A stretch of DNA of 64,000 bases from Polaribacter sp. (GTDB lineage Bacteria > Bacteroidota > Bacteroidia > Flavobacteriales > Flavobacteriaceae). Position numbers and translations under genes: made by a program. The notes beneath the pieces were generated by a model. The model was given only the letters and a program-made list of their open reading frames with translations. It ran no database searches and had not been told where the DNA came from. The number at the start of each line of letters is the position of its first letter. Position 1 is the first letter of the stretch. Shown piece after piece: positions 1 to 64,000 of the stretch. Location: contig JAQXEU010000003.1 of assembly GCA_029250685.1 (NCBI GenBank), forward strand, positions 1 through 64,000, written 5' to 3'.

Positions 1-2
1 AT

Positions 3-326
3 TTCTCTTCTTACAATTATAAAATGACTGGAAAAGTGTTAAGACACACAGATATTTTAAAAGGGCGTTGGATAGATTTACCAAAACGAAGAAAAGTTTT
101 TACAAGTTTTATTATTGGTGGTTGGATTCTCATTCTAATCATTTTAGATATATTAATTAAGTTTTTAAATGCAATAACTTTATCTATCAACACTTTTACA
201 ACACTTGGTTTTGGAGAAATACCAATTAAAGGAATTCCAAGGTATTTAGCAGTTGTACAAGGTTTTATTGGATGGTTTATGTTAACCATATTCTCAGTAT
301 CTTTAATCTCTCAACTTTTAAATTAA
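3..326 (+). CDS. Potassium channel pore protein, 5'-truncated by window edge
   Basis: C-terminal part of an ion-channel protein of the two-TM potassium channel type (Ion_trans_2-like). The visible part has a hydrophobic helix (FIIGGWILILIILDILIKFL), a pore loop with the selectivity-filter-like motif TTLGFGEIP, and a second hydrophobic helix near the C-terminus. The frame is open to the left edge without a stop before the ATG at 24, so the gene probably begins outside the window and that ATG is internal. The role would be K+ conduction across the inner membrane. Family is fairly sure from the filter; the regulatory part, if any, is not visible. Confidence 0.7.
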   Translation, partial: FSSYNYKMTGKVLRHTDILKGRWIDLPKRRKVFTSFIIGGWILILIILDILIKFLNAITLSINTFTTLGFGEIPIKGIPRYLAVVQGFIGWFMLTIFSVSLISQLLN

Positions 327-343
327 TTATTAATCAAACTTAT

Positions 344-916
344 ATGAAAACCAGAATCATTTTAATACTTGCATTGGCACTTACAATTACAAGTTGTAGC
401 GAAGAAATTATCAATTGCGAAATAGCAACTTCTGAAGGCACAATTTCTATTGAATTATATCCAGATAAAGCGCCAATTACAGTTGCCAACTTTTTAAAAT
501 ATGTAGATGCAGATTTGTATACAAACTCTTCTTTCTTTAGAGTTACAACGCCAGAAAACGAAGCAACTAGAGATGTTAAAATTGAAGTTATTCAGGGTGG
601 AAATGTATTAAGAGAAAATGATTTTGATCCTATTGAGATTGAAACCACCGAAAAAACAGGAATTCTACACGAAGACGGAACACTTTCTATGGCAAGAAGC
701 GAACCTAATTCTGCAACCAGTAGTTTCTTTATTTGTATCAATGCACAACCTTCTTTAGATTTTGCTGGAAAAAGAAATCCAGATGGATTTGGTTTTGCCG
801 CTTTTGGTAAAGTGACTCAAGGAATGGATTTGGTAAAGAAAATTCAGTCTGGTGAAAATAAGAATCAGCGTTTGTTAGAACCAATAGTTATCAAGTCGAT
901 TAAAAGAGTGGAGTAA
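344..916 (+). CDS. Cyclophilin-type peptidyl-prolyl isomerase, lipoprotein
   Basis: A 190-residue cyclophilin-fold prolyl isomerase, predicted to be lipid-anchored in the periplasm. The ATG at 344 is preferred over the longer track start at 272. From 344 the protein begins with a clean lipoprotein signal (MKTRIILILALALTITSC), whereas the extra 24 residues overlap the upstream channel gene. Cyclophilin motifs are seen in order: SFFRV, IQGGN, GTLSMAR and SSFFICIN. The acceptor cysteine is at about residue 18. The stop overlaps the start of the following DUF6090 remnant by one base. It is one of three cyclophilin-domain genes in the first 10 kb. Confidence 0.85.
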   Translation: MKTRIILILALALTITSCSEEIINCEIATSEGTISIELYPDKAPITVANFLKYVDADLYTNSSFFRVTTPENEATRDVKIEVIQGGNVLRENDFDPIEIETTEKTGILHEDGTLSMARSEPNSATSSFFICINAQPSLDFAGKRNPDGFGFAAFGKVTQGMDLVKKIQSGENKNQRLLEPIVIKSIKRVE

Positions 917-1345
917 TGATTAAATTCTTTCGTCATATACGTAAATCGCTTCTGATGAAAAACAACACATCTAAGTATTTTAAATATGCAATTGGAGAAA
1001 TTGTGTTGGTTGTTATTGGTATTTTAATTGCCTTAAGTATTAATAACTGGAATCAAAATAGATTAGACAAAATCAAATCAGAAGAATATCATCAAAGAAT
1101 TGTAGAAGACTTAGATCAATTCAATACTATTTTATATAAAGAATCAAAGAGAGCTTTACAAGTGAATAAATATTTACATGCAACAGTTCAGATATTAAAA
1201 GGTAAAGAACTCACCAAAAAAAACAAAGACACCTTAGATTTTGCGCTAAATAATTATTTAAAATGGTAGAAGTACAAGAAAGTTTAGATACTTATGAAGA
1301 GTTAAAAAGTAGCGGGCAACTAGGTTTGATTTATAATAGTCAAAT
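916..1345 (+). pseudogene. DUF6090 family membrane protein, frameshifted and 3'-truncated
   Basis: The N-terminus (MIKFFRHIRKSLL, then YAIGEIVLVVIGILIALSINNW) is the hallmark of the flavobacterial DUF6090 family: one membrane helix followed by a coiled-coil-like soluble part, usually about 240-260 residues and of unknown function. The reading frame stops at 1269 after 117 residues. The neighbouring frame from 1263 continues with family-like sequence (VEVQESLDTYEELKSSGQLGLIYNSQ, shown in part). A single A lost from the run at 1260-1263 would explain the shift. Similarity fades at about 1330-1345, where the 3' end of the convergent gene begins. The gene therefore looks both frameshifted and cut off by a deletion. 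A sequencing error could explain the frameshift but not the truncation. Confidence 0.7.
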
Positions 1346-2325
1346 TCTTGATTTACTTTTATATAATCAATTACTTGTTCTTGAAGTGTGTCCTTTTTAA
1401 AAGACATTTCGTAACTCAATTTATACTCTTTTTTAAACTCTCCTTTTGTATTAAATCCAATCAAATTTAAATCATCATTCTCAATTGTTCCTGTAACTTT
1501 AAATACATTATTAGTTTTTGTATCAATATATACTTCTCCTTCAAACACTGCAGCTTTATTGTTTTTAGGCTTAAAGTATAATACGGCAATTTTAGAATTT
1601 TTATTTTTTATTTCATCGATAACTTTAACAGTATAAAATGACTCGATATTATAACTTAAAGGAAAAATAAGGTCATCTGTGTTGGGTTGAATCGATTTTA
1701 GAATTTTAGAAAAAAGCGTGTAATTTCTATTATTGATTCCTTCTTTTTTTAGCGCATATCTTCCTTCTAATACATCCCAATCTTTTATACCAATATTGTT
1801 ATATTTAATGTCAAAAATTATTTCTGCAAACTCAGTATAGTTTTCATCATTTTTAGTTTTTTGACGGTAAAAACCTTTACTAAAACTATTGTTAAACGAT
1901 GTTTTTTTTAGTTTATTAAATGCCTTATTTGCTAACGAATAAGCATATTTAGCTTCATTATTAAGTACAACTTCACCTAAGGTTCTAACCAAAGGAATTA
2001 ACTCAATTATTAGTTTTTCTTTTTTTGAAACTACTATTTTTAATTCTTCAAAATTTAGATGAGTAAATGTTAATTCTAGTGGAAAAGAATTTGCTTTCAC
2101 AATAAACTCTCCTAACTCATTTGCAAATGTTCCTTTAGTTGAGTTCGATACTTTTACACCACAAAACGGAATTGCTTTTCCAGATGTTTTATCAATTAAT
2201 TTACCCAGAACATCAACCGAACTATTGGTTTGAGCAGCAACAATATGAACATTTAAAAACAAAAAAAAGATTAAAAAAAGTTTTAATGATATAATAAACT
2301 CTTCTTTAAATCCTCTAGTTTTCAT
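1258..2325 (-). CDS. Carboxypeptidase regulatory-like domain protein, probably chimeric C-terminus
   Basis: A 355-residue exported protein. A signal peptide (FLIFFLFLNVHIVAAQ) is followed by a CarboxypepD_reg-like beta-sandwich domain (about residues 35-110, VLGKLIDKTSGKAIPF…) of the kind found on Bacteroidota surface proteins. A beta-rich region without catalytic motifs follows. The last ~25 residues (after about VNQEFDYYK) are antisense to the DUF6090 remnant, so the natural C-terminus appears to have been lost and replaced by read-through. It lies 17 bases after queD and may be the last gene of an idi-queD-X transcript. Function unknown. Confidence 0.65.
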   Translation of the reverse strand: MKTRGFKEEFIISLKLFLIFFLFLNVHIVAAQTNSSVDVLGKLIDKTSGKAIPFCGVKVSNSTKGTFANELGEFIVKANSFPLELTFTHLNFEELKIVVSKKEKLIIELIPLVRTLGEVVLNNEAKYAYSLANKAFNKLKKTSFNNSFSKGFYRQKTKNDENYTEFAEIIFDIKYNNIGIKDWDVLEGRYALKKEGINNRNYTLFSKILKSIQPNTDDLIFPLSYNIESFYTVKVIDEIKNKNSKIAVLYFKPKNNKAAVFEGEVYIDTKTNNVFKVTGTIENDDLNLIGFNTKGEFKKEYKLSYEMSFKKDTLQEQVIDYIKVNQEFDYYKSNLVARYFLTLHKYLNFLVLLPF

Positions 2326-2342
2326 GTTTATCTTTTTAGCAA

Positions 2343-2762
2343 TTAAGCATTCTCTCCAGTGTAAGTTACAAAGTTTCTTGGAGTTTCGTAAAGTGTAATT
2401 GAGATCTCTAAAGATGGTTTAATTTTTGCTCTTAATTTATCATAAATAACAACAGAAATGTTTTCTGCAGTCGGGTTTAAATTTTTGAATTCTGCTACTT
2501 CTACATTTAAGTTTTTATGATCAAAAGCTTCTTCAATTTCTGACTTTATCAATTTTCTTAAAATAGATAAATCCATCACAAAGCCTGTTTCTTTATCAAT
2601 TTCTCCAGTTACAGAAACTGTTAAATCATAATTATGACCATGATAATGAGGATTGCTACATTTACCAAATACTTCAGCATTTTTTTCATCAGACCATGCT
2701 GGATTAAACAATCTGTGTGCAGCATTAAAATGCGCTTTTCTATGTGCAGTAATTCTAGGCAT
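2343..2762 (-). CDS. queD: 6-carboxytetrahydropterin synthase / 6-pyruvoyl-tetrahydropterin synthase family
   Basis: A 139-residue T-fold enzyme of the PTPS/QueD family. It converts dihydroneopterin triphosphate to 6-carboxy-5,6,7,8-tetrahydropterin in queuosine (7-deazaguanine) synthesis. The zinc-site histidines are visible in FNAAHRL and in CSNPHYHGHNY; the cysteine of that motif is the usual catalytic Cys of QueD. DHKNLN and the late YETPRN glutamate also fit the family. Length is typical. The start overlaps the idi stop by 8 bases, so the two are probably co-transcribed. A biopterin role cannot be excluded, but Cys-xxx-HGH favours QueD. Confidence 0.88.
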   Translation of the reverse strand: MPRITAHRKAHFNAAHRLFNPAWSDEKNAEVFGKCSNPHYHGHNYDLTVSVTGEIDKETGFVMDLSILRKLIKSEIEEAFDHKNLNVEVAEFKNLNPTAENISVVIYDKLRAKIKPSLEISITLYETPRNFVTYTGENA

Positions 2763-3276
2763 TTCTTAATTTTGAATACGATTCTTTAAAAATAATTTTA
2801 AACCATTCTGTATAAATCTGTGGGTTATTTTCTATATCATCTTTTACTTCTTCTAATGTCATCCATTTAAAAGATTCAACCTCATCTTTATTGATTATCG
2901 GATTTTCATTATAACGACCAACCATTACATGATCTAATTCGTGTTCTGTTAATCCGTTATCAAAAGGTGCTTTATAAATAAAAGAAAACACTTCTTCTAA
3001 ATCACATGTAAAACCCATTTCTTCTTGTAAACGTCTTTTACCAGCTTCTAAAGAAGTTTCTCCATTTCGTTGATGTGAACAACAAGTGTTCGTCCAAAGC
3101 AAAGGCGAATGGTATTTATCTGAAGCTCTTTGTTGTAATAATAATTGTCCTTTTTCATTAAAGGTAAAAACCGAAAACGCTCTATGTAATAATGCCTTTT
3201 CATGTGCTTCCATTTTGGGCATTAATCCAATTTGGTTGTCGTTTTTATCAACTAAAATTACTTGTTCTTCAATCAT
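2755..3276 (-). CDS. idi: Isopentenyl-diphosphate delta-isomerase, type I
   Basis: A 173-residue Nudix-fold isomerase that interconverts isopentenyl and dimethylallyl diphosphate for isoprenoid synthesis in the cytosol. Diagnostic features are the HRAFSVF segment, the catalytic cysteine in TNTCCSHQR, the Nudix-like AGKRRLQEEMG, and the ELDHVMVG motif with the catalytic glutamate. Length matches type I enzymes. It is the first gene of a leftward transcript with queD, with which it overlaps by 8 bases. Confidence 0.93.
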   Translation of the reverse strand: MIEEQVILVDKNDNQIGLMPKMEAHEKALLHRAFSVFTFNEKGQLLLQQRASDKYHSPLLWTNTCCSHQRNGETSLEAGKRRLQEEMGFTCDLEEVFSFIYKAPFDNGLTEHELDHVMVGRYNENPIINKDEVESFKWMTLEEVKDDIENNPQIYTEWFKIIFKESYSKLRNA

Positions 3277-3299
3277 AAAACAAATGTAGTAAAATCAAT

Positions 3300-3307
3300 T
3301 ATCTTTG
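3300..3307 (+). promoter_or_regulatory. Bacteroidota -7 promoter box
   Basis: TATCTTTG matches the TAnnTTTG -7 consensus of the Bacteroidota primary sigma factor. It lies 26 bases before the ATG of the lipoprotein isomerase gene at 3334. No clear -33 TTTG was found at the expected spacing. Confidence 0.5.
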
Positions 3308-3333
3308 CAATTATTAAATAAGTCATTTTAAAA

Positions 3334-4020
3334 ATGAAGCTATCAAGATTATTTATTGTTTTACTATTGCTTACAACAGTAATTGGTTGTGATGCTAAAA
3401 AAGAAAAACAACTCATTTTACCTCAAACAAAACCAGCTAAAAAACTGATCAAAAAAGCAGAAAAAAGTTGGGATAGTTTACATAAAAATAATGTTGACGT
3501 ATTTTTTACCGAATATGAAAAAACGAACAAGGAAACAAAAGTCATTATTAAAACTGATTACGGAAACATCAAATTACGTTTATACAACAATACGCCAATC
3601 CATAGGGCCAACTTTATTTTCTTAACTAAAATTAAATATTTTGATAAAACAGTTTTTTACAGAATTGCAAAAAATTTTGTAATTCAAGGCGGTAATTCTG
3701 ATGGATACGATGCTATGAAACATCGTTACAAATATGGTAATTACTTAATGCAACCAGAATTTAGAACCAATAGAAAACATAAATACGGCGCTTTAGCGGC
3801 AGCAAGAGAATGGGAGAATAATCCTGATAAACTTTCTAGTCCGTTTGAATTTTACATTGTTCAAAGTAGAAAAGGAGCACATCATTTAAACAACGAACAC
3901 ACTGTTTTTGGTGAAGTAATTTCTGGCTGGGAAACCATGGATAAAATTGCTCAATTAAAAACAGATGTTAAAGAATGGCCACTGGTTGATGTAAATATGA
4001 AAGTTGAAATAATTCAATAA
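3334..4020 (+). CDS. Cyclophilin-type peptidyl-prolyl isomerase, lipoprotein
   Basis: A 228-residue lipoprotein with a lipobox (TTVIGC) at about residue 19, a lysine-rich spacer, and a cyclophilin domain from about residue 65. Motifs in order are KIKYFDKTVFYRI, NFVIQGGN, YGALAAAR, FEFYIVQS and NNEHTVFGEV. It would catalyse prolyl cis/trans isomerisation on periplasmic or outer-membrane proteins. The core is more divergent than that of the 8993 gene. It is monocistronic, transcribed toward the sialidase-fold gene with no intergenic gap. Confidence 0.85.
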   Translation: MKLSRLFIVLLLLTTVIGCDAKKEKQLILPQTKPAKKLIKKAEKSWDSLHKNNVDVFFTEYEKTNKETKVIIKTDYGNIKLRLYNNTPIHRANFIFLTKIKYFDKTVFYRIAKNFVIQGGNSDGYDAMKHRYKYGNYLMQPEFRTNRKHKYGALAAAREWENNPDKLSSPFEFYIVQSRKGAHHLNNEHTVFGEVISGWETMDKIAQLKTDVKEWPLVDVNMKVEIIQ

Positions 4021-5223
4021 TTAAAATCCATTGAGATTAAATTTCACTGTTTTTATTTGGTTCTTTTTATCGTTTGAAATTGTCCAAACTATATAAGCTT
4101 CATTATTTAAAATCTCTAACTGAGGAACTCCTGTGCTTCTACTTGCATTTATTTCTGAGATTGTAAAAGTTTTAGAAACTTCGCCAGAAACAGATACTTT
4201 TTTACATCTTAAATAGGTTTTCATTTCGTCAGATTCCATATAAGTAACCAACACTTCTTTTTCATTAATAAATGCAACATCTACTCTTCCGATAGCTGCA
4301 ACATCATTTAACACAATTGGTTCTTTAAAATTTACTTTAGAGTCTGTAGAAAAAGCCAATTTCACTTTCGGGTTTCCGTTTGCTGCAGTAAACCAAGAAA
4401 CTGCAATTGTTTTGTTATTAGCAACTACTTTTGGTCCATTCACTGGACAGCCATTTATTTTCCAATTGTCTTTAAAAACTGCTTTAGGCTCGTTCCAAAC
4501 ACCATTAATCTGTTCTGAATAATAGATATCTCTAATTTCTGTATTACTTCTATCTCTATATACAATTAAAGGGCCATTTTCTGTTGCAGTAATTGAAGTT
4601 TGACAACAATCGCAAGTTCTTCCATCTAATTGCACTTCATTAAAAACTGTTCCATCTTTAGACACCTCTGCCGTTCTAATTGTCATAGCTTTATGATGAC
4701 TTTCTTTCATTTCCATTACCGTATTTCTTCCATCTAGCCATGTAATAAAGAAACCTTCTGTTGTATTGGGAATAATACTAACAAAACCATGTTCTGCTTT
4801 CACTCCATCGGTATTCAATAGAAAGTTTTTCTTTACAATTTCACCATTCAGTTGTTGCAAATTCAAAACAACATCATATGTGTAAGTTCCTGCTGCAGAC
4901 TTTTTTAGATGACTCGTTAATAGCAAGTCTCCATTAGTTGCATTTGCAGGAAAATCTGCCCAATTTACAAACCAATCATTACCAGAAGTAATTTTTGTTG
5001 GTGCACTCCATGCATCGTTTTCTAACTGTGTATAAAACAGTGTTGCTTCCTTTCCTCTAATTGAATTGACCCAAGACAAAGACAGTTTTCCGTTTTGAGC
5101 AACTAAATTTGGTTCTGCATTATTGATTCCAAAATCAAACGGAATTTCAATTATTTTTATTTCTTTTTTTGAGCAAGAACCAAATAGGAAAATAATGGTT
5201 AAAACATATAGTAGTCTTTTCAT
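4021..5223 (-). CDS. Sialidase-fold (BNR-like) lipoprotein with CDCC cysteine motif
   Basis: A 400-residue lipoprotein (lipobox LFGSC) with repeated blade-like segments (LFYTQLENDAW, IYYSEQINGVWNEPK, KLAFSTDSKVNFKEP) as in six-bladed sialidase/BNR propellers. Sialidase catalytic residues cannot be confirmed, so an enzymatic call is not justified. A cysteine cluster CDCCQTS lies about mid-protein, with a further Cys in INGCPVNGP. The gene directly follows a TlpA-like thioredoxin (one-base gap). This suggests the cysteines are kept reduced or loaded with a metal by that partner, which is inference. It could be an extracytoplasmic binding or redox protein. Confidence 0.6.
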   Translation of the reverse strand: MKRLLYVLTIIFLFGSCSKKEIKIIEIPFDFGINNAEPNLVAQNGKLSLSWVNSIRGKEATLFYTQLENDAWSAPTKITSGNDWFVNWADFPANATNGDLLLTSHLKKSAAGTYTYDVVLNLQQLNGEIVKKNFLLNTDGVKAEHGFVSIIPNTTEGFFITWLDGRNTVMEMKESHHKAMTIRTAEVSKDGTVFNEVQLDGRTCDCCQTSITATENGPLIVYRDRSNTEIRDIYYSEQINGVWNEPKAVFKDNWKINGCPVNGPKVVANNKTIAVSWFTAANGNPKVKLAFSTDSKVNFKEPIVLNDVAAIGRVDVAFINEKEVLVTYMESDEMKTYLRCKKVSVSGEVSKTFTISEINASRSTGVPQLEILNNEAYIVWTISNDKKNQIKTVKFNLNGF

Positions 5224-5224
5224 T

Positions 5225-5701
5225 TTATAATTCTTTTAATTGGGTAATCATTTCTTTACTGCTCCATTTAGTTGCGCCAATAATTTCTTTTACTTTCTTT
5301 CCTTTTTCATTAAAGATAAAAGTAGTTGGCATGGCGTAAATTCCGATATTAGATAATGATTCTGGCGATCTTAAAAATGTAAAATCATAATTAAATTTAC
5401 CTTTAAACTCTTGTATTTGTTCTTTAGATTCATCAGAAACTAATATAAAAACATAGTTATCTTTTGATAAAATTTCTTGTGCCTCTAATAAATCTGGCAT
5501 TTCGTGTATACAAGGCGCACACCAAGTTGCCCAATAATTAACTAACACTTTCTTCCCTTTTAAATTAGAAACATCAAAGGGTGTTTCGTTTAAACCGACT
5601 AGGTTCTCCAGATTATTTAACATATTAGAAACTTTAGAGCTTTGAGAATCTTTACAGCTAAAAACAGTTATAAAAGTGATGATAAAGAGTACTTTTTTCA
5701 T
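5225..5701 (-). CDS. TlpA-family thiol-disulfide oxidoreductase, lipoprotein
   Basis: A 158-residue periplasmic thioredoxin-fold protein, membrane-anchored through a lipobox (FITVFSC). The active site is NYWATWCAPCIHEMPDL; the cis-proline region is AMPTTFIF. TlpA/ResA proteins reduce specific disulfides, for example in cytochrome c or copper-protein assembly. Here the only co-transcribed partner is the sialidase-fold lipoprotein one base downstream, whose CDCC cluster is a plausible substrate (inference). Confidence 0.88.
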   Translation of the reverse strand: MKKVLFIITFITVFSCKDSQSSKVSNMLNNLENLVGLNETPFDVSNLKGKKVLVNYWATWCAPCIHEMPDLLEAQEILSKDNYVFILVSDESKEQIQEFKGKFNYDFTFLRSPESLSNIGIYAMPTTFIFNEKGKKVKEIIGATKWSSKEMITQLKEL

Positions 5702-5803
5702 GCTACTAATTTAAAGACAAAAAATCGATTTATAAACTCTTTTAAGAGTTAAAATAACATTCGATTTTTAGGCGTCACGTTTAAAAAATCATAGAATAAA
5801 ACG

Positions 5804-5811
5804 TACATTTG
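5804..5811 (+). promoter_or_regulatory. Bacteroidota -7 promoter box of prfC
   Basis: TACATTTG fits TAnnTTTG and lies 17 bases before the prfC ATG, so the leader would be very short. A TTTA-like element about 22 bases upstream is a weak -33 candidate. Confidence 0.5.
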
Positions 5812-5828
5812 CACCTCAAATTTTGTAG

Positions 5829-7418
5829 ATGAGTTTTTTAAAAGAAATACAACGTAGAAGAACATTTGGTATCATTTCGCATCCAGATGCGGGAAAAACA
5901 ACACTAACAGAAAAATTATTATTGTTTGGAGGCGCAATTAAAGAAGCTGGGGCTGTAAAAAATAATAAAATCAAAAAAGGAGCTACTTCAGATTTCATGG
6001 AAATTGAACGTCAACGTGGAATTTCTGTTGCCACCTCTGTATTGGCTTTTATCTACAATGACAAAAAAATAAATATTCTTGACACACCAGGTCACAAAGA
6101 TTTTGCTGAAGATACATTTAGAACATTAACCGCTGTAGATAGTGTTATTGTTGTAATTGATGTTGCAAAAGGAGTAGAACCTCAAACTGAGAAATTAGTT
6201 GAAGTTTGTAGAATGCGTAATATTCCAATGTTGGTTTTTATCAACAAATTGGATAGAGAAGGAAAAGATGCTTTTGACTTATTAGATGAAGTTGAACAAA
6301 AATTAGGATTGCGAGTAACTCCTATGAGTTTTCCAATCGGAATGGGCTATGACTTTAAAGGAATCTATAATATTTGGGAAAAAAAATTAAATCTTTTTTC
6401 AGGTGATAATAAAACAACTATTTCTAAAGGATTAGAATTTGATGATTTATCAAATCCTGAGTTAGATAAAATTGTTGGAGAAACAGCAGCAGAAACTTTA
6501 CGCGAAGAAATAGAACTGATTAGTGAGGTATATCCTGAGTTTAATAAAGAAGAATATTTAGAAGGGAAATTGCAACCCGTCTTTTTTGGCTCGGCTTTAA
6601 ATAATTTTGGAGTTAAAGAATTGTTAGATGCTTTTATTGAGATAGCACCTACTCCACAACCTAAAAAAGCAGAAGAGCGTTTAGTAGATTCTAAAGAAGA
6701 AAAATTAACTGGTTTTGTTTTTAAGATTCATGCAAATATGGATCCTAAGCACAGAGATAGATTGGCTTTTGTAAAAATTGTTTCTGGAACTTTTAAAAGA
6801 AATGCACCATATCTACACGTTAGAAATGGTAAAAAAGTAAAATTCTCTAGTCCAAATGCTTTTTTCGCAGAAAAGAAAGAAATTGTAGATGAATCATTTC
6901 CTGGTGATATTGTTGGTTTACATGATACTGGAAACTTCAAAATTGGTGACACTCTAACTGAAGGAGAAATTTTAAATTTCAAAGGAATTCCGAGTTTTTC
7001 TCCAGAACATTTCCGTTATGTAAATAATGCAGATCCGATGAAAACAAAACAATTATTCAAAGGATTGGATCAATTAATGGATGAAGGAGTTGCACAATTA
7101 TTTACGTTAGATATGAACGGGCGTAAAATTGTTGGAACCGTTGGCGCTTTACAATACGAAGTTATTCAATATCGCTTAGAACACGAGTACGGAGCAAAAT
7201 GTTCTTATGAGAACTTACAAGTGCACAAAGCATGTTGGGTAGAAGCTGAAGATGAAAAAAGCGAAGAATTCAAAGAGTTTAAACGTGTTAAGCAACGTTA
7301 TTTAGCAAAAGACAAACAAGGACAGTTGGTGTTTTTAGCTGATTCTGCTTTTACTATTCAAATGACACAAAGTAAATATCCAACAGTAAAACTTCATTTT
7401 GTTAGTGAATTTAAATAG
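5829..7418 (+). CDS. prfC: Peptide chain release factor 3
   Basis: A 529-residue translational GTPase that removes RF1/RF2 from the ribosome after peptide release. G motifs are visible: G1 SHPDAGKTTLTEKLL, the switch region with RGISVATSV, G3 DTPGHKDF and G4 NKLDRE. Domain II and the RF3-type C-terminal domain follow (QLMDEGVAQLF, GTVGALQYEVIQYRL). The length equals that of Escherichia coli RF3. The ATG follows the -7 box closely, and the start MSFLKEIQRRRTFGIISHPDAGK is family-typical. Confidence 0.96.
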   Translation: MSFLKEIQRRRTFGIISHPDAGKTTLTEKLLLFGGAIKEAGAVKNNKIKKGATSDFMEIERQRGISVATSVLAFIYNDKKINILDTPGHKDFAEDTFRTLTAVDSVIVVIDVAKGVEPQTEKLVEVCRMRNIPMLVFINKLDREGKDAFDLLDEVEQKLGLRVTPMSFPIGMGYDFKGIYNIWEKKLNLFSGDNKTTISKGLEFDDLSNPELDKIVGETAAETLREEIELISEVYPEFNKEEYLEGKLQPVFFGSALNNFGVKELLDAFIEIAPTPQPKKAEERLVDSKEEKLTGFVFKIHANMDPKHRDRLAFVKIVSGTFKRNAPYLHVRNGKKVKFSSPNAFFAEKKEIVDESFPGDIVGLHDTGNFKIGDTLTEGEILNFKGIPSFSPEHFRYVNNADPMKTKQLFKGLDQLMDEGVAQLFTLDMNGRKIVGTVGALQYEVIQYRLEHEYGAKCSYENLQVHKACWVEAEDEKSEEFKEFKRVKQRYLAKDKQGQLVFLADSAFTIQMTQSKYPTVKLHFVSEFK

Positions 7419-7425
7419 GCTAAAT

Positions 7426-8964
7426 ATGAAGAAGATTGTAATTCTATTTACTTTGATCTTTACTTTCAGCATTTTCGCACAAGAGAAAGAGAACATTACA
7501 AATTTAAAAGGAACAGAATTAAAAAATTCTATCAGATTAAATTTTATACCTGTTCAAATGCCTACAGATTTTGATCCAAATCTAAAATCTACTATGGGAA
7601 TGATGGGATTACATTATAGAGTTCCAATTAATAATTGGCTGTATGGTGGAATCGGAATGTATGCTGCAATCACAGGAGATCAAGGCGGTTTATTTACTTT
7701 AGGAGCTGAATTAGGTGTCCATAAAAAAATATATAACAACTTTTATTTTGATGCCAATTTTCATTTTGGTGGCGGAGGCGGATATCGATATTTGATTAAT
7801 GATGGCGCTTATATAAATCCTAACATTGGAATTAACTACAAACAAGAAAAATACAATTTAGGAATTCAGTTTAGCCATGTAATTTTTTATACAGGAGAAA
7901 TTAAAAGTAATTCAGTTTCATTTTTTGTTGAAATTCCAAGTACAATTAGATTCACAAAATATGAGAATGCCCAAGAAGAGTTTATTGCTTCAAATTTATC
8001 AGACACTGAATTCTGGAAAAAACCAGTTGTAAAAAATGTACAACAAGTACGTTTTGATTTCTTTAAGCCGCTAGGAAACTCTAGAAAAGACAATGCAAAC
8101 AATCAAGAACCGATATCAGAGACTTTATATGTATTAGGTTTTGAATATCAAAAATACATTAGTGACAACACCTTTTTATATGCACATGTAGATGCAATTT
8201 ATAAAGGTTTACGTGCTGGATTTATGGATTTATTTTTCGGAGTTGGTTATCATCCCTATCAAACAGAAAAAATAAATTTATTTACAAAAGTAGGAATTGG
8301 TGCTGCAGGAGGAAGAGTTGCTCCTGAAGGCGGATTGATGATATATCCAAACGCAGGAATTGATGTAAAGCTTTCAGAAAAATTAGCTTTCAGTTCTCAT
8401 GTTGGATATTTTAGAGCAATTGCCGGAGATTTAGAGGCCTTAACTTACGGAGTTGGTTTAAAGTATTACGGATTTAATGGAGGAACAGAAAATTATAGTT
8501 CTTTTAAAACACAAGGAATTAGAATTAGTTTTCAAAATCAAACGTACTTAGATGTTTTAAAAACGGATAGTCCAAATGTAGATTTACAATTGCTTGGAAT
8601 GCAAATTAATTATGATATCAACAACACTTTTTATTTAATTGGTGAAGCAAGTTTTGCATATGATGGTAAATCAGGAGGCTATGCTCACGGAATGGCCGGT
8701 TTAGGAATTTACAGTCCATATTTTTTAAATAAAAAAGTAAGAGCACATTTAGAATTAATGGCTGGAGCTGCTGGTGGTGCTGGAGTTGACACTGGTGAGG
8801 GAGTCGTTGCTAGACCAACAATAGGATTGAGTTATAAACTAACAAATGCTGTATCTTTGCAGTCGTCAATCGGAAAATTAATAACCCCTTTTGGGGATTT
8901 AAAATCAACAAATATAAATATTGGGCTAAGTTTTGGCTTAGCCACTTTATCCGCAAGAAAATAA
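7426..8964 (+). CDS. Predicted outer-membrane beta-barrel protein
   Basis: A 512-residue secreted protein. The ATG at 7426 gives a good signal peptide (MKKIVILFTLIFTFSIFAQ), so the nine extra residues of the track start at 7399 were dropped. The mature part is rich in alternating aromatic/glycine beta strands (MGLHYRVPINNWLYGGIGMY, FDANFHFGGGGGYRYL) and ends in a strand typical of barrels (INIGLSFGLATLSARK). It may hold two related halves, since GLHYR/GVGLKYYGF-like segments recur. No specific family recognised. It follows prfC by 7 bases. Confidence 0.6.
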   Translation: MKKIVILFTLIFTFSIFAQEKENITNLKGTELKNSIRLNFIPVQMPTDFDPNLKSTMGMMGLHYRVPINNWLYGGIGMYAAITGDQGGLFTLGAELGVHKKIYNNFYFDANFHFGGGGGYRYLINDGAYINPNIGINYKQEKYNLGIQFSHVIFYTGEIKSNSVSFFVEIPSTIRFTKYENAQEEFIASNLSDTEFWKKPVVKNVQQVRFDFFKPLGNSRKDNANNQEPISETLYVLGFEYQKYISDNTFLYAHVDAIYKGLRAGFMDLFFGVGYHPYQTEKINLFTKVGIGAAGGRVAPEGGLMIYPNAGIDVKLSEKLAFSSHVGYFRAIAGDLEALTYGVGLKYYGFNGGTENYSSFKTQGIRISFQNQTYLDVLKTDSPNVDLQLLGMQINYDINNTFYLIGEASFAYDGKSGGYAHGMAGLGIYSPYFLNKKVRAHLELMAGAAGGAGVDTGEGVVARPTIGLSYKLTNAVSLQSSIGKLITPFGDLKSTNINIGLSFGLATLSARK

Positions 8965-8992
8965 TAGAAATACAAGAATAAATAATACAATT

Positions 8993-9925
8993 ATGAATAA
9001 CGGAATCTACGCTAAATTTAACACAAACAGAGGTGAAGTTTTAGTGAACTTAGAATTTGAAAAAACACCTGGAACTGTTGGTAACTTTGTTGCCTTAGCT
9101 GAAGGAAATTTAGAAAATGATGTACAACCACAAGGAACTCCATATTACGACGGATTATCTTTTCACAGAGTAATCTCTGATTTTATGATTCAAGGGGGTT
9201 GCCCACAAGGAACTGGAACTGGAAATCCTGGTTATAAATTTGATGATGAATTTCATCCTGATTTAAAACACGATGCTCCTGGAAAATTAGCAATGGCGAA
9301 TTCTGGACCAGCAACAAACGGATCTCAGTTTTACATTACACATGTTCCAACTCCTTGGCTAGACAACAAACACACCGTTTTTGGAAGTGTTGTAGAAGGT
9401 CAAGATATTATTGACATCATTTCACAAGGAGATGAATTAACATCTTTAGAAATTGTAAGAGTTGGTGATGCTGCTGAAAAATTTAATGCAGTTGAAGCTT
9501 TTAGAACTTTTGAAGGATCTAGAGCAAAACGTGAAGCTGAAGAATTAGCAAAACAAAAAGAATTATTAGATTCTGTTGCTGCTGGTTATGACGAAACTGC
9601 AAGTGGTTTACGTTATCAAATTTTACAAGAAGGAAACGGAAAACAACCAACAAAAGGGGCAACTGTTTCTGTACATTATAAAGGTCAATTATTAGACGGA
9701 ACTGTTTTTGATTCTTCTTATAAACGTAAACAACCAATCGATTTTGCAATTGGTGTTGGTCAGGTAATTGCTGGCTGGGATGAAGGAATACAATTATTGA
9801 ATGTAGGAACCAAAGCTCGTTTGGTAATTCCATCTCATTTAGCATACGGAGAAGCTGGAGCTGGTGGAGTAATTCCACCAAATGCAACATTGATTTTCGA
9901 TGTAGAATTGATGGATGTAAAATAA
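8993..9925 (+). CDS. Cyclophilin-FKBP fusion peptidyl-prolyl isomerase
   Basis: A 310-residue protein with two unrelated isomerase domains. The N-terminal cyclophilin (about 1-165) has FHRVISDFMIQGG, GKLAMAN and GSQFYITH. An acidic/lysine-rich linker leads to a C-terminal FKBP (about 205-310) with VSVHYKGQLLDGTVFDSS, VIAGWDEG, AYGEAGAGG and IPPNATLIFDVEL. No signal peptide is visible, so it is probably a cytosolic folding factor. This fusion is known from Bacteroidota. It is followed by a strong intrinsic terminator. Confidence 0.93.
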   Translation: MNNGIYAKFNTNRGEVLVNLEFEKTPGTVGNFVALAEGNLENDVQPQGTPYYDGLSFHRVISDFMIQGGCPQGTGTGNPGYKFDDEFHPDLKHDAPGKLAMANSGPATNGSQFYITHVPTPWLDNKHTVFGSVVEGQDIIDIISQGDELTSLEIVRVGDAAEKFNAVEAFRTFEGSRAKREAEELAKQKELLDSVAAGYDETASGLRYQILQEGNGKQPTKGATVSVHYKGQLLDGTVFDSSYKRKQPIDFAIGVGQVIAGWDEGIQLLNVGTKARLVIPSHLAYGEAGAGGVIPPNATLIFDVELMDVK

Positions 9926-9944
9926 CAATTACAAATTCATACTT

Positions 9945-9976
9945 AAAAAAGCGTTGCCTCGGCAACGCTTTTTTTA
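9945..9976 (+). terminator. Intrinsic terminator
   Basis: The hairpin AAAGCGTTGCC / GGCAACGCTTT has a minimal TC loop and is followed by a T run. It closes the transcript of the cyclophilin-FKBP gene. Confidence 0.9.
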
Positions 9977-10004
9977 TATCTTTAAGAATTAAATATTATT
10001 TGTT

Positions 10005-11126
10005 ATGAATTATAAAACACTCCTTTCAATTATTACTATTAGCTTCTTTTATAATTCGCTTTTTTCTCAAGAGCATCAAATGTTTACGAATGGTAGGTTA
10101 ATTTTAGGAACCTATAAAGAGAGAACTGCATCTGTATCAAGTGCTGATATTGATGGAGATGGAGATCATGATATTCTTGTTGCAAATGGAAGACATTGGC
10201 CAGGACAAAATAGAATCTTCATCAATAATGGAAGAGGAATTTTTACTGTTGAAAAAAATCTTGGGTTAAATAAATCAACAACGTATGCAACTGAAATTGC
10301 TGATTTGGATAATGATGGAGATTTAGATATTGCTGTTGGTAATGATATGGCGCCAAATTATATATTTTTAAATGATGGAAAAGGAAACTTCACAAGGGGT
10401 ACTGCTTTCGGAGAAAATTATGCTCCCACTAGAAATTTAACTTTAACAGATTTAGATAAAGATGGAGATGTTGATATATTAATTATCAATCGAGGAAAAA
10501 CGAATCAAATATGTTTAAATAACGGAGATGGAACTTTTACAAAAACAATTAATTTTGGATCTCAGAAAGATTCAACAATTGATGTAGAAGTCGCTGACAT
10601 GGATAATGACAATGATTTAGATTTAATTTTAGCCAATAGAGATTTGCAACAAAATTATGTGTATTTGAATAATGGAAATTTAGAATTTAAAGATAAAATT
10701 CCGTTTGGAACAGGCAAAGACAATACACGCTCTTTAAATGTTGCAGACATCAATAAAGATGGAATTCTAGATATTATTACTGCAAATATTAGCGAACAAA
10801 ATGTTATTTATTTTGGTAGTAAGAGAAAAGATTTTTCTACAGCTTTAGTTTTCGACACTAGTTTAATGAATAGTTACTCTTTATCAACTGCAGATATTGA
10901 TTCTGATAATGATATTGATATTATTGTTGGAAATTATGGGAAACCAAATGTAATTTTCTATAATTCGAATAAAGGACAAAATTGGACAAGAAAACAGTTA
11001 TCAAAAGAGGGATTGAATACGTATGATATTATTACTTCAGACATTAATAATGATGGACTAATCGATATTATTGAAGCCAATTCAGATGGAATTAATCGAT
11101 ATTATCTTAATAGAATAAAAAAATAA
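10005..11126 (+). CDS. FG-GAP/VCBS repeat protein
   Basis: A 373-residue secreted protein with a signal peptide (ITISFFYNSLFSQ) and about six FG-GAP-like repeats. Each carries a calcium-binding DxDxDGD-type loop (ADIDGDGDHDILVANG, ADLDNDGDLDIAVGN, TDLDKDGDVDILIIN, and others). Such repeats form an integrin-like beta-propeller involved in adhesion or binding outside the cell. No C-terminal type IX secretion tail is seen. It is followed 18 bases later by the MBL-M28 fusion gene, probably in one transcript. Confidence 0.85.
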   Translation: MNYKTLLSIITISFFYNSLFSQEHQMFTNGRLILGTYKERTASVSSADIDGDGDHDILVANGRHWPGQNRIFINNGRGIFTVEKNLGLNKSTTYATEIADLDNDGDLDIAVGNDMAPNYIFLNDGKGNFTRGTAFGENYAPTRNLTLTDLDKDGDVDILIINRGKTNQICLNNGDGTFTKTINFGSQKDSTIDVEVADMDNDNDLDLILANRDLQQNYVYLNNGNLEFKDKIPFGTGKDNTRSLNVADINKDGILDIITANISEQNVIYFGSKRKDFSTALVFDTSLMNSYSLSTADIDSDNDIDIIVGNYGKPNVIFYNSNKGQNWTRKQLSKEGLNTYDIITSDINNDGLIDIIEANSDGINRYYLNRIKK

Positions 11127-11144
11127 CACACAAATCAACTTTCA

Positions 11145-12908
11145 ATGAAAATCTTTTATTCAAAATTAAAAGCACTCGTTCTTATTGCTCTTGTAATGCT
11201 TTCTTTTACAGCAAAAGCTCAAAATAGTTCGCTAAAATTAAAATATTTAGGAACAGCAGGTTGGGAAATATTTGACGGAAACGTTAGAGTTTTAATTGAC
11301 CCATACATTTCAAGAGTTAAATTAGGAACAGGGCCAAGCATTAGCCCAAATGACAAAAGAAAAACCGTTAACAGAAATGATTATTTTGTATCCGACACCA
11401 AAACTATTGATGAAGTTATCACTAAAAAAATAGATTTTATTTTAGTGCATCATTCTCATTTTGATCATTTAGCAGATGTTCCTTATATCGCAAAAAAAAC
11501 TGGAGCAAAAATTATAGGAACTGAAACAACTTGTAATATTTTAAGAGCATATGGAATTCCAAACAAACAATTATATCCTGTAAAAGGTGGTGAAGATTAT
11601 CAGTTTGAAAATTTCTCTGTAAAAGTAATTCCGACGATACATTCTGCATTAAATAATAAAAATTACATCGACAACAGAGTTTACTCAACAGTTCCTAAAG
11701 CTCCTTTAAAAGTTTCAGAATTTATAGAAGGTGGTTCGTTAATGTTTTTAGCAAGGTTTAAAAACAAAGATGTTTTAACGATGGGTTCAATGAATTTTGT
11801 AGAAAGAGAATTAGTTGGACAAAAACCAGATATTTTATTAGCTGGAGTTAATAGGTCTCAATTAGGTCTTTATAAATACAACGAACGCTTATTAGCTGTA
11901 ACAAATTACCCTAAAATATTGATTCCAACTCATTGGGATAATTTTAGATTACCATATGGTTTTTCTCAACAAAAAGGAGTTGATCAAAAATTAAAACCTT
12001 TTGTAGAGGATATGAAAAAGGTATCACCAGAAACAAAAGTAATCATTCCTAAACATCTAGGAACAATTACAATTTATGATACCAAAGAGCAAATACTACA
12101 GAATGAACAAAAAGAAATTCTTGCTGGCTTAACAGGTAAAAATAGTATTAAAAAAAACAAACCGATTAACGATAGGTACAGCAAAAAAAACAGAACAATT
12201 GCTCGTAATTTCTTAGGTGATTGGATTCAAAAACTAAAATTAAATCTTGAAGAGCACTCTTATAAAATAGACATTACAAGAAAACGTGAAACAAAAAATT
12301 ATGAAGGCAAAAACATTTATACGGTAATTCCTTCTACAATCGAAAGTGATGAATATATAATTATTGGTGCGCATTTTGACTCGGTAAGAAACTCTCCTGG
12401 CGCTAACGATAACGCAACAGGTTGTGGGTTGGTTTATGGTGTTGCAAAACAAATTGCAAATTTAAAAAATAGAACGAAAAATGTATTGGTTGTTTATTTT
12501 GATCAAGAAGAATTAGGACTTGTTGGTAGCCAAGCTTTTACTAAATTCATCAAAGAGAAGAAATTGAACATACATTCTGTTCACACTGTTGATCAAATGG
12601 GTTGGGATAATGATAAAGACAGAAATATTGAAATTGAAATTCCTACACCTTTTTTAAAATCAATTTATCAAAAATACGCAAAGCAATTAGGCATTTCTGC
12701 TTTTGTAACACCCGAAGCTGGTTCAGATCATAGAGCCTTTAGAAGTGAAGGTTTTAATGCCGTTGGGATTACTGAAGAATACAGAAATAAAGACACAACA
12801 CCACATTACCATAAAAATACAGATACGTATGAAACTATTAATTTTGAATATTTATCTTTTTCAACAAGTTTAGTCTACAATGTAATCAAAGAGCTAATCA
12901 GTAAATAA
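11145..12908 (+). CDS. Metallo-beta-lactamase fold / M28 peptidase fusion
   Basis: A 587-residue exported protein (signal peptide ending AKAQ, about residue 26) that joins two metallohydrolases. The N-terminal MBL-fold domain (about 30-330) has the metal motif HHSHFDH at 102-108, a later HSALNN, and THWDNFR. The C-terminal half (about 345-587) is an M28-type aminopeptidase with zinc-ligand motifs AHFDS (~409), GANDNATG (~420), DQEELGLVGS (~455), DQMGWD and SDHRAF (~528). Both active sites look intact. The fusion suggests sequential action on a peptide-containing substrate, but the substrate is unknown. It ends 6 bases before nhaA. Confidence 0.85.
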   Translation: MKIFYSKLKALVLIALVMLSFTAKAQNSSLKLKYLGTAGWEIFDGNVRVLIDPYISRVKLGTGPSISPNDKRKTVNRNDYFVSDTKTIDEVITKKIDFILVHHSHFDHLADVPYIAKKTGAKIIGTETTCNILRAYGIPNKQLYPVKGGEDYQFENFSVKVIPTIHSALNNKNYIDNRVYSTVPKAPLKVSEFIEGGSLMFLARFKNKDVLTMGSMNFVERELVGQKPDILLAGVNRSQLGLYKYNERLLAVTNYPKILIPTHWDNFRLPYGFSQQKGVDQKLKPFVEDMKKVSPETKVIIPKHLGTITIYDTKEQILQNEQKEILAGLTGKNSIKKNKPINDRYSKKNRTIARNFLGDWIQKLKLNLEEHSYKIDITRKRETKNYEGKNIYTVIPSTIESDEYIIIGAHFDSVRNSPGANDNATGCGLVYGVAKQIANLKNRTKNVLVVYFDQEELGLVGSQAFTKFIKEKKLNIHSVHTVDQMGWDNDKDRNIEIEIPTPFLKSIYQKYAKQLGISAFVTPEAGSDHRAFRSEGFNAVGITEEYRNKDTTPHYHKNTDTYETINFEYLSFSTSLVYNVIKELISK

Positions 12909-12914
12909 AAAATT

Positions 12915-14231
12915 ATGATTAAAAAAGTATTTCTTACACCGTTTCAAAAATTCGTTAAAATTGAAAGCTTTAGTGGAATTTTATTAATGATTACAACACT
13001 TATTGCATTGATTTGGGCAAATTCTCCTTACGGAGAAAGTTATGTGTCTATTTGGCAATATAAAATTGGTTTTACTACGGATGCGTTTGAATTAAATAAA
13101 CCGTTAATCTTATGGATTAATGATGGTTTTATGGCTGTTTTCTTTTTCCTAATCGGATTAGAAATAAAACGCGAATTATTAATAGGTGAATTAAACTCTG
13201 TAAAGAAAATTGCTTTTCCCCTTTTTGGTGCTTTAGGTGGAATGTTAGTTCCTGTTTTGTTTTTTATCTTTTTAAATCAAAATCCAGAAACCTTTAAAGG
13301 TTGGGGAATTCCGATGGCAACAGATATTGCTTTTTCGTTAGCGATTTTAAAATTATTAGGAAATAGAGTTCCGTTAAGTCTGAAAATATTTTTAACTGCA
13401 TTTGCTATAGTAGATGATATTGGAGCTGTTTTGGTAATTGCCGTTTTTTATAGTGGAAGTTTAAATTTGATGATGCTTTTATCTGCAGTATTATTATTAG
13501 CTGTTTTGTATTACCTTTCTTTTAAAGGTTTTTACTCTAAGTTTTTATTGGTTTCATTCGGAATAATCGTTTGGGTATTATTTTTAAAATCTGGAATTCA
13601 TCCAACTGTAGCAGGAATTTTATTAGCATTTTCTGTTCCGATTAGACAAAAAATAGACACCTCTACTTTTATAGATAATTTAGTAAGCATCACAGAGAGA
13701 ATAAAACAATCTGCTGTTTTAGACAAGCCTATTTTATCTAAAGAACAAATTGAAGAGATTGACGACTTAGAAGATTGGACTAATAAATACCAATCTCCTT
13801 TACAACATTTAGAACATAAGTTACATGGATGGGTTGCCTATTTTATCATTCCAATTTTTGCATTAGCAAATGCAGGTGTACTAATTTCTAGCGATGTAAA
13901 ACTAGATACTGCTTTGATCCAAAATATTGTAATCTGTTTAGTTTTAGGAAATAGTGTCGGTATTTCATCAATTGTGTTCATTGCTAAGAAGCTAAAATTA
14001 GTAGAGATTCCTGAAGATATTAATAATCAACAAATTATTGGCGTTTCATTTTTAGCAGGAATCGGTTTTACCATGGCAATTTTCATTGCAAGTTTAGCTT
14101 TTGAAAACAGTCCGATGTACATAGATTCAGCTAAAGTTGGAATTTTAATTGGCTCATTAATTTCTGCTGTAATTGGATATTTAATTTTACGTTTTAACAA
14201 AAAAAAGAAATCTATAACAACTGATAATTAA
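12915..14231 (+). CDS. nhaA: Na+/H+ antiporter NhaA
   Basis: A 438-residue inner-membrane antiporter exchanging Na+ for protons. Signature segments are GFMAVFFFLIGLEIKREL, PMATDIAFSLAIL and AIVDDIGAVLVIAVFY; the paired aspartates are the cation site. The late GIGFTMAIFIASLAF helix also fits. It is longer than E. coli NhaA because of a hydrophilic insertion of about 50 residues (around 255-300), common in Bacteroidota homologues. A sodium-extruding antiporter fits a marine lifestyle. Confidence 0.95.
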   Translation: MIKKVFLTPFQKFVKIESFSGILLMITTLIALIWANSPYGESYVSIWQYKIGFTTDAFELNKPLILWINDGFMAVFFFLIGLEIKRELLIGELNSVKKIAFPLFGALGGMLVPVLFFIFLNQNPETFKGWGIPMATDIAFSLAILKLLGNRVPLSLKIFLTAFAIVDDIGAVLVIAVFYSGSLNLMMLLSAVLLLAVLYYLSFKGFYSKFLLVSFGIIVWVLFLKSGIHPTVAGILLAFSVPIRQKIDTSTFIDNLVSITERIKQSAVLDKPILSKEQIEEIDDLEDWTNKYQSPLQHLEHKLHGWVAYFIIPIFALANAGVLISSDVKLDTALIQNIVICLVLGNSVGISSIVFIAKKLKLVEIPEDINNQQIIGVSFLAGIGFTMAIFIASLAFENSPMYIDSAKVGILIGSLISAVIGYLILRFNKKKKSITTDN

Positions 14232-14308
14232 TTCGTTATTTATTTTTTGAGTTTGTTTCTAAGTCCAATTTTAGGTAACTTGGCTTCATAACACAAAACA
14301 ATAATAAC

Positions 14309-15058
14309 ATGAAAAAAATTATCTTATCATTTCTCGTAGCCGTTTTTATTTCGGTAACTGCTTTTAGTCAAGATCAATACATATTTCCTTCAGGTAGTGG
14401 ACCCAACAAGTTATTTATGAAAGAGATCATAAAACTTACAGGTAAAGTACGTCCGAAAATTTTATTCTTACCAACAGCATCTGGTGATAGTGAACGTAGT
14501 ATTAAAAGGTGGAATGATTTAGTGGATGGTCTTTCTATTGAGTCTTCAGTACAAGGAGTATGGATTAGTTCTTATCGTCAAAAAAAATCTTTTGAAGAGA
14601 TACTTTTAAGTGTTGATGCAATTGTTGTTGGTGGTGGTAACACATTAAATATGATGGCGATTTGGAAAGCGCAAGGAATTGATAAAGTACTTAAAAAGGC
14701 ACTAAAAAAGGGAATCGTTTTAGCTGGTGGAAGTGCTGGTTCTTTATGTTGGTTTGATAATGGAACAACAGATTCTAGACCAAAAGAGTTAAGTGTTGTA
14801 GAAGGACTTGGGTTTTTGCCTTTTAGTCACAGTCCGCATTACGATGGAGAAAAATTTAGAAGACCATTGTATCAAAAAAATATAAAAAAGGGGATTTTTA
14901 AAGCTGGTTATGCTATGGATAATAATGCCGGGATTATTTTTAAAAATGGAAAACCTTTTAAAATTCTTTCTTTAGATAAAAAACACAACAACTACTATGT
15001 TTCTTTAAAAAACGGAAAAATTGTAGAGAAAAAACTGAAATCTATTATTCTTAAATAA
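14309..15058 (+). CDS. S51 / cyanophycinase-like peptidase, secreted
   Basis: A 249-residue protein with a signal peptide (FLVAVFISVTAFSQ) and the S51 fold seen in peptidase E and cyanophycinase. The nucleophile elbow GGSAGSLCWF holds the predicted catalytic Ser. VVGGGNTLNMM and SHSPHYDGE are the other conserved segments. Classic peptidase E is cytosolic and cleaves Asp-X dipeptides; export here points to a different substrate. It has its own leader after nhaA, with no obvious terminator between them. Confidence 0.8.
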   Translation: MKKIILSFLVAVFISVTAFSQDQYIFPSGSGPNKLFMKEIIKLTGKVRPKILFLPTASGDSERSIKRWNDLVDGLSIESSVQGVWISSYRQKKSFEEILLSVDAIVVGGGNTLNMMAIWKAQGIDKVLKKALKKGIVLAGGSAGSLCWFDNGTTDSRPKELSVVEGLGFLPFSHSPHYDGEKFRRPLYQKNIKKGIFKAGYAMDNNAGIIFKNGKPFKILSLDKKHNNYYVSLKNGKIVEKKLKSIILK

Positions 15059-15164
15059 CATAAGTACTGGTGTTGTGTTTTTACTAATTTCTAAACTCTT
15101 TTTTAAGTGATTGTACAGATTAATAAAACTTGATATTATTACTATCTATTCTGATTTTAAAAGC

Positions 15165-15205
15165 AACATAATAATGTGAAATAATTATCTACACATTATT
15201 ATGTT
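15165..15205. repeat. Perfect 14-bp inverted repeat upstream of the M28 gene
   Basis: AACATAATAATGTG at 15165-15178 is repeated exactly inverted at 15192-15205 with a 13-base spacer. It lies about 90 bases before the M28 peptidase ATG. No T run follows on the + strand, so it is not an ordinary terminator. An operator or an RNA hairpin in the leader is more likely. Directly after it the decamer ATGTTAAAAA occurs twice. Confidence 0.6.
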
Positions 15206-15293
15206 AAAAAATGTTAAAAATCATCAGTTTAAAGCATCATCGACGTTCTTTTTTGTAATATCGCAAAACACTTAACAATAAGAACCAAATAAG

Positions 15294-16832
15294 ATGAAAA
15301 AATCACTATTACTATTAGGTCTTTCGTTAGTAGTACTTTCTTGTAATAAAGAAGCAACAAAAGAAGATGTTGTTAATTACGCAAGTACTATTACTGAAGC
15401 TGAATTAAAAGAACACTTATTCACATATGCTTCGGATGAATTCGAAGGACGTGACACTGGAAAACCAGGACAGAAAAAAGCTGTTGAATATTTAAAAAAG
15501 CATTACCAAGACTTAAACATTAGCCCAGTTATTGAAGGGAATTACTTTCAAAATGTACCTTTAAACATTGTAAAGAACCCAGAAGTAAGTATGATGGTTA
15601 ATGGTAAATCTTATACTTATTTTGAAGATTATCTTTCTCCAGCTGCAGCATCAACAGGAAACATTTCTGCTTCTAATGTAGTTTATGCAGGTTACGGAAT
15701 TGATGATGAAAAATATTCTAGTTACACAGGTTTAGATGTAAAAGGAAAAATCGTTGTTTTTAAGAACGGTGAACCTAAAGATAAAGCAGGTAACAATGTA
15801 ATAACTGGAACTAAAAAAGCTTCAAAATGGTCTAATGGTCGTCAAGAATTGTCAGCTAAAAGAGATGCAGCTAAAGACAAAGGAGCAAAAGCAATTTTCT
15901 TTATGAATGATGCTTTATTTAAACGTTATGCTGCTTTCTTTAAAAATAGAAATAGCAACAACTTATCACTACCTACTAAAAAAGATGCTGATGTACCAAT
16001 GTACAATTTCTTAATTAGTGAGAAAATGGCTAAAGCTTTAGTAAAGAATATTACTAAATCTACTAAATCTGCTACTGTTTCTGCAAAATTAGAAATGACT
16101 TACAAAAGTGTTACAGTACCTCAACCTTCTGAGAACGTTGTAGCAATGATTAAAGGTTCTGAAAAGCCAGATGAATATATTATAATCTCTTCGCATTTAG
16201 ATCATGTTGGTGTAAACGCAAAAGGAGAAATTTTTAATGGAGCAGATGATGATGGTTCTGGAACAGTTTCTTTATTAGAAATTGCTGAAGCATTTAAAAC
16301 GGCTGCAGATAATGGTCATGGTCCAAAACGTTCAGTTATTTTCTTACACGTAACTGCTGAAGAAAAAGGATTATTAGGATCTAGATATTATACAGATTAT
16401 GAGCCTTTAGTTCCTTTGGCAAATACGGTTGCTAACTTAAATATTGATATGGTTGGTAGAATTGACCCAAAACGTGAAGGTGATAGAAACTATATCTATT
16501 TAATTGGTGCGGATAAATTAAGTACTGAGTTACATGAAATTTCTGAAGCAGTAAATAAAGAGTTTATGAATGTTGAGTTAGATTATACATATAACGATGA
16601 AAGCGATCCAAATCGTTTCTACTACCGTTCTGACCACTATAACTTCGCAAAAAACAGCATTCCAATTATATTTTATTTTAATGGAACGCATGATGATTAT
16701 CACAAAGCATCTGATACACCAGATAAAATTAACTACGACTTATTAGAGAACAGATCTCGTTTAGTTTTCCATACAGCTTGGGAATTAGCAAATCGTGAAA
16801 ATAGAATTGTTGTAGATAAAGCTACAGAATAA
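15294..16832 (+). CDS. M28 family metallopeptidase, lipoprotein
   Basis: A 512-residue lipoprotein (lipobox VVLSC at about residue 17) with a PA-like insertion and an M28 zinc aminopeptidase domain. Metal and catalytic motifs are SSHLDHVG, GADDDGSGT, TAEEKGLLGSRYY, NIDMVGR and RSDHYNFA. An N-terminal segment (FEGRDTGKPGQKKAVEYL) is typical of Bacteroidota M28 enzymes. It probably degrades peptides in the periplasm or at the surface. It is monocistronic, with a strong terminator downstream and the 14-bp inverted repeat upstream. Confidence 0.92.
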   Translation: MKKSLLLLGLSLVVLSCNKEATKEDVVNYASTITEAELKEHLFTYASDEFEGRDTGKPGQKKAVEYLKKHYQDLNISPVIEGNYFQNVPLNIVKNPEVSMMVNGKSYTYFEDYLSPAAASTGNISASNVVYAGYGIDDEKYSSYTGLDVKGKIVVFKNGEPKDKAGNNVITGTKKASKWSNGRQELSAKRDAAKDKGAKAIFFMNDALFKRYAAFFKNRNSNNLSLPTKKDADVPMYNFLISEKMAKALVKNITKSTKSATVSAKLEMTYKSVTVPQPSENVVAMIKGSEKPDEYIIISSHLDHVGVNAKGEIFNGADDDGSGTVSLLEIAEAFKTAADNGHGPKRSVIFLHVTAEEKGLLGSRYYTDYEPLVPLANTVANLNIDMVGRIDPKREGDRNYIYLIGADKLSTELHEISEAVNKEFMNVELDYTYNDESDPNRFYYRSDHYNFAKNSIPIIFYFNGTHDDYHKASDTPDKINYDLLENRSRLVFHTAWELANRENRIVVDKATE

Positions 16833-16854
16833 TAAAAGCTATTTTAAAATATTT

Positions 16855-16886
16855 AAAAGTCTTCCAAATTTGGAAGACTTTTTTTT
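16855..16886 (+). terminator. Intrinsic terminator
   Basis: The hairpin AAAAGTCTTCCAAA / TTTGGAAGACTTTT is followed by T residues, 22 bases after the M28 peptidase stop. Confidence 0.9.
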
Positions 16887-16973
16887 ATGAACACTTATTT
16901 TTACGTGTAGAGTTTCTCATCAAAGGAGCAATTTGCTATAGAATTCTTATATTCATTCTTTATTGTATTAGAT

Positions 16974-17540
16974 TTAAAACTTATAAGTGAAACCTAATAA
17001 GTAATTGCCTTTTTGGTTGTTGAATGTTAGCTCCATATGTTCTTTTTGATATTCTGTAGTGAATAGGAAGGAGCTTCCAATACCAATTATAGCACCTGCT
17101 AAAATATCTAATCCATCATGTTTATCAGCATCAATCCTACTATAGGCTGTAAGCCCAGCTAATGCATAAACAGGGATACTAAACTTAAAACCGTACCGTC
17201 TGTGAATAAATGAAGCGCTATGAAAAGTTGTAGATGTATGTCCAGAAGGAAAAGAATTATTATTACTCATATCTGGTCGTTCTTTATTTATACCAATTTT
17301 TAAAGCATAAGTAACTGCTTCTGTTAATAATAACCCTTTAGTAAATTGCCAGCTACCTTTATTATCATCAATTATAAAAGTAGATGCCAAAGTAGCTACT
17401 GGAAGCGCAAATAGCAAAATATCACCTGTAGTTTTAATCGCTTTATTTTGAGATGATAATTGAATATTACTTACTAAAAAAAGAAAAGAAAGAAAAAGTG
17501 TTTTGTATAAATTTTTAGCTCTGTTCATTGAAAAAATCAA
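16974..17540 (-). CDS. PAP2 family phosphatase, exported
   Basis: A 188-residue member of the PAP2 superfamily. The three catalytic motifs are present: KIGINKERP, PSGHT, and SRIDADKHDGLD with the catalytic histidine. A signal or first membrane segment (LFLSFLFLVSNIQLSS) precedes them. The likely substrates are lipid phosphates such as undecaprenyl diphosphate or phosphatidyl phosphates. The Met at residue 5 (start 17528) is an equally good start. It lies alone between two transcripts. Confidence 0.85.
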   Translation of the reverse strand: MIFSMNRAKNLYKTLFLSFLFLVSNIQLSSQNKAIKTTGDILLFALPVATLASTFIIDDNKGSWQFTKGLLLTEAVTYALKIGINKERPDMSNNNSFPSGHTSTTFHSASFIHRRYGFKFSIPVYALAGLTAYSRIDADKHDGLDILAGAIIGIGSSFLFTTEYQKEHMELTFNNQKGNYLLGFTYKF

Positions 17541-17638
17541 TTTAGTTCAATTTATAAATCTACAAGATAGCAAAATTCAAAAACTTGGGTTAACAATCCT
17601 TATTCTTTTAAGGCCGCTTAAATAGCTAAAAAATAAAA

Positions 17639-18946
17639 TCAACTCCTAATTCTATCTGCTTCTACAATTAAAGCAGCTTTTGCATTTGTAGCTTCCGCAG
17701 ACAAATTTGTTCCTATTAAATTAGAACTTTCATAAGCGTCAAGAGACAAATTATATAACTCTTCTACTCCACTTGAGTAGTTAATATATTTATAAGTAGC
17801 ATTTCTAATTGCGTAACCCGTTATTCCGCTCTTAGAAATTTCTGTGTACACGTAATCTCTAGAAGTTGCTAACGAATTGCTTAACAAAGGGTAAAAACTT
17901 GTACTGTTTTCATAAGAGCTAGTAGAAACTCCAGCAATAGTTGCAATAGTAGAAAATAAATCTGTTGTATGAACCAACGCTTCTTCTTGGTCATGTATTC
18001 TAGAAACATCTTTTCCTGAAACAACCATTGGTACATTTATACCACCCTGGTATAGTGTGTTTTTTGCTTTACTTCTACTATACGGAGATTGCGCAACTTG
18101 ATTTGGAGAACCATTGTCACCAATAAAAATAATAACAGTATTCGCTTTTTCTTCTGCAGACATACTATTTAGCAACCTTCCTAATTCAGAATCCATTGCT
18201 TCTAACGCAGACATATAATATGGCGTTGGATTTGTGCTTATCGATGAAGCATCAGTTGGCAAACTCCCTTGAGAATGTAAATTAGTTGGCGCTAAATGAA
18301 AAGGTGTATGTGGTGCGTTAAATGCCAACCATAAAAACCAAGGTTTTGTTTGTTCCTCTACCCAATAAATTGCTAAATCTGTAAATTTTGTTGTTGTATA
18401 TTCTGTAGAATTTGAAGTTTGCCCGTTTTCAGTTAAATTCCAATTTGTATAACTTTGAACTCCTCCAGTTAACAATCCGGCATAATAATCTACGCCCATT
18501 GTAATAGGATCTGCTGCAACTGTAGATAAATGCCATTTACCAATAATGGCACTTGCATATTTATTTCCGGTACTGTTATCAATAAATTTCTGAACTGAAG
18601 TTTCTGATGTATTAATTGTGTTACCAACTTCTAAAATTCCGGTATTGACACCATATTTTCCAGTTAAAATAGATGCTCTTGTTGGTGTACAAACAGCATA
18701 CGACCAAAGATTTTTAAATGTAATTCCTGAATTCATTAAACCTTCAAGAACCGGCATGTTTGGTTTTATACTTCCTTCTGCATAATTTGGTGTAGCATCT
18801 AAACCCATATCATCTGCAATGACCAATAATATATTTGGAGAACTGTTTGTTGTTGGTGTTTCTTCGGTAACTTCTATAGAAGGTGAACTACAATTCATAA
18901 ATATGATGCAAATACAAATACTAAAGAAACTCTTTTTAAAACTCAT
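17639..18946 (-). CDS. Sulfatase, lipoprotein
   Basis: A 435-residue type I sulfatase (alkaline phosphatase fold), lipid-anchored (FMNCSS). The metal site ADDMG and the formylglycine motif CTPTRASILTGKYG (~residue 87) are intact; the Cys is modified by a sulfatase-maturating enzyme that is not in this window. HLST, FNAPHTPFH and FIGDNGSP are further core motifs. It releases sulfate from sulfated glycans or small molecules, as expected in a marine flavobacterium. It is not in a visible polysaccharide utilisation locus: no susC/susD is nearby. Confidence 0.92.
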   Translation of the reverse strand: MSFKKSFFSICICIIFMNCSSPSIEVTEETPTTNSSPNILLVIADDMGLDATPNYAEGSIKPNMPVLEGLMNSGITFKNLWSYAVCTPTRASILTGKYGVNTGILEVGNTINTSETSVQKFIDNSTGNKYASAIIGKWHLSTVAADPITMGVDYYAGLLTGGVQSYTNWNLTENGQTSNSTEYTTTKFTDLAIYWVEEQTKPWFLWLAFNAPHTPFHLAPTNLHSQGSLPTDASSISTNPTPYYMSALEAMDSELGRLLNSMSAEEKANTVIIFIGDNGSPNQVAQSPYSRSKAKNTLYQGGINVPMVVSGKDVSRIHDQEEALVHTTDLFSTIATIAGVSTSSYENSTSFYPLLSNSLATSRDYVYTEISKSGITGYAIRNATYKYINYSSGVEELYNLSLDAYESSNLIGTNLSAEATNAKAALIVEADRIRS

Positions 18947-19085
18947 GCTTGAAATGTTTATTATTTATAAATATAACAGCTTACCTATGAAATACCCTAC
19001 ATTAAAATTAATTATATTTGTTTGTAACAAAATAACCCATTTAAGTGTCTAACTATTTAGTTAGTCATTCGTAAATTAAATTTCT

Positions 19086-19763
19086 ATGAAACGCATTCTT
19101 TTATTACTCTCAATTGTATTATTAACTTCTTGTGGAGACTCTAAAAACAGCCCAGAATTTATGGCAGCTGTTTCTGGTAATTATTTGTTTAATTCTGATG
19201 AATCTATTGGGATTTCTTTTGAAGAAAATGAAATGCGTGTAAATTGGCGTGGAAAAGAAGACATCAAACCTTTAAAGGTTAATGATAGTACTTTTTATAT
19301 TAAAGATATGAATGAAAAATTCATATTTGTAATGCTACCAAAAGTTCATATTAAACTAGCTAAAAAAAGAGAACATAAAGGAAGAACTTATTCTTTCAAC
19401 AAAATGTTAGCAGGTAAAAAAACGCCAAGAGAATATTTACTAAATAAAGAGTACAATAAAGCTCTTGAAGGTTATTTAGCAATTCAACAAAAAGATTCTT
19501 TAGATAGAACGATTAGAGAAGGAACTTTTAATAATTTAGGTTACGAAATGATGAACGACAAAAAAGTTGAAATTGCTATAGAAATTTTTAAAATAAACAC
19601 AAAACTATATCCTAATAGTTCAAATACCTATGATAGCTTAGGTGATGGTTATAGGAAGCTAAAAGACACAGCAAATGCAGTTCTTAGCTATAAAGAAGCA
19701 TTATCTATCAACCCTGAGAATAGAAAAGCAATTCGTTTTTTAAAGAATCATAAATTTGATTAA
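19086..19763 (+). CDS. Lipoprotein with C-terminal TPR repeats
   Basis: A 225-residue lipoprotein (lipobox LLTSC at about residue 16). The N-terminal half is a small beta-rich domain. From about residue 120 there are roughly three tetratricopeptide units, the last being ANAVLSYKEALSINPENRKAI. Such proteins act as scaffolds; no specific function can be given. It shares 8 bases with the start of the DinB-like gene, indicating one transcript. Confidence 0.75.
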   Translation: MKRILLLLSIVLLTSCGDSKNSPEFMAAVSGNYLFNSDESIGISFEENEMRVNWRGKEDIKPLKVNDSTFYIKDMNEKFIFVMLPKVHIKLAKKREHKGRTYSFNKMLAGKKTPREYLLNKEYNKALEGYLAIQQKDSLDRTIREGTFNNLGYEMMNDKKVEIAIEIFKINTKLYPNSSNTYDSLGDGYRKLKDTANAVLSYKEALSINPENRKAIRFLKNHKFD

Positions 19764-20298
19764 TTTGGATCACTTAAAGTACCCAATTGGAAAAGTTTAT
19801 ATTCCTGAAAACATCTCAGCAAAGGATATTGAAAACTGGATTTCTACTATTGAACAATTTCCTGTAAAATTAGAAAATTTAGTTCAAAATTTATCTGAAG
19901 AACAATTAAATACACCTTATAGAAATGGTGGTTGGTCGGTAAGACAAACCGTGCATCATTGTGGCGATAGTCATGTAAATAGCTACATCCGTTTTAAGTG
20001 GACGTTAACAGAAGACAAACCTGTAATCAAAGCATATTTCGAAGCAAGTTGGGCAGAATTGTTTGACACGAAAGATGCACCAATTGAATTGGCTTTAAAC
20101 TTTATAAAAGCGTTGCACGCAAAATGGACGTATTTGTTAAAAGGATTATCTAAAGACGATTTAAATAAAGAATTTATTCACCCTGAAAGTGGCGATTCGG
20201 TTACTCTTAAAAAGAATATTGCCATTTATGCTTGGCATTGTAATCATCATTTTGCGCATATCGAAAATTTAATAAAACGTAAAAATTGGACATTATGA
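19756..20298 (+). CDS. DinB/YfiT-like bacillithiol transferase family protein
   Basis: A 180-residue four-helix DinB-fold protein of the YfiT group. Metal-binding histidines are seen in VRQTVHHCGDSH and in AWHCNHHFAHIENL. YfiT-type enzymes transfer bacillithiol to electrophiles. The presence of bshC at the right end of this window agrees with bacillithiol use. The TTG start at 19756 overlaps the preceding stop codon; a second TTG at 19765 is possible. Family call is good; substrate unknown. Confidence 0.82.
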   Translation: MINLDHLKYPIGKVYIPENISAKDIENWISTIEQFPVKLENLVQNLSEEQLNTPYRNGGWSVRQTVHHCGDSHVNSYIRFKWTLTEDKPVIKAYFEASWAELFDTKDAPIELALNFIKALHAKWTYLLKGLSKDDLNKEFIHPESGDSVTLKKNIAIYAWHCNHHFAHIENLIKRKNWTL

Positions 20299-20375
20299 AA
20301 CTTATCAAAAAAATAACATTACTTGTTTTTTTACTTACAACTGTAAATAAAGCTTATATTCGTTTAAAAAACTAA
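20295..20375 (+). CDS. 26-residue signal-peptide-like ORF, possible gene remnant
   Basis: A short ORF overlapping the previous stop as ATGA encodes a basic-hydrophobic peptide (MKLIKKITLLVFLLTTVNKA) and then six unrelated residues. It ends 2 bases before the subtilase gene. It resembles the start of a secreted protein whose body has been deleted. It could also be a leader peptide coupling translation. Not on the ORF track; weakly supported. Confidence 0.3.
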   Translation: MKLIKKITLLVFLLTTVNKAYIRLKN

Positions 20376-20377
20376 TT

Positions 20378-21985
20378 ATGAAAAAAGTTTTACTAGTAGC
20401 AATTTGTTCTTTATCATTTACAATTGCTTCAGCTCAGGAGTTTGCAAAAAGAAGATTAATAGTTAAATATAAAACAACAACAAGTAACGCAAAAAATTCT
20501 GTTGACAAAATACTTTCCGAAAACCATTTTAAAGCATCTAAATCTTTATCAGCATTTAAAGGAACTCTTCAGAAATCAAAAAATAAAAATAGCACATTAT
20601 TATTTACTTTTAAAGAAGGAGTTAACCTTTTAAAAGTTATTGATGAGTTAAAGAAAACTGGTGTTTTTGAATATGTTGAGCCTGATTTTATTGGTCATGG
20701 TGGTGGAAAAAAAGGAGTAAGTAATTTAGAGACATCTCCAAGCGATCAATATTTATCTAGACAATGGGGATTAGTGAATAATGGAACCTTTTCACTTTCT
20801 AATTCAACTTCAGATGCGGATGTAGATATGGATTTAGCTTGGGATATTACAACCGGAAACTCAAATATTATTTTAGCAGTTTTAGACTCAGGTATAAAAA
20901 TGAATCATCCAGAATTTGCTGGAAGAATTTGGGTAAATCCAAATGAAACCAATAATAACAGTGATTCTGATGCAAATAATTATACAGATGATATTAATGG
21001 TTGGGATTTTGTGAACAATGACAACAACCCCACAGATGATCATGGTCATGGAACAAATGTAGCTGGAATTTCTGCTGCTACAGGGAATAATTCAATTGGA
21101 TATGCTGGTGTAGATTGGAAATGTAAAATAATGCCTTTAAAAATTCTTGACAACAACAATTCTGGTTTTTACTCTTGGTGGATTGCTGCTATTAATTACG
21201 CCGTAAGCAATGGTGCTAAAGTTATTAATATGTCTGTTGGTGGAAGTGGTTTTTCTCAAGGAATGAAAGATGCTGTTGATAATGCACATGCAAACGGAGT
21301 TGTTATTACTGTTTCTATGATGAACTTTAATAATAACACATCTTACTATCCTGCTGCATATTCTAGTACAATTGCAGTTGGCTCTACAAACTCAGATGAT
21401 AAAAGAACGAATCCATTTTTTTGGAATCCGACAAGTGGAAGTAATTATGGAAACCACATTGATGTAATAGCGCCTGGTAACTATATTTATGGGTTATCAT
21501 ATAATTCAGATACAAATTATAACTCTTATTGGGGAGGAACTTCACAAGCTGCTCCTTTAGTTGCAGGTATTTGCTCTCTTTTGTTAGATCAAAATCCAAA
21601 TTTAACGGTTGAACAAATCAGAACTATTTTAAAAGAAAGTGCAGAAGATCAAGTTGGTAATCTATCTGAAGACACCGTTGGTTGGGATCAATATTATGGT
21701 TCTGGAAGAGTAAATGCTTTTAATGCTTTACAAAAAGTATTATCTGTTGATTCTTTTGATGTTTCAAAATTTTCGGTGTACCCAAATCCAACTTCAAATA
21801 ATTTATTTATTTCTAATATACTAAATAACAGTTCATTTAAAGTTTTTGATACTTTAGGTAAAGAGGTTTTTAACGGAAAAATAATTGAAGGAAAAATACA
21901 ATTATCTACCTTAAAGCCTGGGATTTACATTTTAAAAATTAAAAAAAATTCAGGAAATATTATTAAAAGAGTTATTAAAACATAA
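20378..21985 (+). CDS. Subtilisin-like serine protease (S8) with type IX secretion tail
   Basis: A 535-residue secreted protease: signal peptide (MKKVLLVAICSLSFTIASAQ), a short inhibitor-like propeptide (about 25-105), then an S8 domain. The catalytic triad is visible as VLDSGIKMNHPEF (Asp), DDHGHGTNVAGI (His) and GGTSQAAPLVAGI (Ser). The C-terminal ~80 residues (FSVYPNPTSNNLFISN … GIYILKI … RVIKT) are a type IX sorting domain that directs export through the outer membrane. Length and domain order are normal. Confidence 0.95.
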   Translation: MKKVLLVAICSLSFTIASAQEFAKRRLIVKYKTTTSNAKNSVDKILSENHFKASKSLSAFKGTLQKSKNKNSTLLFTFKEGVNLLKVIDELKKTGVFEYVEPDFIGHGGGKKGVSNLETSPSDQYLSRQWGLVNNGTFSLSNSTSDADVDMDLAWDITTGNSNIILAVLDSGIKMNHPEFAGRIWVNPNETNNNSDSDANNYTDDINGWDFVNNDNNPTDDHGHGTNVAGISAATGNNSIGYAGVDWKCKIMPLKILDNNNSGFYSWWIAAINYAVSNGAKVINMSVGGSGFSQGMKDAVDNAHANGVVITVSMMNFNNNTSYYPAAYSSTIAVGSTNSDDKRTNPFFWNPTSGSNYGNHIDVIAPGNYIYGLSYNSDTNYNSYWGGTSQAAPLVAGICSLLLDQNPNLTVEQIRTILKESAEDQVGNLSEDTVGWDQYYGSGRVNAFNALQKVLSVDSFDVSKFSVYPNPTSNNLFISNILNNSSFKVFDTLGKEVFNGKIIEGKIQLSTLKPGIYILKIKKNSGNIIKRVIKT

Positions 21986-22324
21986 ATGAAACAAGAAATC
22001 ACTTTCGAAGACTTTTTAAAAGTTGATATAAGAATTGGAACTATCATTGAAGTAAATGATTTTCCGAAAGCTAGAAAACCGGCCTATCAATTAACAATAG
22101 ATTTTGGCGAGTTAGGCGTAAAAAAATCAAGTGCACAAATTACAGACATCTACTCTAAAGAAGATTTACTCAACAAACAAATTACTGCAATTGTAAATTT
22201 TAAACCTAGACAAATCGCTAATTTTATGAGTGAATGTTTGGTAATGGGAATTTATAACAAAACAGGAAATGTAGTATTGTTACAAGCTTCTAAAAGCATT
22301 AAAAACGGAGAACAAGTTTCTTAA
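21986..22324 (+). CDS. csaA: tRNA-binding / chaperone-like protein CsaA
   Basis: A 112-residue OB-fold protein of the CsaA/EMAP domain family. Conserved segments are FLKVDIRIGTI, FPKARKPAYQLTIDFGELG and FMSECLVMGIY. CsaA binds tRNA and has been linked to protein export or folding. It starts one base after the subtilase stop, so it is probably co-transcribed with it, and its stop overlaps the convergent yqaE-like gene by 4 bases. Confidence 0.92.
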   Translation: MKQEITFEDFLKVDIRIGTIIEVNDFPKARKPAYQLTIDFGELGVKKSSAQITDIYSKEDLLNKQITAIVNFKPRQIANFMSECLVMGIYNKTGNVVLLQASKSIKNGEQVS

Positions 22325-22479
22325 TTATCTGGATTATTTAGAATTACCAAAGCACCAATTACTCCAGGAATCCATCCACAAAGTGTTAATAGAAATATAA
22401 TTATAAAAGATCCACAACCTTTTCCGATTACTGCTAAAGGTGGAAAAATAATGGCTAATAAAACTCTTAAAAAACTCAT
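22321..22479 (-). CDS. YqaE/Pmp3 family small membrane protein
   Basis: A 52-residue ORF absent from the supplied track, found by reading the minus strand. The sequence MSFLRVLLAIIFPPLAVIG, then a second helix and LCGWIPGVIGALVIL, is the YqaE/Pmp3/stress-responsive membrane peptide pattern: two helices, with Pro-Pro in the first and GWIPG at the start of the second. These peptides sit in the inner membrane and affect membrane potential or stress tolerance. It has an unusual Gly-Cys-Gly at 21-23. The stop overlaps csaA convergently by 4 bases. Confidence 0.88.
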   Translation of the reverse strand: MSFLRVLLAIIFPPLAVIGKGCGSFIIIFLLTLCGWIPGVIGALVILNNPDN

Positions 22480-22534
22480 AGTATAATTTAGTTGGTATAT
22501 TAATTAGACGACCAGTTTTAAATTATGTTACAAT

Positions 22535-22567
22535 AAAAAAAGCTCCTATAAACTAGGAGCTTTTTTT
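22535..22567 (-). terminator. Bidirectional-looking intrinsic terminator
   Basis: The hairpin AAAAAAAGCTCCT / AGGAGCTTTTTTT is flanked by A and T runs. It ends the M14 peptidase transcript, whose stop is at 22585, before the yqaE-like gene. Confidence 0.85.
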
Positions 22568-22584
22568 ATAATAATATTTTAGAA

Positions 22585-25080
22585 CTACATTTTATCTCCG
22601 AAGAAAATTGCGTTCATTAATAATTTGTTTGTTCCGTACCAAAATGCTCTAAAGTTGGTGTTGTCTGTAAAAACAATCACTCTACCTCTACCAGATCTTT
22701 GCACTTGAAAAGGAACTGTACCCGCTAATTCTGTTAAATTCTGCTTAGAAATATATCCAGCTAATAACGGATTCTTTGTGTACTGAATCGGGTTGTTATA
22801 ATTTGTTTTGTTTGGTTTTATAAAAATGGTTGTGTTTCTAAACATTGGTAATTCGTCATTCTTATAACCAAAGGTAATTGGATGTGATAAATCTAACTTT
22901 GTATTAAAAATTGCACCACCAATAACTTGCGCTCCAGAACGTAAACCTCTGTTTTCGAAACTCACAGGATTTGTTGGTTTTTTTGCACTTTTATATTCTA
23001 AGTTGATAAACTTATTAGAAGACAACCAACGCACAGCACTTTTATATCCAATTAAAACACCACCATTACGAACCCAAGTTTTTAAGTTGGTAGACATTGC
23101 TTTGTCTAAACGTCCGCTAGGTAAAATAATCGTGGAGTATTTACTTAAGTTAACTCTAGACGCATATTTTGTGTCTAATTTTGTCAACTTCATATCGTAA
23201 CGCGTATCAAATAAATGCCAAATTTCTCCCGCATCAGAACTAGAAATTCCATCACCAACCATAATAGCAACTTTCTTATCGCTTACATTGCTAAAATTGT
23301 TAGAACCTAAATCCATTCCTTTATTTAAACCAGTTCTTGTACCAAAAAAGTGTACAGAACTCTTTAAAGCAACTTTCTGTAAAAAGGCATATAAATCTGC
23401 AGCATTTAATTTTTGATCTTGTACAGGAATAAAAATCGTTCCGTAATCAAAATCTTTTCCGCCGTTGTCAAATTTCTTCATGGCAACTTTCGCTCTAATC
23501 CCTTTCTTTAAAATGGTATTCAACGCTTTTGGCGTGTAATAATCATTCCAAGGCATTAAATAACCATAATCACTTTTATAAGAAATGGTTCCTGTTGGCA
23601 TTGTTAAATTAGTAACTTCATTACCAATTCTGTTGGTTGCAATATTTTCTTCGTAATCTAAATTAAATGCTAATGGAAACGTCCAAGCAGAAATATCGTA
23701 AAACAAACTATCTGTAAACTTTGTAGTTTTTTGGAACATCGCTTTTACCAAACGACTGTTCTTTTGGTTCATTGGAATCACAAAACTGCTTCCTTTCTTA
23801 TACGTTTTTCCTTTAGATGTAAAATCAGATTTTACTTCGTTGAATTTAATATGGTGTCTTTTTAAAATCTCGGCTAAATGATATGCTCTTGCTGCATCTT
23901 TCTCATCTCCAAAAACAATTCCTTTAGTTTTAGCTGCTTCTCTCTTTGCGTTTTTAAAGAAACTTTGTTGGTATTTCTTAATTTTTACACGCATTTTTCT
24001 TGCAGCTTCTAATGTAGAAAGTGCTGCTGTAAATTGATTACGTACTGTAAACGGAAATCTTAAAACGCCATTTACCGTTTCTTGTGCATGACCACGAGAA
24101 CTTGCTTGCTCAAATAAAATTCCGATTGAACCATTTACATCTGGAAACGTAGAACCTTTACCGTAGTAAAAATCGTCAAAGCTTTCTTCTGAATAATAGG
24201 TTGAACCTATTTTATCTAACGCTTTTGCATGATAGGTTGCAATCTCTTTGGTTAAATCTTGATTTAATTGTGGTGTTAATGGATTTGTTCTAGACGGAAT
24301 TCCCGGTTGAAAAAAGAACGAAGAATTCGATCCCATTTCGTGATGATCCGTTAAAATATTTGGCATCCATTTATGAAAAGAAGCAATTCTTGCTCTCGAT
24401 TCTGGTAATTGAACTGGCAACCAATCTCTGTTCATATCAAACCAATAATGATTTGTTCTTCCTCCTGGCCAAACTTCTCTGTATTCTCTGTCGTTTGGAT
24501 CTGGATTTACGTTAATTGCTTTATTGGTATTTGCCCAATATGCAAAACGTTGCAATCCGTCTGGATTAAAAGAAGGATCAAATAAAATAACTGTATTGTT
24601 TAATAAATCGTCAATTTTGCTTCCTTGTGCAGCTGCTAAATAATACGCTGCAGCCAAACCAGCATTTGCTCCACTTGGTTCGTTACCATGAATTGAAAAT
24701 CCTTGATACACAACAATAGGATCGTTAGAAACATCTAAAGAAGCATTCTCTGTAGCAGAAATATGACGTTTTCTAATGTTTTCTAAATTCTGATGATTCT
24801 TTGGTGAAGTAATGGTTAACAACAATAAAGGTCTTCCTTCAAAAGTAGTTCCTCTGCTTTCAATAGAAATTCTATCAGAAGCTTTTGCCAACGCTTTCAT
24901 GTATTCGGCAAGCTTATCATGTGTAACATGCCACTCTCCTACTTCATGCCCAATAACAGATTTTGGCGTTGGTATATTTTTGCTATACGTAACATCTTTT
25001 GGTAAATAGTACGATAAATCTACTTGTTGTGCCGAAACTGAATAGGCTAGCAACAAAAAAAGAAAGGTGATTTTTTTCAT
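22585..25080 (-). CDS. M14 family zinc carboxypeptidase, large secreted form
   Basis: An 831-residue secreted protein with a signal peptide (FLFLLLAYSVSAQQ). The M14 domain spans about 50-380: the zinc motif HGNEPSGANAG (~132) and catalytic-type segments FDPSFNPDG, DMNRDWLP and DHHEMGS are seen. The C-terminal ~400 residues include a glutamine-amidotransferase-like part (KKVAIMVGDGISSSDAGEIW, IILPSGRLD, GGVLIGYKSA). This arrangement is common in Bacteroidota M14 proteins and suits degradation of extracellular peptides. Its own transcript ends at the hairpin at 22535. Confidence 0.9.
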   Translation of the reverse strand: MKKITFLFLLLAYSVSAQQVDLSYYLPKDVTYSKNIPTPKSVIGHEVGEWHVTHDKLAEYMKALAKASDRISIESRGTTFEGRPLLLLTITSPKNHQNLENIRKRHISATENASLDVSNDPIVVYQGFSIHGNEPSGANAGLAAAYYLAAAQGSKIDDLLNNTVILFDPSFNPDGLQRFAYWANTNKAINVNPDPNDREYREVWPGGRTNHYWFDMNRDWLPVQLPESRARIASFHKWMPNILTDHHEMGSNSSFFFQPGIPSRTNPLTPQLNQDLTKEIATYHAKALDKIGSTYYSEESFDDFYYGKGSTFPDVNGSIGILFEQASSRGHAQETVNGVLRFPFTVRNQFTAALSTLEAARKMRVKIKKYQQSFFKNAKREAAKTKGIVFGDEKDAARAYHLAEILKRHHIKFNEVKSDFTSKGKTYKKGSSFVIPMNQKNSRLVKAMFQKTTKFTDSLFYDISAWTFPLAFNLDYEENIATNRIGNEVTNLTMPTGTISYKSDYGYLMPWNDYYTPKALNTILKKGIRAKVAMKKFDNGGKDFDYGTIFIPVQDQKLNAADLYAFLQKVALKSSVHFFGTRTGLNKGMDLGSNNFSNVSDKKVAIMVGDGISSSDAGEIWHLFDTRYDMKLTKLDTKYASRVNLSKYSTIILPSGRLDKAMSTNLKTWVRNGGVLIGYKSAVRWLSSNKFINLEYKSAKKPTNPVSFENRGLRSGAQVIGGAIFNTKLDLSHPITFGYKNDELPMFRNTTIFIKPNKTNYNNPIQYTKNPLLAGYISKQNLTELAGTVPFQVQRSGRGRVIVFTDNTNFRAFWYGTNKLLMNAIFFGDKM

Positions 25081-25228
25081 TAGTTAGGTGTTTGTTAGTT
25101 TTCTGCCTACAAGGTATAAAAAACAAAAAGGTTGTGTTAATTGTTGGTTGTCTATTTAACTTTTGTTTAACAGAATTAGAATAACAAAAGAAGTTGATAA
25201 ACAACCTTATAAGTATATTCAAATTTGT

Positions 25229-25303
25229 TAATAGTGTGATGGAATCACTTTACACCTCGATAATGGTTTTGTGTCCCTTGAAACTATGCGTTTATCACTA
25301 TTA
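25229..25303. repeat. Imperfect inverted repeat in the gap before the CPBP gene
   Basis: TAATAGTG at 25229-25236 and its inverse CACTATTA at 25296-25303 flank about 60 bases. TGAT/ATCA would extend the pairing with a 2-base offset. The 283-base gap 25081-25363 also holds the M14 promoter region. It might be the left border of the cassette-like island, but it lacks the AATTAATTGC core of the other spacers. Confidence 0.3.
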
Positions 25304-25363
25304 CTTTAATAAAGGTGAAATTGAAATTAGTTTTGCTTAAATCAATTCGAAAAGTCAACAGAA

Positions 25364-26011
25364 ATGAAAACTAAAATATACGATTATTTAAACAAACCCT
25401 ATGCAGTAATTTTAATAATGCTTATTGCGCCAGTATTTGGGTTTATTGATCGAAACTTTGTCTTTTTCTTTGCCCTAGGTATTACTTTCCTTATTTTACG
25501 AGGGAGTAAATTTGATTGGGCTAGGTTCGGAATAGGACGGAAAATTACTGGAAAAACCGTTTTAAAGAGTTTAATAATAGCGTTAGTCCTTTTCATTGTA
25601 TTTGGTCTCTTTATAGACCCTATACTTGAAACATAGCTAGGTGAATATGATTTATCATCTATAGAAGATATAAGAGGGAATTTAGTTGGTTATATTGTTT
25701 TAATGGTCATCATGTGGGTATTTGCAGCGTTTGGAGAAGAATTCCTGTTTCGTGGGTATTATATGAAAGCATTAGCTGAGTTATTAGGTAATAACAATAG
25801 AGCTTGGTTACTCTCAGCAATTATTACGTCACTCTACTTTGGGGTATCTCACGCATATCAAGGTCTCGTTGGAGTAGTGTCTGTGTTTTTATGGTCTTTT
25901 GCTATTTCATTGATCTTTAATAAAAATAGAAATAATTTACTCCTACTTGTATTGATTCATGGAGTTTATGATTCAATAGGAATAACTCTTATATTTTTGA
26001 ATATCGCTTAA
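25364..26011 (+). pseudogene. CPBP family intramembrane metalloprotease, interrupted by an amber codon
   Basis: One continuous frame encodes a CPBP (CAAX protease/bacteriocin-processing) membrane protein but is broken by TAG at 25634-25636. The first part (90 residues) holds two membrane helices. The second part holds the catalytic motif FGEEFLFRGYYM, then YFGVSHAYQG and LVLIHGVYDSIG, all diagnostic. No frameshift is needed; a CAG-to-TAG change would explain it. A shorter product could in theory start at ATG 25703, which keeps all catalytic motifs but loses the N-terminal helices. It is the first gene of the cassette-like island. Confidence 0.8.
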
Positions 26012-26016
26012 AAACA

Positions 26017-26156
26017 GTTGCCAACAATGTGTCTAATTAATTGCTTAGTCTGTGTGTACTCGGAAAATCCTTCGGATTTCCCGACTGGTTCATTTTCTTT
26101 TACTAACTTAGTTCAAACTAACGCAACTAACTATACACGAATACGTGATATGCAAC
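26017..26156 (+). repeat. Cassette-type hairpin spacer A
   Basis: The left arm (26017-26044, …TGTGTCTAATTAATTGC) pairs imperfectly with the right arm (26122-26156), whose complement reads …CGTGTATAGTTAGTTGC; GTTGC ends also match. An inner stem (GGAAAATCC / GGATTTCC) lies at 26061-26083. The element fills the space between the CPBP remnant and the PhzF gene and shares its left core with spacers B-D. Confidence 0.6.
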
Positions 26157-26178
26157 TCCCTAAAAGCACATAAAAAAA

Positions 26179-26985
26179 ATGAATATCAAAACTTTTATTG
26201 TAGATTCTTTTACAAATATACCTTTTAGAGGAAATCCAGCAGGGGTCTGTCTATTAGAAGAAGCTATAAGTATTGAAATAATGCAATCAATTGCATCTGA
26301 ACTAAATTTATCTGAAACCGCTTTTTTGTTAAAAACTAAAAACAACCATTTTACAATAAGATATTTTACACCAACTATTGAGATTGATTTTTGTGGACAT
26401 GCAACTTTGGCCGCTTCAAAGATAATTTTAGATAAATTCAATAATGAGACTGTTAATTTCACTACTCATAAAGGATTGCAATTAAATGCTAATATTGAAG
26501 GTGAATATATAAAGATGTTATTCCCTTTGTATCTAACAACTGATTATAATACAAATCAAAAACTTAATGATGCATTTGGTATAGAAAATGCTATTTCTAC
26601 GAAATTTTCAAAAGATTTGGATATGCTTATCATTGAAGTAAAAGACAAACAAACTCTTTTGGATATAAATCCAGACTATCAAAAAGCCATTGAAAGTTCT
26701 AAAACTATAAAAGAAGTTGTTATAACTTCAAAATCGGAAGATAAAGGTTATGATTTTTATTCAAGATGCTTCTGTCCTTGGATTGGTATTAATGAAGATC
26801 CCGTAACAGGTGCTTCCCACTCTGTTTTAGCAAAATATTGGAGCGTCATTTTAAACAAGAAAGAAATGTCAGCATTTCAATTATCAGACCGAGGTGGTTT
26901 TTTAAAATTGAAAATAATAAATGATACCGAATTGGAGGTTAGAAGTAATGCCAGAATTGTATTTGAAGGAGAAATTAAATTATAA
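26179..26985 (+). CDS. PhzF family isomerase/epimerase-like protein
   Basis: A 268-residue protein of the PhzF superfamily (two diaminopimelate-epimerase-like halves). Family motifs are VDSFTNIPFRGNPAGVC, LNLSETAFL with the conserved glutamate, IDFCGHATLAAS and EDPVTGASH. True PhzF isomerises an intermediate of phenazine synthesis, but most members have unknown substrates. No phenazine genes are near, so only the family is called. It sits as a single gene between spacers A and B. Confidence 0.9.
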   Translation: MNIKTFIVDSFTNIPFRGNPAGVCLLEEAISIEIMQSIASELNLSETAFLLKTKNNHFTIRYFTPTIEIDFCGHATLAASKIILDKFNNETVNFTTHKGLQLNANIEGEYIKMLFPLYLTTDYNTNQKLNDAFGIENAISTKFSKDLDMLIIEVKDKQTLLDINPDYQKAIESSKTIKEVVITSKSEDKGYDFYSRCFCPWIGINEDPVTGASHSVLAKYWSVILNKKEMSAFQLSDRGGFLKLKIINDTELEVRSNARIVFEGEIKL

Positions 26986-26994
26986 AAAGCTTAT

Positions 26995-27067
26995 AACACC
27001 TTATAAAATTAATTGCTGCGGAATTCCTTCATCGGAATTCACGCGAATTAATTATCTTTCGCATTGG
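26995..27067 (+). repeat. Cassette-type hairpin spacer B, best-formed
   Basis: A nearly perfect hairpin: AATTAATT-g-C-t-GCG-GAATTCC (27007-27027) pairs with GGAATTC-a-CGCGAATTAATT (27034-27053) around a 6-base loop. Only single bulged bases interrupt the stem. Bulges lying mainly on one arm are a feature of integron attC sites. The outer end ATTGG (27063-27067) lies where attC-like sites carry their core. Confidence 0.65.
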
Positions 27068-27085
27068 TAAAAACATTTTTAACAA

Positions 27086-27790
27086 ATGAAAGAACATCTT
27101 ACTCTTTTAATTGATGACAAGAACATCGATTTATGGAATGATTTAAGTAACATATATGAAATTGAATTAATTGCTAGTCCAGAAGAAAATTACATATCTA
27201 AAGTTTCAGGCAAGAGTGCAACTATCGGCATTTATGAAAGTGATCTTAATGCAACTTCTTTTACAAATCAGTTATTGCATATATACTTAAAATCAAAGAA
27301 TGTAAAAATTACAGAAGATTTCTATACTGCCTTAGAAAAACCTGAGAATATTAATACTCTTTTTTCTGATGGCTTAAAAGAACATGTAACGTATTGTTTA
27401 GAACTTGAATTAACACGTCCTCTATTTTTAAAAATGGGTTATGAAAATCAACTTATCACAAGTGATTTTAATGAACCTAAAATGAATAAAAAGATGCTAG
27501 ATGTTCTCTTTAAAAGGTATAAAAATAAAGACGTTTATGACAGAGAAGCTGTAGATTTTTTTATCGGTACATTCTTCGCAATGAAGTCTTGTAATAATCC
27601 TGCTTTTAAGTATCATAAACACTTCATCGCTTTTCAAGATTTAGATAAAGAATTGTATACCACATTATCAGAATTCTGGCTAGATTGGAAAACCTTTGAC
27701 ATGGAAGATCCTGAAGATAGCTATGATAAAATTTTGCAATATTTTATTGAAGATCTTGTGGGTTGGATATCAGAAAAAACCATCTCTTAA
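27086..27790 (+). CDS. Unrecognised 234-residue protein of the cassette island
   Basis: A soluble, acidic protein without signal peptide or membrane helices. Nothing in it matched a family I know. A mid-protein segment with cysteines and histidines (THYC-like HVTYCLEL, later [14 protein letters not shown]) is notable but no metal site can be assigned. It is followed after 23 bases by the VF530 gene without a spacer, so the two would form a two-gene cassette. Start at the ATG 18 bases after spacer B. Confidence 0.6.
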
Positions 27791-27813
27791 AACAGTTCTT
27801 AATAGTACAAACA

Positions 27814-28164
27814 ATGAACACAAATAACATTGACAACAACAAACCAACAGATACACAAAAGCAATCTGACGAACTTTCTAGTGAAAAGAAACCTACAAAA
27901 CGCATACGAAGGCAAGCTACAGAAGAACAATTAAGTAACCCGTTTCATGGAGTTAAACTTGTAGAAGTACTAGAACGTCTGGTAGCGCATTATGGTTGGG
28001 AATACCTAGGAGAACGTGTCAATATTCGCTGTTTTATAAATAACCCATCAATGAAATCGAGCTTAGGCTTTTTAAGAAAAACTACTTGGGCAAGAGAACA
28101 TGTAGAGGATCTTTATTTGGAAATGTTAGACGAAAAAGAAGATAAACCTAAAGAGAATAATTAA
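27814..28164 (+). CDS. VF530 family DNA-binding protein (DUF2132)
   Basis: A 116-residue protein. The ATG at 27814 is chosen because the track start at 27763 lies inside the previous gene. After a charged low-complexity N-terminus (about 1-45), the VF530 domain follows: [44 protein letters not shown] and [15 protein letters not shown]530 proteins are small helical domains reported to bind double-stranded DNA. Family call is strong; biological role unknown. Confidence 0.88.
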
Positions 28165-28170
28165 AAAGTA

Positions 28171-28215
28171 AGTTAATTGCTGAAACACGCAATTATCATA
28201 TACAAGACCATTAGC
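28171..28215 (+). repeat. Cassette-type spacer C, shortened
   Basis: TTAATTGC (28173-28180) and GCAATTAT (28189-28196) form a short stem around an 8-base loop. The right-hand tail CATATACAAGACCATTAGC has no left partner, so the left arm seems truncated. The core AGTTAATTGCTG matches the AATTAATTGCT core of spacers A and B. Confidence 0.5.
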
Positions 28216-28226
28216 AATAAATAAAA

Positions 28227-28766
28227 ATGAAGTTTGAAGAAATAATAACTGACAGATTAATTTTGAGAAAATTTACTCAAGAAAGTTTTGATGCTATTTA
28301 TTCTGATATGTCTCAAGAGGAACAATTAGATATTCTTGGTTTAAATTCGATTGAAAAATTATTGGAAGAAAAAGAAAAGTATAAAAAAGGCCTTTCTACA
28401 TATAATAAGAAATTTCTTTACCATCAATTAATAGATAAAAAAACAAGTGCGATTATTGGTTGGTGTGGATTTCATACTTGGTACACTGACCACAATCGAG
28501 CAGAAATAGGATATGGACTGTTTGATAATAACTATAAAAGTAAAGGCATCATGTCAGAAGCAATAGTATCAATTGTTAATTATGGGTTTCATAATATGAA
28601 TTTAGAAAGAATAGAAGCATTTGTAAGTCCAAATAATATGCCTTCGATAAAATTGCTAAAAAGAATAAAATTTAAGGAAGAGGGTTTATTAAAACACCAT
28701 TATTTTGATAATAATAAAATGGATGATTCAATAGTATTTGCCTTATTGAGATTTGAATATAAATAA
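28227..28766 (+). CDS. GNAT family N-acetyltransferase (RimJ/RimL-like)
   Basis: A 179-residue acetyltransferase. It has the typical RimJ/RimL opening (ITDRLILRKFT), the acetyl-CoA segment (RAEIGYGLFDNNYKSKGIMSEA) and the C-terminal NLERIEAFVSPNNMPSIKLL…GF-like core. It would transfer acetyl from acetyl-CoA to an unknown amine, possibly a protein N-terminus or an antibiotic. It is a single gene between spacers C and D, as is common for cassette cargo. Confidence 0.9.
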   Translation: MKFEEIITDRLILRKFTQESFDAIYSDMSQEEQLDILGLNSIEKLLEEKEKYKKGLSTYNKKFLYHQLIDKKTSAIIGWCGFHTWYTDHNRAEIGYGLFDNNYKSKGIMSEAIVSIVNYGFHNMNLERIEAFVSPNNMPSIKLLKRIKFKEEGLLKHHYFDNNKMDDSIVFALLRFEYK

Positions 28767-28768
28767 AC

Positions 28769-28860
28769 ATTGCTTACAACGTAAGTAATTCATTGCTAGT
28801 ACTCGCAATCTTCGCGAATTTTTTATTCAGTTATTATTTGCTAAATTTAGTACCTAATAA
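28769..28860 (+). repeat. Cassette-type spacer D, degenerate
   Basis: The left end ATTGCTTACAACGTAAGTAATTCATTGCT resembles the start of spacer A (TTGCCAACAATGTGTCTAATTAATTGCT). The right arm is poorly matched. It marks the right end of the cassette-like run. Confidence 0.4.
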
Positions 28861-28881
28861 TATGCTACAACTTTTAACCAA

Positions 28882-29082
28882 ATGTCTCAAAAAATAAAAC
28901 CAAACTTTTTCTCCATAGTAATAGTCATCATTTTAGGTGGAGCACTTTACAAACAATTTGACTTCCAAAATTTCACATTTGAAAAACCTGCATTAGCCAT
29001 TGTTTATATCTTCGCATTCATTATTAGTATTGTAATGATGATAAAAAAATCAAAGAGTAAAGAAAATGAAGAAAAAGAATAA
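28882..29082 (+). CDS. Small membrane protein
   Basis: A 66-residue protein with two predicted hydrophobic segments (FFSIVIVIILGGALY and LAIVYIFAFIISIVMMI) and a charged lysine/glutamate tail. No family recognised. It overlaps the next small gene by 17 bases, so the pair probably forms an operon of tiny membrane proteins. Confidence 0.6.
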   Translation: MSQKIKPNFFSIVIVIILGGALYKQFDFQNFTFEKPALAIVYIFAFIISIVMMIKKSKSKENEEKE

Positions 29083-29245
29083 ACTAGCCTCTGGAATGGC
29101 ACTTGGAATTGTATTTGGAACTGTTGTTGGTGTTTTAACCAAAAATATTGGTCTTTGGCTTGCTGTTGGTATTGCTATTGGTGCAGGAGTTGGAAATTCT
29201 CAAAGACATAAAGCAGAGAAAAAAAATGAAGATGAAGCTAATTAA
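29066..29245 (+). CDS. Small glycine-rich membrane protein
   Basis: A 59-residue ORF not on the track. It starts with a basic MKKKNKLASG, has a glycine-zipper hydrophobic core (GIVFGTVVGVLT, LWLAVGIAIGAGVG) and a charged tail. The Gly spacing suggests close helix packing in the membrane. It overlaps the preceding 66-residue gene, supporting translational coupling. Function unknown. Confidence 0.6.
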   Translation: MKKKNKLASGMALGIVFGTVVGVLTKNIGLWLAVGIAIGAGVGNSQRHKAEKKNEDEAN

Positions 29246-29290
29246 AGCAACTTATTCTTTTTAAATTCGCAGTACTCCATTTAATACAAC

Positions 29291-32203
29291 ATGATTGACA
29301 ACTCTGTTTTAGCTGCATTGCAAACTTCATTAAAAGGAGAAATCTTTTTTGATGCATTATACAAGTCAATGTATGCCACAGATGCTTCTGTATATCGTAA
29401 AACTCCGGTAGCAGTTGCTTTTCCAAAAAATGCAGCAGATATTCAGCAATTAATTGCTTTTGCTACCAAAAATGAGATTACGTTAATTCCAAGAACAGCA
29501 GGAACTTCATTAGCAGGGCAATGTGTAGGAAACGGAATTGTGGTAGATGTATCTAAACATTTTACCAACATCATTTCTTTTGATGAAAAAGAAAAAACAA
29601 TTACGGTTGAACCTGGTATTATTCGTGATGATTTAAATCGTTATTTAAAACCTTTTGGTTTATTTTTTGGCCCAAATACCTCAACATCTAACCGCTGTAT
29701 GATTGGCGGTATGGTTGGGAATAATTCATCAGGAAGTACTTCTATTCGTTATGGAGTTACACGCGATAAAGTAATTTCAATCGATACAATTCTAAGTGAT
29801 GGAACTTTGGCAACATTTTCTGAAATAACTTCGGAGGAATTCAAACAGAAAACCGAATTAGAATCTTTAGAAGGAAACATTTACAAATCGATTTATTCAG
29901 AATTGATTTACGATTCTGTGCAAGAAGAAATTAAAAAAGAATTTCCGAAAGAAAGTATTCACAGAAGAAATACTGGTTACGCAGTTGATGAATTTTTAAA
30001 ATCAGATTTATTTGGTGGAACAGCATCAAGCATAAATTTGGCAAAATTATTAGCAGGAAGTGAAGGAACACTGGCTTTTTCTACTGCAATTACGATTCAG
30101 TTAGATAATTTACAACCGAAAGAAAGTATTCTAATAACTTCTCACTTCAACAGTATTAACGAAAGTTTAAAAGCGACGTTAGTGACCATGAATCACAACT
30201 TATATGCTTGTGAGTTGATGGATAAAGTAATTTTAGATTGTACGAAAGAGAACAGAGAGCAAGCAAAAAATAGGTTTTTTTTAAAAGAGGATCCAGCGGC
30301 AATTTTAATTTTAGAAGTTGCTGCAAATACTATTGAAGAAGCAGAAATTTTAGCAAATAATTTAATTGCTGATTTAAAGAAAAATAACTTCGGATATCAC
30401 CATCCAAAAATCTATGGAGATGATATTCAAAAAATATTTGAACTCCGAAAAGCTGGTTTGGGTTTATTAGGGAATATGATTGGCGATAAAAAAGCCGTTG
30501 CTTGTATTGAAGATACTGCAGTTGCTTTAGAAGATTTACCAAATTATATTGAAGAGTTTACCAAAATGATGAAAACCTACCAACAAAAAACGGTGTATTA
30601 CGCACATGCTGGTGCTGGTGAAATTCATTTACGTCCGATTTTAAACTTAAAGAAAAAAGAAGATGTTGTGCTGTTTAGAAAAATCACCACAGAAACTGCA
30701 AAACTAGTAAAGAAATACAAGGGCTCTTTTAGTGGAGAACACGGAGACGGAATTGTACGAGCAGAATTTATTCCATTAATGATTGGCGAAGAAAATTATC
30801 AATTATTACGTAGAATTAAAAAAGCATTTGATCCAAACAACGTTTTTAACAAAGGAAAAATTACGGATGCTATTCCGATGGATAAAAGTTTGCGTTATGA
30901 GATGGATAGAACAGAACCAACAATAAAAACCATTCAAGATTTTTCTGAAAGCGAAGGAATTTTAAAATTGACCGAAAAATGTAACGGCTCAGGAGATTGT
31001 AGAAAATCTGCAGAAGCTGGCGGAACAATGTGTCCGAGTTACAAAGCAACCAAAAACGAAAAAGATACCACGCGAGCAAGAGCAAACTCTCTTAGAGAGT
31101 TTTTGACTAATTCCAAAAAACACAATAGATTTAATCACACCGAATTAAAAGAAGTTTTCGATTTGTGTTTAAGCTGTAAAGCATGTGCAAGTGAATGTCC
31201 AAGCAATGTTGATGTTGCTGCATTAAAAGCAGAGTTTTTATATCAATATCAAGAAACAAACGGATATTCTTTTAGAAATAAATTATTTGCAAATAATGTG
31301 AAGTATAATAAATTAGGAAGCATCGCTCCAGCTCTAACAAATGTGCTTTTAAATACTTCGTTCGCAAAAGCTGTTATGGGAATTTCACAAAAAAGATCCG
31401 TTCCTAAATTAGCTCCAAAAACATTTGAAAATTGGAATAACAAACGAGATGTCACTTTGAACTCATTAGAGAAGTTTTCTAAAAAAGTATATCTATTCAA
31501 TGATGAATTCACAAATTACTACGATGTTGAAATCGGAAAAGAGGCTGTTTTTCTATTAGAAAAACTTGGGTATTCTGTAAAAGTTATGCAACATTCAGAA
31601 AGCGGAAGAAGTTTTATTTCTAAAGGGTTTTTAAAAGAAGCTAAACAGGTTTGTAATGAAAATATTGATATTTTTAAAGATGTAATTTCAGATGAAACTC
31701 CGTTAATCGGAATTGAGCCATCTGCAATTCTAACTTTTAGAGACGAATATATAAGATTGGCAGATGATAAAGTAGCCGCAGAAGAAATTGCAAAAAACAC
31801 GTTTACAATTGAAGAATTTTTGAATACTGAATATCAAAAAGGAAATATTGATATATCATTATTTACATCAGAAAACAAAACACTTAAGATACACGGACAT
31901 TGTCATCAAAAAGCATTGTCAAGCACTTCAGCTAGTTTTAATATATTAAATATTCCAGAAAATTATTCAGTAACCATACTAAATACAGGATGTTGTGGAA
32001 TGGCTGGTAGTTTTGGTTACGAAAAAGAACACTATCAACTAAGCATGCAAGTTGGTGAAGACACGTTGTTTTCGAAAGTAAGAAACTGTGATTCTGAAAC
32101 AGAAATTATTGCAGCAGGAACAAGTTGCAGACATCAAATTTTTGATGGGACAAATCGTGTTGCTAAACACGCTATAACAGTTTTAAAAGAGGCGCTTATT
32201 TAA
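29291..32203 (+). CDS. FAD-linked oxidase / Fe-S oxidoreductase fusion (D-2-hydroxyacid dehydrogenase type)
   Basis: A 970-residue two-part flavoenzyme. The N-terminal half is a FAD-binding PCMH/GlcD-like domain (PRTAGTSLAGQCVGNG, GGMVGNNSSGS, HAGAGEIHLRP, SGEHGDGIVRAEF). The C-terminal half is GlcF-like, with CNGSGDCRKSAEAGGTMCPSY, the ferredoxin motif CLSCKACASECP, and CCG-type motifs GHCHQKAL and NTGCCGMAG. This layout is that of quinone-linked D-lactate or D-2-hydroxyglutarate dehydrogenases (YdiJ/Dld-II-like). The exact substrate cannot be read. Confidence 0.92.
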   Translation: MIDNSVLAALQTSLKGEIFFDALYKSMYATDASVYRKTPVAVAFPKNAADIQQLIAFATKNEITLIPRTAGTSLAGQCVGNGIVVDVSKHFTNIISFDEKEKTITVEPGIIRDDLNRYLKPFGLFFGPNTSTSNRCMIGGMVGNNSSGSTSIRYGVTRDKVISIDTILSDGTLATFSEITSEEFKQKTELESLEGNIYKSIYSELIYDSVQEEIKKEFPKESIHRRNTGYAVDEFLKSDLFGGTASSINLAKLLAGSEGTLAFSTAITIQLDNLQPKESILITSHFNSINESLKATLVTMNHNLYACELMDKVILDCTKENREQAKNRFFLKEDPAAILILEVAANTIEEAEILANNLIADLKKNNFGYHHPKIYGDDIQKIFELRKAGLGLLGNMIGDKKAVACIEDTAVALEDLPNYIEEFTKMMKTYQQKTVYYAHAGAGEIHLRPILNLKKKEDVVLFRKITTETAKLVKKYKGSFSGEHGDGIVRAEFIPLMIGEENYQLLRRIKKAFDPNNVFNKGKITDAIPMDKSLRYEMDRTEPTIKTIQDFSESEGILKLTEKCNGSGDCRKSAEAGGTMCPSYKATKNEKDTTRARANSLREFLTNSKKHNRFNHTELKEVFDLCLSCKACASECPSNVDVAALKAEFLYQYQETNGYSFRNKLFANNVKYNKLGSIAPALTNVLLNTSFAKAVMGISQKRSVPKLAPKTFENWNNKRDVTLNSLEKFSKKVYLFNDEFTNYYDVEIGKEAVFLLEKLGYSVKVMQHSESGRSFISKGFLKEAKQVCNENIDIFKDVISDETPLIGIEPSAILTFRDEYIRLADDKVAAEEIAKNTFTIEEFLNTEYQKGNIDISLFTSENKTLKIHGHCHQKALSSTSASFNILNIPENYSVTILNTGCCGMAGSFGYEKEHYQLSMQVGEDTLFSKVRNCDSETEIIAAGTSCRHQIFDGTNRVAKHAITVLKEALI

Positions 32204-32266
32204 AATAATTTTAAATAGTTGTAAAAAAAAACGTATTTTAGAATCCTTAATTAAAAAAACATAAAA

Positions 32267-32656
32267 ATGAAACACAGAAATTTTCTAAAGAATAAGTTCG
32301 TAATAGGTATCATGTTAATCATGGTTACTATTGGTTTAACTTCAATGAAACCAGCTACAGTTATTGATCCTTCAGGGGTTTGGGATTACGAAGTTGAAAC
32401 TCCTCAAGGTAATATGACTGGTGAGTTAACAATAAAAAATTCTGATGGTGATTATGCAGTTTCAATAGAAACTGAGCAATTTGGAACATTAGAACTAGGA
32501 AACATTACACTAGAAGGAAATGAAATGACTGCAGACATAGATATGCAAGGTGCAACAGTTGAGTTTTCATTTGAATTTGATGGAGATGCCATGAAAGGTT
32601 CAATAGCTACTCCAGATGGAGATATGGACATTACTGCTAAGAAACGATCGAAATAG
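32267..32656 (+). CDS. Secreted small beta-rich protein
   Basis: A 129-residue protein with an N-terminal signal or anchor (FVIGIMLIMVTIGLTSM) and a short repetitive beta domain (GVWDYEVETPQGNMTGELTI, GNITLEGNEMTADIDMQG, GDAMKGSIATPDGDMDI). It resembles small lipocalin/calycin-like domains of Bacteroidota, but I cannot name the family. An intrinsic terminator follows. Confidence 0.65.
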   Translation: MKHRNFLKNKFVIGIMLIMVTIGLTSMKPATVIDPSGVWDYEVETPQGNMTGELTIKNSDGDYAVSIETEQFGTLELGNITLEGNEMTADIDMQGATVEFSFEFDGDAMKGSIATPDGDMDITAKKRSK

Positions 32657-32683
32657 TTTTACTATTTTAATGATATTTAAAAA

Positions 32684-32717
32684 AGCTTAAAGTATATATT
32701 CTTTAAGCTGTTTTTTT
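32684..32717 (+). terminator. Intrinsic terminator
   Basis: The stem AGCTTAAAG / CTTTAAGCT has an 8-base loop and is followed by a run of T, 28 bases after the small secreted protein gene. Confidence 0.85.
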
Positions 32718-32771
32718 GAATACCCTATCTTTATATGATTTTGAACATTTAAACTCAAATTATTTTTTATT

Positions 32772-34019
32772 TTGAAAAAACAACACAAGGTTACCTCAAT
32801 GTTTGCCCTTATTATTGCTGGGGAAGCTATTTTTTTATTACCATTTATTTTAATGCGAGTTTTTAAACCGGTAATTAGAGAAGCTTTTGTTATTTCGGAT
32901 GCACAAATTGGTGAAGCACAAGCTCTATATGGGATTACAGCTGTAATTTCTTATTTCTTTGGCGGATTTATTGCTGATAAATTAGAAGCTAGAAAGTTAT
33001 TATCTATTTCATTAATTCTTACAGCAATTGGCGGATTTTGGATGACGATGATTCCATCTATTTTTACCTTAAAAATATTATATGCATTTTGGGGTGTTTC
33101 AACAATTTTTTTATTTTGGGCAGCTTTAATTAAAGCTACTCGCCAATGGGGAAATGCGCACAATCAAGGTTTATCTTTTGGATTATTAGATGGAGGAAGA
33201 GGATTTTTTGCTGCAACAATAGCATTATCTGGCGCTGCAATTTTAAGTTTCTTTTTCCCTGCAGATTCAATTGAAATCACTTTTGAAAACAAAGTACAAA
33301 CTCTGCAATATATAATTGGAACTATCACTGCAATTGTATTTTTAGTAGCGCTATTAGTATGGTTTGTTCTACCAAAAGAGGAAATAGAAAAATCAGATTC
33401 TAAAGAATTTCAATTCGATTTTAAACAAGCACTAGGATTAATAAAGCAACGAAAAGTACTTTTTCATTCGTTGATCATTTTATGTGCTTATTGTGCCTAT
33501 AAACTAACGGGAACTTACGGAACGTACGCTCGTGATGTTTGGAATTACTCATTAGAAGAGTCAACATATTTTGCCGTATTTATTCAATATATCAGACCAA
33601 TTGCAGCAATTACTGTTGGTTGGGTTGCTGATAAGTTTGTTCCGTCAAAATTGATCATTCCAAGTTTTACGATTCTAATAATTGCTTCTGCAGTTTTAGG
33701 TTTAGGAATCTTTTATGATCAACCTATCTTTTTATCATTTACATTTTTCGTATTTATGGCATTAGGAACTTATGCTTTAAGAGGTTTGTATTTCGCTATT
33801 ATTGAAGAAACAAAAACACCATTACAATTAACAGGAACTTTAGTCGGAATAATATCAGTAGTTGGATTTACGCCAGATATTTTTATGTCTTTATTCGTTG
33901 GATATATGTTGGGCGAAAATCCAACTATTGTAGAATATCAGAATTTATATTCATTGTTTACAATAATTCCAATCATTGGATTGCTAGCCGCAATAGGATT
34001 TCGAAAAGCTATTAAATAA
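32772..34019 (+). CDS. Major facilitator superfamily transporter
   Basis: A 415-residue integral membrane carrier with about 12 hydrophobic helices. The MFS loop 2-3 signature is represented by GGFIADKLEARKLL, and a second copy lies in the C-terminal half (GWVADKFVPSKLI). The start is a TTG codon; no better ATG lies in frame nearby. Substrate unknown. A hairpin immediately after the stop is shared with valS, which runs toward it. Confidence 0.88.
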   Translation: MKKQHKVTSMFALIIAGEAIFLLPFILMRVFKPVIREAFVISDAQIGEAQALYGITAVISYFFGGFIADKLEARKLLSISLILTAIGGFWMTMIPSIFTLKILYAFWGVSTIFLFWAALIKATRQWGNAHNQGLSFGLLDGGRGFFAATIALSGAAILSFFFPADSIEITFENKVQTLQYIIGTITAIVFLVALLVWFVLPKEEIEKSDSKEFQFDFKQALGLIKQRKVLFHSLIILCAYCAYKLTGTYGTYARDVWNYSLEESTYFAVFIQYIRPIAAITVGWVADKFVPSKLIIPSFTILIIASAVLGLGIFYDQPIFLSFTFFVFMALGTYALRGLYFAIIEETKTPLQLTGTLVGIISVVGFTPDIFMSLFVGYMLGENPTIVEYQNLYSLFTIIPIIGLLAAIGFRKAIK

Positions 34020-34050
34020 AAAAAGCGCCTCAATTAAGGCGCTTTTTATT
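34020..34050. terminator. Bidirectional intrinsic terminator
   Basis: The stem AAAAGCGCCT / AGGCGCTTTT with a 6-base loop lies between the convergent MFS and valS genes, with A and T runs on both sides. Confidence 0.88.
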
Positions 34051-34066
34051 TTATGTTTAGAAATAA

Positions 34067-36703
34067 TTATTTCAAACTAGCTAAACTATTTTTTATAGTT
34101 TCAATTTTAGCCAAAGTATCAGCTTCTTTTTTACGTTCTAATTCCAATACTTTTTCTGGGGCATTGTTCACAAAACGTTCGTTTAATAATTTCTTTGTAA
34201 TTCCGAATAAGAAACCTTCTGCTCTTTTTAATTCAGCATTTAGTTTTTCTGTTTCAGCTTCAACATTAATATCTTCAACTGCAACTGGAACAAAGTATTC
34301 ATTTGATTTTACTCTAAAAGAAGCACCTTCTACTTTTTCTGAAACATAATTTATCGTTATAGCATTTGTTAATTTCTGAATAACAACATCAAATCCTTTT
34401 GTATTGTTTTCATTATCAACCACAAATAATTCTACAGCATCTTTAAAAGAAATGTTTTTCTCTTTTCTGATTGTTCTAATTCCAGAAACTACACCTGTTG
34501 TAAAATCAAAAGCAGAAATTATTTTAGCATCGAATTCTTTAATTACTGGATACTTTGCAATAACCAACGCTTCATCTGGAGTTCTTTCTGAAATATGTTG
34601 CCAAATTTCTTCCGTTAAAAACGGCATAAAAGGATGTAAAATTCTTAAATTATTTTCTAAAACCTCAATTACTGAAGCAAACGTTTTTGCATCAATAGGC
34701 TGTTGATATCCTGGTTTTACAATCTCTAATAACCATGAAGAAAAATCGTCCATAATTAGTTTGTACATAGACATTAATGCATCTGACAAACGATATTTAC
34801 TGTAATGATCTTCAATTTCTACTAGTACTTTTTGAAACTTTGCTTCATACCATGCCAAACCTATTTTTGAAGTTTCTGGTTGTGGTAAATTAGCTTCAAC
34901 TTCCCAACCTTTTATCAAACGAAAAGCATTCCAAATTTTATTTGCAAAACCTTTTCCTTGTTGACATAAAGATTCATCAAACATTAAATCATTTCCGGCA
35001 GCTGAACTCAGTAGTAACCCTACTCTAACTCCGTCTGCTCCATAATCTTCAATCAATTTTAATGCATCTGGTGAATTCCCAAGAGATTTAGACATTTTAC
35101 GTCTTTGCTTATCTCTAACCAAACCAGTTAAATACACATTGTTAAAAGGTTTTTTATCTTTATATTCATACCCAGCAATGATCATTCTAGCAACCCAGAA
35201 AAATAAAATATCTGGTCCTGTTACTAAATCGTTTGTTGGATAGTAGTATTTAATTTCTTCGTTTTCTGGGTTTCTAATTCCGTCAAAAACAGACATTGGC
35301 CATAACCAAGAAGAAAACCATGTGTCAAGCGCGTCTTCATCCTGTCTTAAGTCGGACACAGACAGTGAAGTATTTCCGGTTTTTTTCTGTGCAAGAATTA
35401 ATGCATCTTCAATATTTTCTGCAACTACAAAATCTTCTTTTCCGTCTCCATAGAAGAAAGCAGGTATTTGTTGTCCCCACCATAACTGACGTGAAATATT
35501 CCAGTCACGAATATTTTCCATCCAATGACGATAGGTATTCTCAAATTTCTTTGGATATAAATTGATTTCAGCATCTTTGCCTAAAACAGCTTCGATTGCT
35601 GGTTTCACCAAGTCTTCCATTTTTAAAAACCATTGATCTGACAATCTTGGTTCTATAACAGCTTTGGTTCTTTCTGAAGTACCAACTTTATTTAAATGAG
35701 ATTCTGTTTTTACTAAAATCCCTTTTTCTTCTAATTCTTTTACGATTTCTTTACGAGCTACAAAACGATCCTTTCCTTGATAATCTAATCCGAAAGAATT
35801 TAACGAAGCATCATCATTAAAAATATCAATGACTTCTAATTTGTGTTTATCTCCTAAAACTTTATCATTTTCATCATGAGCTGGCGTAACTTTTAAACAA
35901 CCTGTTCCGAATTCAATATCAACATATTCGTCTTCAATAATCGGAATTACGCGATTACACAACGGCACAATTGCTTTTTTTCCTTTTAAATGAGAAAAGC
36001 GTTCATCATTTGGATTGATACAAATTGCAGTATCACCAAAAATAGTTTCTGGACGTGTTGTAGCAATTGTTAATGTATCTTCTGAACCTTCAATTTTATA
36101 TTCTAAATAATAAAGATTTCCTTGTTTTTCAATATGAATTACTTCCTCATCAGAAAGTGTTGTTTTTGCTTCAGGGTCCCAATTTACCATTCTGTAACCA
36201 CGATAAATTAAACCTTTGTTGTACAAATCAACAAAAACTTTAATTACAGCTTCAGACATTTCTGGATCCATCGTAAACGACGTTCTTTCCCAATCACAAG
36301 AACAACCTAATTTCTTTAATTGCTCTAAAATAATACCTCCATATTCATCTTTCCAATCAAAAGCATGTTGCAAAAATTCTTCTCTTGTGATATCACTTTT
36401 ATTAATTCCTTGTTCTTTTAATTTTGCAACAACTTTTGCTTCTGTAGCAATTGATGCATGATCTGTTCCTGGAACCCAGCATGCATTTTTACCTTGTAAA
36501 CGCGCTCTACGAATTAAAACATCTTGAATTGTATTGTTTAACATATGCCCCATATGCAATACTCCAGTTACGTTTGGTGGCGGAATAACAATTGTATATG
36601 GCTCTCTTTCATCAGGCGTTGAATGAAAATAATTATTTTTCATCCAGTAGTCATACCATTTGTTTTCTACACTTGTTGCAATATATTTAGATGGGATATC
36701 CAT
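34067..36703 (-). CDS. valS: Valyl-tRNA synthetase
   Basis: An 878-residue class I aminoacyl-tRNA synthetase charging tRNA-Val. It has the HIGH-type motif [45 protein letters not shown], the editing-domain segment [15 protein letters not shown], and a C-terminal coiled coil (about 810-878). Length is typical for bacterial ValRS. The start MDIPSKYIA fits the family. Confidence 0.97.
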
Positions 36704-36767
36704 TCTTTGGCTTTATTTTTGAGATATAAAGAGCAAAAATACTATTTTTACCTAAATTACATTCAAC

Positions 36768-37154
36768 ATGAAGAAATATATTCTTTTCCTTTTTTTACTT
36801 GGGATATCTTTTATAGGTTTTGGTCAAAATTCGAATGATACTAAACCTGTATTTAAGTTTGAAAAAGAATTGATTAATTATGGAAAAATAATTCAAAATT
36901 CAAACGGAAATAGAGTTTTTGAGTTCACAAATACGGGAAAAAGTCCATTGATTATTAAAGAAATAATTACGTCATGTGATTGTGCAATTCCTAAAAAACC
37001 AAGTGCACCAATTATGCCTGGCGAGAAAGGAAAAATCACAGTTTCTTACGACACGAGTAAACCAGGAGGATTCTCTAAACAAATTACAATTTTTTCGAAT
37101 GCAAAAAAAAGCAGAAAAATTATTAGAATAAGGGGTTTTGTAACTAAAAAATAG
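36768..37154 (+). CDS. DUF1573 domain protein, secreted
   Basis: A 128-residue protein with a signal peptide (FLFLLGISFIGFGQ) and a single DUF1573 Ig-like domain: FEFTNTGKSPLIIKEIITSCDCAIP, PGEKGKITVSYDTSKPGGF. The conserved SCDC cysteines are present. This domain is very common in Bacteroidota and is probably periplasmic or surface; its role is unknown. It is convergent with the aspartic protease gene (3-base gap). Confidence 0.9.
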   Translation: MKKYILFLFLLGISFIGFGQNSNDTKPVFKFEKELINYGKIIQNSNGNRVFEFTNTGKSPLIIKEIITSCDCAIPKKPSAPIMPGEKGKITVSYDTSKPGGFSKQITIFSNAKKSRKIIRIRGFVTKK

Positions 37155-37157
37155 ATG

Positions 37158-38555
37158 CTATATTTTCTTTACTAATCTAAATTGAAATTTCATTTCTACT
37201 CCAGATCGATCAACATACAATCTTATTTTATTATTATGTCCAGATTGAAATTTCCCTAAAATTTCCTTTAAAGTTAATTGGTGTGCTTTTGTACCATTAA
37301 TATTAAGAATAATATCACCTTCTTGGATTCCTGCTAAAGCTGCTGGAGAATTTTCTAAAACATGTTTTACTTTATATGAAGGCTTAAATTTATATGTGTA
37401 ACTAGAAACTAAAGAAATTGTTTTATTCGTTGATGTTTGAGAAGAATTACTAGAATAAGAATCTGAAAATGTTGTTCCGGCTTTTTCTTTTACCAATACT
37501 TTACCATTATAAACAACATCTAAACCACTCATATTGTATTCAAAACCACCTCTAAAAGAGCCACTCTTTTTTAGAGTAATTTTTTTATTATTATAATCTA
37601 CCCAAATTTTAAATCGTTTTAAAATATTACCACCTATACTCCCATTACGCTCTTTAAATTGTCTGGCATAAAATGTAGATGTAGAATCGAGAAAAGAAAC
37701 TGTAGGCTCTTTAATATCAAAACTTCCAATAGAGATTTGTTTTATTCTACTACGCTTTCCGTAAATAGTTCCACTAATTCCTTCTCCTAAAACATCTCTA
37801 AAATGTCTGATCGGAGTTTGTATTTCTTCTTTCGAGTTTTCAAACAACCAAACAGATTCAGATCCACCAGAATCAATTAATAATTTTACATCAGTAAGTT
37901 TATTTCCAATTGTGTCTAACTGGATTTTCGCATTGATATAGGGTTTGTTTCTATAAAATTGCAAAGGAAATGTTTCACACTTTCTACATTTTTTATATTT
38001 AAAAAACTTTGGATTATAAAAATGTACTCTTCTTGTTATATAATTTATATGAACAACTGCATCTTTAAATAATTTATAGCCAACGATACCATGAATTGTC
38101 ATTCCCATTTTACCAGAAACATCAAACTTATCCTTTAGTAAAACATAAATTTCTTGATTCTCACCAACAAAATCTTTAATCTTCAACGTATTATTATCAG
38201 ATATTAAAGCATCCATTGATTTTCCTTTTCCTAAACCTTGAAGCGCTACTCTTCTAACATCATTTAAACCAATACTGTCATTTTGTGATAAATTAAAAAG
38301 AATGGTTTTATTTACACCAGTATCTAAAATAAAAGACAATTGTTTTCCGTTTACTTCCATCGGAATTACAACTAGATTATTAATCAAATTAAATCGAACA
38401 GATTGCTCTTTTTGGTTTTCGCCAAAAAAACCAAACTTAGATTGTGATTGAAGAGATGTTGATAAAGCAACTAAAATCAGTAGAAATAAAAAGTTTTTTT
38501 TATCAAAAAAATAATTTAATATTAATATGTAAATATACAATTTTAGGATATTCAT
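37158..38555 (-). CDS. Retropepsin-like aspartic protease with PDZ domain
   Basis: A 465-residue exported protein. After a hydrophobic N-terminus, there are two pepsin/retropepsin-like lobes: LSFILDTGVNKTILF (~83) and VKLLIDSGGSESVWLF (~225), each with the catalytic Asp motif. A PDZ domain follows at about 385-455 (VLENSPAALAGIQEGDIILNINGT). The N-terminus before FFDKKNFLF looks too long for a signal peptide, and a later start is possible. It probably acts on periplasmic proteins, with PDZ-guided substrate choice. Confidence 0.88.
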   Translation of the reverse strand: MNILKLYIYILILNYFFDKKNFLFLLILVALSTSLQSQSKFGFFGENQKEQSVRFNLINNLVVIPMEVNGKQLSFILDTGVNKTILFNLSQNDSIGLNDVRRVALQGLGKGKSMDALISDNNTLKIKDFVGENQEIYVLLKDKFDVSGKMGMTIHGIVGYKLFKDAVVHINYITRRVHFYNPKFFKYKKCRKCETFPLQFYRNKPYINAKIQLDTIGNKLTDVKLLIDSGGSESVWLFENSKEEIQTPIRHFRDVLGEGISGTIYGKRSRIKQISIGSFDIKEPTVSFLDSTSTFYARQFKERNGSIGGNILKRFKIWVDYNNKKITLKKSGSFRGGFEYNMSGLDVVYNGKVLVKEKAGTTFSDSYSSNSSQTSTNKTISLVSSYTYKFKPSYKVKHVLENSPAALAGIQEGDIILNINGTKAHQLTLKEILGKFQSGHNNKIRLYVDRSGVEMKFQFRLVKKI

Positions 38556-38676
38556 TAAATGTTTTTAGTAAATCTTTAACCTTTTTTAAAACATAAAAAA
38601 GAAATGCAAAAGCAAACTGATTATTAAAAATAATTTCAGAAATTTGCTTTACATTTAACGAACTAAATCAAAAATT

Positions 38677-39867
38677 ATGCCTTTAATTTCAAAGAAAGGA
38701 AACTTAATGCCAGAATCGCCAATTCGTAAATTGGTACCCTTTGCAGAAAATGCAAAAAAAAGAGGCACAAAAGTATATCATTTAAATATTGGTCAGCCTG
38801 ATATTAAAACCCCACAAGTTGCTTTAGATGCAATCAAAAACAACACAATAGAGGTTTTATCTTATGCAAGATCAGAAGGTTCTGAAGAATATAGAACAAA
38901 ACTTGCAAATTATTATGCAAACAACAATATCAATGTTTCTGCAACTAATATTATTGCAACAACAGGTGGTTCTGAAGCGTTACTTTTTACAATTGGAAGT
39001 ATTACTGATCCAGGTGATGAAGTAATTATCCCTGAGCCTTTTTACGCTAATTACAACGGCTTCTCTACTGCTTCTGGTGTAAATGTTGTCCCTGTAATTT
39101 CTGGAATCGAAGATAATTTTGCATTACCAAAAATTGAGGATTTCGAGAAATTAATCACAGAAAAAACAAAAGCAATTTTAATTTGTAACCCGGGGAATCC
39201 AACAGGGTACTTATATTCAAAAGAAGAAATTGAAAAATTAAAAGAAATTGTTTTAAAACACGATTTGTTTTTAATTGCTGATGAAGTATATCGTGAGTTT
39301 GTTTATGATGGCTTACAACATCACTCAATAATGAGCGGAAATGGTTTAGACAATCATGCAATTATGATTGATTCAGTTTCTAAACGCTACAGTATGTGTG
39401 GTGCAAGAATTGGTTGTATCGTTTCTAGAAATGAAGAATTTATTGCAACAGCAATTAAATTTGCGCAAGCAAGATTAAGTCCACCAACTTATGCATTATT
39501 AGCAAGTGAAGCTGCATTAGAAACGCCTCAAAGTTATTTTGATGATGTTATTGAAGAATATGTAGAAAGAAGGAATACATTGATTTCTGAATTACAAAAA
39601 ATTGATGGTGTTAGAGCTGCAAACCCGAAAGGAGCATTTTATTGTGTGGTAGAATTGCCTGTTGATGATACAGATGATTTTGCACAATGGCTATTAGAAA
39701 AATTTGATTTAAACGGAGAAACTGTAATGGTTGCTCCTGCAAGTGGATTTTATTCTACACCTGGTGAAGGTAAAAATCAAGTTAGAATTGCTTACGTTTT
39801 AAATAAAACTGATTTAAAAAAATCTGTAGATATTTTAGCTGCAGCATTAAAACAATACAATAGTTAA
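38677..39867 (+). CDS. PLP-dependent aminotransferase, class I/II (aspartate aminotransferase-like)
   Basis: A 396-residue fold-type I aminotransferase. The core motifs are LNIGQPDIKTP, GGSEALLFT, CNPGNPTG, LIADEVYREF, the PLP lysine in DSVSKRYSMCGARIG, and the C-terminal RIAYVLN with the carboxylate-binding arginine. It transfers amino groups between an L-amino acid and a 2-oxo acid; Asp, Ala or aromatic specificity cannot be decided. The murB start codon follows the stop with no gap, so they share a transcript. Confidence 0.92.
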   Translation: MPLISKKGNLMPESPIRKLVPFAENAKKRGTKVYHLNIGQPDIKTPQVALDAIKNNTIEVLSYARSEGSEEYRTKLANYYANNNINVSATNIIATTGGSEALLFTIGSITDPGDEVIIPEPFYANYNGFSTASGVNVVPVISGIEDNFALPKIEDFEKLITEKTKAILICNPGNPTGYLYSKEEIEKLKEIVLKHDLFLIADEVYREFVYDGLQHHSIMSGNGLDNHAIMIDSVSKRYSMCGARIGCIVSRNEEFIATAIKFAQARLSPPTYALLASEAALETPQSYFDDVIEEYVERRNTLISELQKIDGVRAANPKGAFYCVVELPVDDTDDFAQWLLEKFDLNGETVMVAPASGFYSTPGEGKNQVRIAYVLNKTDLKKSVDILAAALKQYNS

Positions 39868-40875
39868 TTGATAATTTCAGAAAACATATCTTTAAAAGAA
39901 TACAATACGTTTGGCGTACAATGTTATGCCAAACGTTTTGTTTCTATTACCTCTTTTTATGATTTACAACAATTATTAAAATCTGAGAAAGAATTGTTTT
40001 TATTATCTGGTGGAAGCAATATGTTGCTAACAAAAGATATTGAAAAACTAGTTGTATTTCTAGATTTCAAAGGAATTTCGATTGATAGAGAAAACAATAA
40101 CTCTGTGCATATAACTGTAAATTCTGGTGAGAATTGGCACGAATTTGTGTTGTGGTGTATTTCACAAGGTTTTGGCGGAGTTGAAAACTTATCTTTAATT
40201 CCTGGTAATGTCGGAACCTGCCCGATTCAGAATATTGGTGCGTATGGAGTTGAAGTAAAAGATACTATTACAAAGGTTGAAGCTTTAGAGATTGAAACTG
40301 GCAAGCTGCTTACTTTTTCAAATGCTGAATGTCAATTTGGGTATCGAAATTCTATTTTTAAAAACGAAGCAAAAGGAAAATACATTTTAACCTCTGTTAG
40401 TTTTCAATTGACCAAAAATCAACATCAATTAAATACATCTTATGGCGCAATTGAAACAGCTTTACAAGAAAATAAAATCACAAATCCAACCATAAAAGAT
40501 GTTTCTGATGCTGTTATTGCTATCAGAAAATCAAAACTTCCAGATCCAAAAGAAATTGGAAATAGCGGAAGTTTCTTTAAAAACCCTTTAATTCCAACAA
40601 ATCAGTTTTTAGAGTTACAAGAAAAACATCCTGCAATTCCGTATTATAAAATTTCTGAAACAGAAACGAAAGTCCCAGCAGGTTGGTTGGTAGAGCAATG
40701 TGGTTTCAAAGGAAAACGTTTTGGTGATGCTGGCGTTCACAAAAAGCAAGCATTGGTTTTAGTAAATTATGGAAATGCAAGCGGAAAAGAAATATATAAA
40801 CTTGCACAAAATATTCAGCAAACCATTTTTGATACTTTTAAAATTGCTTTAGAAATTGAAGTGAATATTATTTAA
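39868..40875 (+). CDS. murB: UDP-N-acetylenolpyruvoylglucosamine reductase
   Basis: A 335-residue FAD enzyme that reduces UDP-GlcNAc-enolpyruvate to UDP-MurNAc with NADPH in peptidoglycan synthesis. Visible motifs are LKEYNTFGV, LSGGSNMLL, IPGNVGTCPIQNIGAYGVEV, GNSGSFFKNP with the catalytic Ser, and PAGWLVEQCGFKG. The length fits type I MurB as in E. coli. The start is TTG at the base after the aminotransferase stop. It overlaps the convergent SCO gene by 4 bases. Confidence 0.95.
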   Translation: MIISENISLKEYNTFGVQCYAKRFVSITSFYDLQQLLKSEKELFLLSGGSNMLLTKDIEKLVVFLDFKGISIDRENNNSVHITVNSGENWHEFVLWCISQGFGGVENLSLIPGNVGTCPIQNIGAYGVEVKDTITKVEALEIETGKLLTFSNAECQFGYRNSIFKNEAKGKYILTSVSFQLTKNQHQLNTSYGAIETALQENKITNPTIKDVSDAVIAIRKSKLPDPKEIGNSGSFFKNPLIPTNQFLELQEKHPAIPYYKISETETKVPAGWLVEQCGFKGKRFGDAGVHKKQALVLVNYGNASGKEIYKLAQNIQQTIFDTFKIALEIEVNII

Positions 40876-41528
40876 ACTTCTTTTTTTAATAATTGGATGT
40901 GTCTTAATATTCTATCTTTTTCTATAGCCAAAGTTCCATTATAAACACCTCTTATTCTCCCCTTTTTATCAATTAAAATAAAATTTTCTGTATGAATAAA
41001 AGCACTTTCATCTTGTGTTTTTACAAAGTCTTCATCTGCAAAATAGCCTTTTCTAGCAATGTTGTAAATTTCATTTTTATCACCAGTTACTAAATTCCAC
41101 TTATTAGGATTAACGTTATTTTCAATTCCATATGTTTTTAAAACAGAAACAGAGTCTTTTACTGGAGTTACTGAATGAGACAATAACAAAACATCTTTAT
41201 CGTCTTTAAAAGTCTCCTGTAATGCGCCCATGTTTTTTGCTAATCTTGGACAAATCCCTGGACACGAAGTAAAGAAAAAATCTGCCACATAAATTTTGTT
41301 CTTATACGTTTCATTTGAAACAGTTTCACCTTTTTGATTCGTGAATTTAAACTCAGGAATAGTATGAATATCCTTATATTTCGATGAAGATTCTGCAATC
41401 CATTCTGGTGTAAAATTGGCCGAATTAAAAAAAGGCAAGGTTGTTTCTTTATCAACTTTTTTTTCTGTCTTACAAGCAAAAACAGTAAGCAATGCTGCGA
41501 GTAATATGTATCTTTTATTTTTCATCAT
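40872..41528 (-). CDS. SCO1/SenC family copper-binding lipoprotein
   Basis: A 218-residue lipoprotein (lipobox TVFAC) with a thioredoxin-like SCO domain. The CxxxC copper motif is CPGICPRLAKNM and the third ligand is the histidine in ESAFIHTENFILID. SCO proteins deliver copper or reduce cysteines in cytochrome oxidase and related periplasmic enzymes. It is the last gene of a four-gene leftward cluster (di-heme peroxidase, YHYH, YwqK-like, SCO), overlapping the YwqK-like gene by 14 bases. Confidence 0.92.
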   Translation of the reverse strand: MMKNKRYILLAALLTVFACKTEKKVDKETTLPFFNSANFTPEWIAESSSKYKDIHTIPEFKFTNQKGETVSNETYKNKIYVADFFFTSCPGICPRLAKNMGALQETFKDDKDVLLLSHSVTPVKDSVSVLKTYGIENNVNPNKWNLVTGDKNEIYNIARKGYFADEDFVKTQDESAFIHTENFILIDKKGRIRGVYNGTLAIEKDRILRHIQLLKKEV

Positions 41529-42075
41529 TTGTATTTACTGAGTAACATTTTTTTAAACCTATCAATCCAAATCTCTCACCATCAATTACAGTGTAATTTG
41601 CTCTAATATTTCCATTCTCTAACCACATTTTTTGAGTTCCAGATTCTTTTCCTTCAACATAATTAAACTCTCTAATTAATTGTCCGTTTGGAAACCACTC
41701 TTTTAAAGCTCCTTGATAAAAACCTTTTTGATTGTAGGGGTATTCAAATTTTTGTTGACCATTCTCAAACCATGATTTATGAATACCAACTTTTTTTCCT
41801 TCTTTATAAAAACGGATTTCAGCTAAAGAATCATTTTGAAATAGTTTACGCTCTTCACCGTCTTTTTTTCCGCTTACATAACTTGTTACATTATATGTTT
41901 GGTTCACTTCATCAAAAGATTTTAAAACACCATTAAATACAAGATGATTGTAAAATAACACTCCGTTTTTTAATTCTAATTGCGTGTTCTCTTCAAACAA
42001 AATCAAATGCGACACACCTCTTTCTTTACAAGAAATAGTACAACATAATATCGCTATATAAATAAACTTTCTCAA
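41515..42075 (-). CDS. YwqK/MORN-variant repeat lipoprotein
   Basis: A 186-residue lipoprotein (signal MRKFIYIAILCCTISC). About five repeats of the MORN-2/YwqK type follow, with the pattern W-F/L-E-NG-Q (KSWFENGQQKFEY, KEWFPNGQLIREFNY, KMWLENGNIRANY). These repeats form extended beta sheets; the family is often labelled antitoxin YwqK, but nothing here shows a toxin partner. The overlap with the SCO gene makes co-translation likely. Confidence 0.85.
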   Translation of the reverse strand: MRKFIYIAILCCTISCKERGVSHLILFEENTQLELKNGVLFYNHLVFNGVLKSFDEVNQTYNVTSYVSGKKDGEERKLFQNDSLAEIRFYKEGKKVGIHKSWFENGQQKFEYPYNQKGFYQGALKEWFPNGQLIREFNYVEGKESGTQKMWLENGNIRANYTVIDGERFGLIGLKKCYSVNTNDEK

Positions 42076-42078
42076 GAG

Positions 42079-42837
42079 TTATCGAGTAATGTTTCCAGCT
42101 GTTCCAAAAAATCCATTTCCGTTTAAATATGGATCCTCATTTGTAATATGATAATGGTAAATTCCATTTGGAAAATCTACCGTTGCACTTGTGTGCCCGT
42201 GATATACATCTAAATCTGAATTCGTTATTGTTTTTCCGTTTTCTAAAGATCCGTAAACTGGAAATCCATCCGACAACAAACCTAAAAAAGCATCTTCACC
42301 ATAAATATCTGTTAAAGATTTTGGCTTAATATGATAATGATATGTTGTATTAGCAGGATGACCTAAATATTGATCAAAAGAGTTTATTTCTCCTGTTAAT
42401 GGAGATCCTCCGGCAGCGTATTGATTAAAAAAAACTACACCATTCCTCGAAATCCCAATTGGTCCCATTGGTGTTGATGATTTATTTACTGCTTCTGCAG
42501 GGTTTAATGTCATAGTAAACATAATATTTTGTGCGCCAATTGAACCTGGGTTTTTATTCCAATTAGAATTAGTTCCATTATATGCTTCATATAAAGCATT
42601 ATTTGTTGGCCAATATGGACTTTTATGATCTGGTAAATTCTTAGTTGTAAAGGTTACTGAATTTCCATTTACACTGTAAGACAATCCGTCACCAACAAAC
42701 TTGGTTAAAATCGATTCAATATTATATTGTGTTGCTTCTGGATCAACTGGATCATCTGATGATGAACCGCAAGATTGCAATGCGAATATCATAACAAATG
42801 CGATTGAAAATATTTTTACATTTGACAAATTCTTCAT
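42079..42837 (-). CDS. YHYH domain lipoprotein
   Basis: A 252-residue lipoprotein (lipobox FALQSC). It is named from its YHYH motifs, seen twice as TTYHYHIKP and GIYHYHITN, with a further DVYHGHTS. The His/Tyr pattern suggests metal binding, perhaps copper, given the SCO gene two genes away (inference). It lies between the di-heme peroxidase (20-base gap) and the YwqK-like gene (3-base gap). Confidence 0.85.
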   Translation of the reverse strand: MKNLSNVKIFSIAFVMIFALQSCGSSSDDPVDPEATQYNIESILTKFVGDGLSYSVNGNSVTFTTKNLPDHKSPYWPTNNALYEAYNGTNSNWNKNPGSIGAQNIMFTMTLNPAEAVNKSSTPMGPIGISRNGVVFFNQYAAGGSPLTGEINSFDQYLGHPANTTYHYHIKPKSLTDIYGEDAFLGLLSDGFPVYGSLENGKTITNSDLDVYHGHTSATVDFPNGIYHYHITNEDPYLNGNGFFGTAGNITR

Positions 42838-42857
42838 GATTTTTTGATTTTATTTAA

Positions 42858-44021
42858 TTAGTTATTGGTTTTAAATGGTGATGAAAATTTTTCATCCGTT
42901 AAAAAAGTTCTATCTGTTAGGGTTAATAAGAAATCCTTTAGGGCTACTTTATCTTGATTCGATAAATTTAATCTTCGAACACCATTTCCTTGTCTTAATC
43001 TGTTATCTAAATGTTGACTATTTCTTACTCCAGAATTATAATGTTCGATTACTTGTTCTAATGTTGTAAACCTACCATCATGCATAAAAGGGGCTGTGAC
43101 TTCTATATTTCTTAAAGAGGGTACTTTAAACTCTCCTAAATCATTATTGTTTCCAGTAACACCACCTACTCCTAAATCAGTTAAAACTGCATCTAAACCA
43201 TTATTCCTTGCCTGATCACCAATGAAAGCTGCTGTAGTATGGCATTGTGCACAATTAGTTTGCGGACTAAAAAATAGTTGTTTTCCTCTATTTTCTGAAT
43301 TAGTGAAATTAGCAAAAGGCCTTCTTGGGTCATTTGTTTGTGCTAAACCATCATCAAATTTAGATTGATATGAAACCATAGATCTTACAAATTGGGCTAA
43401 AGCCAGAGAAACATTTTCTCTTGTAACAATTGTATCTCCAAATGCTCTTCTAAATAATATTTTATATTTTCTTCTAGAACTTAACTTTGCTTCTAATTCA
43501 GAAAGTGTTAATCCCATTTCTATGTGATCTTGAATTGGTATCACAACTTGTTCTTCTAAAGTTTCTGCTCTTTCATCCCAAAAGAAGTTACCATTTCTAT
43601 AAAATTTCGAATTTGCTAAACTCATTGAATTTCTAGCTGTTAATCCACCTTCAAAACCAACGCTAAATTTTCTATCATCAGAAAAACTCTTAGCTTGATC
43701 ATAACATGAAGCACATGAAATTGTATTGTTTTGAGACAAAGCTTTATCATAAAACAAAACTCTACCAAGAGTTGCTCCTCTATTTCTTGTTCTATTATTA
43801 TTTGGCTCATTATCTTCTCGCATTAAATCATTATCAAAAAATGTATTTGGAAGATTAATATCTTCATAATTGAAATCATTTACCGGTAAATTTAAGGTCT
43901 CATCTAAGATTGCTTGATCCGTTGCAGCAATTATATCAACATATTCCTCTTCTGTAGAAGCACATGAATACAAAAAAGTTGACGCTAAAAGTACAATTAT
44001 TATTTTGAATAGAGTTTTCAT
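42858..44021 (-). CDS. Di-heme cytochrome-c peroxidase family lipoprotein, first heme motif altered
   Basis: A 387-residue lipoprotein (lipobox LYSC) of the bacterial cytochrome-c peroxidase/MauG family. The second heme site is normal (CAQCHTTAAF). The first reads ISCASCYDQAKSFSDD: the CxxCH histidine that ligates the heme iron is tyrosine (codon TAT instead of CAT). TAPFMHDGRFTTLEQVIEHYNSG is the usual C-terminal motif. CCPs reduce H2O2 with electrons from cytochrome c. The substitution may change heme ligation, as discussed in the findings. It heads the cluster with YHYH, YwqK-like and SCO genes. Confidence 0.88.
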   Translation of the reverse strand: MKTLFKIIIVLLASTFLYSCASTEEEYVDIIAATDQAILDETLNLPVNDFNYEDINLPNTFFDNDLMREDNEPNNNRTRNRGATLGRVLFYDKALSQNNTISCASCYDQAKSFSDDRKFSVGFEGGLTARNSMSLANSKFYRNGNFFWDERAETLEEQVVIPIQDHIEMGLTLSELEAKLSSRRKYKILFRRAFGDTIVTRENVSLALAQFVRSMVSYQSKFDDGLAQTNDPRRPFANFTNSENRGKQLFFSPQTNCAQCHTTAAFIGDQARNNGLDAVLTDLGVGGVTGNNNDLGEFKVPSLRNIEVTAPFMHDGRFTTLEQVIEHYNSGVRNSQHLDNRLRQGNGVRRLNLSNQDKVALKDFLLTLTDRTFLTDEKFSSPFKTNN

Positions 44022-44132
44022 ATTAAATGGTTTTAAGAATTAAGTAATAAGTAGCGTTGCTTCCTATAATCTTTTCTGTTTGTATATATATAACAGCTAA
44101 CTTTTAATTTACCCTACCAAATTTTAAAAACT

Positions 44133-44148
44133 TTTTTCAATTGAAAAA
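44133..44148. repeat. 16-bp AT-rich perfect palindrome
   Basis: TTTTTCAATTGAAAAA lies between the divergently transcribed peroxidase and small cysteine-protein genes. It could be an operator; its AT content makes chance occurrence possible. Confidence 0.35.
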
Positions 44149-44195
44149 CCGATTACTTTAACGTATTTTTTTTAGTTCCTTTTTTTTATAATAAG

Positions 44196-44203
44196 TATCT
44201 TTG
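44196..44203 (+). promoter_or_regulatory. Bacteroidota -7 promoter box
   Basis: TATCTTTG fits TAnnTTTG, 19 bases before the ATG at 44223. Confidence 0.5.
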
Positions 44204-44222
44204 CATCAGAAAATTATTTACG

Positions 44223-44426
44223 ATGAAACTTCTTCTACTTACCTTCGGATTATTAGCTTTAGCAGTTGCAGGAATTGCCATTAAAATTTGGGCTAAAAAA
44301 GATGGAAAGTTCGCTGGAACTTGCGCCAGTCAAAACCCGATGTTAAACGAAACTGGAGAATCTTGTGGGTTTTGTGGCAAAACACCTGATCAGTTTGAAA
44401 CGTGTGCTGAACCAGAACACAACTAA
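44223..44426 (+). CDS. Small membrane-anchored cysteine-rich protein
   Basis: A 67-residue protein with one N-terminal helix (LLLTFGLLALAVAGIAIKIW) and a soluble tail with four cysteines (GTCASQNPML, SCGFCGKTPDQFETC). The architecture (short helix, basic patch, GxC and CxxC) recalls NqrM-type assembly factors for flavin/iron sites of Na+-NQR, but the spacing differs and no nqr genes are here. Metal or redox function is inference. It starts the group with the glycosyltransferase and sigma factor genes. Confidence 0.65.
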   Translation: MKLLLLTFGLLALAVAGIAIKIWAKKDGKFAGTCASQNPMLNETGESCGFCGKTPDQFETCAEPEHN

Positions 44427-44440
44427 TTGATTTTTATAAT

Positions 44441-45541
44441 ATGATTCTTACAGTTCTTTTCTACATTCTCGTAGCAACAACTGCTATTCAACTTATTTAT
44501 TTTTTGTGTTTTTCTTCAATTCTCTTTTTAAAAAAGAATAAAAAACCATTGGAACAAATTCCAGTTTCAGTAATAATTTGTGCAAAAAATGAAGAGAAAA
44601 ATTTACAACATTTTTTACCTAGTATCATCAATCAAAAGTATTCAAATTTTGAAATTGTTTTAATCAACGATGCTTCTTCAGATGACACTTTAGAAATAAT
44701 GAAATCTTTCAAAGTAAAATACGAAAACATTAAAATTGTAAACGTAAAAAACAATGAAGCTTTTTGGGGGAATAAAAAATATGCATTAACACTCGGAATT
44801 AAAGCTGCAACTAACGAGCATTTATTATTTACAGATGCAGATTGCAAGCCAGTTTCTAAGTACTGGATTGAAACGATTATTCAAAATTTCTCTAAAGAAA
44901 AAACAATTGTTTTGGGGTACGGAAAATATAAATTTGAAAAAACTTTTGTTAATTTATTAGTCCGATTTGAAACTTTATTGACTGCAATTCAATATTTTAG
45001 CTACGCAAAACTAAGGTCTCCTTATATGGGAGTTGGTAGAAATCTAGCATACACTAAAGAAGATTTTTTTAAAACAAACGGATTCATAAGTCATATTCAA
45101 ATACGTTCTGGTGATGATGATTTGTTTATCCAGGAAGCAGCCACAAAAACAAATACGGCCATTTCTTTAGACGTAAAAAGTTTTACAATTTCGAATCCTC
45201 CATTAACATTAGAAGAATGGTTTCGTCAAAAAAGAAGACATGTTTCTACAGCATCTTATTATAAATTCAATCATAAAGTTTTATTAGGATTGTATTTTAC
45301 CAGCAAATTATTGTTTTATCCAATAGCAATTATACTTTTATTTTTAATGAGCTGGCAAATTATTGCGCCAATCATTTTACTTTATTTTATTGGATTATTT
45401 ATTGTTTTCGGAATGTCTGCAAAGCGATTAAAAGAGAAAAAACTAGTTTTCTTTTTGCCTTTATTAGAAGTTTCTCTGCTTCTATTTCAATTTAGTATCT
45501 TTATCACAAATACTTTTTCAAAACCAACGCATTGGAAATAA
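44441..45541 (+). CDS. Family 2 glycosyltransferase, membrane-bound
   Basis: A 366-residue GT-A enzyme with an N-terminal membrane helix, a GT2 domain (VSVIICAKNEEKNL, FEIVLINDASSDDT, LLFTDADCKP as the DxD region, RSGDDDLF, and QKRRH as the QxxRW-like motif), and two or three C-terminal helices. It transfers a sugar from a nucleotide-sugar to a lipid or envelope glycan. Acceptor unknown. It overlaps the sigma factor gene by 10 bases. Confidence 0.9.
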   Translation: MILTVLFYILVATTAIQLIYFLCFSSILFLKKNKKPLEQIPVSVIICAKNEEKNLQHFLPSIINQKYSNFEIVLINDASSDDTLEIMKSFKVKYENIKIVNVKNNEAFWGNKKYALTLGIKAATNEHLLFTDADCKPVSKYWIETIIQNFSKEKTIVLGYGKYKFEKTFVNLLVRFETLLTAIQYFSYAKLRSPYMGVGRNLAYTKEDFFKTNGFISHIQIRSGDDDLFIQEAATKTNTAISLDVKSFTISNPPLTLEEWFRQKRRHVSTASYYKFNHKVLLGLYFTSKLLFYPIAIILLFLMSWQIIAPIILLYFIGLFIVFGMSAKRLKEKKLVFFLPLLEVSLLLFQFSIFITNTFSKPTHWK

Positions 45542-46095
45542 ACGGCGACGAATTACTACAAACCATACAAAAAGCAAAAGAAGGCAATCAACTTGCTTTT
45601 AATGTACTACTAGATAATTTTTGGAATAGCGTTCATAATTTTCAATTGAAAAGGCATCAAAACGAAAATGATGCAGAAGATATTACTATTCAAACTTTTT
45701 CTAAAGCTTTTGATAAAATCGACACTTTTGATGAGCAATATAAATTCAAAACTTGGCTAATTACCATTTCCAAAAACATCCATATTGATACGTTGCGAAA
45801 AAAGAAATCTTCCATTTTAGCAGAATCGTATAAAACAAAAAATGCTGAAGTTTACGAAGTTGCAGATAACAATCCAACACCAGAAGACAAGATAATTACA
45901 GAGCAAAACCTAGCCAAACTACTGAAGCACATTAAGCAATTAAAACCAAAATATCAAGAAGTAATTAATCTGCGCTATTTCCAAGAATTAAGTTATAAAG
46001 AAATCTCAGAACAAATTGAAGAACCAATGAATAATGTAAAAGTAAAATTATTACGCGCTCGAAAATTGCTTGCTGAGATTATAAAGAAATCTTAA
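45532..46095 (+). CDS. ECF-type RNA polymerase sigma factor
   Basis: A 187-residue sigma-70 family factor of the extracytoplasmic function group. Region 2 is seen around DAEDITIQTFSKAFDKIDTF…FKTWLITISKN. Region 4 is YQEVINLRYFQELSYKEISEQI … VKVKLLRARKLL. No anti-sigma gene is adjacent. The start is a TTG inside the end of the glycosyltransferase gene, implying translational coupling and joint expression of the two. Confidence 0.93.
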   Translation: MEINGDELLQTIQKAKEGNQLAFNVLLDNFWNSVHNFQLKRHQNENDAEDITIQTFSKAFDKIDTFDEQYKFKTWLITISKNIHIDTLRKKKSSILAESYKTKNAEVYEVADNNPTPEDKIITEQNLAKLLKHIKQLKPKYQEVINLRYFQELSYKEISEQIEEPMNNVKVKLLRARKLLAEIIKKS

Positions 46096-46096
46096 C

Positions 46097-47317
46097 ATGA
46101 AAAAATCATTCCTAAACTCTTTAGGTCCAGGTTTATTATTTGCAGGAGCAGCAATTGGTGTTTCGCATTTGGTACAATCTACGAAAGCTGGAGCAGAATT
46201 TGGATTTGGTTTATTGTGGGCATTATTGTTAGTACACTTATTTAAATATCCTTTTTTTCAATTTGGCCCACGTTATGCAGCGGCTACAGGAGAAACGCTT
46301 TTAGACGGATATAAAAAACTAGGAAAACCAGTACTAACAGCGTATTACATGATCAACTTTGCAACCATGTTTACCATACAAGCTGCTGTTACAATTGTTA
46401 CAGCTGGTTTAGCTTCTCAGTTATTTGGGCTTACAAACGACTTGGTTTTATGGTCAATTATCATCATTATAATTAGTGTTTTAATTCTAATTATCGGAAA
46501 GTATAAATTGCTTGACAATTTAATGAAATACATTATAATTTTATTGACATTAAGCACATTAACAGCTGTATTAATTGCACTTTACAGCAATAAAGAAACT
46601 TTCAATTTTACACAAATCATTCCAATAGGCTCCATAGAAATCACCTTTTTAATTGCTTTTTTAGGTTGGATGCCAGCACCGTTAGATATTTCTGTTTGGC
46701 ATTCAATTTGGACATTGGAAAAAGATAAAACCTCGAATACAAAGACAAAACCAACACAAGCTATTTTCGATTTTAATGTTGGTTATTTAGGAACACTATT
46801 CCTAGGTGTTTGTTTTGTGATTCTTGGCGCTTTAGTGATGTTTAATTCTGGAGAAACATTTTCGAACAGTGGTGGTGTTTTCGCATCACAATTAATAAAT
46901 TTATACACAGAAAATCTTGGTGAATATTCTTATATTTTAATTGCAGTCGCTGCGTTTACAACGATGTTTAGCACAACAATTACAACACTTGATGCATCGC
47001 CAAGAGCAATGGCAAAAACTGCCAATTTATTACTGGATAGGAAAACGAAATTTAATTATTGGTTTTGGATTCTATTTTTAGCATTTGGCACATTTATCAT
47101 TCTATATTTCTTTATGAGTAATATGGGGTTGTTAGTGAAAATTGCAACAATTTTATCATTCTTAACAGCTCCTTTTTACGCAATTCTAAATTACATTTTA
47201 ATCACAGGAAAACATACGCCAAAAGAGCATCAACCAAACATCTATTTAAAAGTATTGAGCTGGCTAGGAATTGTTTTTTTAACAGGATTTAGTGTTTGGT
47301 TTTTACTTAATTTATAA
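46097..47317 (+). CDS. Nramp-related transporter with non-canonical metal motifs
   Basis: A 406-residue protein with about 11 membrane helices and the Nramp fold pattern (SLGPGLLFAGAAIG … KAGAEFGFGLLWAL). In true Mn/Fe Nramp carriers helix 1 carries DPGN and helix 6 MPH. Here the same places read GVSH and MPAP (AFLGWMPAPLDIS). It therefore belongs to a divergent Nramp-related clade, and its substrate may not be Mn2+/Fe2+. It follows the sigma factor gene by one base, in the same transcript. Confidence 0.85.
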   Translation: MKKSFLNSLGPGLLFAGAAIGVSHLVQSTKAGAEFGFGLLWALLLVHLFKYPFFQFGPRYAAATGETLLDGYKKLGKPVLTAYYMINFATMFTIQAAVTIVTAGLASQLFGLTNDLVLWSIIIIIISVLILIIGKYKLLDNLMKYIIILLTLSTLTAVLIALYSNKETFNFTQIIPIGSIEITFLIAFLGWMPAPLDISVWHSIWTLEKDKTSNTKTKPTQAIFDFNVGYLGTLFLGVCFVILGALVMFNSGETFSNSGGVFASQLINLYTENLGEYSYILIAVAAFTTMFSTTITTLDASPRAMAKTANLLLDRKTKFNYWFWILFLAFGTFIILYFFMSNMGLLVKIATILSFLTAPFYAILNYILITGKHTPKEHQPNIYLKVLSWLGIVFLTGFSVWFLLNL

Positions 47318-47329
47318 TCCTTTTATTTG

Positions 47330-47337
47330 TAACTTTG
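47330..47337 (+). promoter_or_regulatory. Bacteroidota -7 promoter box of lipA
   Basis: TAACTTTG matches TAnnTTTG, 19 bases before the lipA ATG. Confidence 0.5.
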
Positions 47338-47356
47338 CACTTCAATTTATGTTAGC

Positions 47357-48226
47357 ATGATAAACGAACCAGCAATTATTCCAGAAAAAGTAAAAAAACC
47401 AAAATGGTTGCGTGTAAAATTACCTGTTGGTAAAAAATATACAGAGCTTCGTAGTTTGGTTGATAAGTATAAATTAAATACAATTTGTACAAGTGGAAGT
47501 TGCCCAAATATGGGAGAATGTTGGGGAGAAGGAACTGCTACGTTTATGATTCTAGGAAACATTTGCACACGTTCTTGCGGGTTCTGTGGTGTAAAAACCG
47601 GAAGACCAGAAACGGTTGAATGGGACGAGCCAGAAAAAGTTGCACGTTCAATTAAATTGATGAGCATTAAACATGCTGTTTTAACCTCTGTTGATAGAGA
47701 CGATTTAAAAGATGGTGGTTCTATTATTTGGGCAGAAACTGTAAATGCTGTTCGTAGAGCAAACCCAAAGACAACGTTGGAAACTTTAATTCCTGATTTT
47801 CAGGGAAACGAAAAACAAATTGACAGAATTATTAAAGTTGCTCCAGAAGTAGTTTCTCATAATATGGAAACTGTTAAAAGATTAACTAGAGAAGTTAGAA
47901 TTCAAGCTAAATACGAAAGAAGTTTAGGTGTCTTGAAATACTTAAAAGAAAACGGAATGCGAACTAAATCTGGAATTATGTTAGGTTTAGGAGAAAAGGA
48001 AGAAGAAGTAATTCAGACCATGAAAGATTTACGCAATGTTGGTTTAGATGTAATTACAATTGGACAGTATTTACAACCAAGTAAAAAACATTTACCTGTA
48101 AAAGAATTTATCACTCCAGAGCAATTTAAAAAATACGAAACTTTAGGTTTAGAAATGGGCTTTATGTATGTAGAAAGTGGCGCTTTAGTACGTTCTTCTT
48201 ACAAAGCACATAAGCACGCAAGGTAA
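47357..48226 (+). CDS. lipA: Lipoyl synthase
   Basis: A 289-residue radical SAM enzyme that inserts two sulfur atoms into protein-bound octanoyl groups, making lipoyl cofactor for enzymes such as pyruvate dehydrogenase. The auxiliary cluster ligands are in [13 protein letters not shown] and the radical SAM cluster in [23 protein letters not shown] and the C-terminal RSSYKA with the conserved Ser are family features. Length is typical. The lpd gene 9 kb away uses the cofactor. Confidence 0.97.
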
Positions 48227-48244
48227 ATTCAATAAAAAATACAG

Positions 48245-48277
48245 AAAAGCTCACAATGTCTATTTGTGAGCTTTTTT
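48245..48277 (+). terminator. Intrinsic terminator of lipA
   Basis: The stem AAAAGCTCACAA / TTGTGAGCTTTT has a 7-base loop and a T run. It isolates lipA from the small RNA locus downstream. Confidence 0.9.
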
Positions 48278-48422
48278 ATTTTGACAACAATTCTAACCTT
48301 TCATTAAACTATTTTCAATAAAACTATTCAATACTTTAAATATTTCTTAATTATTTTCATTCAAATGTTAACAAAATGTAAAAATCACATTTATTTAACT
48401 TTTTTTCAAAGAAAAATACATT

Positions 48423-48439
48423 TTGGCACGCGGTTTGCA
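48423..48439 (+). promoter_or_regulatory. Sigma-54 (-24/-12) promoter
   Basis: TTGGCACGCGGTTTGCA matches the RpoN consensus (YTGGCACG-N4-TTGCW) at every key base. The invariant GG and GC doublets have the exact 12-base spacing. The start site is predicted at about 48450. Upstream, AAATGT at 48374-48379 and its inverse ACATTT at 48387-48392 (plus another AAATGT at 48363) could be an activator site (inference). No coding gene lies downstream in this direction; a terminator follows within 100 bases. Confidence 0.8.
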
Positions 48440-48449
48440 AATAGTGAAA

Positions 48450-48540
48450 TGAAAACAAATGTGAGAGACTTGTTTTCATTGTGTAAATTATTTGAATTAG
48501 TTGACAACAAAAAACCACTTCGCTTGAAGTGGTTTTTTTG
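48450..48540 (+). ncRNA. Candidate sigma-54-dependent small RNA, ~91 nt
   Basis: From the predicted start the transcript opens with a hairpin AATGAAAACAA / TTGTTTTCATT (48448-48458 with 48470-48480, 11 bp, loop ATGTGAGAGAC). An AU-rich unpaired stretch of about 30 nt follows. It ends in an intrinsic terminator AAAACCACTTC / GAAGTGGTTTT (48511-48536, GCTT loop) plus U tract. Promoter, structured 5' end, single-stranded middle and terminator form a complete sRNA unit. The overlapping 38-codon ORF from ATG 48449 runs through the terminator and is probably not real. Target unknown. Confidence 0.65.
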
Positions 48541-48561
48541 TTTTTATAAACTTAGTAATTA

Positions 48562-49920
48562 TTAGATTGCTTTAATAATATCATGCTTCGTAATAATACT
48601 GTGGCTTCCGTTTTCTAAATCTACTAATACAGCTTGATTTTCTTTTGTAATCAATTTAGAAACCTCTACAATAGAAGCAGACATTTTAACTACAGGATAT
48701 TTAGCGCCCATAACTTCTTTTATAGGTTTGTCTTGAATATCTGTATTTTGCAAATAACTTCTTAACAAATCTGTTTCATCCAAAGAACCAACAAATCCAT
48801 TTATATCTTCAACCGGAATTTGAGAAATTTTAAATTCTCTCATTCTTTCAATTGCGTGTGCAACCAATTCCTCAGTTTTCACAGCAACTAATGGTTTATC
48901 TGAATGATTTTTAATTAAATCTGCAGCAGTTGTAATTTTTTCTTCTAAAAAACCACGTTCACGCATCCATTCGTCATTAAACATTTTTCCAACATATCTA
49001 CTTCCGTGATCGTGAAATAACACAACAACAACATCCTCTTTTGTGAAATGCTCTTTTAGTTGCAATAATCCTTTAATTGCAGAACCCGCAGAATTTCCAA
49101 CAAAGATACCTTCTTCTTTAGCTATCTTTCTTGTATAAACTGCAGCGTCTTTATCTGTTACTTTGGTAAAACCATCAATCACGGAAAAGTCAACATTTTT
49201 TGGTAAAATATCTTCTCCAATTCCTTCTGTGATATAAGGGTAAATTTCATTCTCATCAAAAATTCCAGTTTCATGGTATTTTTTAAATACTGAACCATAC
49301 GTATCTATTCCCCAAACTTTAATATTAGGGTTTTGTTCTTTTAAATATTTAGCTGTTCCAGAAATCGTTCCACCAGTTCCTACACCAACAATAAAATGTG
49401 TGATTTTTCCATCAGTTTGTTCCCAAATCTCAGGTCCAGTTTGCTCATAATGCGTTAAAGCATTTGATGGATTATCATATTGATTTACATACCAAGAATT
49501 TGGAGTTTCTGCCCCTAACCTTTTAGAAACCGAATAATAAGAACGAGGATCATCTGGCTCTACGTTTGTTGGACAAACAACAACTTCTGCTCCAACTGCA
49601 CGTAAAATGTCCATTTTTTCTTTAGATTGTTTATCTGAAATCACAAAAATACATTTGTATCCTTTTATAATTGCAGCTAAAGCTAATCCCATTCCTGTAT
49701 TCCCAGAAGTTCCTTCGATAATTGTTCCACCAGGTTTTAATCTTCCATCTGCTTCTGCATCTTCAACCATCTTTAACGCCATTCTATCCTTAATAGAATT
49801 TCCTGGATTAAACGTTTCTACTTTTGCCAATACTAAAGCATCAACTTCTTTGGTTACAGAATTTAACTTTACTAAAGGTGTATTACCAATAGTTTCTAAT
49901 ATATTTTTTGCGTATTTCAT
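48562..49920 (-). CDS. PLP-dependent cystathionine beta-synthase / cysteine synthase with CBS domains
   Basis: A 452-residue fold-type II PLP enzyme. The PLP lysine is in PGNSIKDRMAL, the substrate loop in EGTSGNTGMGLA, and the phosphate-binding loop in GVGTGGTISGTA. From about residue 335 to the end a pair of CBS domains (VAHAIERMREFKISQIPV, SIITKHDIIKAI) is present, as in eukaryotic-type cystathionine beta-synthase. It condenses serine or O-acetylserine with a thiol. The ATG at 49920 is taken; the track Met two codons upstream is equally possible. Confidence 0.92.
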   Translation of the reverse strand: MKYAKNILETIGNTPLVKLNSVTKEVDALVLAKVETFNPGNSIKDRMALKMVEDAEADGRLKPGGTIIEGTSGNTGMGLALAAIIKGYKCIFVISDKQSKEKMDILRAVGAEVVVCPTNVEPDDPRSYYSVSKRLGAETPNSWYVNQYDNPSNALTHYEQTGPEIWEQTDGKITHFIVGVGTGGTISGTAKYLKEQNPNIKVWGIDTYGSVFKKYHETGIFDENEIYPYITEGIGEDILPKNVDFSVIDGFTKVTDKDAAVYTRKIAKEEGIFVGNSAGSAIKGLLQLKEHFTKEDVVVVLFHDHGSRYVGKMFNDEWMRERGFLEEKITTAADLIKNHSDKPLVAVKTEELVAHAIERMREFKISQIPVEDINGFVGSLDETDLLRSYLQNTDIQDKPIKEVMGAKYPVVKMSASIVEVSKLITKENQAVLVDLENGSHSIITKHDIIKAI

Positions 49921-49937
49921 TGTCAAATTTTAAAGTG

Positions 49938-49945
49938 CAAATTTA
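49938..49945 (-). promoter_or_regulatory. Bacteroidota -7 promoter box of the beta-synthase gene
   Basis: On the minus strand TAAATTTG fits TAnnTTTG, about 18 bases before the start. A second TAAATTTG copy lies just upstream. It overlaps the end of the permease gene. Confidence 0.45.
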
Positions 49946-51178
49946 TGCAAATTTAATTGACTTTACAGGGTTGATTTTAGTAATGATAACTGAAGGAATA
50001 ATTAACATTAAGAAACATAAAATTAAGGTTCCAATATTTAAAATTAATATAGTGAAAAGATGAATTGTAACAGGAACTGTTGAAACATAATATGTTGTTG
50101 GATCTAGTTTGATAAACCCAAACTGTTGTTGTAATACTAATAGTACAATTCCGATCAAATTTCCCCAGAACAACCCTTTTAATATAAGATACCCTGCATT
50201 GTATAAAAAGATTTTTCGGACACTCCAATTATCGCTTCCCAATGCTTTTAGAATTCCGACCATTTGTACTCTTTCTAAAATTAAAACGAGTAATGCAGTT
50301 ATCATGTTGATACTGGCAACTAAAATCATAATTCCAATAATAAACCACACATTATTATCAAACAACTCAATCCATTCAAAAATAAATGAATAATTTTCTA
50401 CAATTGTATTGCTGTTAAGCGTTGAACCAATCTCAGCATAAATCTCATTTCCTTTTTGTTCGATCTCATCAAAATCATCAATCAAAACTTCAAAACCTCC
50501 AATTTGATTCTCACTCCATTTATTAGAACGTTGTACTTCATTAATATCGCCAATAACCATGTTTTTATCAAACTGATTAAAGCCGGTATCATAAATTCCG
50601 ACAATAATTAATTTATATCTACTTGGTAATTTATTTTTGGTTGATTTTAAGAAGAAAACATTGATCGTATCGTTTAATTTTAAGTTCAATCTATTCAACA
50701 ACGTTCTAGATAATAATACATCTCTAACTCTTGTTTGATTAAAATTTGGCAATCTTCCTTCTACTAAATATTCTGTAAAAAAAGACCAATCGTAATCTGT
50801 AGAAACCCCTTTAAAAACGATGCCTTCAAAATCAGTTGCAGTTCTAATCAACCCTGCTTTATTCGCGAAAATCTGAACGTTTTTTATGCCTTTAATATTT
50901 TTAAACGCTGGATAGAAGTCTTGGTTTTTATCAATCGGATTTATAGAAACCTCAGAATTATTGTCATCATAATTTGTAATTTGAACATATCCTTTAAAAC
51001 CAGAAACTTTATCTCTAATTTTATGTTGCATTCCGCTACCAGTTGCAATAGAAATCATCATGATAATAATTCCCAATGCAATTGCAGTGATTGCAATTTT
51101 TATTATTGGAGATGAAATGCTATTTTTATACTCTTTACCAGCAATAATACGTTTAGCAATAAATAACTCGTAATTCAA
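49943..51178 (-). CDS. LolC/LolE-like FtsX-family ABC permease
   Basis: A 411-residue membrane permease: one N-terminal helix (IIKIAITAIALGIIIMMISIATG), a large periplasmic MacB-PCD-like domain (about 50-270), and three C-terminal helices in an FtsX domain (MILVASINMITALLVLILERVQMVGILKALG). LolCDE moves lipoproteins from the inner membrane toward the outer membrane, consistent with the many lipoproteins here. The TTG at 51178 gives the family-typical start NYELFIAKRI. The longer track start would lie inside the divergent namZ gene. No ATPase gene is adjacent. Confidence 0.87.
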   Translation of the reverse strand: MNYELFIAKRIIAGKEYKNSISSPIIKIAITAIALGIIIMMISIATGSGMQHKIRDKVSGFKGYVQITNYDDNNSEVSINPIDKNQDFYPAFKNIKGIKNVQIFANKAGLIRTATDFEGIVFKGVSTDYDWSFFTEYLVEGRLPNFNQTRVRDVLLSRTLLNRLNLKLNDTINVFFLKSTKNKLPSRYKLIIVGIYDTGFNQFDKNMVIGDINEVQRSNKWSENQIGGFEVLIDDFDEIEQKGNEIYAEIGSTLNSNTIVENYSFIFEWIELFDNNVWFIIGIMILVASINMITALLVLILERVQMVGILKALGSDNWSVRKIFLYNAGYLILKGLFWGNLIGIVLLVLQQQFGFIKLDPTTYYVSTVPVTIHLFTILILNIGTLILCFLMLIIPSVIITKINPVKSIKFA

Positions 51179-51182
51179 ATTT

Positions 51183-52355
51183 ATGATTCCATTAGTTCGT
51201 TTCAAAAATACATATTTAATCTTATTCTTAAGCATTTGTTTTGGCTTCACTTCTTGTGCGCAAAATGCAACTGAAATTAAAGTTTCAGCTGAGCAAACTG
51301 AATTATATCTCAATTTATTAAAAGGAAAAAACATTGCTGTTGTTGCGAATCAAACATCTGTTATTCATAAAACTCATTTAATTGATAGTTTACTTTCATT
51401 AAATGTTGGAATTAAAAAAGTATTTGCTCCAGAACATGGTTTTAGAGGAAAGGCAGATGCAGGTGAACATGTTGACGATGGCTTTGATACTAAAACGGGT
51501 TTACCCGTTTTTTCTTTACATGGAAAAAGTAAAAAACCTTCTGACGAACAATTAAAAGGAATAGATGTCATTGTTTTTGATATTCAAGATGTTGGCGCGC
51601 GTTTTTACACATACATTTCAACTTTACATTTTGTCATGGAAGCTGCTGCTGAAAACGGAATTCCGGTTATTGTTTTAGACAGACCAAATCCGAATGGGCA
51701 TTATGTTGATGGACCGGTTCTAGAAATGAAACATACAAGTTTTCTTGGAAAACATCCAGTTCCTTTAGTTTACGGAATGACCATTGGCGAATATGGGCAA
51801 ATGATAAACGGAGAGAAATGGTTGAAAAATGGCATTCAATGTGATTTAACGATTATTCCGTTGAAAAATTACACACATGATTCTGAGTATAGTCTAACTA
51901 TAAGACCATCACCAAATTTACCAAATGATAAATCTATAAACCTGTACCCAAGTTTAGGTTTTTTTGAAGGAACCATTATCAATGCAGGAAGAGGAACTGA
52001 ATTTCAATTTCAACGATATGGCGCTTCTTTTTTTCCGAAAAATAACTTCAGCTACACACCAATGCCAAATTTTGGATCTAAATACCCAAAACAGAAAGGG
52101 AAATTGTGTTATGGTGTAGATTTAAGGAACATAAAAAAACTAAGTGCTATCAACTTAGAATGGTTAATTGAAGCATATCAAAAAACGCCCAAAACAGAAA
52201 AATTCTTTGGAAACACATTTACAATTCATGCTGGAAATACAAAATTGCAGCAAAAAATTGAGGAAGGTTTAAGCGCTAAAGAAATTAGAAAAACTTGGCA
52301 AAAAGATTTGTCAAAGTTTAAAAAAATCAGAAAAAATTATTTAATATACAACTAA
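51183..52355 (+). CDS. namZ: Exo-beta-N-acetylmuramidase NamZ family (DUF1343, GH171), lipoprotein
   Basis: A 390-residue lipoprotein (signal FLSICFGFTSC). The DUF1343 domain shows VVANQTSV, FAPEHGFRGKADAGEHV, VFDIQDVGARFYTYISTLH, VLDRPNPNG and NAGRGTEFQFQRYGA. NamZ releases terminal MurNAc from peptidoglycan fragments in Bacillus and Bacteroidota. The next gene is a beta-lactamase-fold serine hydrolase one base later, as AmiE lies near NamZ in Bacillus subtilis. This points to muropeptide recycling. It is divergent from the permease with only 4 bases between start codons. Confidence 0.88.
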   Translation: MIPLVRFKNTYLILFLSICFGFTSCAQNATEIKVSAEQTELYLNLLKGKNIAVVANQTSVIHKTHLIDSLLSLNVGIKKVFAPEHGFRGKADAGEHVDDGFDTKTGLPVFSLHGKSKKPSDEQLKGIDVIVFDIQDVGARFYTYISTLHFVMEAAAENGIPVIVLDRPNPNGHYVDGPVLEMKHTSFLGKHPVPLVYGMTIGEYGQMINGEKWLKNGIQCDLTIIPLKNYTHDSEYSLTIRPSPNLPNDKSINLYPSLGFFEGTIINAGRGTEFQFQRYGASFFPKNNFSYTPMPNFGSKYPKQKGKLCYGVDLRNIKKLSAINLEWLIEAYQKTPKTEKFFGNTFTIHAGNTKLQQKIEEGLSAKEIRKTWQKDLSKFKKIRKNYLIYN

Positions 52356-52356
52356 C

Positions 52357-53451
52357 ATGAAAAAATCAATCATTCTATTATTCGCATTTGTATTCTTTAT
52401 TTCTTGTAACACAAAAGATTCTGCAACGCAACAAAAAATTGACAATGCAAATGCTGTCGCTGAACAATTTTTAATTGATCAACAAATACCAGGAATGGCA
52501 ATTTCTGTTTCTCAAAAAGGAAAAATGATATGGTCTAAAGGATTTGGTTATGCTGATGTTGCAGCCAAGAAAAAAGTAGACCCAAGAAATACACAATTTA
52601 GAGTTGCAAGTATTTCTAAAACATTAACGGCACTCGCCATGGCAAAATTAGTTGAGGAAGAGAAATTAGACTTAAATGCAAGTATATATACTTATGTTCC
52701 TGATTTCCCTAAAAAGAAATACGATTTTACCGTAAAACAAGTTGGCGGTCATATTGCTGGGATTAGACATTATGATTACACAAATAATGAGAAAGAACTA
52801 TTTAATATTAAAAAAATGTCGATTGTTGAAGGCTTAGATATTTTCAAAAATGATTCCCTTTTGTTTAAACCAGGAAGTAAGTATAGTTATAGTACTTATG
52901 GGTGGAATCTTTTAAGTGTTGTTACACAAAATGCTGCTAAAACAGATTTTAATGAATACATGAATGCTACTGTTTTTAGCCCATTAAAAATGAAACACAC
53001 AACGCTAGGTTTAGTAGACAAAGAAATGCCAAACAGAACTGCTTTTTACATTAAAGAAATTGGCAAAGAAAACGGTAAAGTAATTTTAGGTCCAAAGGTG
53101 AGTAATGAATACAAAGCTGCTGGAGGTGGATTTATTTCTACTACCGAAGATTTAATTTTATTTGGAAAAGAAATCATATCTCCAACCATAGTTTCTAAGA
53201 ACACACTTGATGAGTTTGTAACATCTCAAGAAACTGACGATGGTAAAAAAACCAATTACGGAATAGGTTTTGGCGTGGCAAAAGTTAAAAACAACACCTT
53301 ACGTTATAGCCATTCTGGTGGTGGAATTGGCGCAACAGCATTCTTATTAATCTACCCTGAAAAAGAATTAGTAATTACAATTCTTACAAATTTATCACAA
53401 GTAAAAATTAGGGATTTGGTTGGTGAGTTAGAGGATGTTTTTATTGAGTAA
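52357..53451 (+). CDS. Beta-lactamase-fold serine hydrolase, lipoprotein
   Basis: A 364-residue lipoprotein (lipobox VFFISC) of the class C beta-lactamase/penicillin-binding family. The three active-site motifs are visible: SISKTLT (SxxK), YSYSTYGWN (YxN) and HSGGGIG (the KTG equivalent). Candidate activities are D,D-peptidase, esterase or muramyl-amidase (AmiE-like). Pairing with namZ favours action on muropeptides (inference). Confidence 0.88.
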   Translation: MKKSIILLFAFVFFISCNTKDSATQQKIDNANAVAEQFLIDQQIPGMAISVSQKGKMIWSKGFGYADVAAKKKVDPRNTQFRVASISKTLTALAMAKLVEEEKLDLNASIYTYVPDFPKKKYDFTVKQVGGHIAGIRHYDYTNNEKELFNIKKMSIVEGLDIFKNDSLLFKPGSKYSYSTYGWNLLSVVTQNAAKTDFNEYMNATVFSPLKMKHTTLGLVDKEMPNRTAFYIKEIGKENGKVILGPKVSNEYKAAGGGFISTTEDLILFGKEIISPTIVSKNTLDEFVTSQETDDGKKTNYGIGFGVAKVKNNTLRYSHSGGGIGATAFLLIYPEKELVITILTNLSQVKIRDLVGELEDVFIE

Positions 53452-53465
53452 CTACACTTTTTTAC

Positions 53466-53705
53466 TTAATGCTTCATAGTGGTCAAAATCTTTGTGACTT
53501 CAGGGTTATTTATAAACTTATAATCTCCATCAAAGGTGAACGCATTATTAAAAAATCGAGAAGAGTATATAACCTTTAAAAAAATTGGGTTATTATCTGC
53601 TATGGATAGAGCTTGAGCTTCTTTGAAGCTCTTTACTGTTGTTTGAGATTTTACTTGAATTGTCAAAAACAAGATGGCAATTACAAGTACAATTTTTGAT
53701 TTCAT
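53466..53705 (-). CDS. Small secreted protein, possible truncated thioredoxin-like gene
   Basis: A 79-residue ORF with a clear signal peptide (MKSKIVLVIAILFLTIQVKSQ). The mature part starts SFKEAQALSIADNNPIFLKV, like the opening of secreted thioredoxin-like proteins (SFEEALAKAKAENKPIF type). However, the CxxC region and the rest of the fold are missing. It may be a remnant or a short-lived ORF. It lies 42 bases downstream of the sterol desaturase gene, on the same strand. Confidence 0.5.
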   Translation of the reverse strand: MKSKIVLVIAILFLTIQVKSQTTVKSFKEAQALSIADNNPIFLKVIYSSRFFNNAFTFDGDYKFINNPEVTKILTTMKH

Positions 53706-53747
53706 ATTCGTTTGGTTTTTAAAAAACTATTCTATTTTAATCAAACA

Positions 53748-54578
53748 TCAGTCCACGTTTGTTGGTTTCCGATAACCTTGAAAAGGTTGCTTTAACAATT
53801 CTACCAAAGATGAATTGGTTTTTTCATCCGGAAAAGTATCAACTCCATACACAATTTTTTCACGCTCTAAATACAGATAGGTGCCAAAAATTCTATCCCA
53901 AATAGAAAAGATATTTCCGTAATTAGAATCTGTATAGGGTAACATATTGTGGTGGTGAATTTTATGCATGTCTGGTGAAATAATTACATAACTCAACGCT
54001 TTATCAACATCTTTATTTATTTTAATATTTGCATGTGTAAACTGCGTAAAAATTAATGACATTGATTGATAAACCATTACAATTGCAATGGGAGCTCCAA
54101 CTACAAAAACACCAAATAACGTAAAGGCAAAACGAATCATACTTTCTAACGGATGATGTCTGTTTGCCGTTGTAGTGTCAACTTTATGATCTGTGTGATG
54201 TACCAAATGAATCATCCAAAGTGGTTTTACTTTATGCTCTACAAAATGCGCTAAATAGGCACCGAAAAAATCTAACAACACCACACCTAAAATAACATAC
54301 AACCATAATGGCATTTCTGGTAACCAATTAATAATTCCGAAATTATTTACCTGAACCCAATCTGCTGATTTTAATAATAAAAAAGCCAATGAAAAATTCA
54401 CAATAATGGTTGTAACCGTAAAAAATAAATTAGGAAAAGCGTGTTTCCATTTTTTATAATTAAATTTAAACAAAGGCAAAGCACCTTCTAGAATCCAAAA
54501 AAAAGTGATTCCACCAACAAGAATTAAACTTCTATGTAAAGACGGAATGGTTTCGAAATAATGTATGATTGTTTCCAA
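53748..54578 (-). CDS. Sterol desaturase / fatty acid hydroxylase family protein
   Basis: A 276-residue integral membrane di-iron protein. The eight-histidine pattern is visible in AHFVEHK, HLVHHTDHKVDTTTANRHH and MHKIHHHNMLPYTDSNYGN. Four to five hydrophobic helices surround it. The family hydroxylates or desaturates lipids, in bacteria often carotenoids, hopanoids or fatty acids. The exact substrate is unknown; the idi gene elsewhere in the window is too far away to be informative. Confidence 0.9.
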   Translation of the reverse strand: METIIHYFETIPSLHRSLILVGGITFFWILEGALPLFKFNYKKWKHAFPNLFFTVTTIIVNFSLAFLLLKSADWVQVNNFGIINWLPEMPLWLYVILGVVLLDFFGAYLAHFVEHKVKPLWMIHLVHHTDHKVDTTTANRHHPLESMIRFAFTLFGVFVVGAPIAIVMVYQSMSLIFTQFTHANIKINKDVDKALSYVIISPDMHKIHHHNMLPYTDSNYGNIFSIWDRIFGTYLYLEREKIVYGVDTFPDEKTNSSLVELLKQPFQGYRKPTNVD

Positions 54579-54712
54579 AGAGAAATATTTTTCTTAAAAG
54601 TAAGAAAATTATATAATCTAACCTTAAAATTGCTTCATTTTAAAAATTTATGCATTTTTATATTGATTTTATAAAACATTTTGTATGTTTACTAAAATAC
54701 GCAAAAATCAAC

Positions 54713-54728
54713 TCTAAATACATTTAGA
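54713..54728. repeat. Short palindrome TCTAAAT-AC-ATTTAGA
   Basis: A perfect 7-bp inverted repeat with a 2-base centre, about 50 bases before the small gene at 54777. It could be a repressor site. The gap 54579-54776 is otherwise featureless AT-rich DNA. Confidence 0.35.
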
Positions 54729-54776
54729 ATACTAAATTGTGTACTATTTATATAACGATAAAAATTCGAAAAAGTG

Positions 54777-55004
54777 ATGAGTACGGTAGTAGAAAGGGCT
54801 TTAAAATTTGAAGAAACAAGTTTACGAGCATTAACAACAAATCAAAGAATAATAATTTCTAGAGAAGCTAAAGAATTGATCTTAAGCTTAAATGAAATCT
54901 ATAAAGAAGAAAAAGATCCTGCGATTATGGATCAAATGAAAAGGCTAACTTTAATTAAGCAAAAAGTTGAAAAGCGTTTAAAAGGTAAACCAACAAGCTC
55001 ATAA
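54777..55004 (+). CDS. Small helical protein of unknown function
   Basis: A 75-residue, highly charged, all-helical protein (ALKFEETSLRALTTNQRIIISREAKELILSLNEIYKEEKD). No family recognised. The ATG at 54777 is used; the track places a GTG one codon earlier. It is soluble, with no signal peptide. The length, composition and own upstream palindrome suggest a real gene. Confidence 0.6.
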   Translation: MSTVVERALKFEETSLRALTTNQRIIISREAKELILSLNEIYKEEKDPAIMDQMKRLTLIKQKVEKRLKGKPTSS

Positions 55005-55014
55005 ATAGAGTTAC

Positions 55015-55551
55015 TTAACTCCTCCTCTTTTTAACTTTAGAAACTAAAGGTAATTTCTTTTTTAATTCCTCAATAATATTATATGCAGCAGGGCAAATTT
55101 CTGTATTGCTTAACGTTAAATCTGTTAATTGAATAAACTTTTTACGGTTTGTATGCGGGTATTCTGAACATGCTTTTGGGCGCACATCGTAAATAAAACA
55201 AGAGTTATCTGATTCATCAAAAAAGTTACAAGGACCAGGCGAATTTAACACCATAAAATCATCCTCATCACGTTCTAAATACTGACTTTCAAAGTTGGCA
55301 ACTTTCATTTTCAAATGCTTAGAAATTCGCTCTACATCTTTCTCTGTAAAAATTGGACTTGTGGTTTTACAACAATTTCCACATGATAAACAATCAGTTC
55401 TTTTAAATTCATTTTCATGCAATTCTTGCATTACATAATCTAAATTTTTAGGTGTTCTTCTTTTTAAGTTGGCAAAATACTTTTTACTTTCTTTTTTTGC
55501 TTCTTCTGCCAATTCTGGCAATTCTGCTAAACGCTTATCCATGTCTTTCAT
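55015..55551 (-). CDS. YkgJ family cysteine-cluster (Fe-S) protein
   Basis: A 178-residue cytosolic protein of the CxxCxxCC type. Cysteines occur in DCLSCGNCCKTTSPIF, then PGPCNFFDESDNSCFIYDVRPKACSEYP, the YkgJ pattern. The family is thought to bind an Fe-S or zinc cluster and has no firm function. A long N-terminal coiled-coil-like helix (about 1-50) precedes it. It is divergent from argS. Confidence 0.9.
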   Translation of the reverse strand: MKDMDKRLAELPELAEEAKKESKKYFANLKRRTPKNLDYVMQELHENEFKRTDCLSCGNCCKTTSPIFTEKDVERISKHLKMKVANFESQYLERDEDDFMVLNSPGPCNFFDESDNSCFIYDVRPKACSEYPHTNRKKFIQLTDLTLSNTEICPAAYNIIEELKKKLPLVSKVKKRRS

Positions 55552-55637
55552 ACAGCTGCAAAAATACCATTATTAACAAGAAGAATCATTTTAAATTTCA
55601 TCTATAAAATTTGTCATAAAAAATGAAATAAATTGTG

Positions 55638-55645
55638 TAATTTTG
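55638..55645 (+). promoter_or_regulatory. Bacteroidota -7 promoter box of argS
   Basis: TAATTTTG fits TAnnTTTG, 21 bases before the argS ATG at 55667. A TTTG at 55610-55613 is a -33 candidate, but the 24-base spacing is longer than usual. Confidence 0.5.
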
Positions 55646-55666
55646 GGCTTCAATTTTAAGAAATCA

Positions 55667-57445
55667 ATGAGTATTCAAAATCGTATAGAAACAGCAGTAA
55701 AAAATGGATTTTTAACTTTATATGATGCTGAAATTCCGACCGTAGAATTTCAAGCAACACGTAAAGAGTTTGAAGGAGATATTACTGTGGTTGTTTTTCC
55801 GATGTTGCGCTATAAAAAAGGGAACCCTGTTCAAATCGGAAACGATTTAGGGAATTATATTATAGAAAACATCGAGGAAGTTATCCGATTTAATGTGGTG
55901 AAAGGTTTCTTAAACTTGGTTGTCAATGATGTTTTATATTTAGATGCATTCAAATCTATTTACACAAATGACACTTACGGATTTGTAAAACCATCAAACA
56001 ATAACGATGCTGTTTTGGTAGAATACTCTTCACCAAACACCAACAAACCGTTGCATTTAGGTCACGTTAGAAATAATTTATTAGGATATTCTGTTGCAGA
56101 AATTATTAAAGCATCTGGTAAAAAAGTTTATAAAACACAAATTATAAACGATAGAGGAATTCATATTTGTAAGTCGATGTTGGCTTGGCAAAAATATGGA
56201 AAAGAAGAAACCCCAGCTTCAACTGGGCTCAAAGGTGATAAATTGGTTGGGAATTATTATGTGAAATTCGACCAAGAATACAAGCAAGAAATTACACAAT
56301 TAATAGCTGAAGGAAAAACTGAAGAAGAAGCAAAAAAACAAGCACCATTATTATTAGAAGCACAAGAAATGCTTAAAAAATGGGAAGCAGGAGATGAAAA
56401 AGTTATCGAACTTTGGAAAACTATGAACGCTTGGGTTTATGCAGGATTTGAAACAACTTATAAAAATCTAGGTGTTGATTTTGATTCGTATTATTACGAA
56501 AGCAACACGTATTTATTAGGAAAAGATAATATTGAAGAAGGATTGAAGAATGGCGTTTTCTTTAAGAAAGAAGATGGTTCTGTTTGGATTGACTTAACAG
56601 AAGATGGTTTAGATGAAAAAATCGTGTTGCGTTCAGATGGAACAGCAGTTTATATGACGCAAGATATTGGAACTGCAATTCAGCGTTCTAAAGATTATCC
56701 AGATGTAAACGGAATGGTTTATACGGTTGGAAATGAACAGGATTATCATTTTAAGGTATTGTTTTTAATCTTAAAAAAATTAGGTTACACTTGGGCTGAT
56801 GAATTGTTTCATTTAAGTTACGGAATGGTAGATTTACCTTCTGGGAAAATGAAATCTAGAGAAGGAACTGTTGTTGATGCTGATGAGTTAATGGCAGAAA
56901 TGACATCAACTGCTAAAGCTTTATCGCAAGAACTAGGAAAGTTAGACGGTTATTCTGAAAAAGAAAAAGAAGCATTATATAATACGATTGGTTTAGGCGC
57001 TTTAAAATATTACATCTTAAAAGTTGATCCTAGAAAACGAATTTTATTCGACCCAAAAGAATCTGTAGATTTTCAAGGAAATACTGGTCCTTTTATTCAA
57101 TATACTTATGCAAGAATTCAATCAATCTTACGCAAAGCTACTTTTGATCATTCTCAAGAAATAAGTGGAATTGAATTACACGAAAAAGAAAAAGAGTTGA
57201 TAAAGATAATTGAAAACTACCCTGAAGTGATTCAGTTAGCAGCGGCAAATCATTCTCCAGCGTTAATCGCAAATTACACCTATGACTTGGTTAAAGAATT
57301 TAATTCTTTTTACCAAAATGTATCTATTTTAGGAGAGGAAAATCAAGATAAAAAAACACTAAGAGTTCAATTATCTAAAAAAGTAAGTGATATTATAAAA
57401 TCAGCATTCTCTCTATTAGGAATTAATGTCCCTGAGAGGATGTAA
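55667..57445 (+). CDS. argS: Arginyl-tRNA synthetase
   Basis: A 592-residue class I synthetase charging tRNA-Arg. It has an N-terminal Arg-specific tRNA-binding domain (about 1-90), the HIGH-like motif SSPNTNKPLHLGHVRNN, and GKMKSREGTVVDA in place of KMSKS. A DALR-type anticodon-binding domain with LGINVPERM lies at the C-terminus. The track start at 55643 is a TTG that overlaps the promoter box, so the ATG at 55667 is preferred. Confidence 0.97.
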   Translation: MSIQNRIETAVKNGFLTLYDAEIPTVEFQATRKEFEGDITVVVFPMLRYKKGNPVQIGNDLGNYIIENIEEVIRFNVVKGFLNLVVNDVLYLDAFKSIYTNDTYGFVKPSNNNDAVLVEYSSPNTNKPLHLGHVRNNLLGYSVAEIIKASGKKVYKTQIINDRGIHICKSMLAWQKYGKEETPASTGLKGDKLVGNYYVKFDQEYKQEITQLIAEGKTEEEAKKQAPLLLEAQEMLKKWEAGDEKVIELWKTMNAWVYAGFETTYKNLGVDFDSYYYESNTYLLGKDNIEEGLKNGVFFKKEDGSVWIDLTEDGLDEKIVLRSDGTAVYMTQDIGTAIQRSKDYPDVNGMVYTVGNEQDYHFKVLFLILKKLGYTWADELFHLSYGMVDLPSGKMKSREGTVVDADELMAEMTSTAKALSQELGKLDGYSEKEKEALYNTIGLGALKYYILKVDPRKRILFDPKESVDFQGNTGPFIQYTYARIQSILRKATFDHSQEISGIELHEKEKELIKIIENYPEVIQLAAANHSPALIANYTYDLVKEFNSFYQNVSILGEENQDKKTLRVQLSKKVSDIIKSAFSLLGINVPERM

Positions 57446-57453
57446 TAAAATTG

Positions 57454-57461
57454 TAAATTTG
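57454..57461 (+). promoter_or_regulatory. Bacteroidota -7 promoter box of lpd
   Basis: TAAATTTG fits TAnnTTTG and lies 52 bases before the lpd ATG. Confidence 0.45.
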
Positions 57462-57512
57462 CAATTCAAACAACATCAAAAACAAATCAAATAACGAATA
57501 AAATTATACACA

Positions 57513-58901
57513 ATGAAATACGACATACTAATTATTGGAAGTGGACCTGGAGGTTATGTTACTGCAATTAGAGCATCTCAATTAGGCTTTAAAGTTGGTG
57601 TAGTAGAAAAAGAAAACTTAGGAGGAATCTGTTTAAATTGGGGTTGTATTCCAACAAAAGCATTATTGAAATCTGCACAAGTGTATGATTATTTAAAGCA
57701 TGTTGATGAATATGGTTTAAAGGCAGAAGCAATCGATAAAGATTTTGAAGCTGTTATAAAAAGAAGTCGTGGTGTTGCAGAAGGAATGAGCAAAGGTGTT
57801 GCTTTTTTAATGAAGAAAAACAAAATCGATATTATTGATGGTTTTGGAAAAATTAAAACAGGAAAAAAAGTTGATGTTACTGCTGAAGATGGAATAGTAA
57901 CAGAATACAGCGCAGATCATATTATTATTGCAACTGGCGCACGTTCTAGAGTATTACCAAACTTACCGCAAGACGGAAAAAAAGTGATTGGCTATAGAGA
58001 AGCTATGAGTTTACCTGAACAACCAAAATCTATGATTGTTGTAGGTTCTGGAGCAATTGGAGTAGAGTTTGCTCATTTTTACAATTCTATGGGAACTGAT
58101 GTTACTATCGTAGAATTCATGCCAAATGTTGTTCCGTTAGAAGATAAAGATGTTTCTAAACAATTTGAGCGCTCTATCAAAAAAGCAGGAATCAAAGTAA
58201 TGACAAATTCTTCAGTAGAGTCTGTTAATACTTCTGGTGATGGCGTTAAAGCAACAGTTAAAACTAAAAAAGGAGAAGAAATTCTAGAAGCGGATATTTT
58301 ATTATCAGCGGTTGGAATTAAAACGAATATTGAAAACATTGGATTAGAAGATGTTGGAATTGTTACTGATAGAGATAAAATTTTAGTAAACGATTTTTAT
58401 CAAACAAATTTACCAGGTTATTATGCTATTGGTGATGTAGTTCCTGGACCAGCATTAGCACACGTTGCTTCTGCAGAAGGAATTACTTGTGTTGAAAAAA
58501 TCGCTGGTTTACATACAGAAGCAATCGATTATGGAAACATTCCTGGTTGTACGTATGCAACTCCAGAAATTGCATCTGTTGGAATGACAGAAGAAAAAGC
58601 AAAAGAAGCTGGTTATGAATTAAAAGTTGGAAAATTCCCTTTTTCTGCTTCAGGAAAAGCAAAAGCAGCTGGAACTCCAGATGGATTTGTAAAAGTGATT
58701 TTTGACGCAAAATACGGAGAATGGTTAGGTTGCCATATGATTGGCGCTGGAGTTACAGACATGATTGCAGAAGCTGTTTTAGGAAGAAAGCTAGAAACTA
58801 CAGGTCATGAAGTGTTAAAAGCGATTCATCCACATCCAACGATGAGTGAAGCGGTAATGGAAGCTGTTGCAGCAGCATATGATGAAGTGATTCACTTATA
58901 A
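57513..58901 (+). CDS. lpd: Dihydrolipoyl dehydrogenase
   Basis: A 462-residue FAD/NAD disulfide oxidoreductase (E3 of 2-oxoacid dehydrogenase complexes and the glycine cleavage system). It has the FAD site IIGSGPGGYVTA, the redox-active pair GGICLNWGCIPTKALL, the NAD site VVGSGAIGVEFAHF, YAIGDVVPGPALAH, and the catalytic His-Glu in HPHPTMSEAVMEA. Normal length. It is followed by a terminator, so it is a single-gene unit here. Confidence 0.96.
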   Translation: MKYDILIIGSGPGGYVTAIRASQLGFKVGVVEKENLGGICLNWGCIPTKALLKSAQVYDYLKHVDEYGLKAEAIDKDFEAVIKRSRGVAEGMSKGVAFLMKKNKIDIIDGFGKIKTGKKVDVTAEDGIVTEYSADHIIIATGARSRVLPNLPQDGKKVIGYREAMSLPEQPKSMIVVGSGAIGVEFAHFYNSMGTDVTIVEFMPNVVPLEDKDVSKQFERSIKKAGIKVMTNSSVESVNTSGDGVKATVKTKKGEEILEADILLSAVGIKTNIENIGLEDVGIVTDRDKILVNDFYQTNLPGYYAIGDVVPGPALAHVASAEGITCVEKIAGLHTEAIDYGNIPGCTYATPEIASVGMTEEKAKEAGYELKVGKFPFSASGKAKAAGTPDGFVKVIFDAKYGEWLGCHMIGAGVTDMIAEAVLGRKLETTGHEVLKAIHPHPTMSEAVMEAVAAAYDEVIHL

Positions 58902-58925
58902 GATCCTAGAAACAATATATTTATT

Positions 58926-58957
58926 AAAAACCGAAGTTTAACTGCTTCGGTTTTTTT
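58926..58957 (+). terminator. Intrinsic terminator of lpd
   Basis: The stem AAAAACCGAAG / CTTCGGTTTTT is followed by a T run. Its T tract abuts the next promoter box. Confidence 0.88.
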
Positions 58958-58964
58958 ATATTTG
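58957..58964 (+). promoter_or_regulatory. Bacteroidota -7 promoter box of the beta-galactosidase gene
   Basis: TATATTTG fits TAnnTTTG. It begins on the last base of the lpd terminator and is 19 bases before the ATG. Confidence 0.45.
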
Positions 58965-58982
58965 AAACTTCAATAATTTTCT

Positions 58983-61900
58983 ATGAAACAAAAAGCTTCA
59001 TTCATACTCTTTCTTTTATTTTTTTATGTTGGATTTAGTCAACAAAAAAATATTTGGCATTATATAGAAAATGAACAAGTGATTTCTGAAAACAAAGAAG
59101 ATGCACATGCTAGTTTCACTTCTTTTTCTTCTTTTCCTAGTTTTTTAAAAAACACACCAACCTATAAAAAATCATTAAATGGCGTTTGGAAATTCAATTG
59201 GGTTAAAAATCCTGCGAATAGACCAACAAAGTTTATGAATCCTACTTTTATTTTAAATGATTGGAAAGAAATTATTGTTCCGTCTAACTGGGAAGTTGAA
59301 GGTTTTGGAACTCCAATTTATGTAAATCATCAATACGAGTTTTCTGATTATAAAGCAATGATTGCTGATGACATGGAATTGATTGATGAAATTTATCCTA
59401 AAACACCTGGAAAAGTTCCACATAATTACAATCCCGTTGGTTCTTATAGAAGAGATTTTGATATTGATAGCACTTGGACAGGGAAAGAAATTTTCTTGCA
59501 CGTTGGCGCTATGAAATCTGGTGGATTTGTTTGGTTAAATGGTCGATATATTGGCTATTCTCAAGGAAGTAAATTACCCAGTGAGTTCAACATTACAAAA
59601 GCGGCTAAAAAAGGAAAAAACACCATCGCAATTCAAATTTTTAGATGGACAGACGGAAGTTATTTAGAAGCACAAGATTTTTGGAGAATAAGCGGAATTG
59701 AACGTGATGTTTATATTTATGCGCAACCAAAAGTTAGAATTCAGGATATAGATGTGCAAACTTTTTTAGATGATACATATACGCAGGGTTTTTTAGAAAT
59801 AGAAATTGATTTTCAAAATCACGAAAAATTTAATAAAGAACTTTTTGTTTCATATCAACTGTTTGATGAAAACAATATTATGATTGCGGAGCAAGAAAAT
59901 AATACTGCGGTTTCTCCAAGAAGAAGAAAAAGCACACAGTTTTCTACTAATATCATCGATCCTAAAAAGTGGAGTGCAGAACATCCAAATTTATATACAC
60001 TAAGAATTACATCAAAAGATGCTAATAAAAACTTAATAGAAATAACTGAGCAGAAAATTGGTTTTAGATCTGTAGAAATTAAAAAAGGGTTACTACTCGT
60101 AAACGGTCAAGTTGTTACGTTAAAAGGTGTAAATGCGCATGAAGCAAATCCAGAAACTGGTCATGTAATGAATGAAAAATTGATGTTAAAGGACATCAAA
60201 ATGTGGAAAGAAAATAACATTAATGCTGTGAGATTGGCACATTATCCAAGAAGCAAACGTTTTTATGAGTTGTGTGATTTATATGGAATCTATGTAGTTG
60301 ATGAAGCTAATATTGAATCTCATGGAATGTACTACGGACAATATTCTTTAGCAAAACAAAGAAAATGGATAAAAGCGCATAAAGACAGAATGTTAAGAAT
60401 GGTTGAACGCGATAAAAATCATCCATCAGTAATTATTTGGTCAATGGGAAACGAAGCCGGAAACGGAATTGTTTTTTATGAAGGTTATGAAGCGATCAAA
60501 AAATTAGACAAAATCAAAAGACCAATTCAATACGAAAGAACATATAAATCAGACAATAATTTATTTAATATGGATTGGAATACTGATATTATTGTTCCTC
60601 AATATCCATCTCCTGCAACATTTGAAAGAATTGGGCAAACAAAAACTGACCGTCCATTTATTCCAAGTGAATATGCACATTCAATGGGAAATAGCACAGG
60701 AAATTTTGTAGATTATTGGGATATCATTGAAAAATATGAGCATCTACAAGGTGGTTTTCTTTGGGATTGGGTAGATCAATCTATTTGGAAAACAAATGCA
60801 AAAGGAGAAAAGTATTATGCTTACGGTGGTGATTTCGGAAAAGATATGCCAACAGATAATTCGTTTTTAAATAACGGAATTGTTTTTCCTGACAGAACTC
60901 CACAACCAGCATTATACGAAGTTAAAAAAGCACAAGAGTTTATCAATTTTAAAGATTTTTTAGAAACAGATGCTAATCTAGCTAGTATTAAAATTGAAAA
61001 CCTTTACGATTTCACAAACCTAGATCAGTTTAATTTTAAGGCTGTTGTAAAAGCAAACGGGGAAATTTTAAAAACGATTGACTTAAAAGGCGTCAACATA
61101 AAAGCGCATGAAAGCAAATTGGTAAGTATTCCTTTAAACGGAATCAATTTTATTGAGAACACAGAATACTTTATAGAGTTTTCTGCAACGACAAAAAACA
61201 AATGGGGTTTATTATCTAAAGGTTTTGAAGTAGCAAAAGAACAAGTTTATTTAAGTAAAAAGTTCAAAACAAAAACGGTTAAAGTTGATAATGGTTGGTA
61301 TTTAAAATCAACTGACAACAGTAACGAATTTATTCTTTATAACAATTATATTAAAGTTGCTTTTGATAAACAGAAAGGAAACATTACTTCATATGTTTTC
61401 AAAAAACAAGAATATATTAACGCTAAAAAAGGACCACAGATTAATTTTTGGAGAGCACCAACTGATAATGATTTAGGTAATAGAATGCCAACTAGAAATC
61501 TAGGTTGGAAAAACGCAACTTTAAATCCAACTGTTTCAAAATTTGATTTCAAAAAATTAGACAATAATTTAATGCAAGTTATTGTTGAATATCAATTGCC
61601 AACAGTAAAGACTACACATACAACCATCTATACCGTTAACGGAAATGGTGTTGTGAAAATTGAGAACACTTTAAACGCTTCTACTTATAAAGGCGATATT
61701 CCACGAGTTGGAATGCGCATGAAAATTCCGAATAAATTCAAAGATATTACCTATTACGGTCGTGGTCCTTGGGAAAATTATCAGGATAGAAAGGCATCAA
61801 CTTTTGTAGATGTTTTCAAAACAACGGTTTCAAACTTTTATGTTCCATATGTTCGTCCGCAAGAAAATGGAAACAGAACAGATGTTCGTTGGATGGCATT

Positions 61901-62258
61901 AATGGACGATAAAGAATATGGATTATTAATATCTTCTCCTTCCCAGAAGGGTTTAAGTATTTCAGCTTTACACATGCCAAATGAAGATTTTGATATTACT
62001 GATGGATTAGATTATTCTAAAGAAAATAAAAGCACAAATTTAAGCAAACATACAATTGATATTAAAGAGCAAGATTTAGTGCAATTAAATATTGATTTAG
62101 CTCAACGTGGTTTAGGTGGAGACAATAGTTGGGGAGCTAAACCACAAGATAAATACCAATTAAAAAGTAACAAAAAACATTCGTATTCTTTTTATTTAAT
62201 TCCGTTTACTAGCGGAACAATTCCAAAATTTATAGAATTACAACAACAGTTTAAATAA
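58983..62258 (+). CDS. Beta-galactosidase, glycoside hydrolase family 2 (LacZ-type), secreted
   Basis: A 1091-residue exported enzyme with a signal peptide (FILFLLFFYVGFSQ). GH2 domains follow in order: sugar-binding jelly roll (about 60-240), Ig-like, TIM barrel (about 340-640), and C-terminal Bgal_small_N domain (about 800-1085). The acid/base is in IWSMGNEAGNG and the nucleophile is in PSEYAHSMGNS. SRRDF-like SYRRDFDI and YYGRGPWENY complete the signature. It cleaves beta-galactosides or related glycans in the periplasm. No susCD or other CAZyme is adjacent. Confidence 0.94.
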   Translation: MKQKASFILFLLFFYVGFSQQKNIWHYIENEQVISENKEDAHASFTSFSSFPSFLKNTPTYKKSLNGVWKFNWVKNPANRPTKFMNPTFILNDWKEIIVPSNWEVEGFGTPIYVNHQYEFSDYKAMIADDMELIDEIYPKTPGKVPHNYNPVGSYRRDFDIDSTWTGKEIFLHVGAMKSGGFVWLNGRYIGYSQGSKLPSEFNITKAAKKGKNTIAIQIFRWTDGSYLEAQDFWRISGIERDVYIYAQPKVRIQDIDVQTFLDDTYTQGFLEIEIDFQNHEKFNKELFVSYQLFDENNIMIAEQENNTAVSPRRRKSTQFSTNIIDPKKWSAEHPNLYTLRITSKDANKNLIEITEQKIGFRSVEIKKGLLLVNGQVVTLKGVNAHEANPETGHVMNEKLMLKDIKMWKENNINAVRLAHYPRSKRFYELCDLYGIYVVDEANIESHGMYYGQYSLAKQRKWIKAHKDRMLRMVERDKNHPSVIIWSMGNEAGNGIVFYEGYEAIKKLDKIKRPIQYERTYKSDNNLFNMDWNTDIIVPQYPSPATFERIGQTKTDRPFIPSEYAHSMGNSTGNFVDYWDIIEKYEHLQGGFLWDWVDQSIWKTNAKGEKYYAYGGDFGKDMPTDNSFLNNGIVFPDRTPQPALYEVKKAQEFINFKDFLETDANLASIKIENLYDFTNLDQFNFKAVVKANGEILKTIDLKGVNIKAHESKLVSIPLNGINFIENTEYFIEFSATTKNKWGLLSKGFEVAKEQVYLSKKFKTKTVKVDNGWYLKSTDNSNEFILYNNYIKVAFDKQKGNITSYVFKKQEYINAKKGPQINFWRAPTDNDLGNRMPTRNLGWKNATLNPTVSKFDFKKLDNNLMQVIVEYQLPTVKTTHTTIYTVNGNGVVKIENTLNASTYKGDIPRVGMRMKIPNKFKDITYYGRGPWENYQDRKASTFVDVFKTTVSNFYVPYVRPQENGNRTDVRWMALMDDKEYGLLISSPSQKGLSISALHMPNEDFDITDGLDYSKENKSTNLSKHTIDIKEQDLVQLNIDLAQRGLGGDNSWGAKPQDKYQLKSNKKHSYSFYLIPFTSGTIPKFIELQQQFK

Positions 62259-62872
62259 TGGACAACCATAAAAAAGAAACGTTTAAAGCTTTGACAATTG
62301 CCACAGTAAAAATTACGATTACAGGAATTGTTATTGGTGTCTTTCACGAATATGATTTCTGGGTTGGTTTGTTATTATTTATCCGATTAATTGCATTTTT
62401 ATATAAGAACTATTTTAAGGCAACTACTAAAAATTGGATTCTTTTAGCAGGAATGATTATCACAGGCTTTCTTGGGATTTGTGCAGAAATCTGGGGAGTT
62501 ACTTTTGAGTTTTGGGAATATCATGATTTAACAAACAACAGACAATTACCATATTGGTTACCATTTGCGTGGATGTTTGCTTTTCGATTTATCTATGTTT
62601 TAGAAAGTAAATTAATTGTTTCAATGCAATTAAAGAAGATGAGTCACAAAACTTGGCTTGCCATTTTCATTACCGCATTTTTCCCTGCATATGGAGAAGT
62701 CATTACTATAAACTTAGGGGTTTGGACCTATTCTTGGCCGTATCAATTTTTAGGTGTTCCGTTGTATGCAGTAATTTGCTTAGTTGCACTACATATGGGA
62801 ATCAATTTTATATTGAGTATTTGGGTGAAAAAGAAGAAAATTAACGATTCAGTTTTTATTAGCGAAGAATAA
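62258..62872 (+). CDS. Polytopic membrane protein of unknown function
   Basis: A 204-residue inner-membrane protein with about six hydrophobic helices and several conserved-looking aromatic/charged residues inside or near helices (FEFWEYHDL, PAYGEVITINLGVWTYSWPY). No family recognised with certainty. Its start shares one base with the beta-galactosidase stop (TAATG), so it is co-translated with it. A role linked to that enzyme, for example sugar export or lipid modification, is only inference. Confidence 0.65.
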   Translation: MDNHKKETFKALTIATVKITITGIVIGVFHEYDFWVGLLLFIRLIAFLYKNYFKATTKNWILLAGMIITGFLGICAEIWGVTFEFWEYHDLTNNRQLPYWLPFAWMFAFRFIYVLESKLIVSMQLKKMSHKTWLAIFITAFFPAYGEVITINLGVWTYSWPYQFLGVPLYAVICLVALHMGINFILSIWVKKKKINDSVFISEE

Positions 62873-62874
62873 TT

Positions 62875-63732
62875 TTAAAATTTCCAAGCAACAATTCTGG
62901 TCACTTTATTTCCTTGATGCATCGGAATTACCTTAAACTCTTGAATTCCTAATTTCTTACCAGATTTCTGTAGACTTTCTACATTTTCTTTTTTAGAAAC
63001 TAAACTTGTAAACCAAACTGCTTGTTTTTTATACAAAGAACTTTGATATAAATAATTGTGTAAAAAAGCTTTTTCTCCACCAACATACCACAATTCATTA
63101 TTGCTTCCTGCAAAATTACGGACTGCATTTGTTCCAAGGTTCCTAGTTTTTCTTCTATTTGCTCCCCTCGCCTCTTCTGCCGATTTATAAAACGGTGGAT
63201 TACACATCGTTGCCGTAAATGAATCTTCTGGCTCTATAATTCCTGTTAGAATATCATTCTCATCAAACTGTTGACGTAATAAAATTTGTGGATCCAACTC
63301 ATTGTCATCTATAATGTCTTGAGCTGCATCTAAAGAATTTAAATCAATATCTGTACCCACAAAACTCCAATCGTAAACAGATGCGCCCAATAATGGGTAA
63401 ATACACGTTGCTCCTGTTCCAATATCTAAAATTGAAATCTCTTTTTCACCTTTAATTAAATCGTTTAAATGATGAATATAATCTACTCTACCTGGAATTG
63501 GCGGACATAAATTTTCATCTGGAAATTCCCACTTTTTAATATTATAATCTGCAAATAGTAAAGATCGATTCAATTCTTTTACTGCCCTTGGATCAGAAAA
63601 ATCGATACTTAAATTTTTATATTCGTTTTTTATCACAAAGGGTTCTAAAGCTGGATTTGCTTTAATTAGTTTTTGAAATTCATATCCAGAATTATGAATG
63701 CTATTTGGATGAAAATTAGTTTCTTTCTTCAT
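62875..63732 (-). CDS. rlmF: 23S rRNA (adenine1618-N6)-methyltransferase
   Basis: A 285-residue SAM-dependent methyltransferase that methylates A1618 of 23S rRNA. It has the SAM site ISILDIGTGATCIYPLLG and the N6-adenine catalytic motif NPPFYKSAEEA. The family-typical N-terminal FHPNSIHNSGYEFQKLIKANPAL, the FSDPRAVKELNRSLL segment and FPDENLCPPIPGRVDYIHHL are also seen. Normal length. Its start overlaps the upstream bshC stop (TAATG type), so they form one transcript. Confidence 0.94.
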   Translation of the reverse strand: MKKETNFHPNSIHNSGYEFQKLIKANPALEPFVIKNEYKNLSIDFSDPRAVKELNRSLLFADYNIKKWEFPDENLCPPIPGRVDYIHHLNDLIKGEKEISILDIGTGATCIYPLLGASVYDWSFVGTDIDLNSLDAAQDIIDDNELDPQILLRQQFDENDILTGIIEPEDSFTATMCNPPFYKSAEEARGANRRKTRNLGTNAVRNFAGSNNELWYVGGEKAFLHNYLYQSSLYKKQAVWFTSLVSKKENVESLQKSGKKLGIQEFKVIPMHQGNKVTRIVAWKF

Positions 63733-64000
63733 TATAATTCTAGGATCGTAAATTCTAAGTCTAAAGGTTTTAAAGAATCCTTTAAGGCTTTAATAAAGGT
63801 ATCGCCATATTCTAAATAGAATTCAGAAAAATTACGCTGACGTTCTTCTAAACTTTCATTCGGAAATAATTGTTCTTTGATTTCTGTAATTCTTAAAACC
63901 AAGTCCTTTTGTTTTCTTTTTTCGGCTCTTAACAAGCGTTTTTCTAAATTACCCAATCCGTTTAATTGCTTTTTTTCTTGCGCCTCTACTGCTCCAACAA
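63732..64000 (-). CDS. bshC: Bacillithiol synthase BshC, C-terminal end (window-truncated)
   Basis: The track gives a 74-residue ORF, but the frame stays open to the window edge through a further 14 codons or so (VEAQEKKQLNGLGNLEKRLL…). The peptide is the C-terminal coiled coil and tail of BshC, the cysteine-adding enzyme of bacillithiol synthesis: RAEKRKQKD, KEQLFPNESLEERQRNFSEFY and LKPLDLEFTILEL. The 63956 start is a TTG inside the gene, not the true start. The enzyme adds cysteine to GlcN-malate in the cytosol. Confidence 0.85.
   Translation of the reverse strand, partial: VGAVEAQEKKQLNGLGNLEKRLLRAEKRKQKDLVLRITEIKEQLFPNESLEERQRNFSEFYLEYGDTFIKALKDSLKPLDLEFTILEL

Follow-up and report, generated by a model that had tools for sequence, protein, structure and literature searches.

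At the centre of the locus lies a single open reading frame, which runs uninterrupted from an ATG at 11145 to a stop codon ending at 12908 and encodes 587 aa with a signal-peptide-like stretch at the N terminus. Positions refer to the window, i.e. the whole stretch of 64,000 nucleotides of DNA from a marine Flavobacteriaceae genome (Polaribacter sp.) that was analysed. The product joins a metallo-beta-lactamase (MBL) domain to an M28 aminopeptidase domain, and the following features were assigned:

9945..9974, forward strand: terminator-like hairpin that follows the gene of an upstream peptidyl-prolyl isomerase, with a 13-pair stem and a T tail (consensus match only)
10005..11126, forward strand: gene of an exported FG-GAP repeat protein of 373 aa, the conserved partner of the MBL gene (Pfam FG-GAP_3)
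11145..12908, forward strand: MBL::M28 fusion gene, 587 aa
11145..11219, forward strand: predicted signal peptide of the MBL half, residues 1-25 (ending in ...FTAKA and followed by Q), as read from the sequence
11232..12071, forward strand: MBL-fold domain, residues 30-309 (Pfam Lactamase_B_3; UPF0173 structures by phmmer and Foldseek)
11448..11468, forward strand: HHSHFDH metal motif, residues 102-108, with H103, H105, D107 and H108 family-invariant
11787..11789, forward strand: Ser215, where the metal-bridging Asp would sit; invariant in the family and, in an alignment, opposite the D in the GDT of a UPF0173 protein
12072..12086, forward strand: fusion junction, residues 310-314, where the MBL relatives stop and the similarity to the M28 protein of genome G278 starts
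12087..12905, forward strand: M28 aminopeptidase domain, residues 315-587, the whole mature part without a signal peptide of its own
12915..14231, forward strand: NhaA Na+/H+ antiporter gene, 6 bp 3' of the fusion

Pfam Lactamase_B_3 (PF13483) matched residues 31-181 with E 5.6e-9 and 36.6 bits against a curated cut-off of 24, and Peptidase_M28 (PF04389) matched residues 390-571 with E 7.6e-31 and 107.8 bits (curated cut-off 21.3). An AlphaFold2 model of the 587-aa protein, for which window and locus proteins were aligned as input, led to two confident domains (mean pLDDT 84, pTM 0.68). The MBL part ends with a strand at 307-310 and the M28 side begins with a helix at 313-330, indicating that there is no linker between them. 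The best Foldseek hits with this model had E 2.8e-16 among M28 aminopeptidases and E 2.4e-13 among UPF0173 MBL folds. Reading frame, Pfam, AlphaFold2 and Foldseek thus bear out the first-pass annotation, which had described an MBL fold and an M28 peptidase in one secreted protein. The signal peptide of the MBL half is predicted to be the sole remaining export signal, through which the whole fusion would be exported.

The MBL half contains the HxHxDH motif of the MBL superfamily (H103-H105-D107-H108), and these residues are, together with H166 and H263, invariant across its family. It shares its fold with UPF0173 proteins (TM_1162, Igni18, 7e3v) and UlaG-type MBL folds, with Foldseek E values of about 1e-13 to 1e-12 for TM_1162, 7e3w and Igni18, and like UPF0173 it has, besides the motif, the third His (H166) and the last His (H263 in xxHWDxF / xxHYDTF). 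In contrast to UPF0173, it is exported and about 80 residues longer, and an invariant Ser takes the place of the bridging Asp. The metal ligands of UPF0173-type enzymes are five His and two Asp (PMC7846560), a set that is incomplete here, as the bridging Asp is Ser215. Around this residue the family reads GSMN/ASMN where UPF0173 has GDT; as the C-terminal half was placed wrongly by a global hhalign alignment, the Ser/Asp match is based on a MAFFT alignment and on the model, in which a strand ends at 212. Against the UPF0173 family NF001911 the MBL half scored 61.9 bits, far below the cut-off of 144. The site is reminiscent of subclass B3 metallo-beta-lactamases, which have a Ser at position 221, where B1 enzymes have Cys221. 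In B1 enzymes the ligands are HHH/DCH, and in B3 enzymes Zn2 is bound by Asp120, His121 and His263 (PMC10318434); the MBL half presents the B3 set HHH/DHH, with H103, H105 and H166 / D107, H108 and H263, and with Ser215 instead of a Cys221. Nevertheless, its nearest folds by Foldseek are UPF0173 and not B3 enzymes, and as the score against the subclass B3 family NF033105 is far below the cut-off (20 versus 240 bits), the likeness to B3 is a resemblance of the site and not membership.

In the M28 half, all metal ligands and the general base are kept (H410, D422, E455/E456, D483 and H529), as in the known M28 cocatalytic zinc aminopeptidases (Streptomyces griseus, Aeromonas/Vibrio, BSAP, Legionella LapA), with which it shares the fold at target-length TM-scores of 0.56-0.79 (Foldseek) and from which it differs by being fused N-terminally to an MBL domain and by having no signal peptide of its own. 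Its function would be that of a common aminopeptidase that helps to scavenge peptides. Of the two metallohydrolase sites previously called intact, the M28 site is therefore complete, whereas in the MBL site the bridging Asp found in the nearest structural relatives is missing. In the M28 orthologues of L053 and L056 the last metal-binding His is replaced (SDN and TDF versus SDH), and judging from these sequences some free-standing members may be inactive. Genome G000 (2.2 Mb) gave 15 M28 matches, which seemed many for its size.

The 373-aa protein encoded upstream of the fusion has seven FG-GAP_3 repeats (Pfam E 1.4e-57). Its orthologues were found in the vicinity of the MBL gene in 20 of 37 loci; almost all of them immediately precede it on the same strand, in most cases with a gap of less than 30 bp, so that the earlier hunch that this protein belongs to the function is well supported for the MBL part. 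RidA genes were found near the MBL gene in 10 and amidohydrolase genes in six of the 37 loci. The setting suggests that small amides or peptides are broken down in the periplasm, where the MBL part with its B3-type ligands would hydrolyse an amide-, lactam- or ester-like bond; nothing was found that points to a lactone, an antibiotic or a signalling molecule, as had been guessed for the substrate. A RidA-like gene directly upstream of the MBL gene was observed in L042, L076-L078, L025, L027, L032 and L033; those that were read carry a signal peptide, and some are preceded by an amidohydrolase gene. The richest MBL neighbourhood seen is that of Arenibacter (L038, 2-9717), with an M19 dipeptidase, two amidohydrolases, FG-GAP, MBL and a creatininase. 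In a Bacteroidetes MAG (L031, 4292-5731) a RidA (YjgF) domain is fused to the exported MBL; this appears to be a second, independent fusion, and the family thus appears to have undergone at least two fusions.

A survey of 168 genomes of the genus (E 1e-30) led to six matches, one of them fused, four with the MBL alone (G286, G199, G200 and G241; 60-80% identity, with 80% in G286) and one with the M28 alone (G278). The MBL::M28 fusion was absent from 35 MBL loci in public genomes; MBL reading frames whose end is present are free-standing with about 302-360 aa, the exception being the 479 aa of L031, where the RidA domain precedes the MBL, and in nearly all loci examined the MBL half corresponds to a free-standing exported protein of ~310 aa. 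Orthologues of the M28 half occur in 15 other genomes among 400 Flavobacteriaceae, all as free-standing frames of 296-326 aa, and in all other Flavobacteriaceae examined this half is a free-standing exported protein of ~300 aa. No second MBL::M28 fusion was found in the genus, the public-genome loci or the 400 Flavobacteriaceae, and the searches of order and class genomes scored few candidates per genome, so that their low counts are weak negatives. Literature searches revealed neither an MBL-M28 fusion nor a unit of FG-GAP, RidA, amidohydrolase and MBL. The combination of domains is unusual, as already suspected, with one case in 168 genus genomes and no other in the wider samples, and as far as sampled the fusion seems confined to one lineage.

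The closest separate parts come from the same genus. The free-standing MBL of G286 (L009) and the free-standing M28 of G278 (L079) are 80% and 78% identical to the respective halves of the fusion (77-78% for the M28 half), and unlike the halves of the fusion each is a gene of its own with its own signal peptide. The first-pass annotation had named such separate genes in close relatives as a point against a true fusion, and this is largely what was found; the fused protein itself stands. Relatives of the MBL end at residues 310-313 (window numbering), and the similarity to the M28 of G278 starts at ~315, directly after the signal peptide of the latter (MKLLKISLLLTFSLAIAVCQ). The joint is in frame and connects the end of the mature MBL with the start of the mature M28, both being whole within a few residues. 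Window, G286 and G278 have in common a variable slot, flanked by RF3/PPI on one side and by a sulfatase/TPR pair on the other, which contains FG-GAP, MBL::M28, NhaA, S51 and a second M28 in the window, NhaA, S51, FG-GAP, MBL and a Xaa-Pro-dipeptidase-like amidohydrolase in G286, and the M28 alone with two small genes in G278. The halves of the fusion therefore match occupants of one slot. MBL and M28 side by side were seen in no relative; from the shared slot, we infer that they adjoined in an ancestor. The hairpin at 9945..9974 is likely the 5' border of the unit.

Comparison with the nearest relatives gave dN 0.13 and dS 1.69 for the M28 half and dN 0.13 and dS 1.46 for the MBL half, and thus a dN/dS of about 0.08-0.09 for both, which is approximate due to the high dS. 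Branch-specific changes in window versus sister amounted to 4 versus 5 in the M28 half and 10 versus 13 in the MBL half; these counts are small, and like dN/dS they span the time before as well as after the fusion. The composition is continuous, with GC3 values of 0.16 and 0.21 for the two halves. Neither half decays visibly, and from their sequences both look functional.

We consider it likely that a small deletion joined the MBL gene, itself preceded by the FG-GAP gene, to a neighbouring M28 gene downstream and resulted in one periplasmic chain with two complete and independent metallohydrolases. An exported MBL gene, with FG-GAP upstream, would have adjoined the M28 aminopeptidase gene, and in the lineage of the window genome the deletion would have taken out the MBL stop codon together with the M28 signal peptide. 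Tethering of the two independently folded enzymes would then ensure that they are exported together and in a fixed stoichiometry, and would not create a new coupled reaction. The fusion looks genuine and recent and is probably functional; it combines two known kinds of exported hydrolase. A lost stop codon alone, without a deletion, was rejected as the full explanation, since it would not account for the loss of the M28 signal peptide and of any DNA between the genes. Separate internal translation of the M28 half was also rejected, as no in-frame ATG could be read near the joint and the product would be without an export signal. Likewise rejected was the horizontal arrival of a ready-made fusion, as no other fusion was found and the divergence of both halves from the related species is similar to that of accessory genes in the neighbourhood.

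The initial idea that two sites in tandem point to the coupled hydrolysis of a single conjugate is possible but unsupported, and we regard it as unlikely. The MBL would open or cleave a conjugate (lactone, amide or lactam), the M28 would remove the freed amino acid, and the fusion would have been selected for channelling. The family-invariant residues kept in both domains are consistent with such a function, as are the Xaa-Pro-dipeptidase-like gene that takes the same position downstream of the MBL gene in G286, the amidohydrolases, creatininase and M19 dipeptidase among the MBL neighbours elsewhere, and the one other fusion of the MBL family, with RidA. However, the MBL::M28 fusion was found once, and its halves occur as separate genes in different genomes among those cross-checked, as the genomes with this MBL are without this M28. 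Alternatively, the M28 half may be a dispensable passenger heading for loss and the fusion neutral, as recent fusions often are; M28 proteins of this type are indeed rare in the genus (2 of 168), but as every catalytic residue is kept and the window branch is without an excess of changes, we think this quite unlikely. The main open risk to the fusion claim is its origin from a single draft genome, an assembly of 61 contigs, with no second example found, so that the two genes might be separate in the real genome and joined by an assembly or sequencing artefact. This appears very improbable for a joint that is in frame and leaves both mature domains whole, for halves that match slot occupants in close relatives, and for a composition that is continuous across them.

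With the likely deletion between neighbouring genes, the locus documents a clean, recent gene fusion, both separate parts of which are visible in related species of the genus. By itself this alters no biological picture, and the two parts belong to known kinds. The locus also draws attention to an uncharacterised family of exported MBL proteins, which share 57-82% identity across Bacteroidota and Proteobacteria-labelled MAGs, have FG-GAP as a conserved partner and differ in their active site from the closest structural relatives. A more far-reaching and rather doubtful idea is that the exported MBL with its B3-type site stands at the heart of an undescribed unit for periplasmic catabolism, which would move laterally and comprise an FG-GAP propeller, RidA and an amidohydrolase or peptidase, and in which the M28 and RidA fusions would reflect a repeated tethering of successive steps. 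NhaA is thought to be a neighbour and not part of the function of the fusion. In the close relative G286 (L080, 12892-14208) the NhaA gene is split into two frames of 70 and 366 aa, which is either a pseudogene or a sequencing error.

Follow-up and report, generated by a model that had tools for sequence, protein, structure and literature searches.

A putative sigma-54-controlled small RNA beside lipA in Flavobacteriaceae, predicted to pair with the starts of tandem susC mRNAs

What does the gap between lipA (lipoyl synthase; 47357 to 48226, + strand) and the convergent gene for a cysteine synthase with CBS domains (48562 to 49926, - strand) encode in a Polaribacter genome, and what might its product regulate? 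We analyzed this locus in its window, the whole 64,000-nt stretch of DNA under study, and in related genomes, and conclude from sequence that it very probably encodes a trans-acting antisense sRNA of ~90 nt, gated by sigma-54 and an activator, that would block SusC translation. The predicted transcript spans 48450 to 48540 on the + strand, with its start placed from the -12 element, its end from the terminator, and a fold z score of -3.8. As the initial annotation had noted, no protein gene comes next on this strand, the following gene lying on the opposite one. It had also described lipA as isolated by its own terminator; a terminator-like hairpin is present at 48245 to 48275 (+ strand; GCTCACAATGTCTATTTGTGAGCTTTTTT), identified as an inverted repeat and scored on the minus strand by the terminator scan, and it separates lipA from the sRNA gene.

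The promoter, TTGGCACGCGGTTTGC, is an exact sigma-54 -24/-12 site at 48423 to 48438 on the + strand (-24 GG at 48425-48426, -12 GC at 48437-48438); the exact spacing reported earlier is confirmed, and the site begins at 48423, not 48424. The motif TTGGCAC-N5-TTGC has a single match across the window, where shuffles predict 0.03. Counting from the C at -12 (48438) gives a predicted +1 at 48450, the start that had already been proposed, inside the first bases of a perfect 11-bp hairpin. Among 55 homologues with enough upstream sequence, duplicates removed, 52 carry TGGCA or TGGTA, N6, and TTG with identical spacing. In the other three, TAnnTTTG, the flavobacterial sigmaA -7 box (PMC9723704), replaces the sigma-54 site; in 26 homologues such a box overlaps the -24 box, where dual use of sigmaA and sigma-54 is possible judging by the motifs.

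These boxes lend some weight to a reading in which a vegetative (sigmaA) promoter is the main source of the RNA, with sigma-54 playing no part. We consider this improbable, given that the window copy has no TAnnTTTG overlap, that both sigma-54 elements stand at exact spacing in nearly all homologues, and that the source genome encodes RpoN and two sigma-54 activators. We infer that the RNA is transcribed and that its transcription depends on sigma-54. Several Tenacibaculum copies have a sigmaA-like box that overlaps or replaces the sigma-54 site. The three copies with a replaced site (L026 in G008, L059 in Tenacibaculum soleae, and L093 in T. adriaticum) keep the core of the RNA and, on the aligned sequences, represent a natural promoter swap; in L093, it seems that losing a single G from the -24 GG was enough.

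The predicted RNA consists of a 5' hairpin, a single-stranded core, and a terminator. The hairpin (48448 to 48480, + strand) is a perfect 11-bp inverted repeat, as first described, with arms at 48448-48458 and 48470-48480 and a loop at 48459-48469. The strong intrinsic terminator was likewise borne out: it lies at 48509 to 48546 (+ strand), has a 13-bp stem with a T-run (48509-48538), and was recognized both as an inverted repeat and by the terminator scan. The sRNA folds at -28.1 kcal/mol (z = -3.8), a value equaled by none of 200 shuffles. The unpaired AU-rich stretch between the helices is present, but the emphasis needs correcting: this stretch is conserved more strongly than any other part of the RNA and probably forms the seed. 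Alignment of 48 transcripts, target sites, and duplex energies together delimit a near-invariant core of 29 nt as the predicted seed (48477 to 48505, + strand).

More than 50 distinct homologues were found in Polaribacter, Tenacibaculum, and a few other Flavobacteriaceae genera, mostly beside lipA. A search of 59 relatives gave matches in most genomes placed in the same genus, and the exact 27-nt core pattern recovered 43 stretches from named genomes, mainly of Tenacibaculum and Polaribacter. Nearly all copies with enough flank adjoin lipA, and most have the cysteine synthase/CBS gene beside them. Most genomes carry one copy, including the source genome, where the second match of the search is the susC target. 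Two copies, each with its own sigma-54 site, occur in T. holothuriorum (L072, in tandem) and in Polaribacter septentrionalilitoris (L076 and L084).

The helices change in a compensatory way. Across 17 distinct hairpins anchored on the 11-nt loop, standard pairs make up 100% of positions compared with 77% after shuffling, a figure that leans towards structure because the hairpins were chosen and anchored by hand; the double changes, unaffected by that choice, number 27 cells altered on both sides compared with 7.7 when shuffled. Slid controls were 45 to 66% paired. In other homologues the hairpin is shorter or shifted. Double changes are numerous in the terminator stem too, and the core, CATTGTGTAAATTATTTGAATTAGTTGAT, is nearly invariant in the 48 aligned transcripts. 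RNAalifold pairs 28-49 inside the core never vary and were left out of the covariation evidence. Changeable helices around a frozen single strand form the pattern expected of a base-pairing sRNA. The covariance check that the initial annotation had called for finds promoter, hairpin, and terminator kept in Polaribacter, Tenacibaculum, and several other Flavobacteriaceae genera, with a hairpin that covaries.

Searching the whole window gave no Rfam family at gathering score, an outcome that favors the initial annotation. BTnc231 (RF04180) reached 35.4 bits against a gathering score of 80.4, a likeness that rests mainly on the terminator; membership in BTnc231, RNAI, or leader families was rejected, since all of these matches draw on the terminator and fall far under the gathering scores. 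With the threshold relaxed, BTnc231 and others appeared weakly, and neither FopS nor GibS was listed, in an Rfam copy not confirmed to hold FopS. The Rfam library includes a Qrr model, and it gave no match at gathering or relaxed threshold. We found no published description of this RNA in the open-access literature, to which the search was confined, subscription papers being outside its scope.

The core points to a target. Its 29 nt are the reverse complement of the 5' untranslated region (UTR) together with the start codon in one or two susC genes arranged in tandem, and the 3' arm of the 5' hairpin also complements the start codon region. In the search of relatives, the core was matched antisense to ATGAAAACAAAGTTTAATGGAATTTTAACG, which reads MKTKFNGILT, the start of SusC-type proteins; these MKTKFNG-type TonB-dependent receptors have Pfam carboxypeptidase-regulatory-like and TonB Plug domains. 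Allowing up to 3 mismatches, the susC-start pattern occurs once or twice in each of 18 genomes out of 36, and the reversed control gives no site; all of the sites are MKTKF or MRTKF SusC starts. Duplexes between the sRNA and susC of the same genome range from -29 to -43.5 kcal/mol in 16 of the 17 genomes tested (-43.5 kcal/mol in the source genome); the exception within the genus is the weak duplex of G018, at -17.9 kcal/mol. For a background, we scored both strands of 400 kb of the closed genome of a relative (G020), a sample that deliberately included the target locus, and examined the rest of that genome by pattern alone. In the 400 kb, scores are -41.7 and -35.5 for the two susC starts and -25.1 for the next-best window, with a mean of -11.1 (standard deviation, 2.7). 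The label "orphan" is therefore wrong, given the conserved place beside lipA and the conserved, specific predicted target at the tandem susC mRNA starts.

The target locus holds two tandem susCD pairs (gene names from reading translations), flanked on one side by translation genes (L3-like, EF-G, S7-like) and an outer-membrane assembly-like gene and on the other by an rRNA methyltransferase-like gene. No carbohydrate-degrading gene was found among the translations read in 20 kb, so the locus is probably not a polysaccharide locus, and the target susC genes apparently lie outside a polysaccharide utilization locus (PUL). A conserved TTTAAGAYTTTTG block immediately 5' of the pairing region suggests a short susC 5' UTR, which the sRNA would cover; the median 5' UTR in Flavobacterium psychrophilum is 24 nt (PMC9723704). 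In the tandem susCD pairs (L271:6193-15802), susC leaders and signal sequences hardly differ between species at the DNA level, and pairing with the sRNA offers a ready explanation for this nucleotide-level freezing of the susC start. The core's complement being conserved in susC as well, the invariance of the core partly reflects a frozen target. A TTTTGGCA-N6-TTG match 55 nt upstream of the source-genome target susC start (L242:1501-1517) is probably due to chance, although it may alternatively be a sigma-54 promoter for susC.

In the mechanism that we propose, a sigma-54 activator ATPase would be switched on and the RNA made from ~48450, its 5' end probably shielded by the hairpin. The 3' arm of the hairpin and the single-stranded core would then base-pair with the one or two tandem susC mRNAs over their short 5' UTRs and start codons, hiding the start codons and blocking translation initiation, with mRNA decay probably following. 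FopS sRNAs of Bacteroides thetaiotaomicron repress SusC translation through start-codon pairing, so such a mechanism works in the phylum (PMC11697453).

Complementarity alone does not give the sign of regulation, and RbpB in Bacteroides illustrates that such control can be relieved (PMC11697453). The sRNA might accordingly pair with susC mRNA to activate or stabilize it, or the abundant susC mRNA might act as a sponge that titrates the sRNA from other targets. Both are unlikely in our view, as the duplex spans the start codon and the bases just upstream, a position where FopS represses (PMC11697453), and as the susC starts stand well clear in score of every other site in the 400-kb sample. It is less probable still that a duplicated susC 5' region left the core behind as a fossil, with the RNA made and its susC match lacking function. 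A duplication or inversion could have left so nearly perfect a mirror of susC, but the complementarity has been kept in many species and in several genera, even as the sequences of hairpin and terminator turned over, and G008 shows a matched change, its core reading CATTATGT in place of CATTGTGT and its susC leader reading ATATAATG. A small-protein messenger, read from an ATG at 48449 as MKTNVRDLFSLCKLFELVD... in a 66-aa open frame overlapping the sRNA region, was rejected as highly improbable, because the ATG is missing in many homologues, differences in hairpin length put the frame out of register, third codon positions vary no more than the first two, and terminator changes are compensatory and not codon-like. 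Promoter, hairpin, core, terminator, synteny, and complementarity are evident in the sequences, by which measure the antisense sRNA is real, conserved, and equipped with a specific predicted target.

Distant relatives extend the picture within the family. A covariance model run on 400 family genomes gave four convincing matches with sigma-54 promoters (G373, G178, G328, and G240). A pattern of a sigma-54 site, 20 to 50 nt, and TGTTTTCATT matched 15 of the 400 genomes and none in the reversed control, adding G412, G238, G312, and G083 as homologues; five of the 15 (G313, G125, G404, G419, and G442) were set aside as chance matches, since they do not show the anatomy. Of these eight distant homologues, six adjoin lipA, which neither search used and which is strong evidence of common descent. 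Among the weak covariance-model matches (~37 to 51 bits in the 400 genomes), only L138, L139, L150, and L158 were accepted; most lack a sigma-54 site and resemble terminators with chance or 3'-UTR similarity. In G240, MKTK/MRTK susC starts score -38 and -40 compared with -12 to -15 for other susC starts; such starts also pair better than others in G178, as do two of the three in G328, and the advantage is small in G373. The pattern-found genomes agree, with -46.7 in G083 compared with -18 to -30 for other susC starts of the same genome and better pairing in G312, G412, and G238, part of this advantage being built in since TGTTTTCAT was required. In genus g200, a search of genes for the full sRNA complement gave no match and susC pairing is partial, making targeting of susC there less certain. 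Terminator-proximal stretches in other Flavobacteriaceae (L157, L159, L144, and L145), some just after a gene end and exemplified by TTTTCATTTTA...TTTGAGTTAG, resemble start-codon complements and have no sigma-54 site; they are possibly 3'-UTR-derived relatives or chance.

Which signal might operate the switch? Both sigma-54 activators of the source genome are genuine. One (L127:1081-2244) has receiver and AAA domains and no recognized DNA-binding domain, and its gene lies between those for an MscS-like channel and a peroxiredoxin. The other (L128:808-2037) has an AAA-Fis architecture without a receiver and stands in the order miaB-activator-lptE, the last gene encoding an LptE-like lipoprotein. 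A comparable activator-LptE pair is on record for F. psychrophilum (PMC9723704). There, sigma-54 promoters drive GroESL, DnaK, Lon, HtpG, ClpB, Skp, and gliding genes, tying sigma-54 to chaperones and envelope genes (PMC9723704). The source genome has two other TTTTGGCACG sites, one preceding a lipoprotein-like gene and the other a small gene. Upstream of the sRNA promoter, a search for an activator binding site found just a weakly conserved stretch containing TGTTAA. From the F. psychrophilum regulon, the activator-LptE pair, and the site before the lipoprotein-like gene, we infer that envelope or protein-folding stress is the most plausible input. The claim of an activator-gated regulatory sRNA of flavobacteria finds support in conservation, covariation, and the Rfam search.

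Qrr, GlmY/GlmZ, and CrcZ are sigma-54-dependent sRNAs that have a -24/-12 promoter and need an activator ATPase. The flavobacterial RNA shares with this class an exactly spaced -24/-12 site directly upstream and a genome encoding RpoN and an activator ATPase, whereas those RNAs belong to another phylum and are unrelated in sequence, structure, and targets. Nearer at hand is Rfp36 of F. psychrophilum, from the same family, an RNA gene with a mapped start (position 840245) and the one RNA under a sigma-54 (SM4) promoter in the part of PMC9723704 that we draw on, which names no target for it; Rfp36 may be an orthologue.

FopS sRNAs resemble the flavobacterial RNA in being short, with an intrinsic terminator and a single-stranded seed pairing at a susC-type start codon (predicted here). 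FopS, however, comprises 14 paralogues with vegetative sigmaABfr promoters and a seed at the single-stranded 5' end, has several, mostly PUL, targets, and responds to bile salts (PMC11697453). The flavobacterial sRNA is mostly single-copy, has a sigma-54 promoter and a 5' hairpin before the seed, keeps a fixed lipA adjacency, and is predicted to target a single tandem susC locus that apparently belongs to no PUL; it thus has the susC-start-complementary seed of FopS without the vegetative promoter and many paralogues. No significant sequence relation to FopS was found, and the shared seed complementarity is a likeness in working, not evidence of descent.

RybB and MicA of enterobacteria depend on Hfq. 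Like them, the flavobacterial RNA would be an alternative-sigma sRNA aimed at major outer-membrane protein mRNAs (PMC1804206), with pairing near the mRNA start predicted from sequence. RybB and MicA are driven by sigmaE, in another phylum and with unrelated sequences; here the promoter is of sigma-54 type and the stress link is conjectural. The RNA differs from FopS and from sigmaE-RybB/MicA in promoter, copy number, and target. Post-transcriptional control in Bacteroidota has so far been known mainly from gut Bacteroides; in marine flavobacteria and Tenacibaculum, this sRNA is predicted to link sigma-54 to a SusC-type transporter, through a pairing predicted exactly to the base pair. We consider it an even proposition that sigma-54 and the sRNA form an outer-membrane brake of Flavobacteriaceae, in which an ATPase activated by envelope or folding stress would switch on the RNA, which would stop synthesis of a main, non-PUL SusC. 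If so, Bacteroidota would have a counterpart to the sigmaE-RybB/MicA arm that is assembled from unrelated components.
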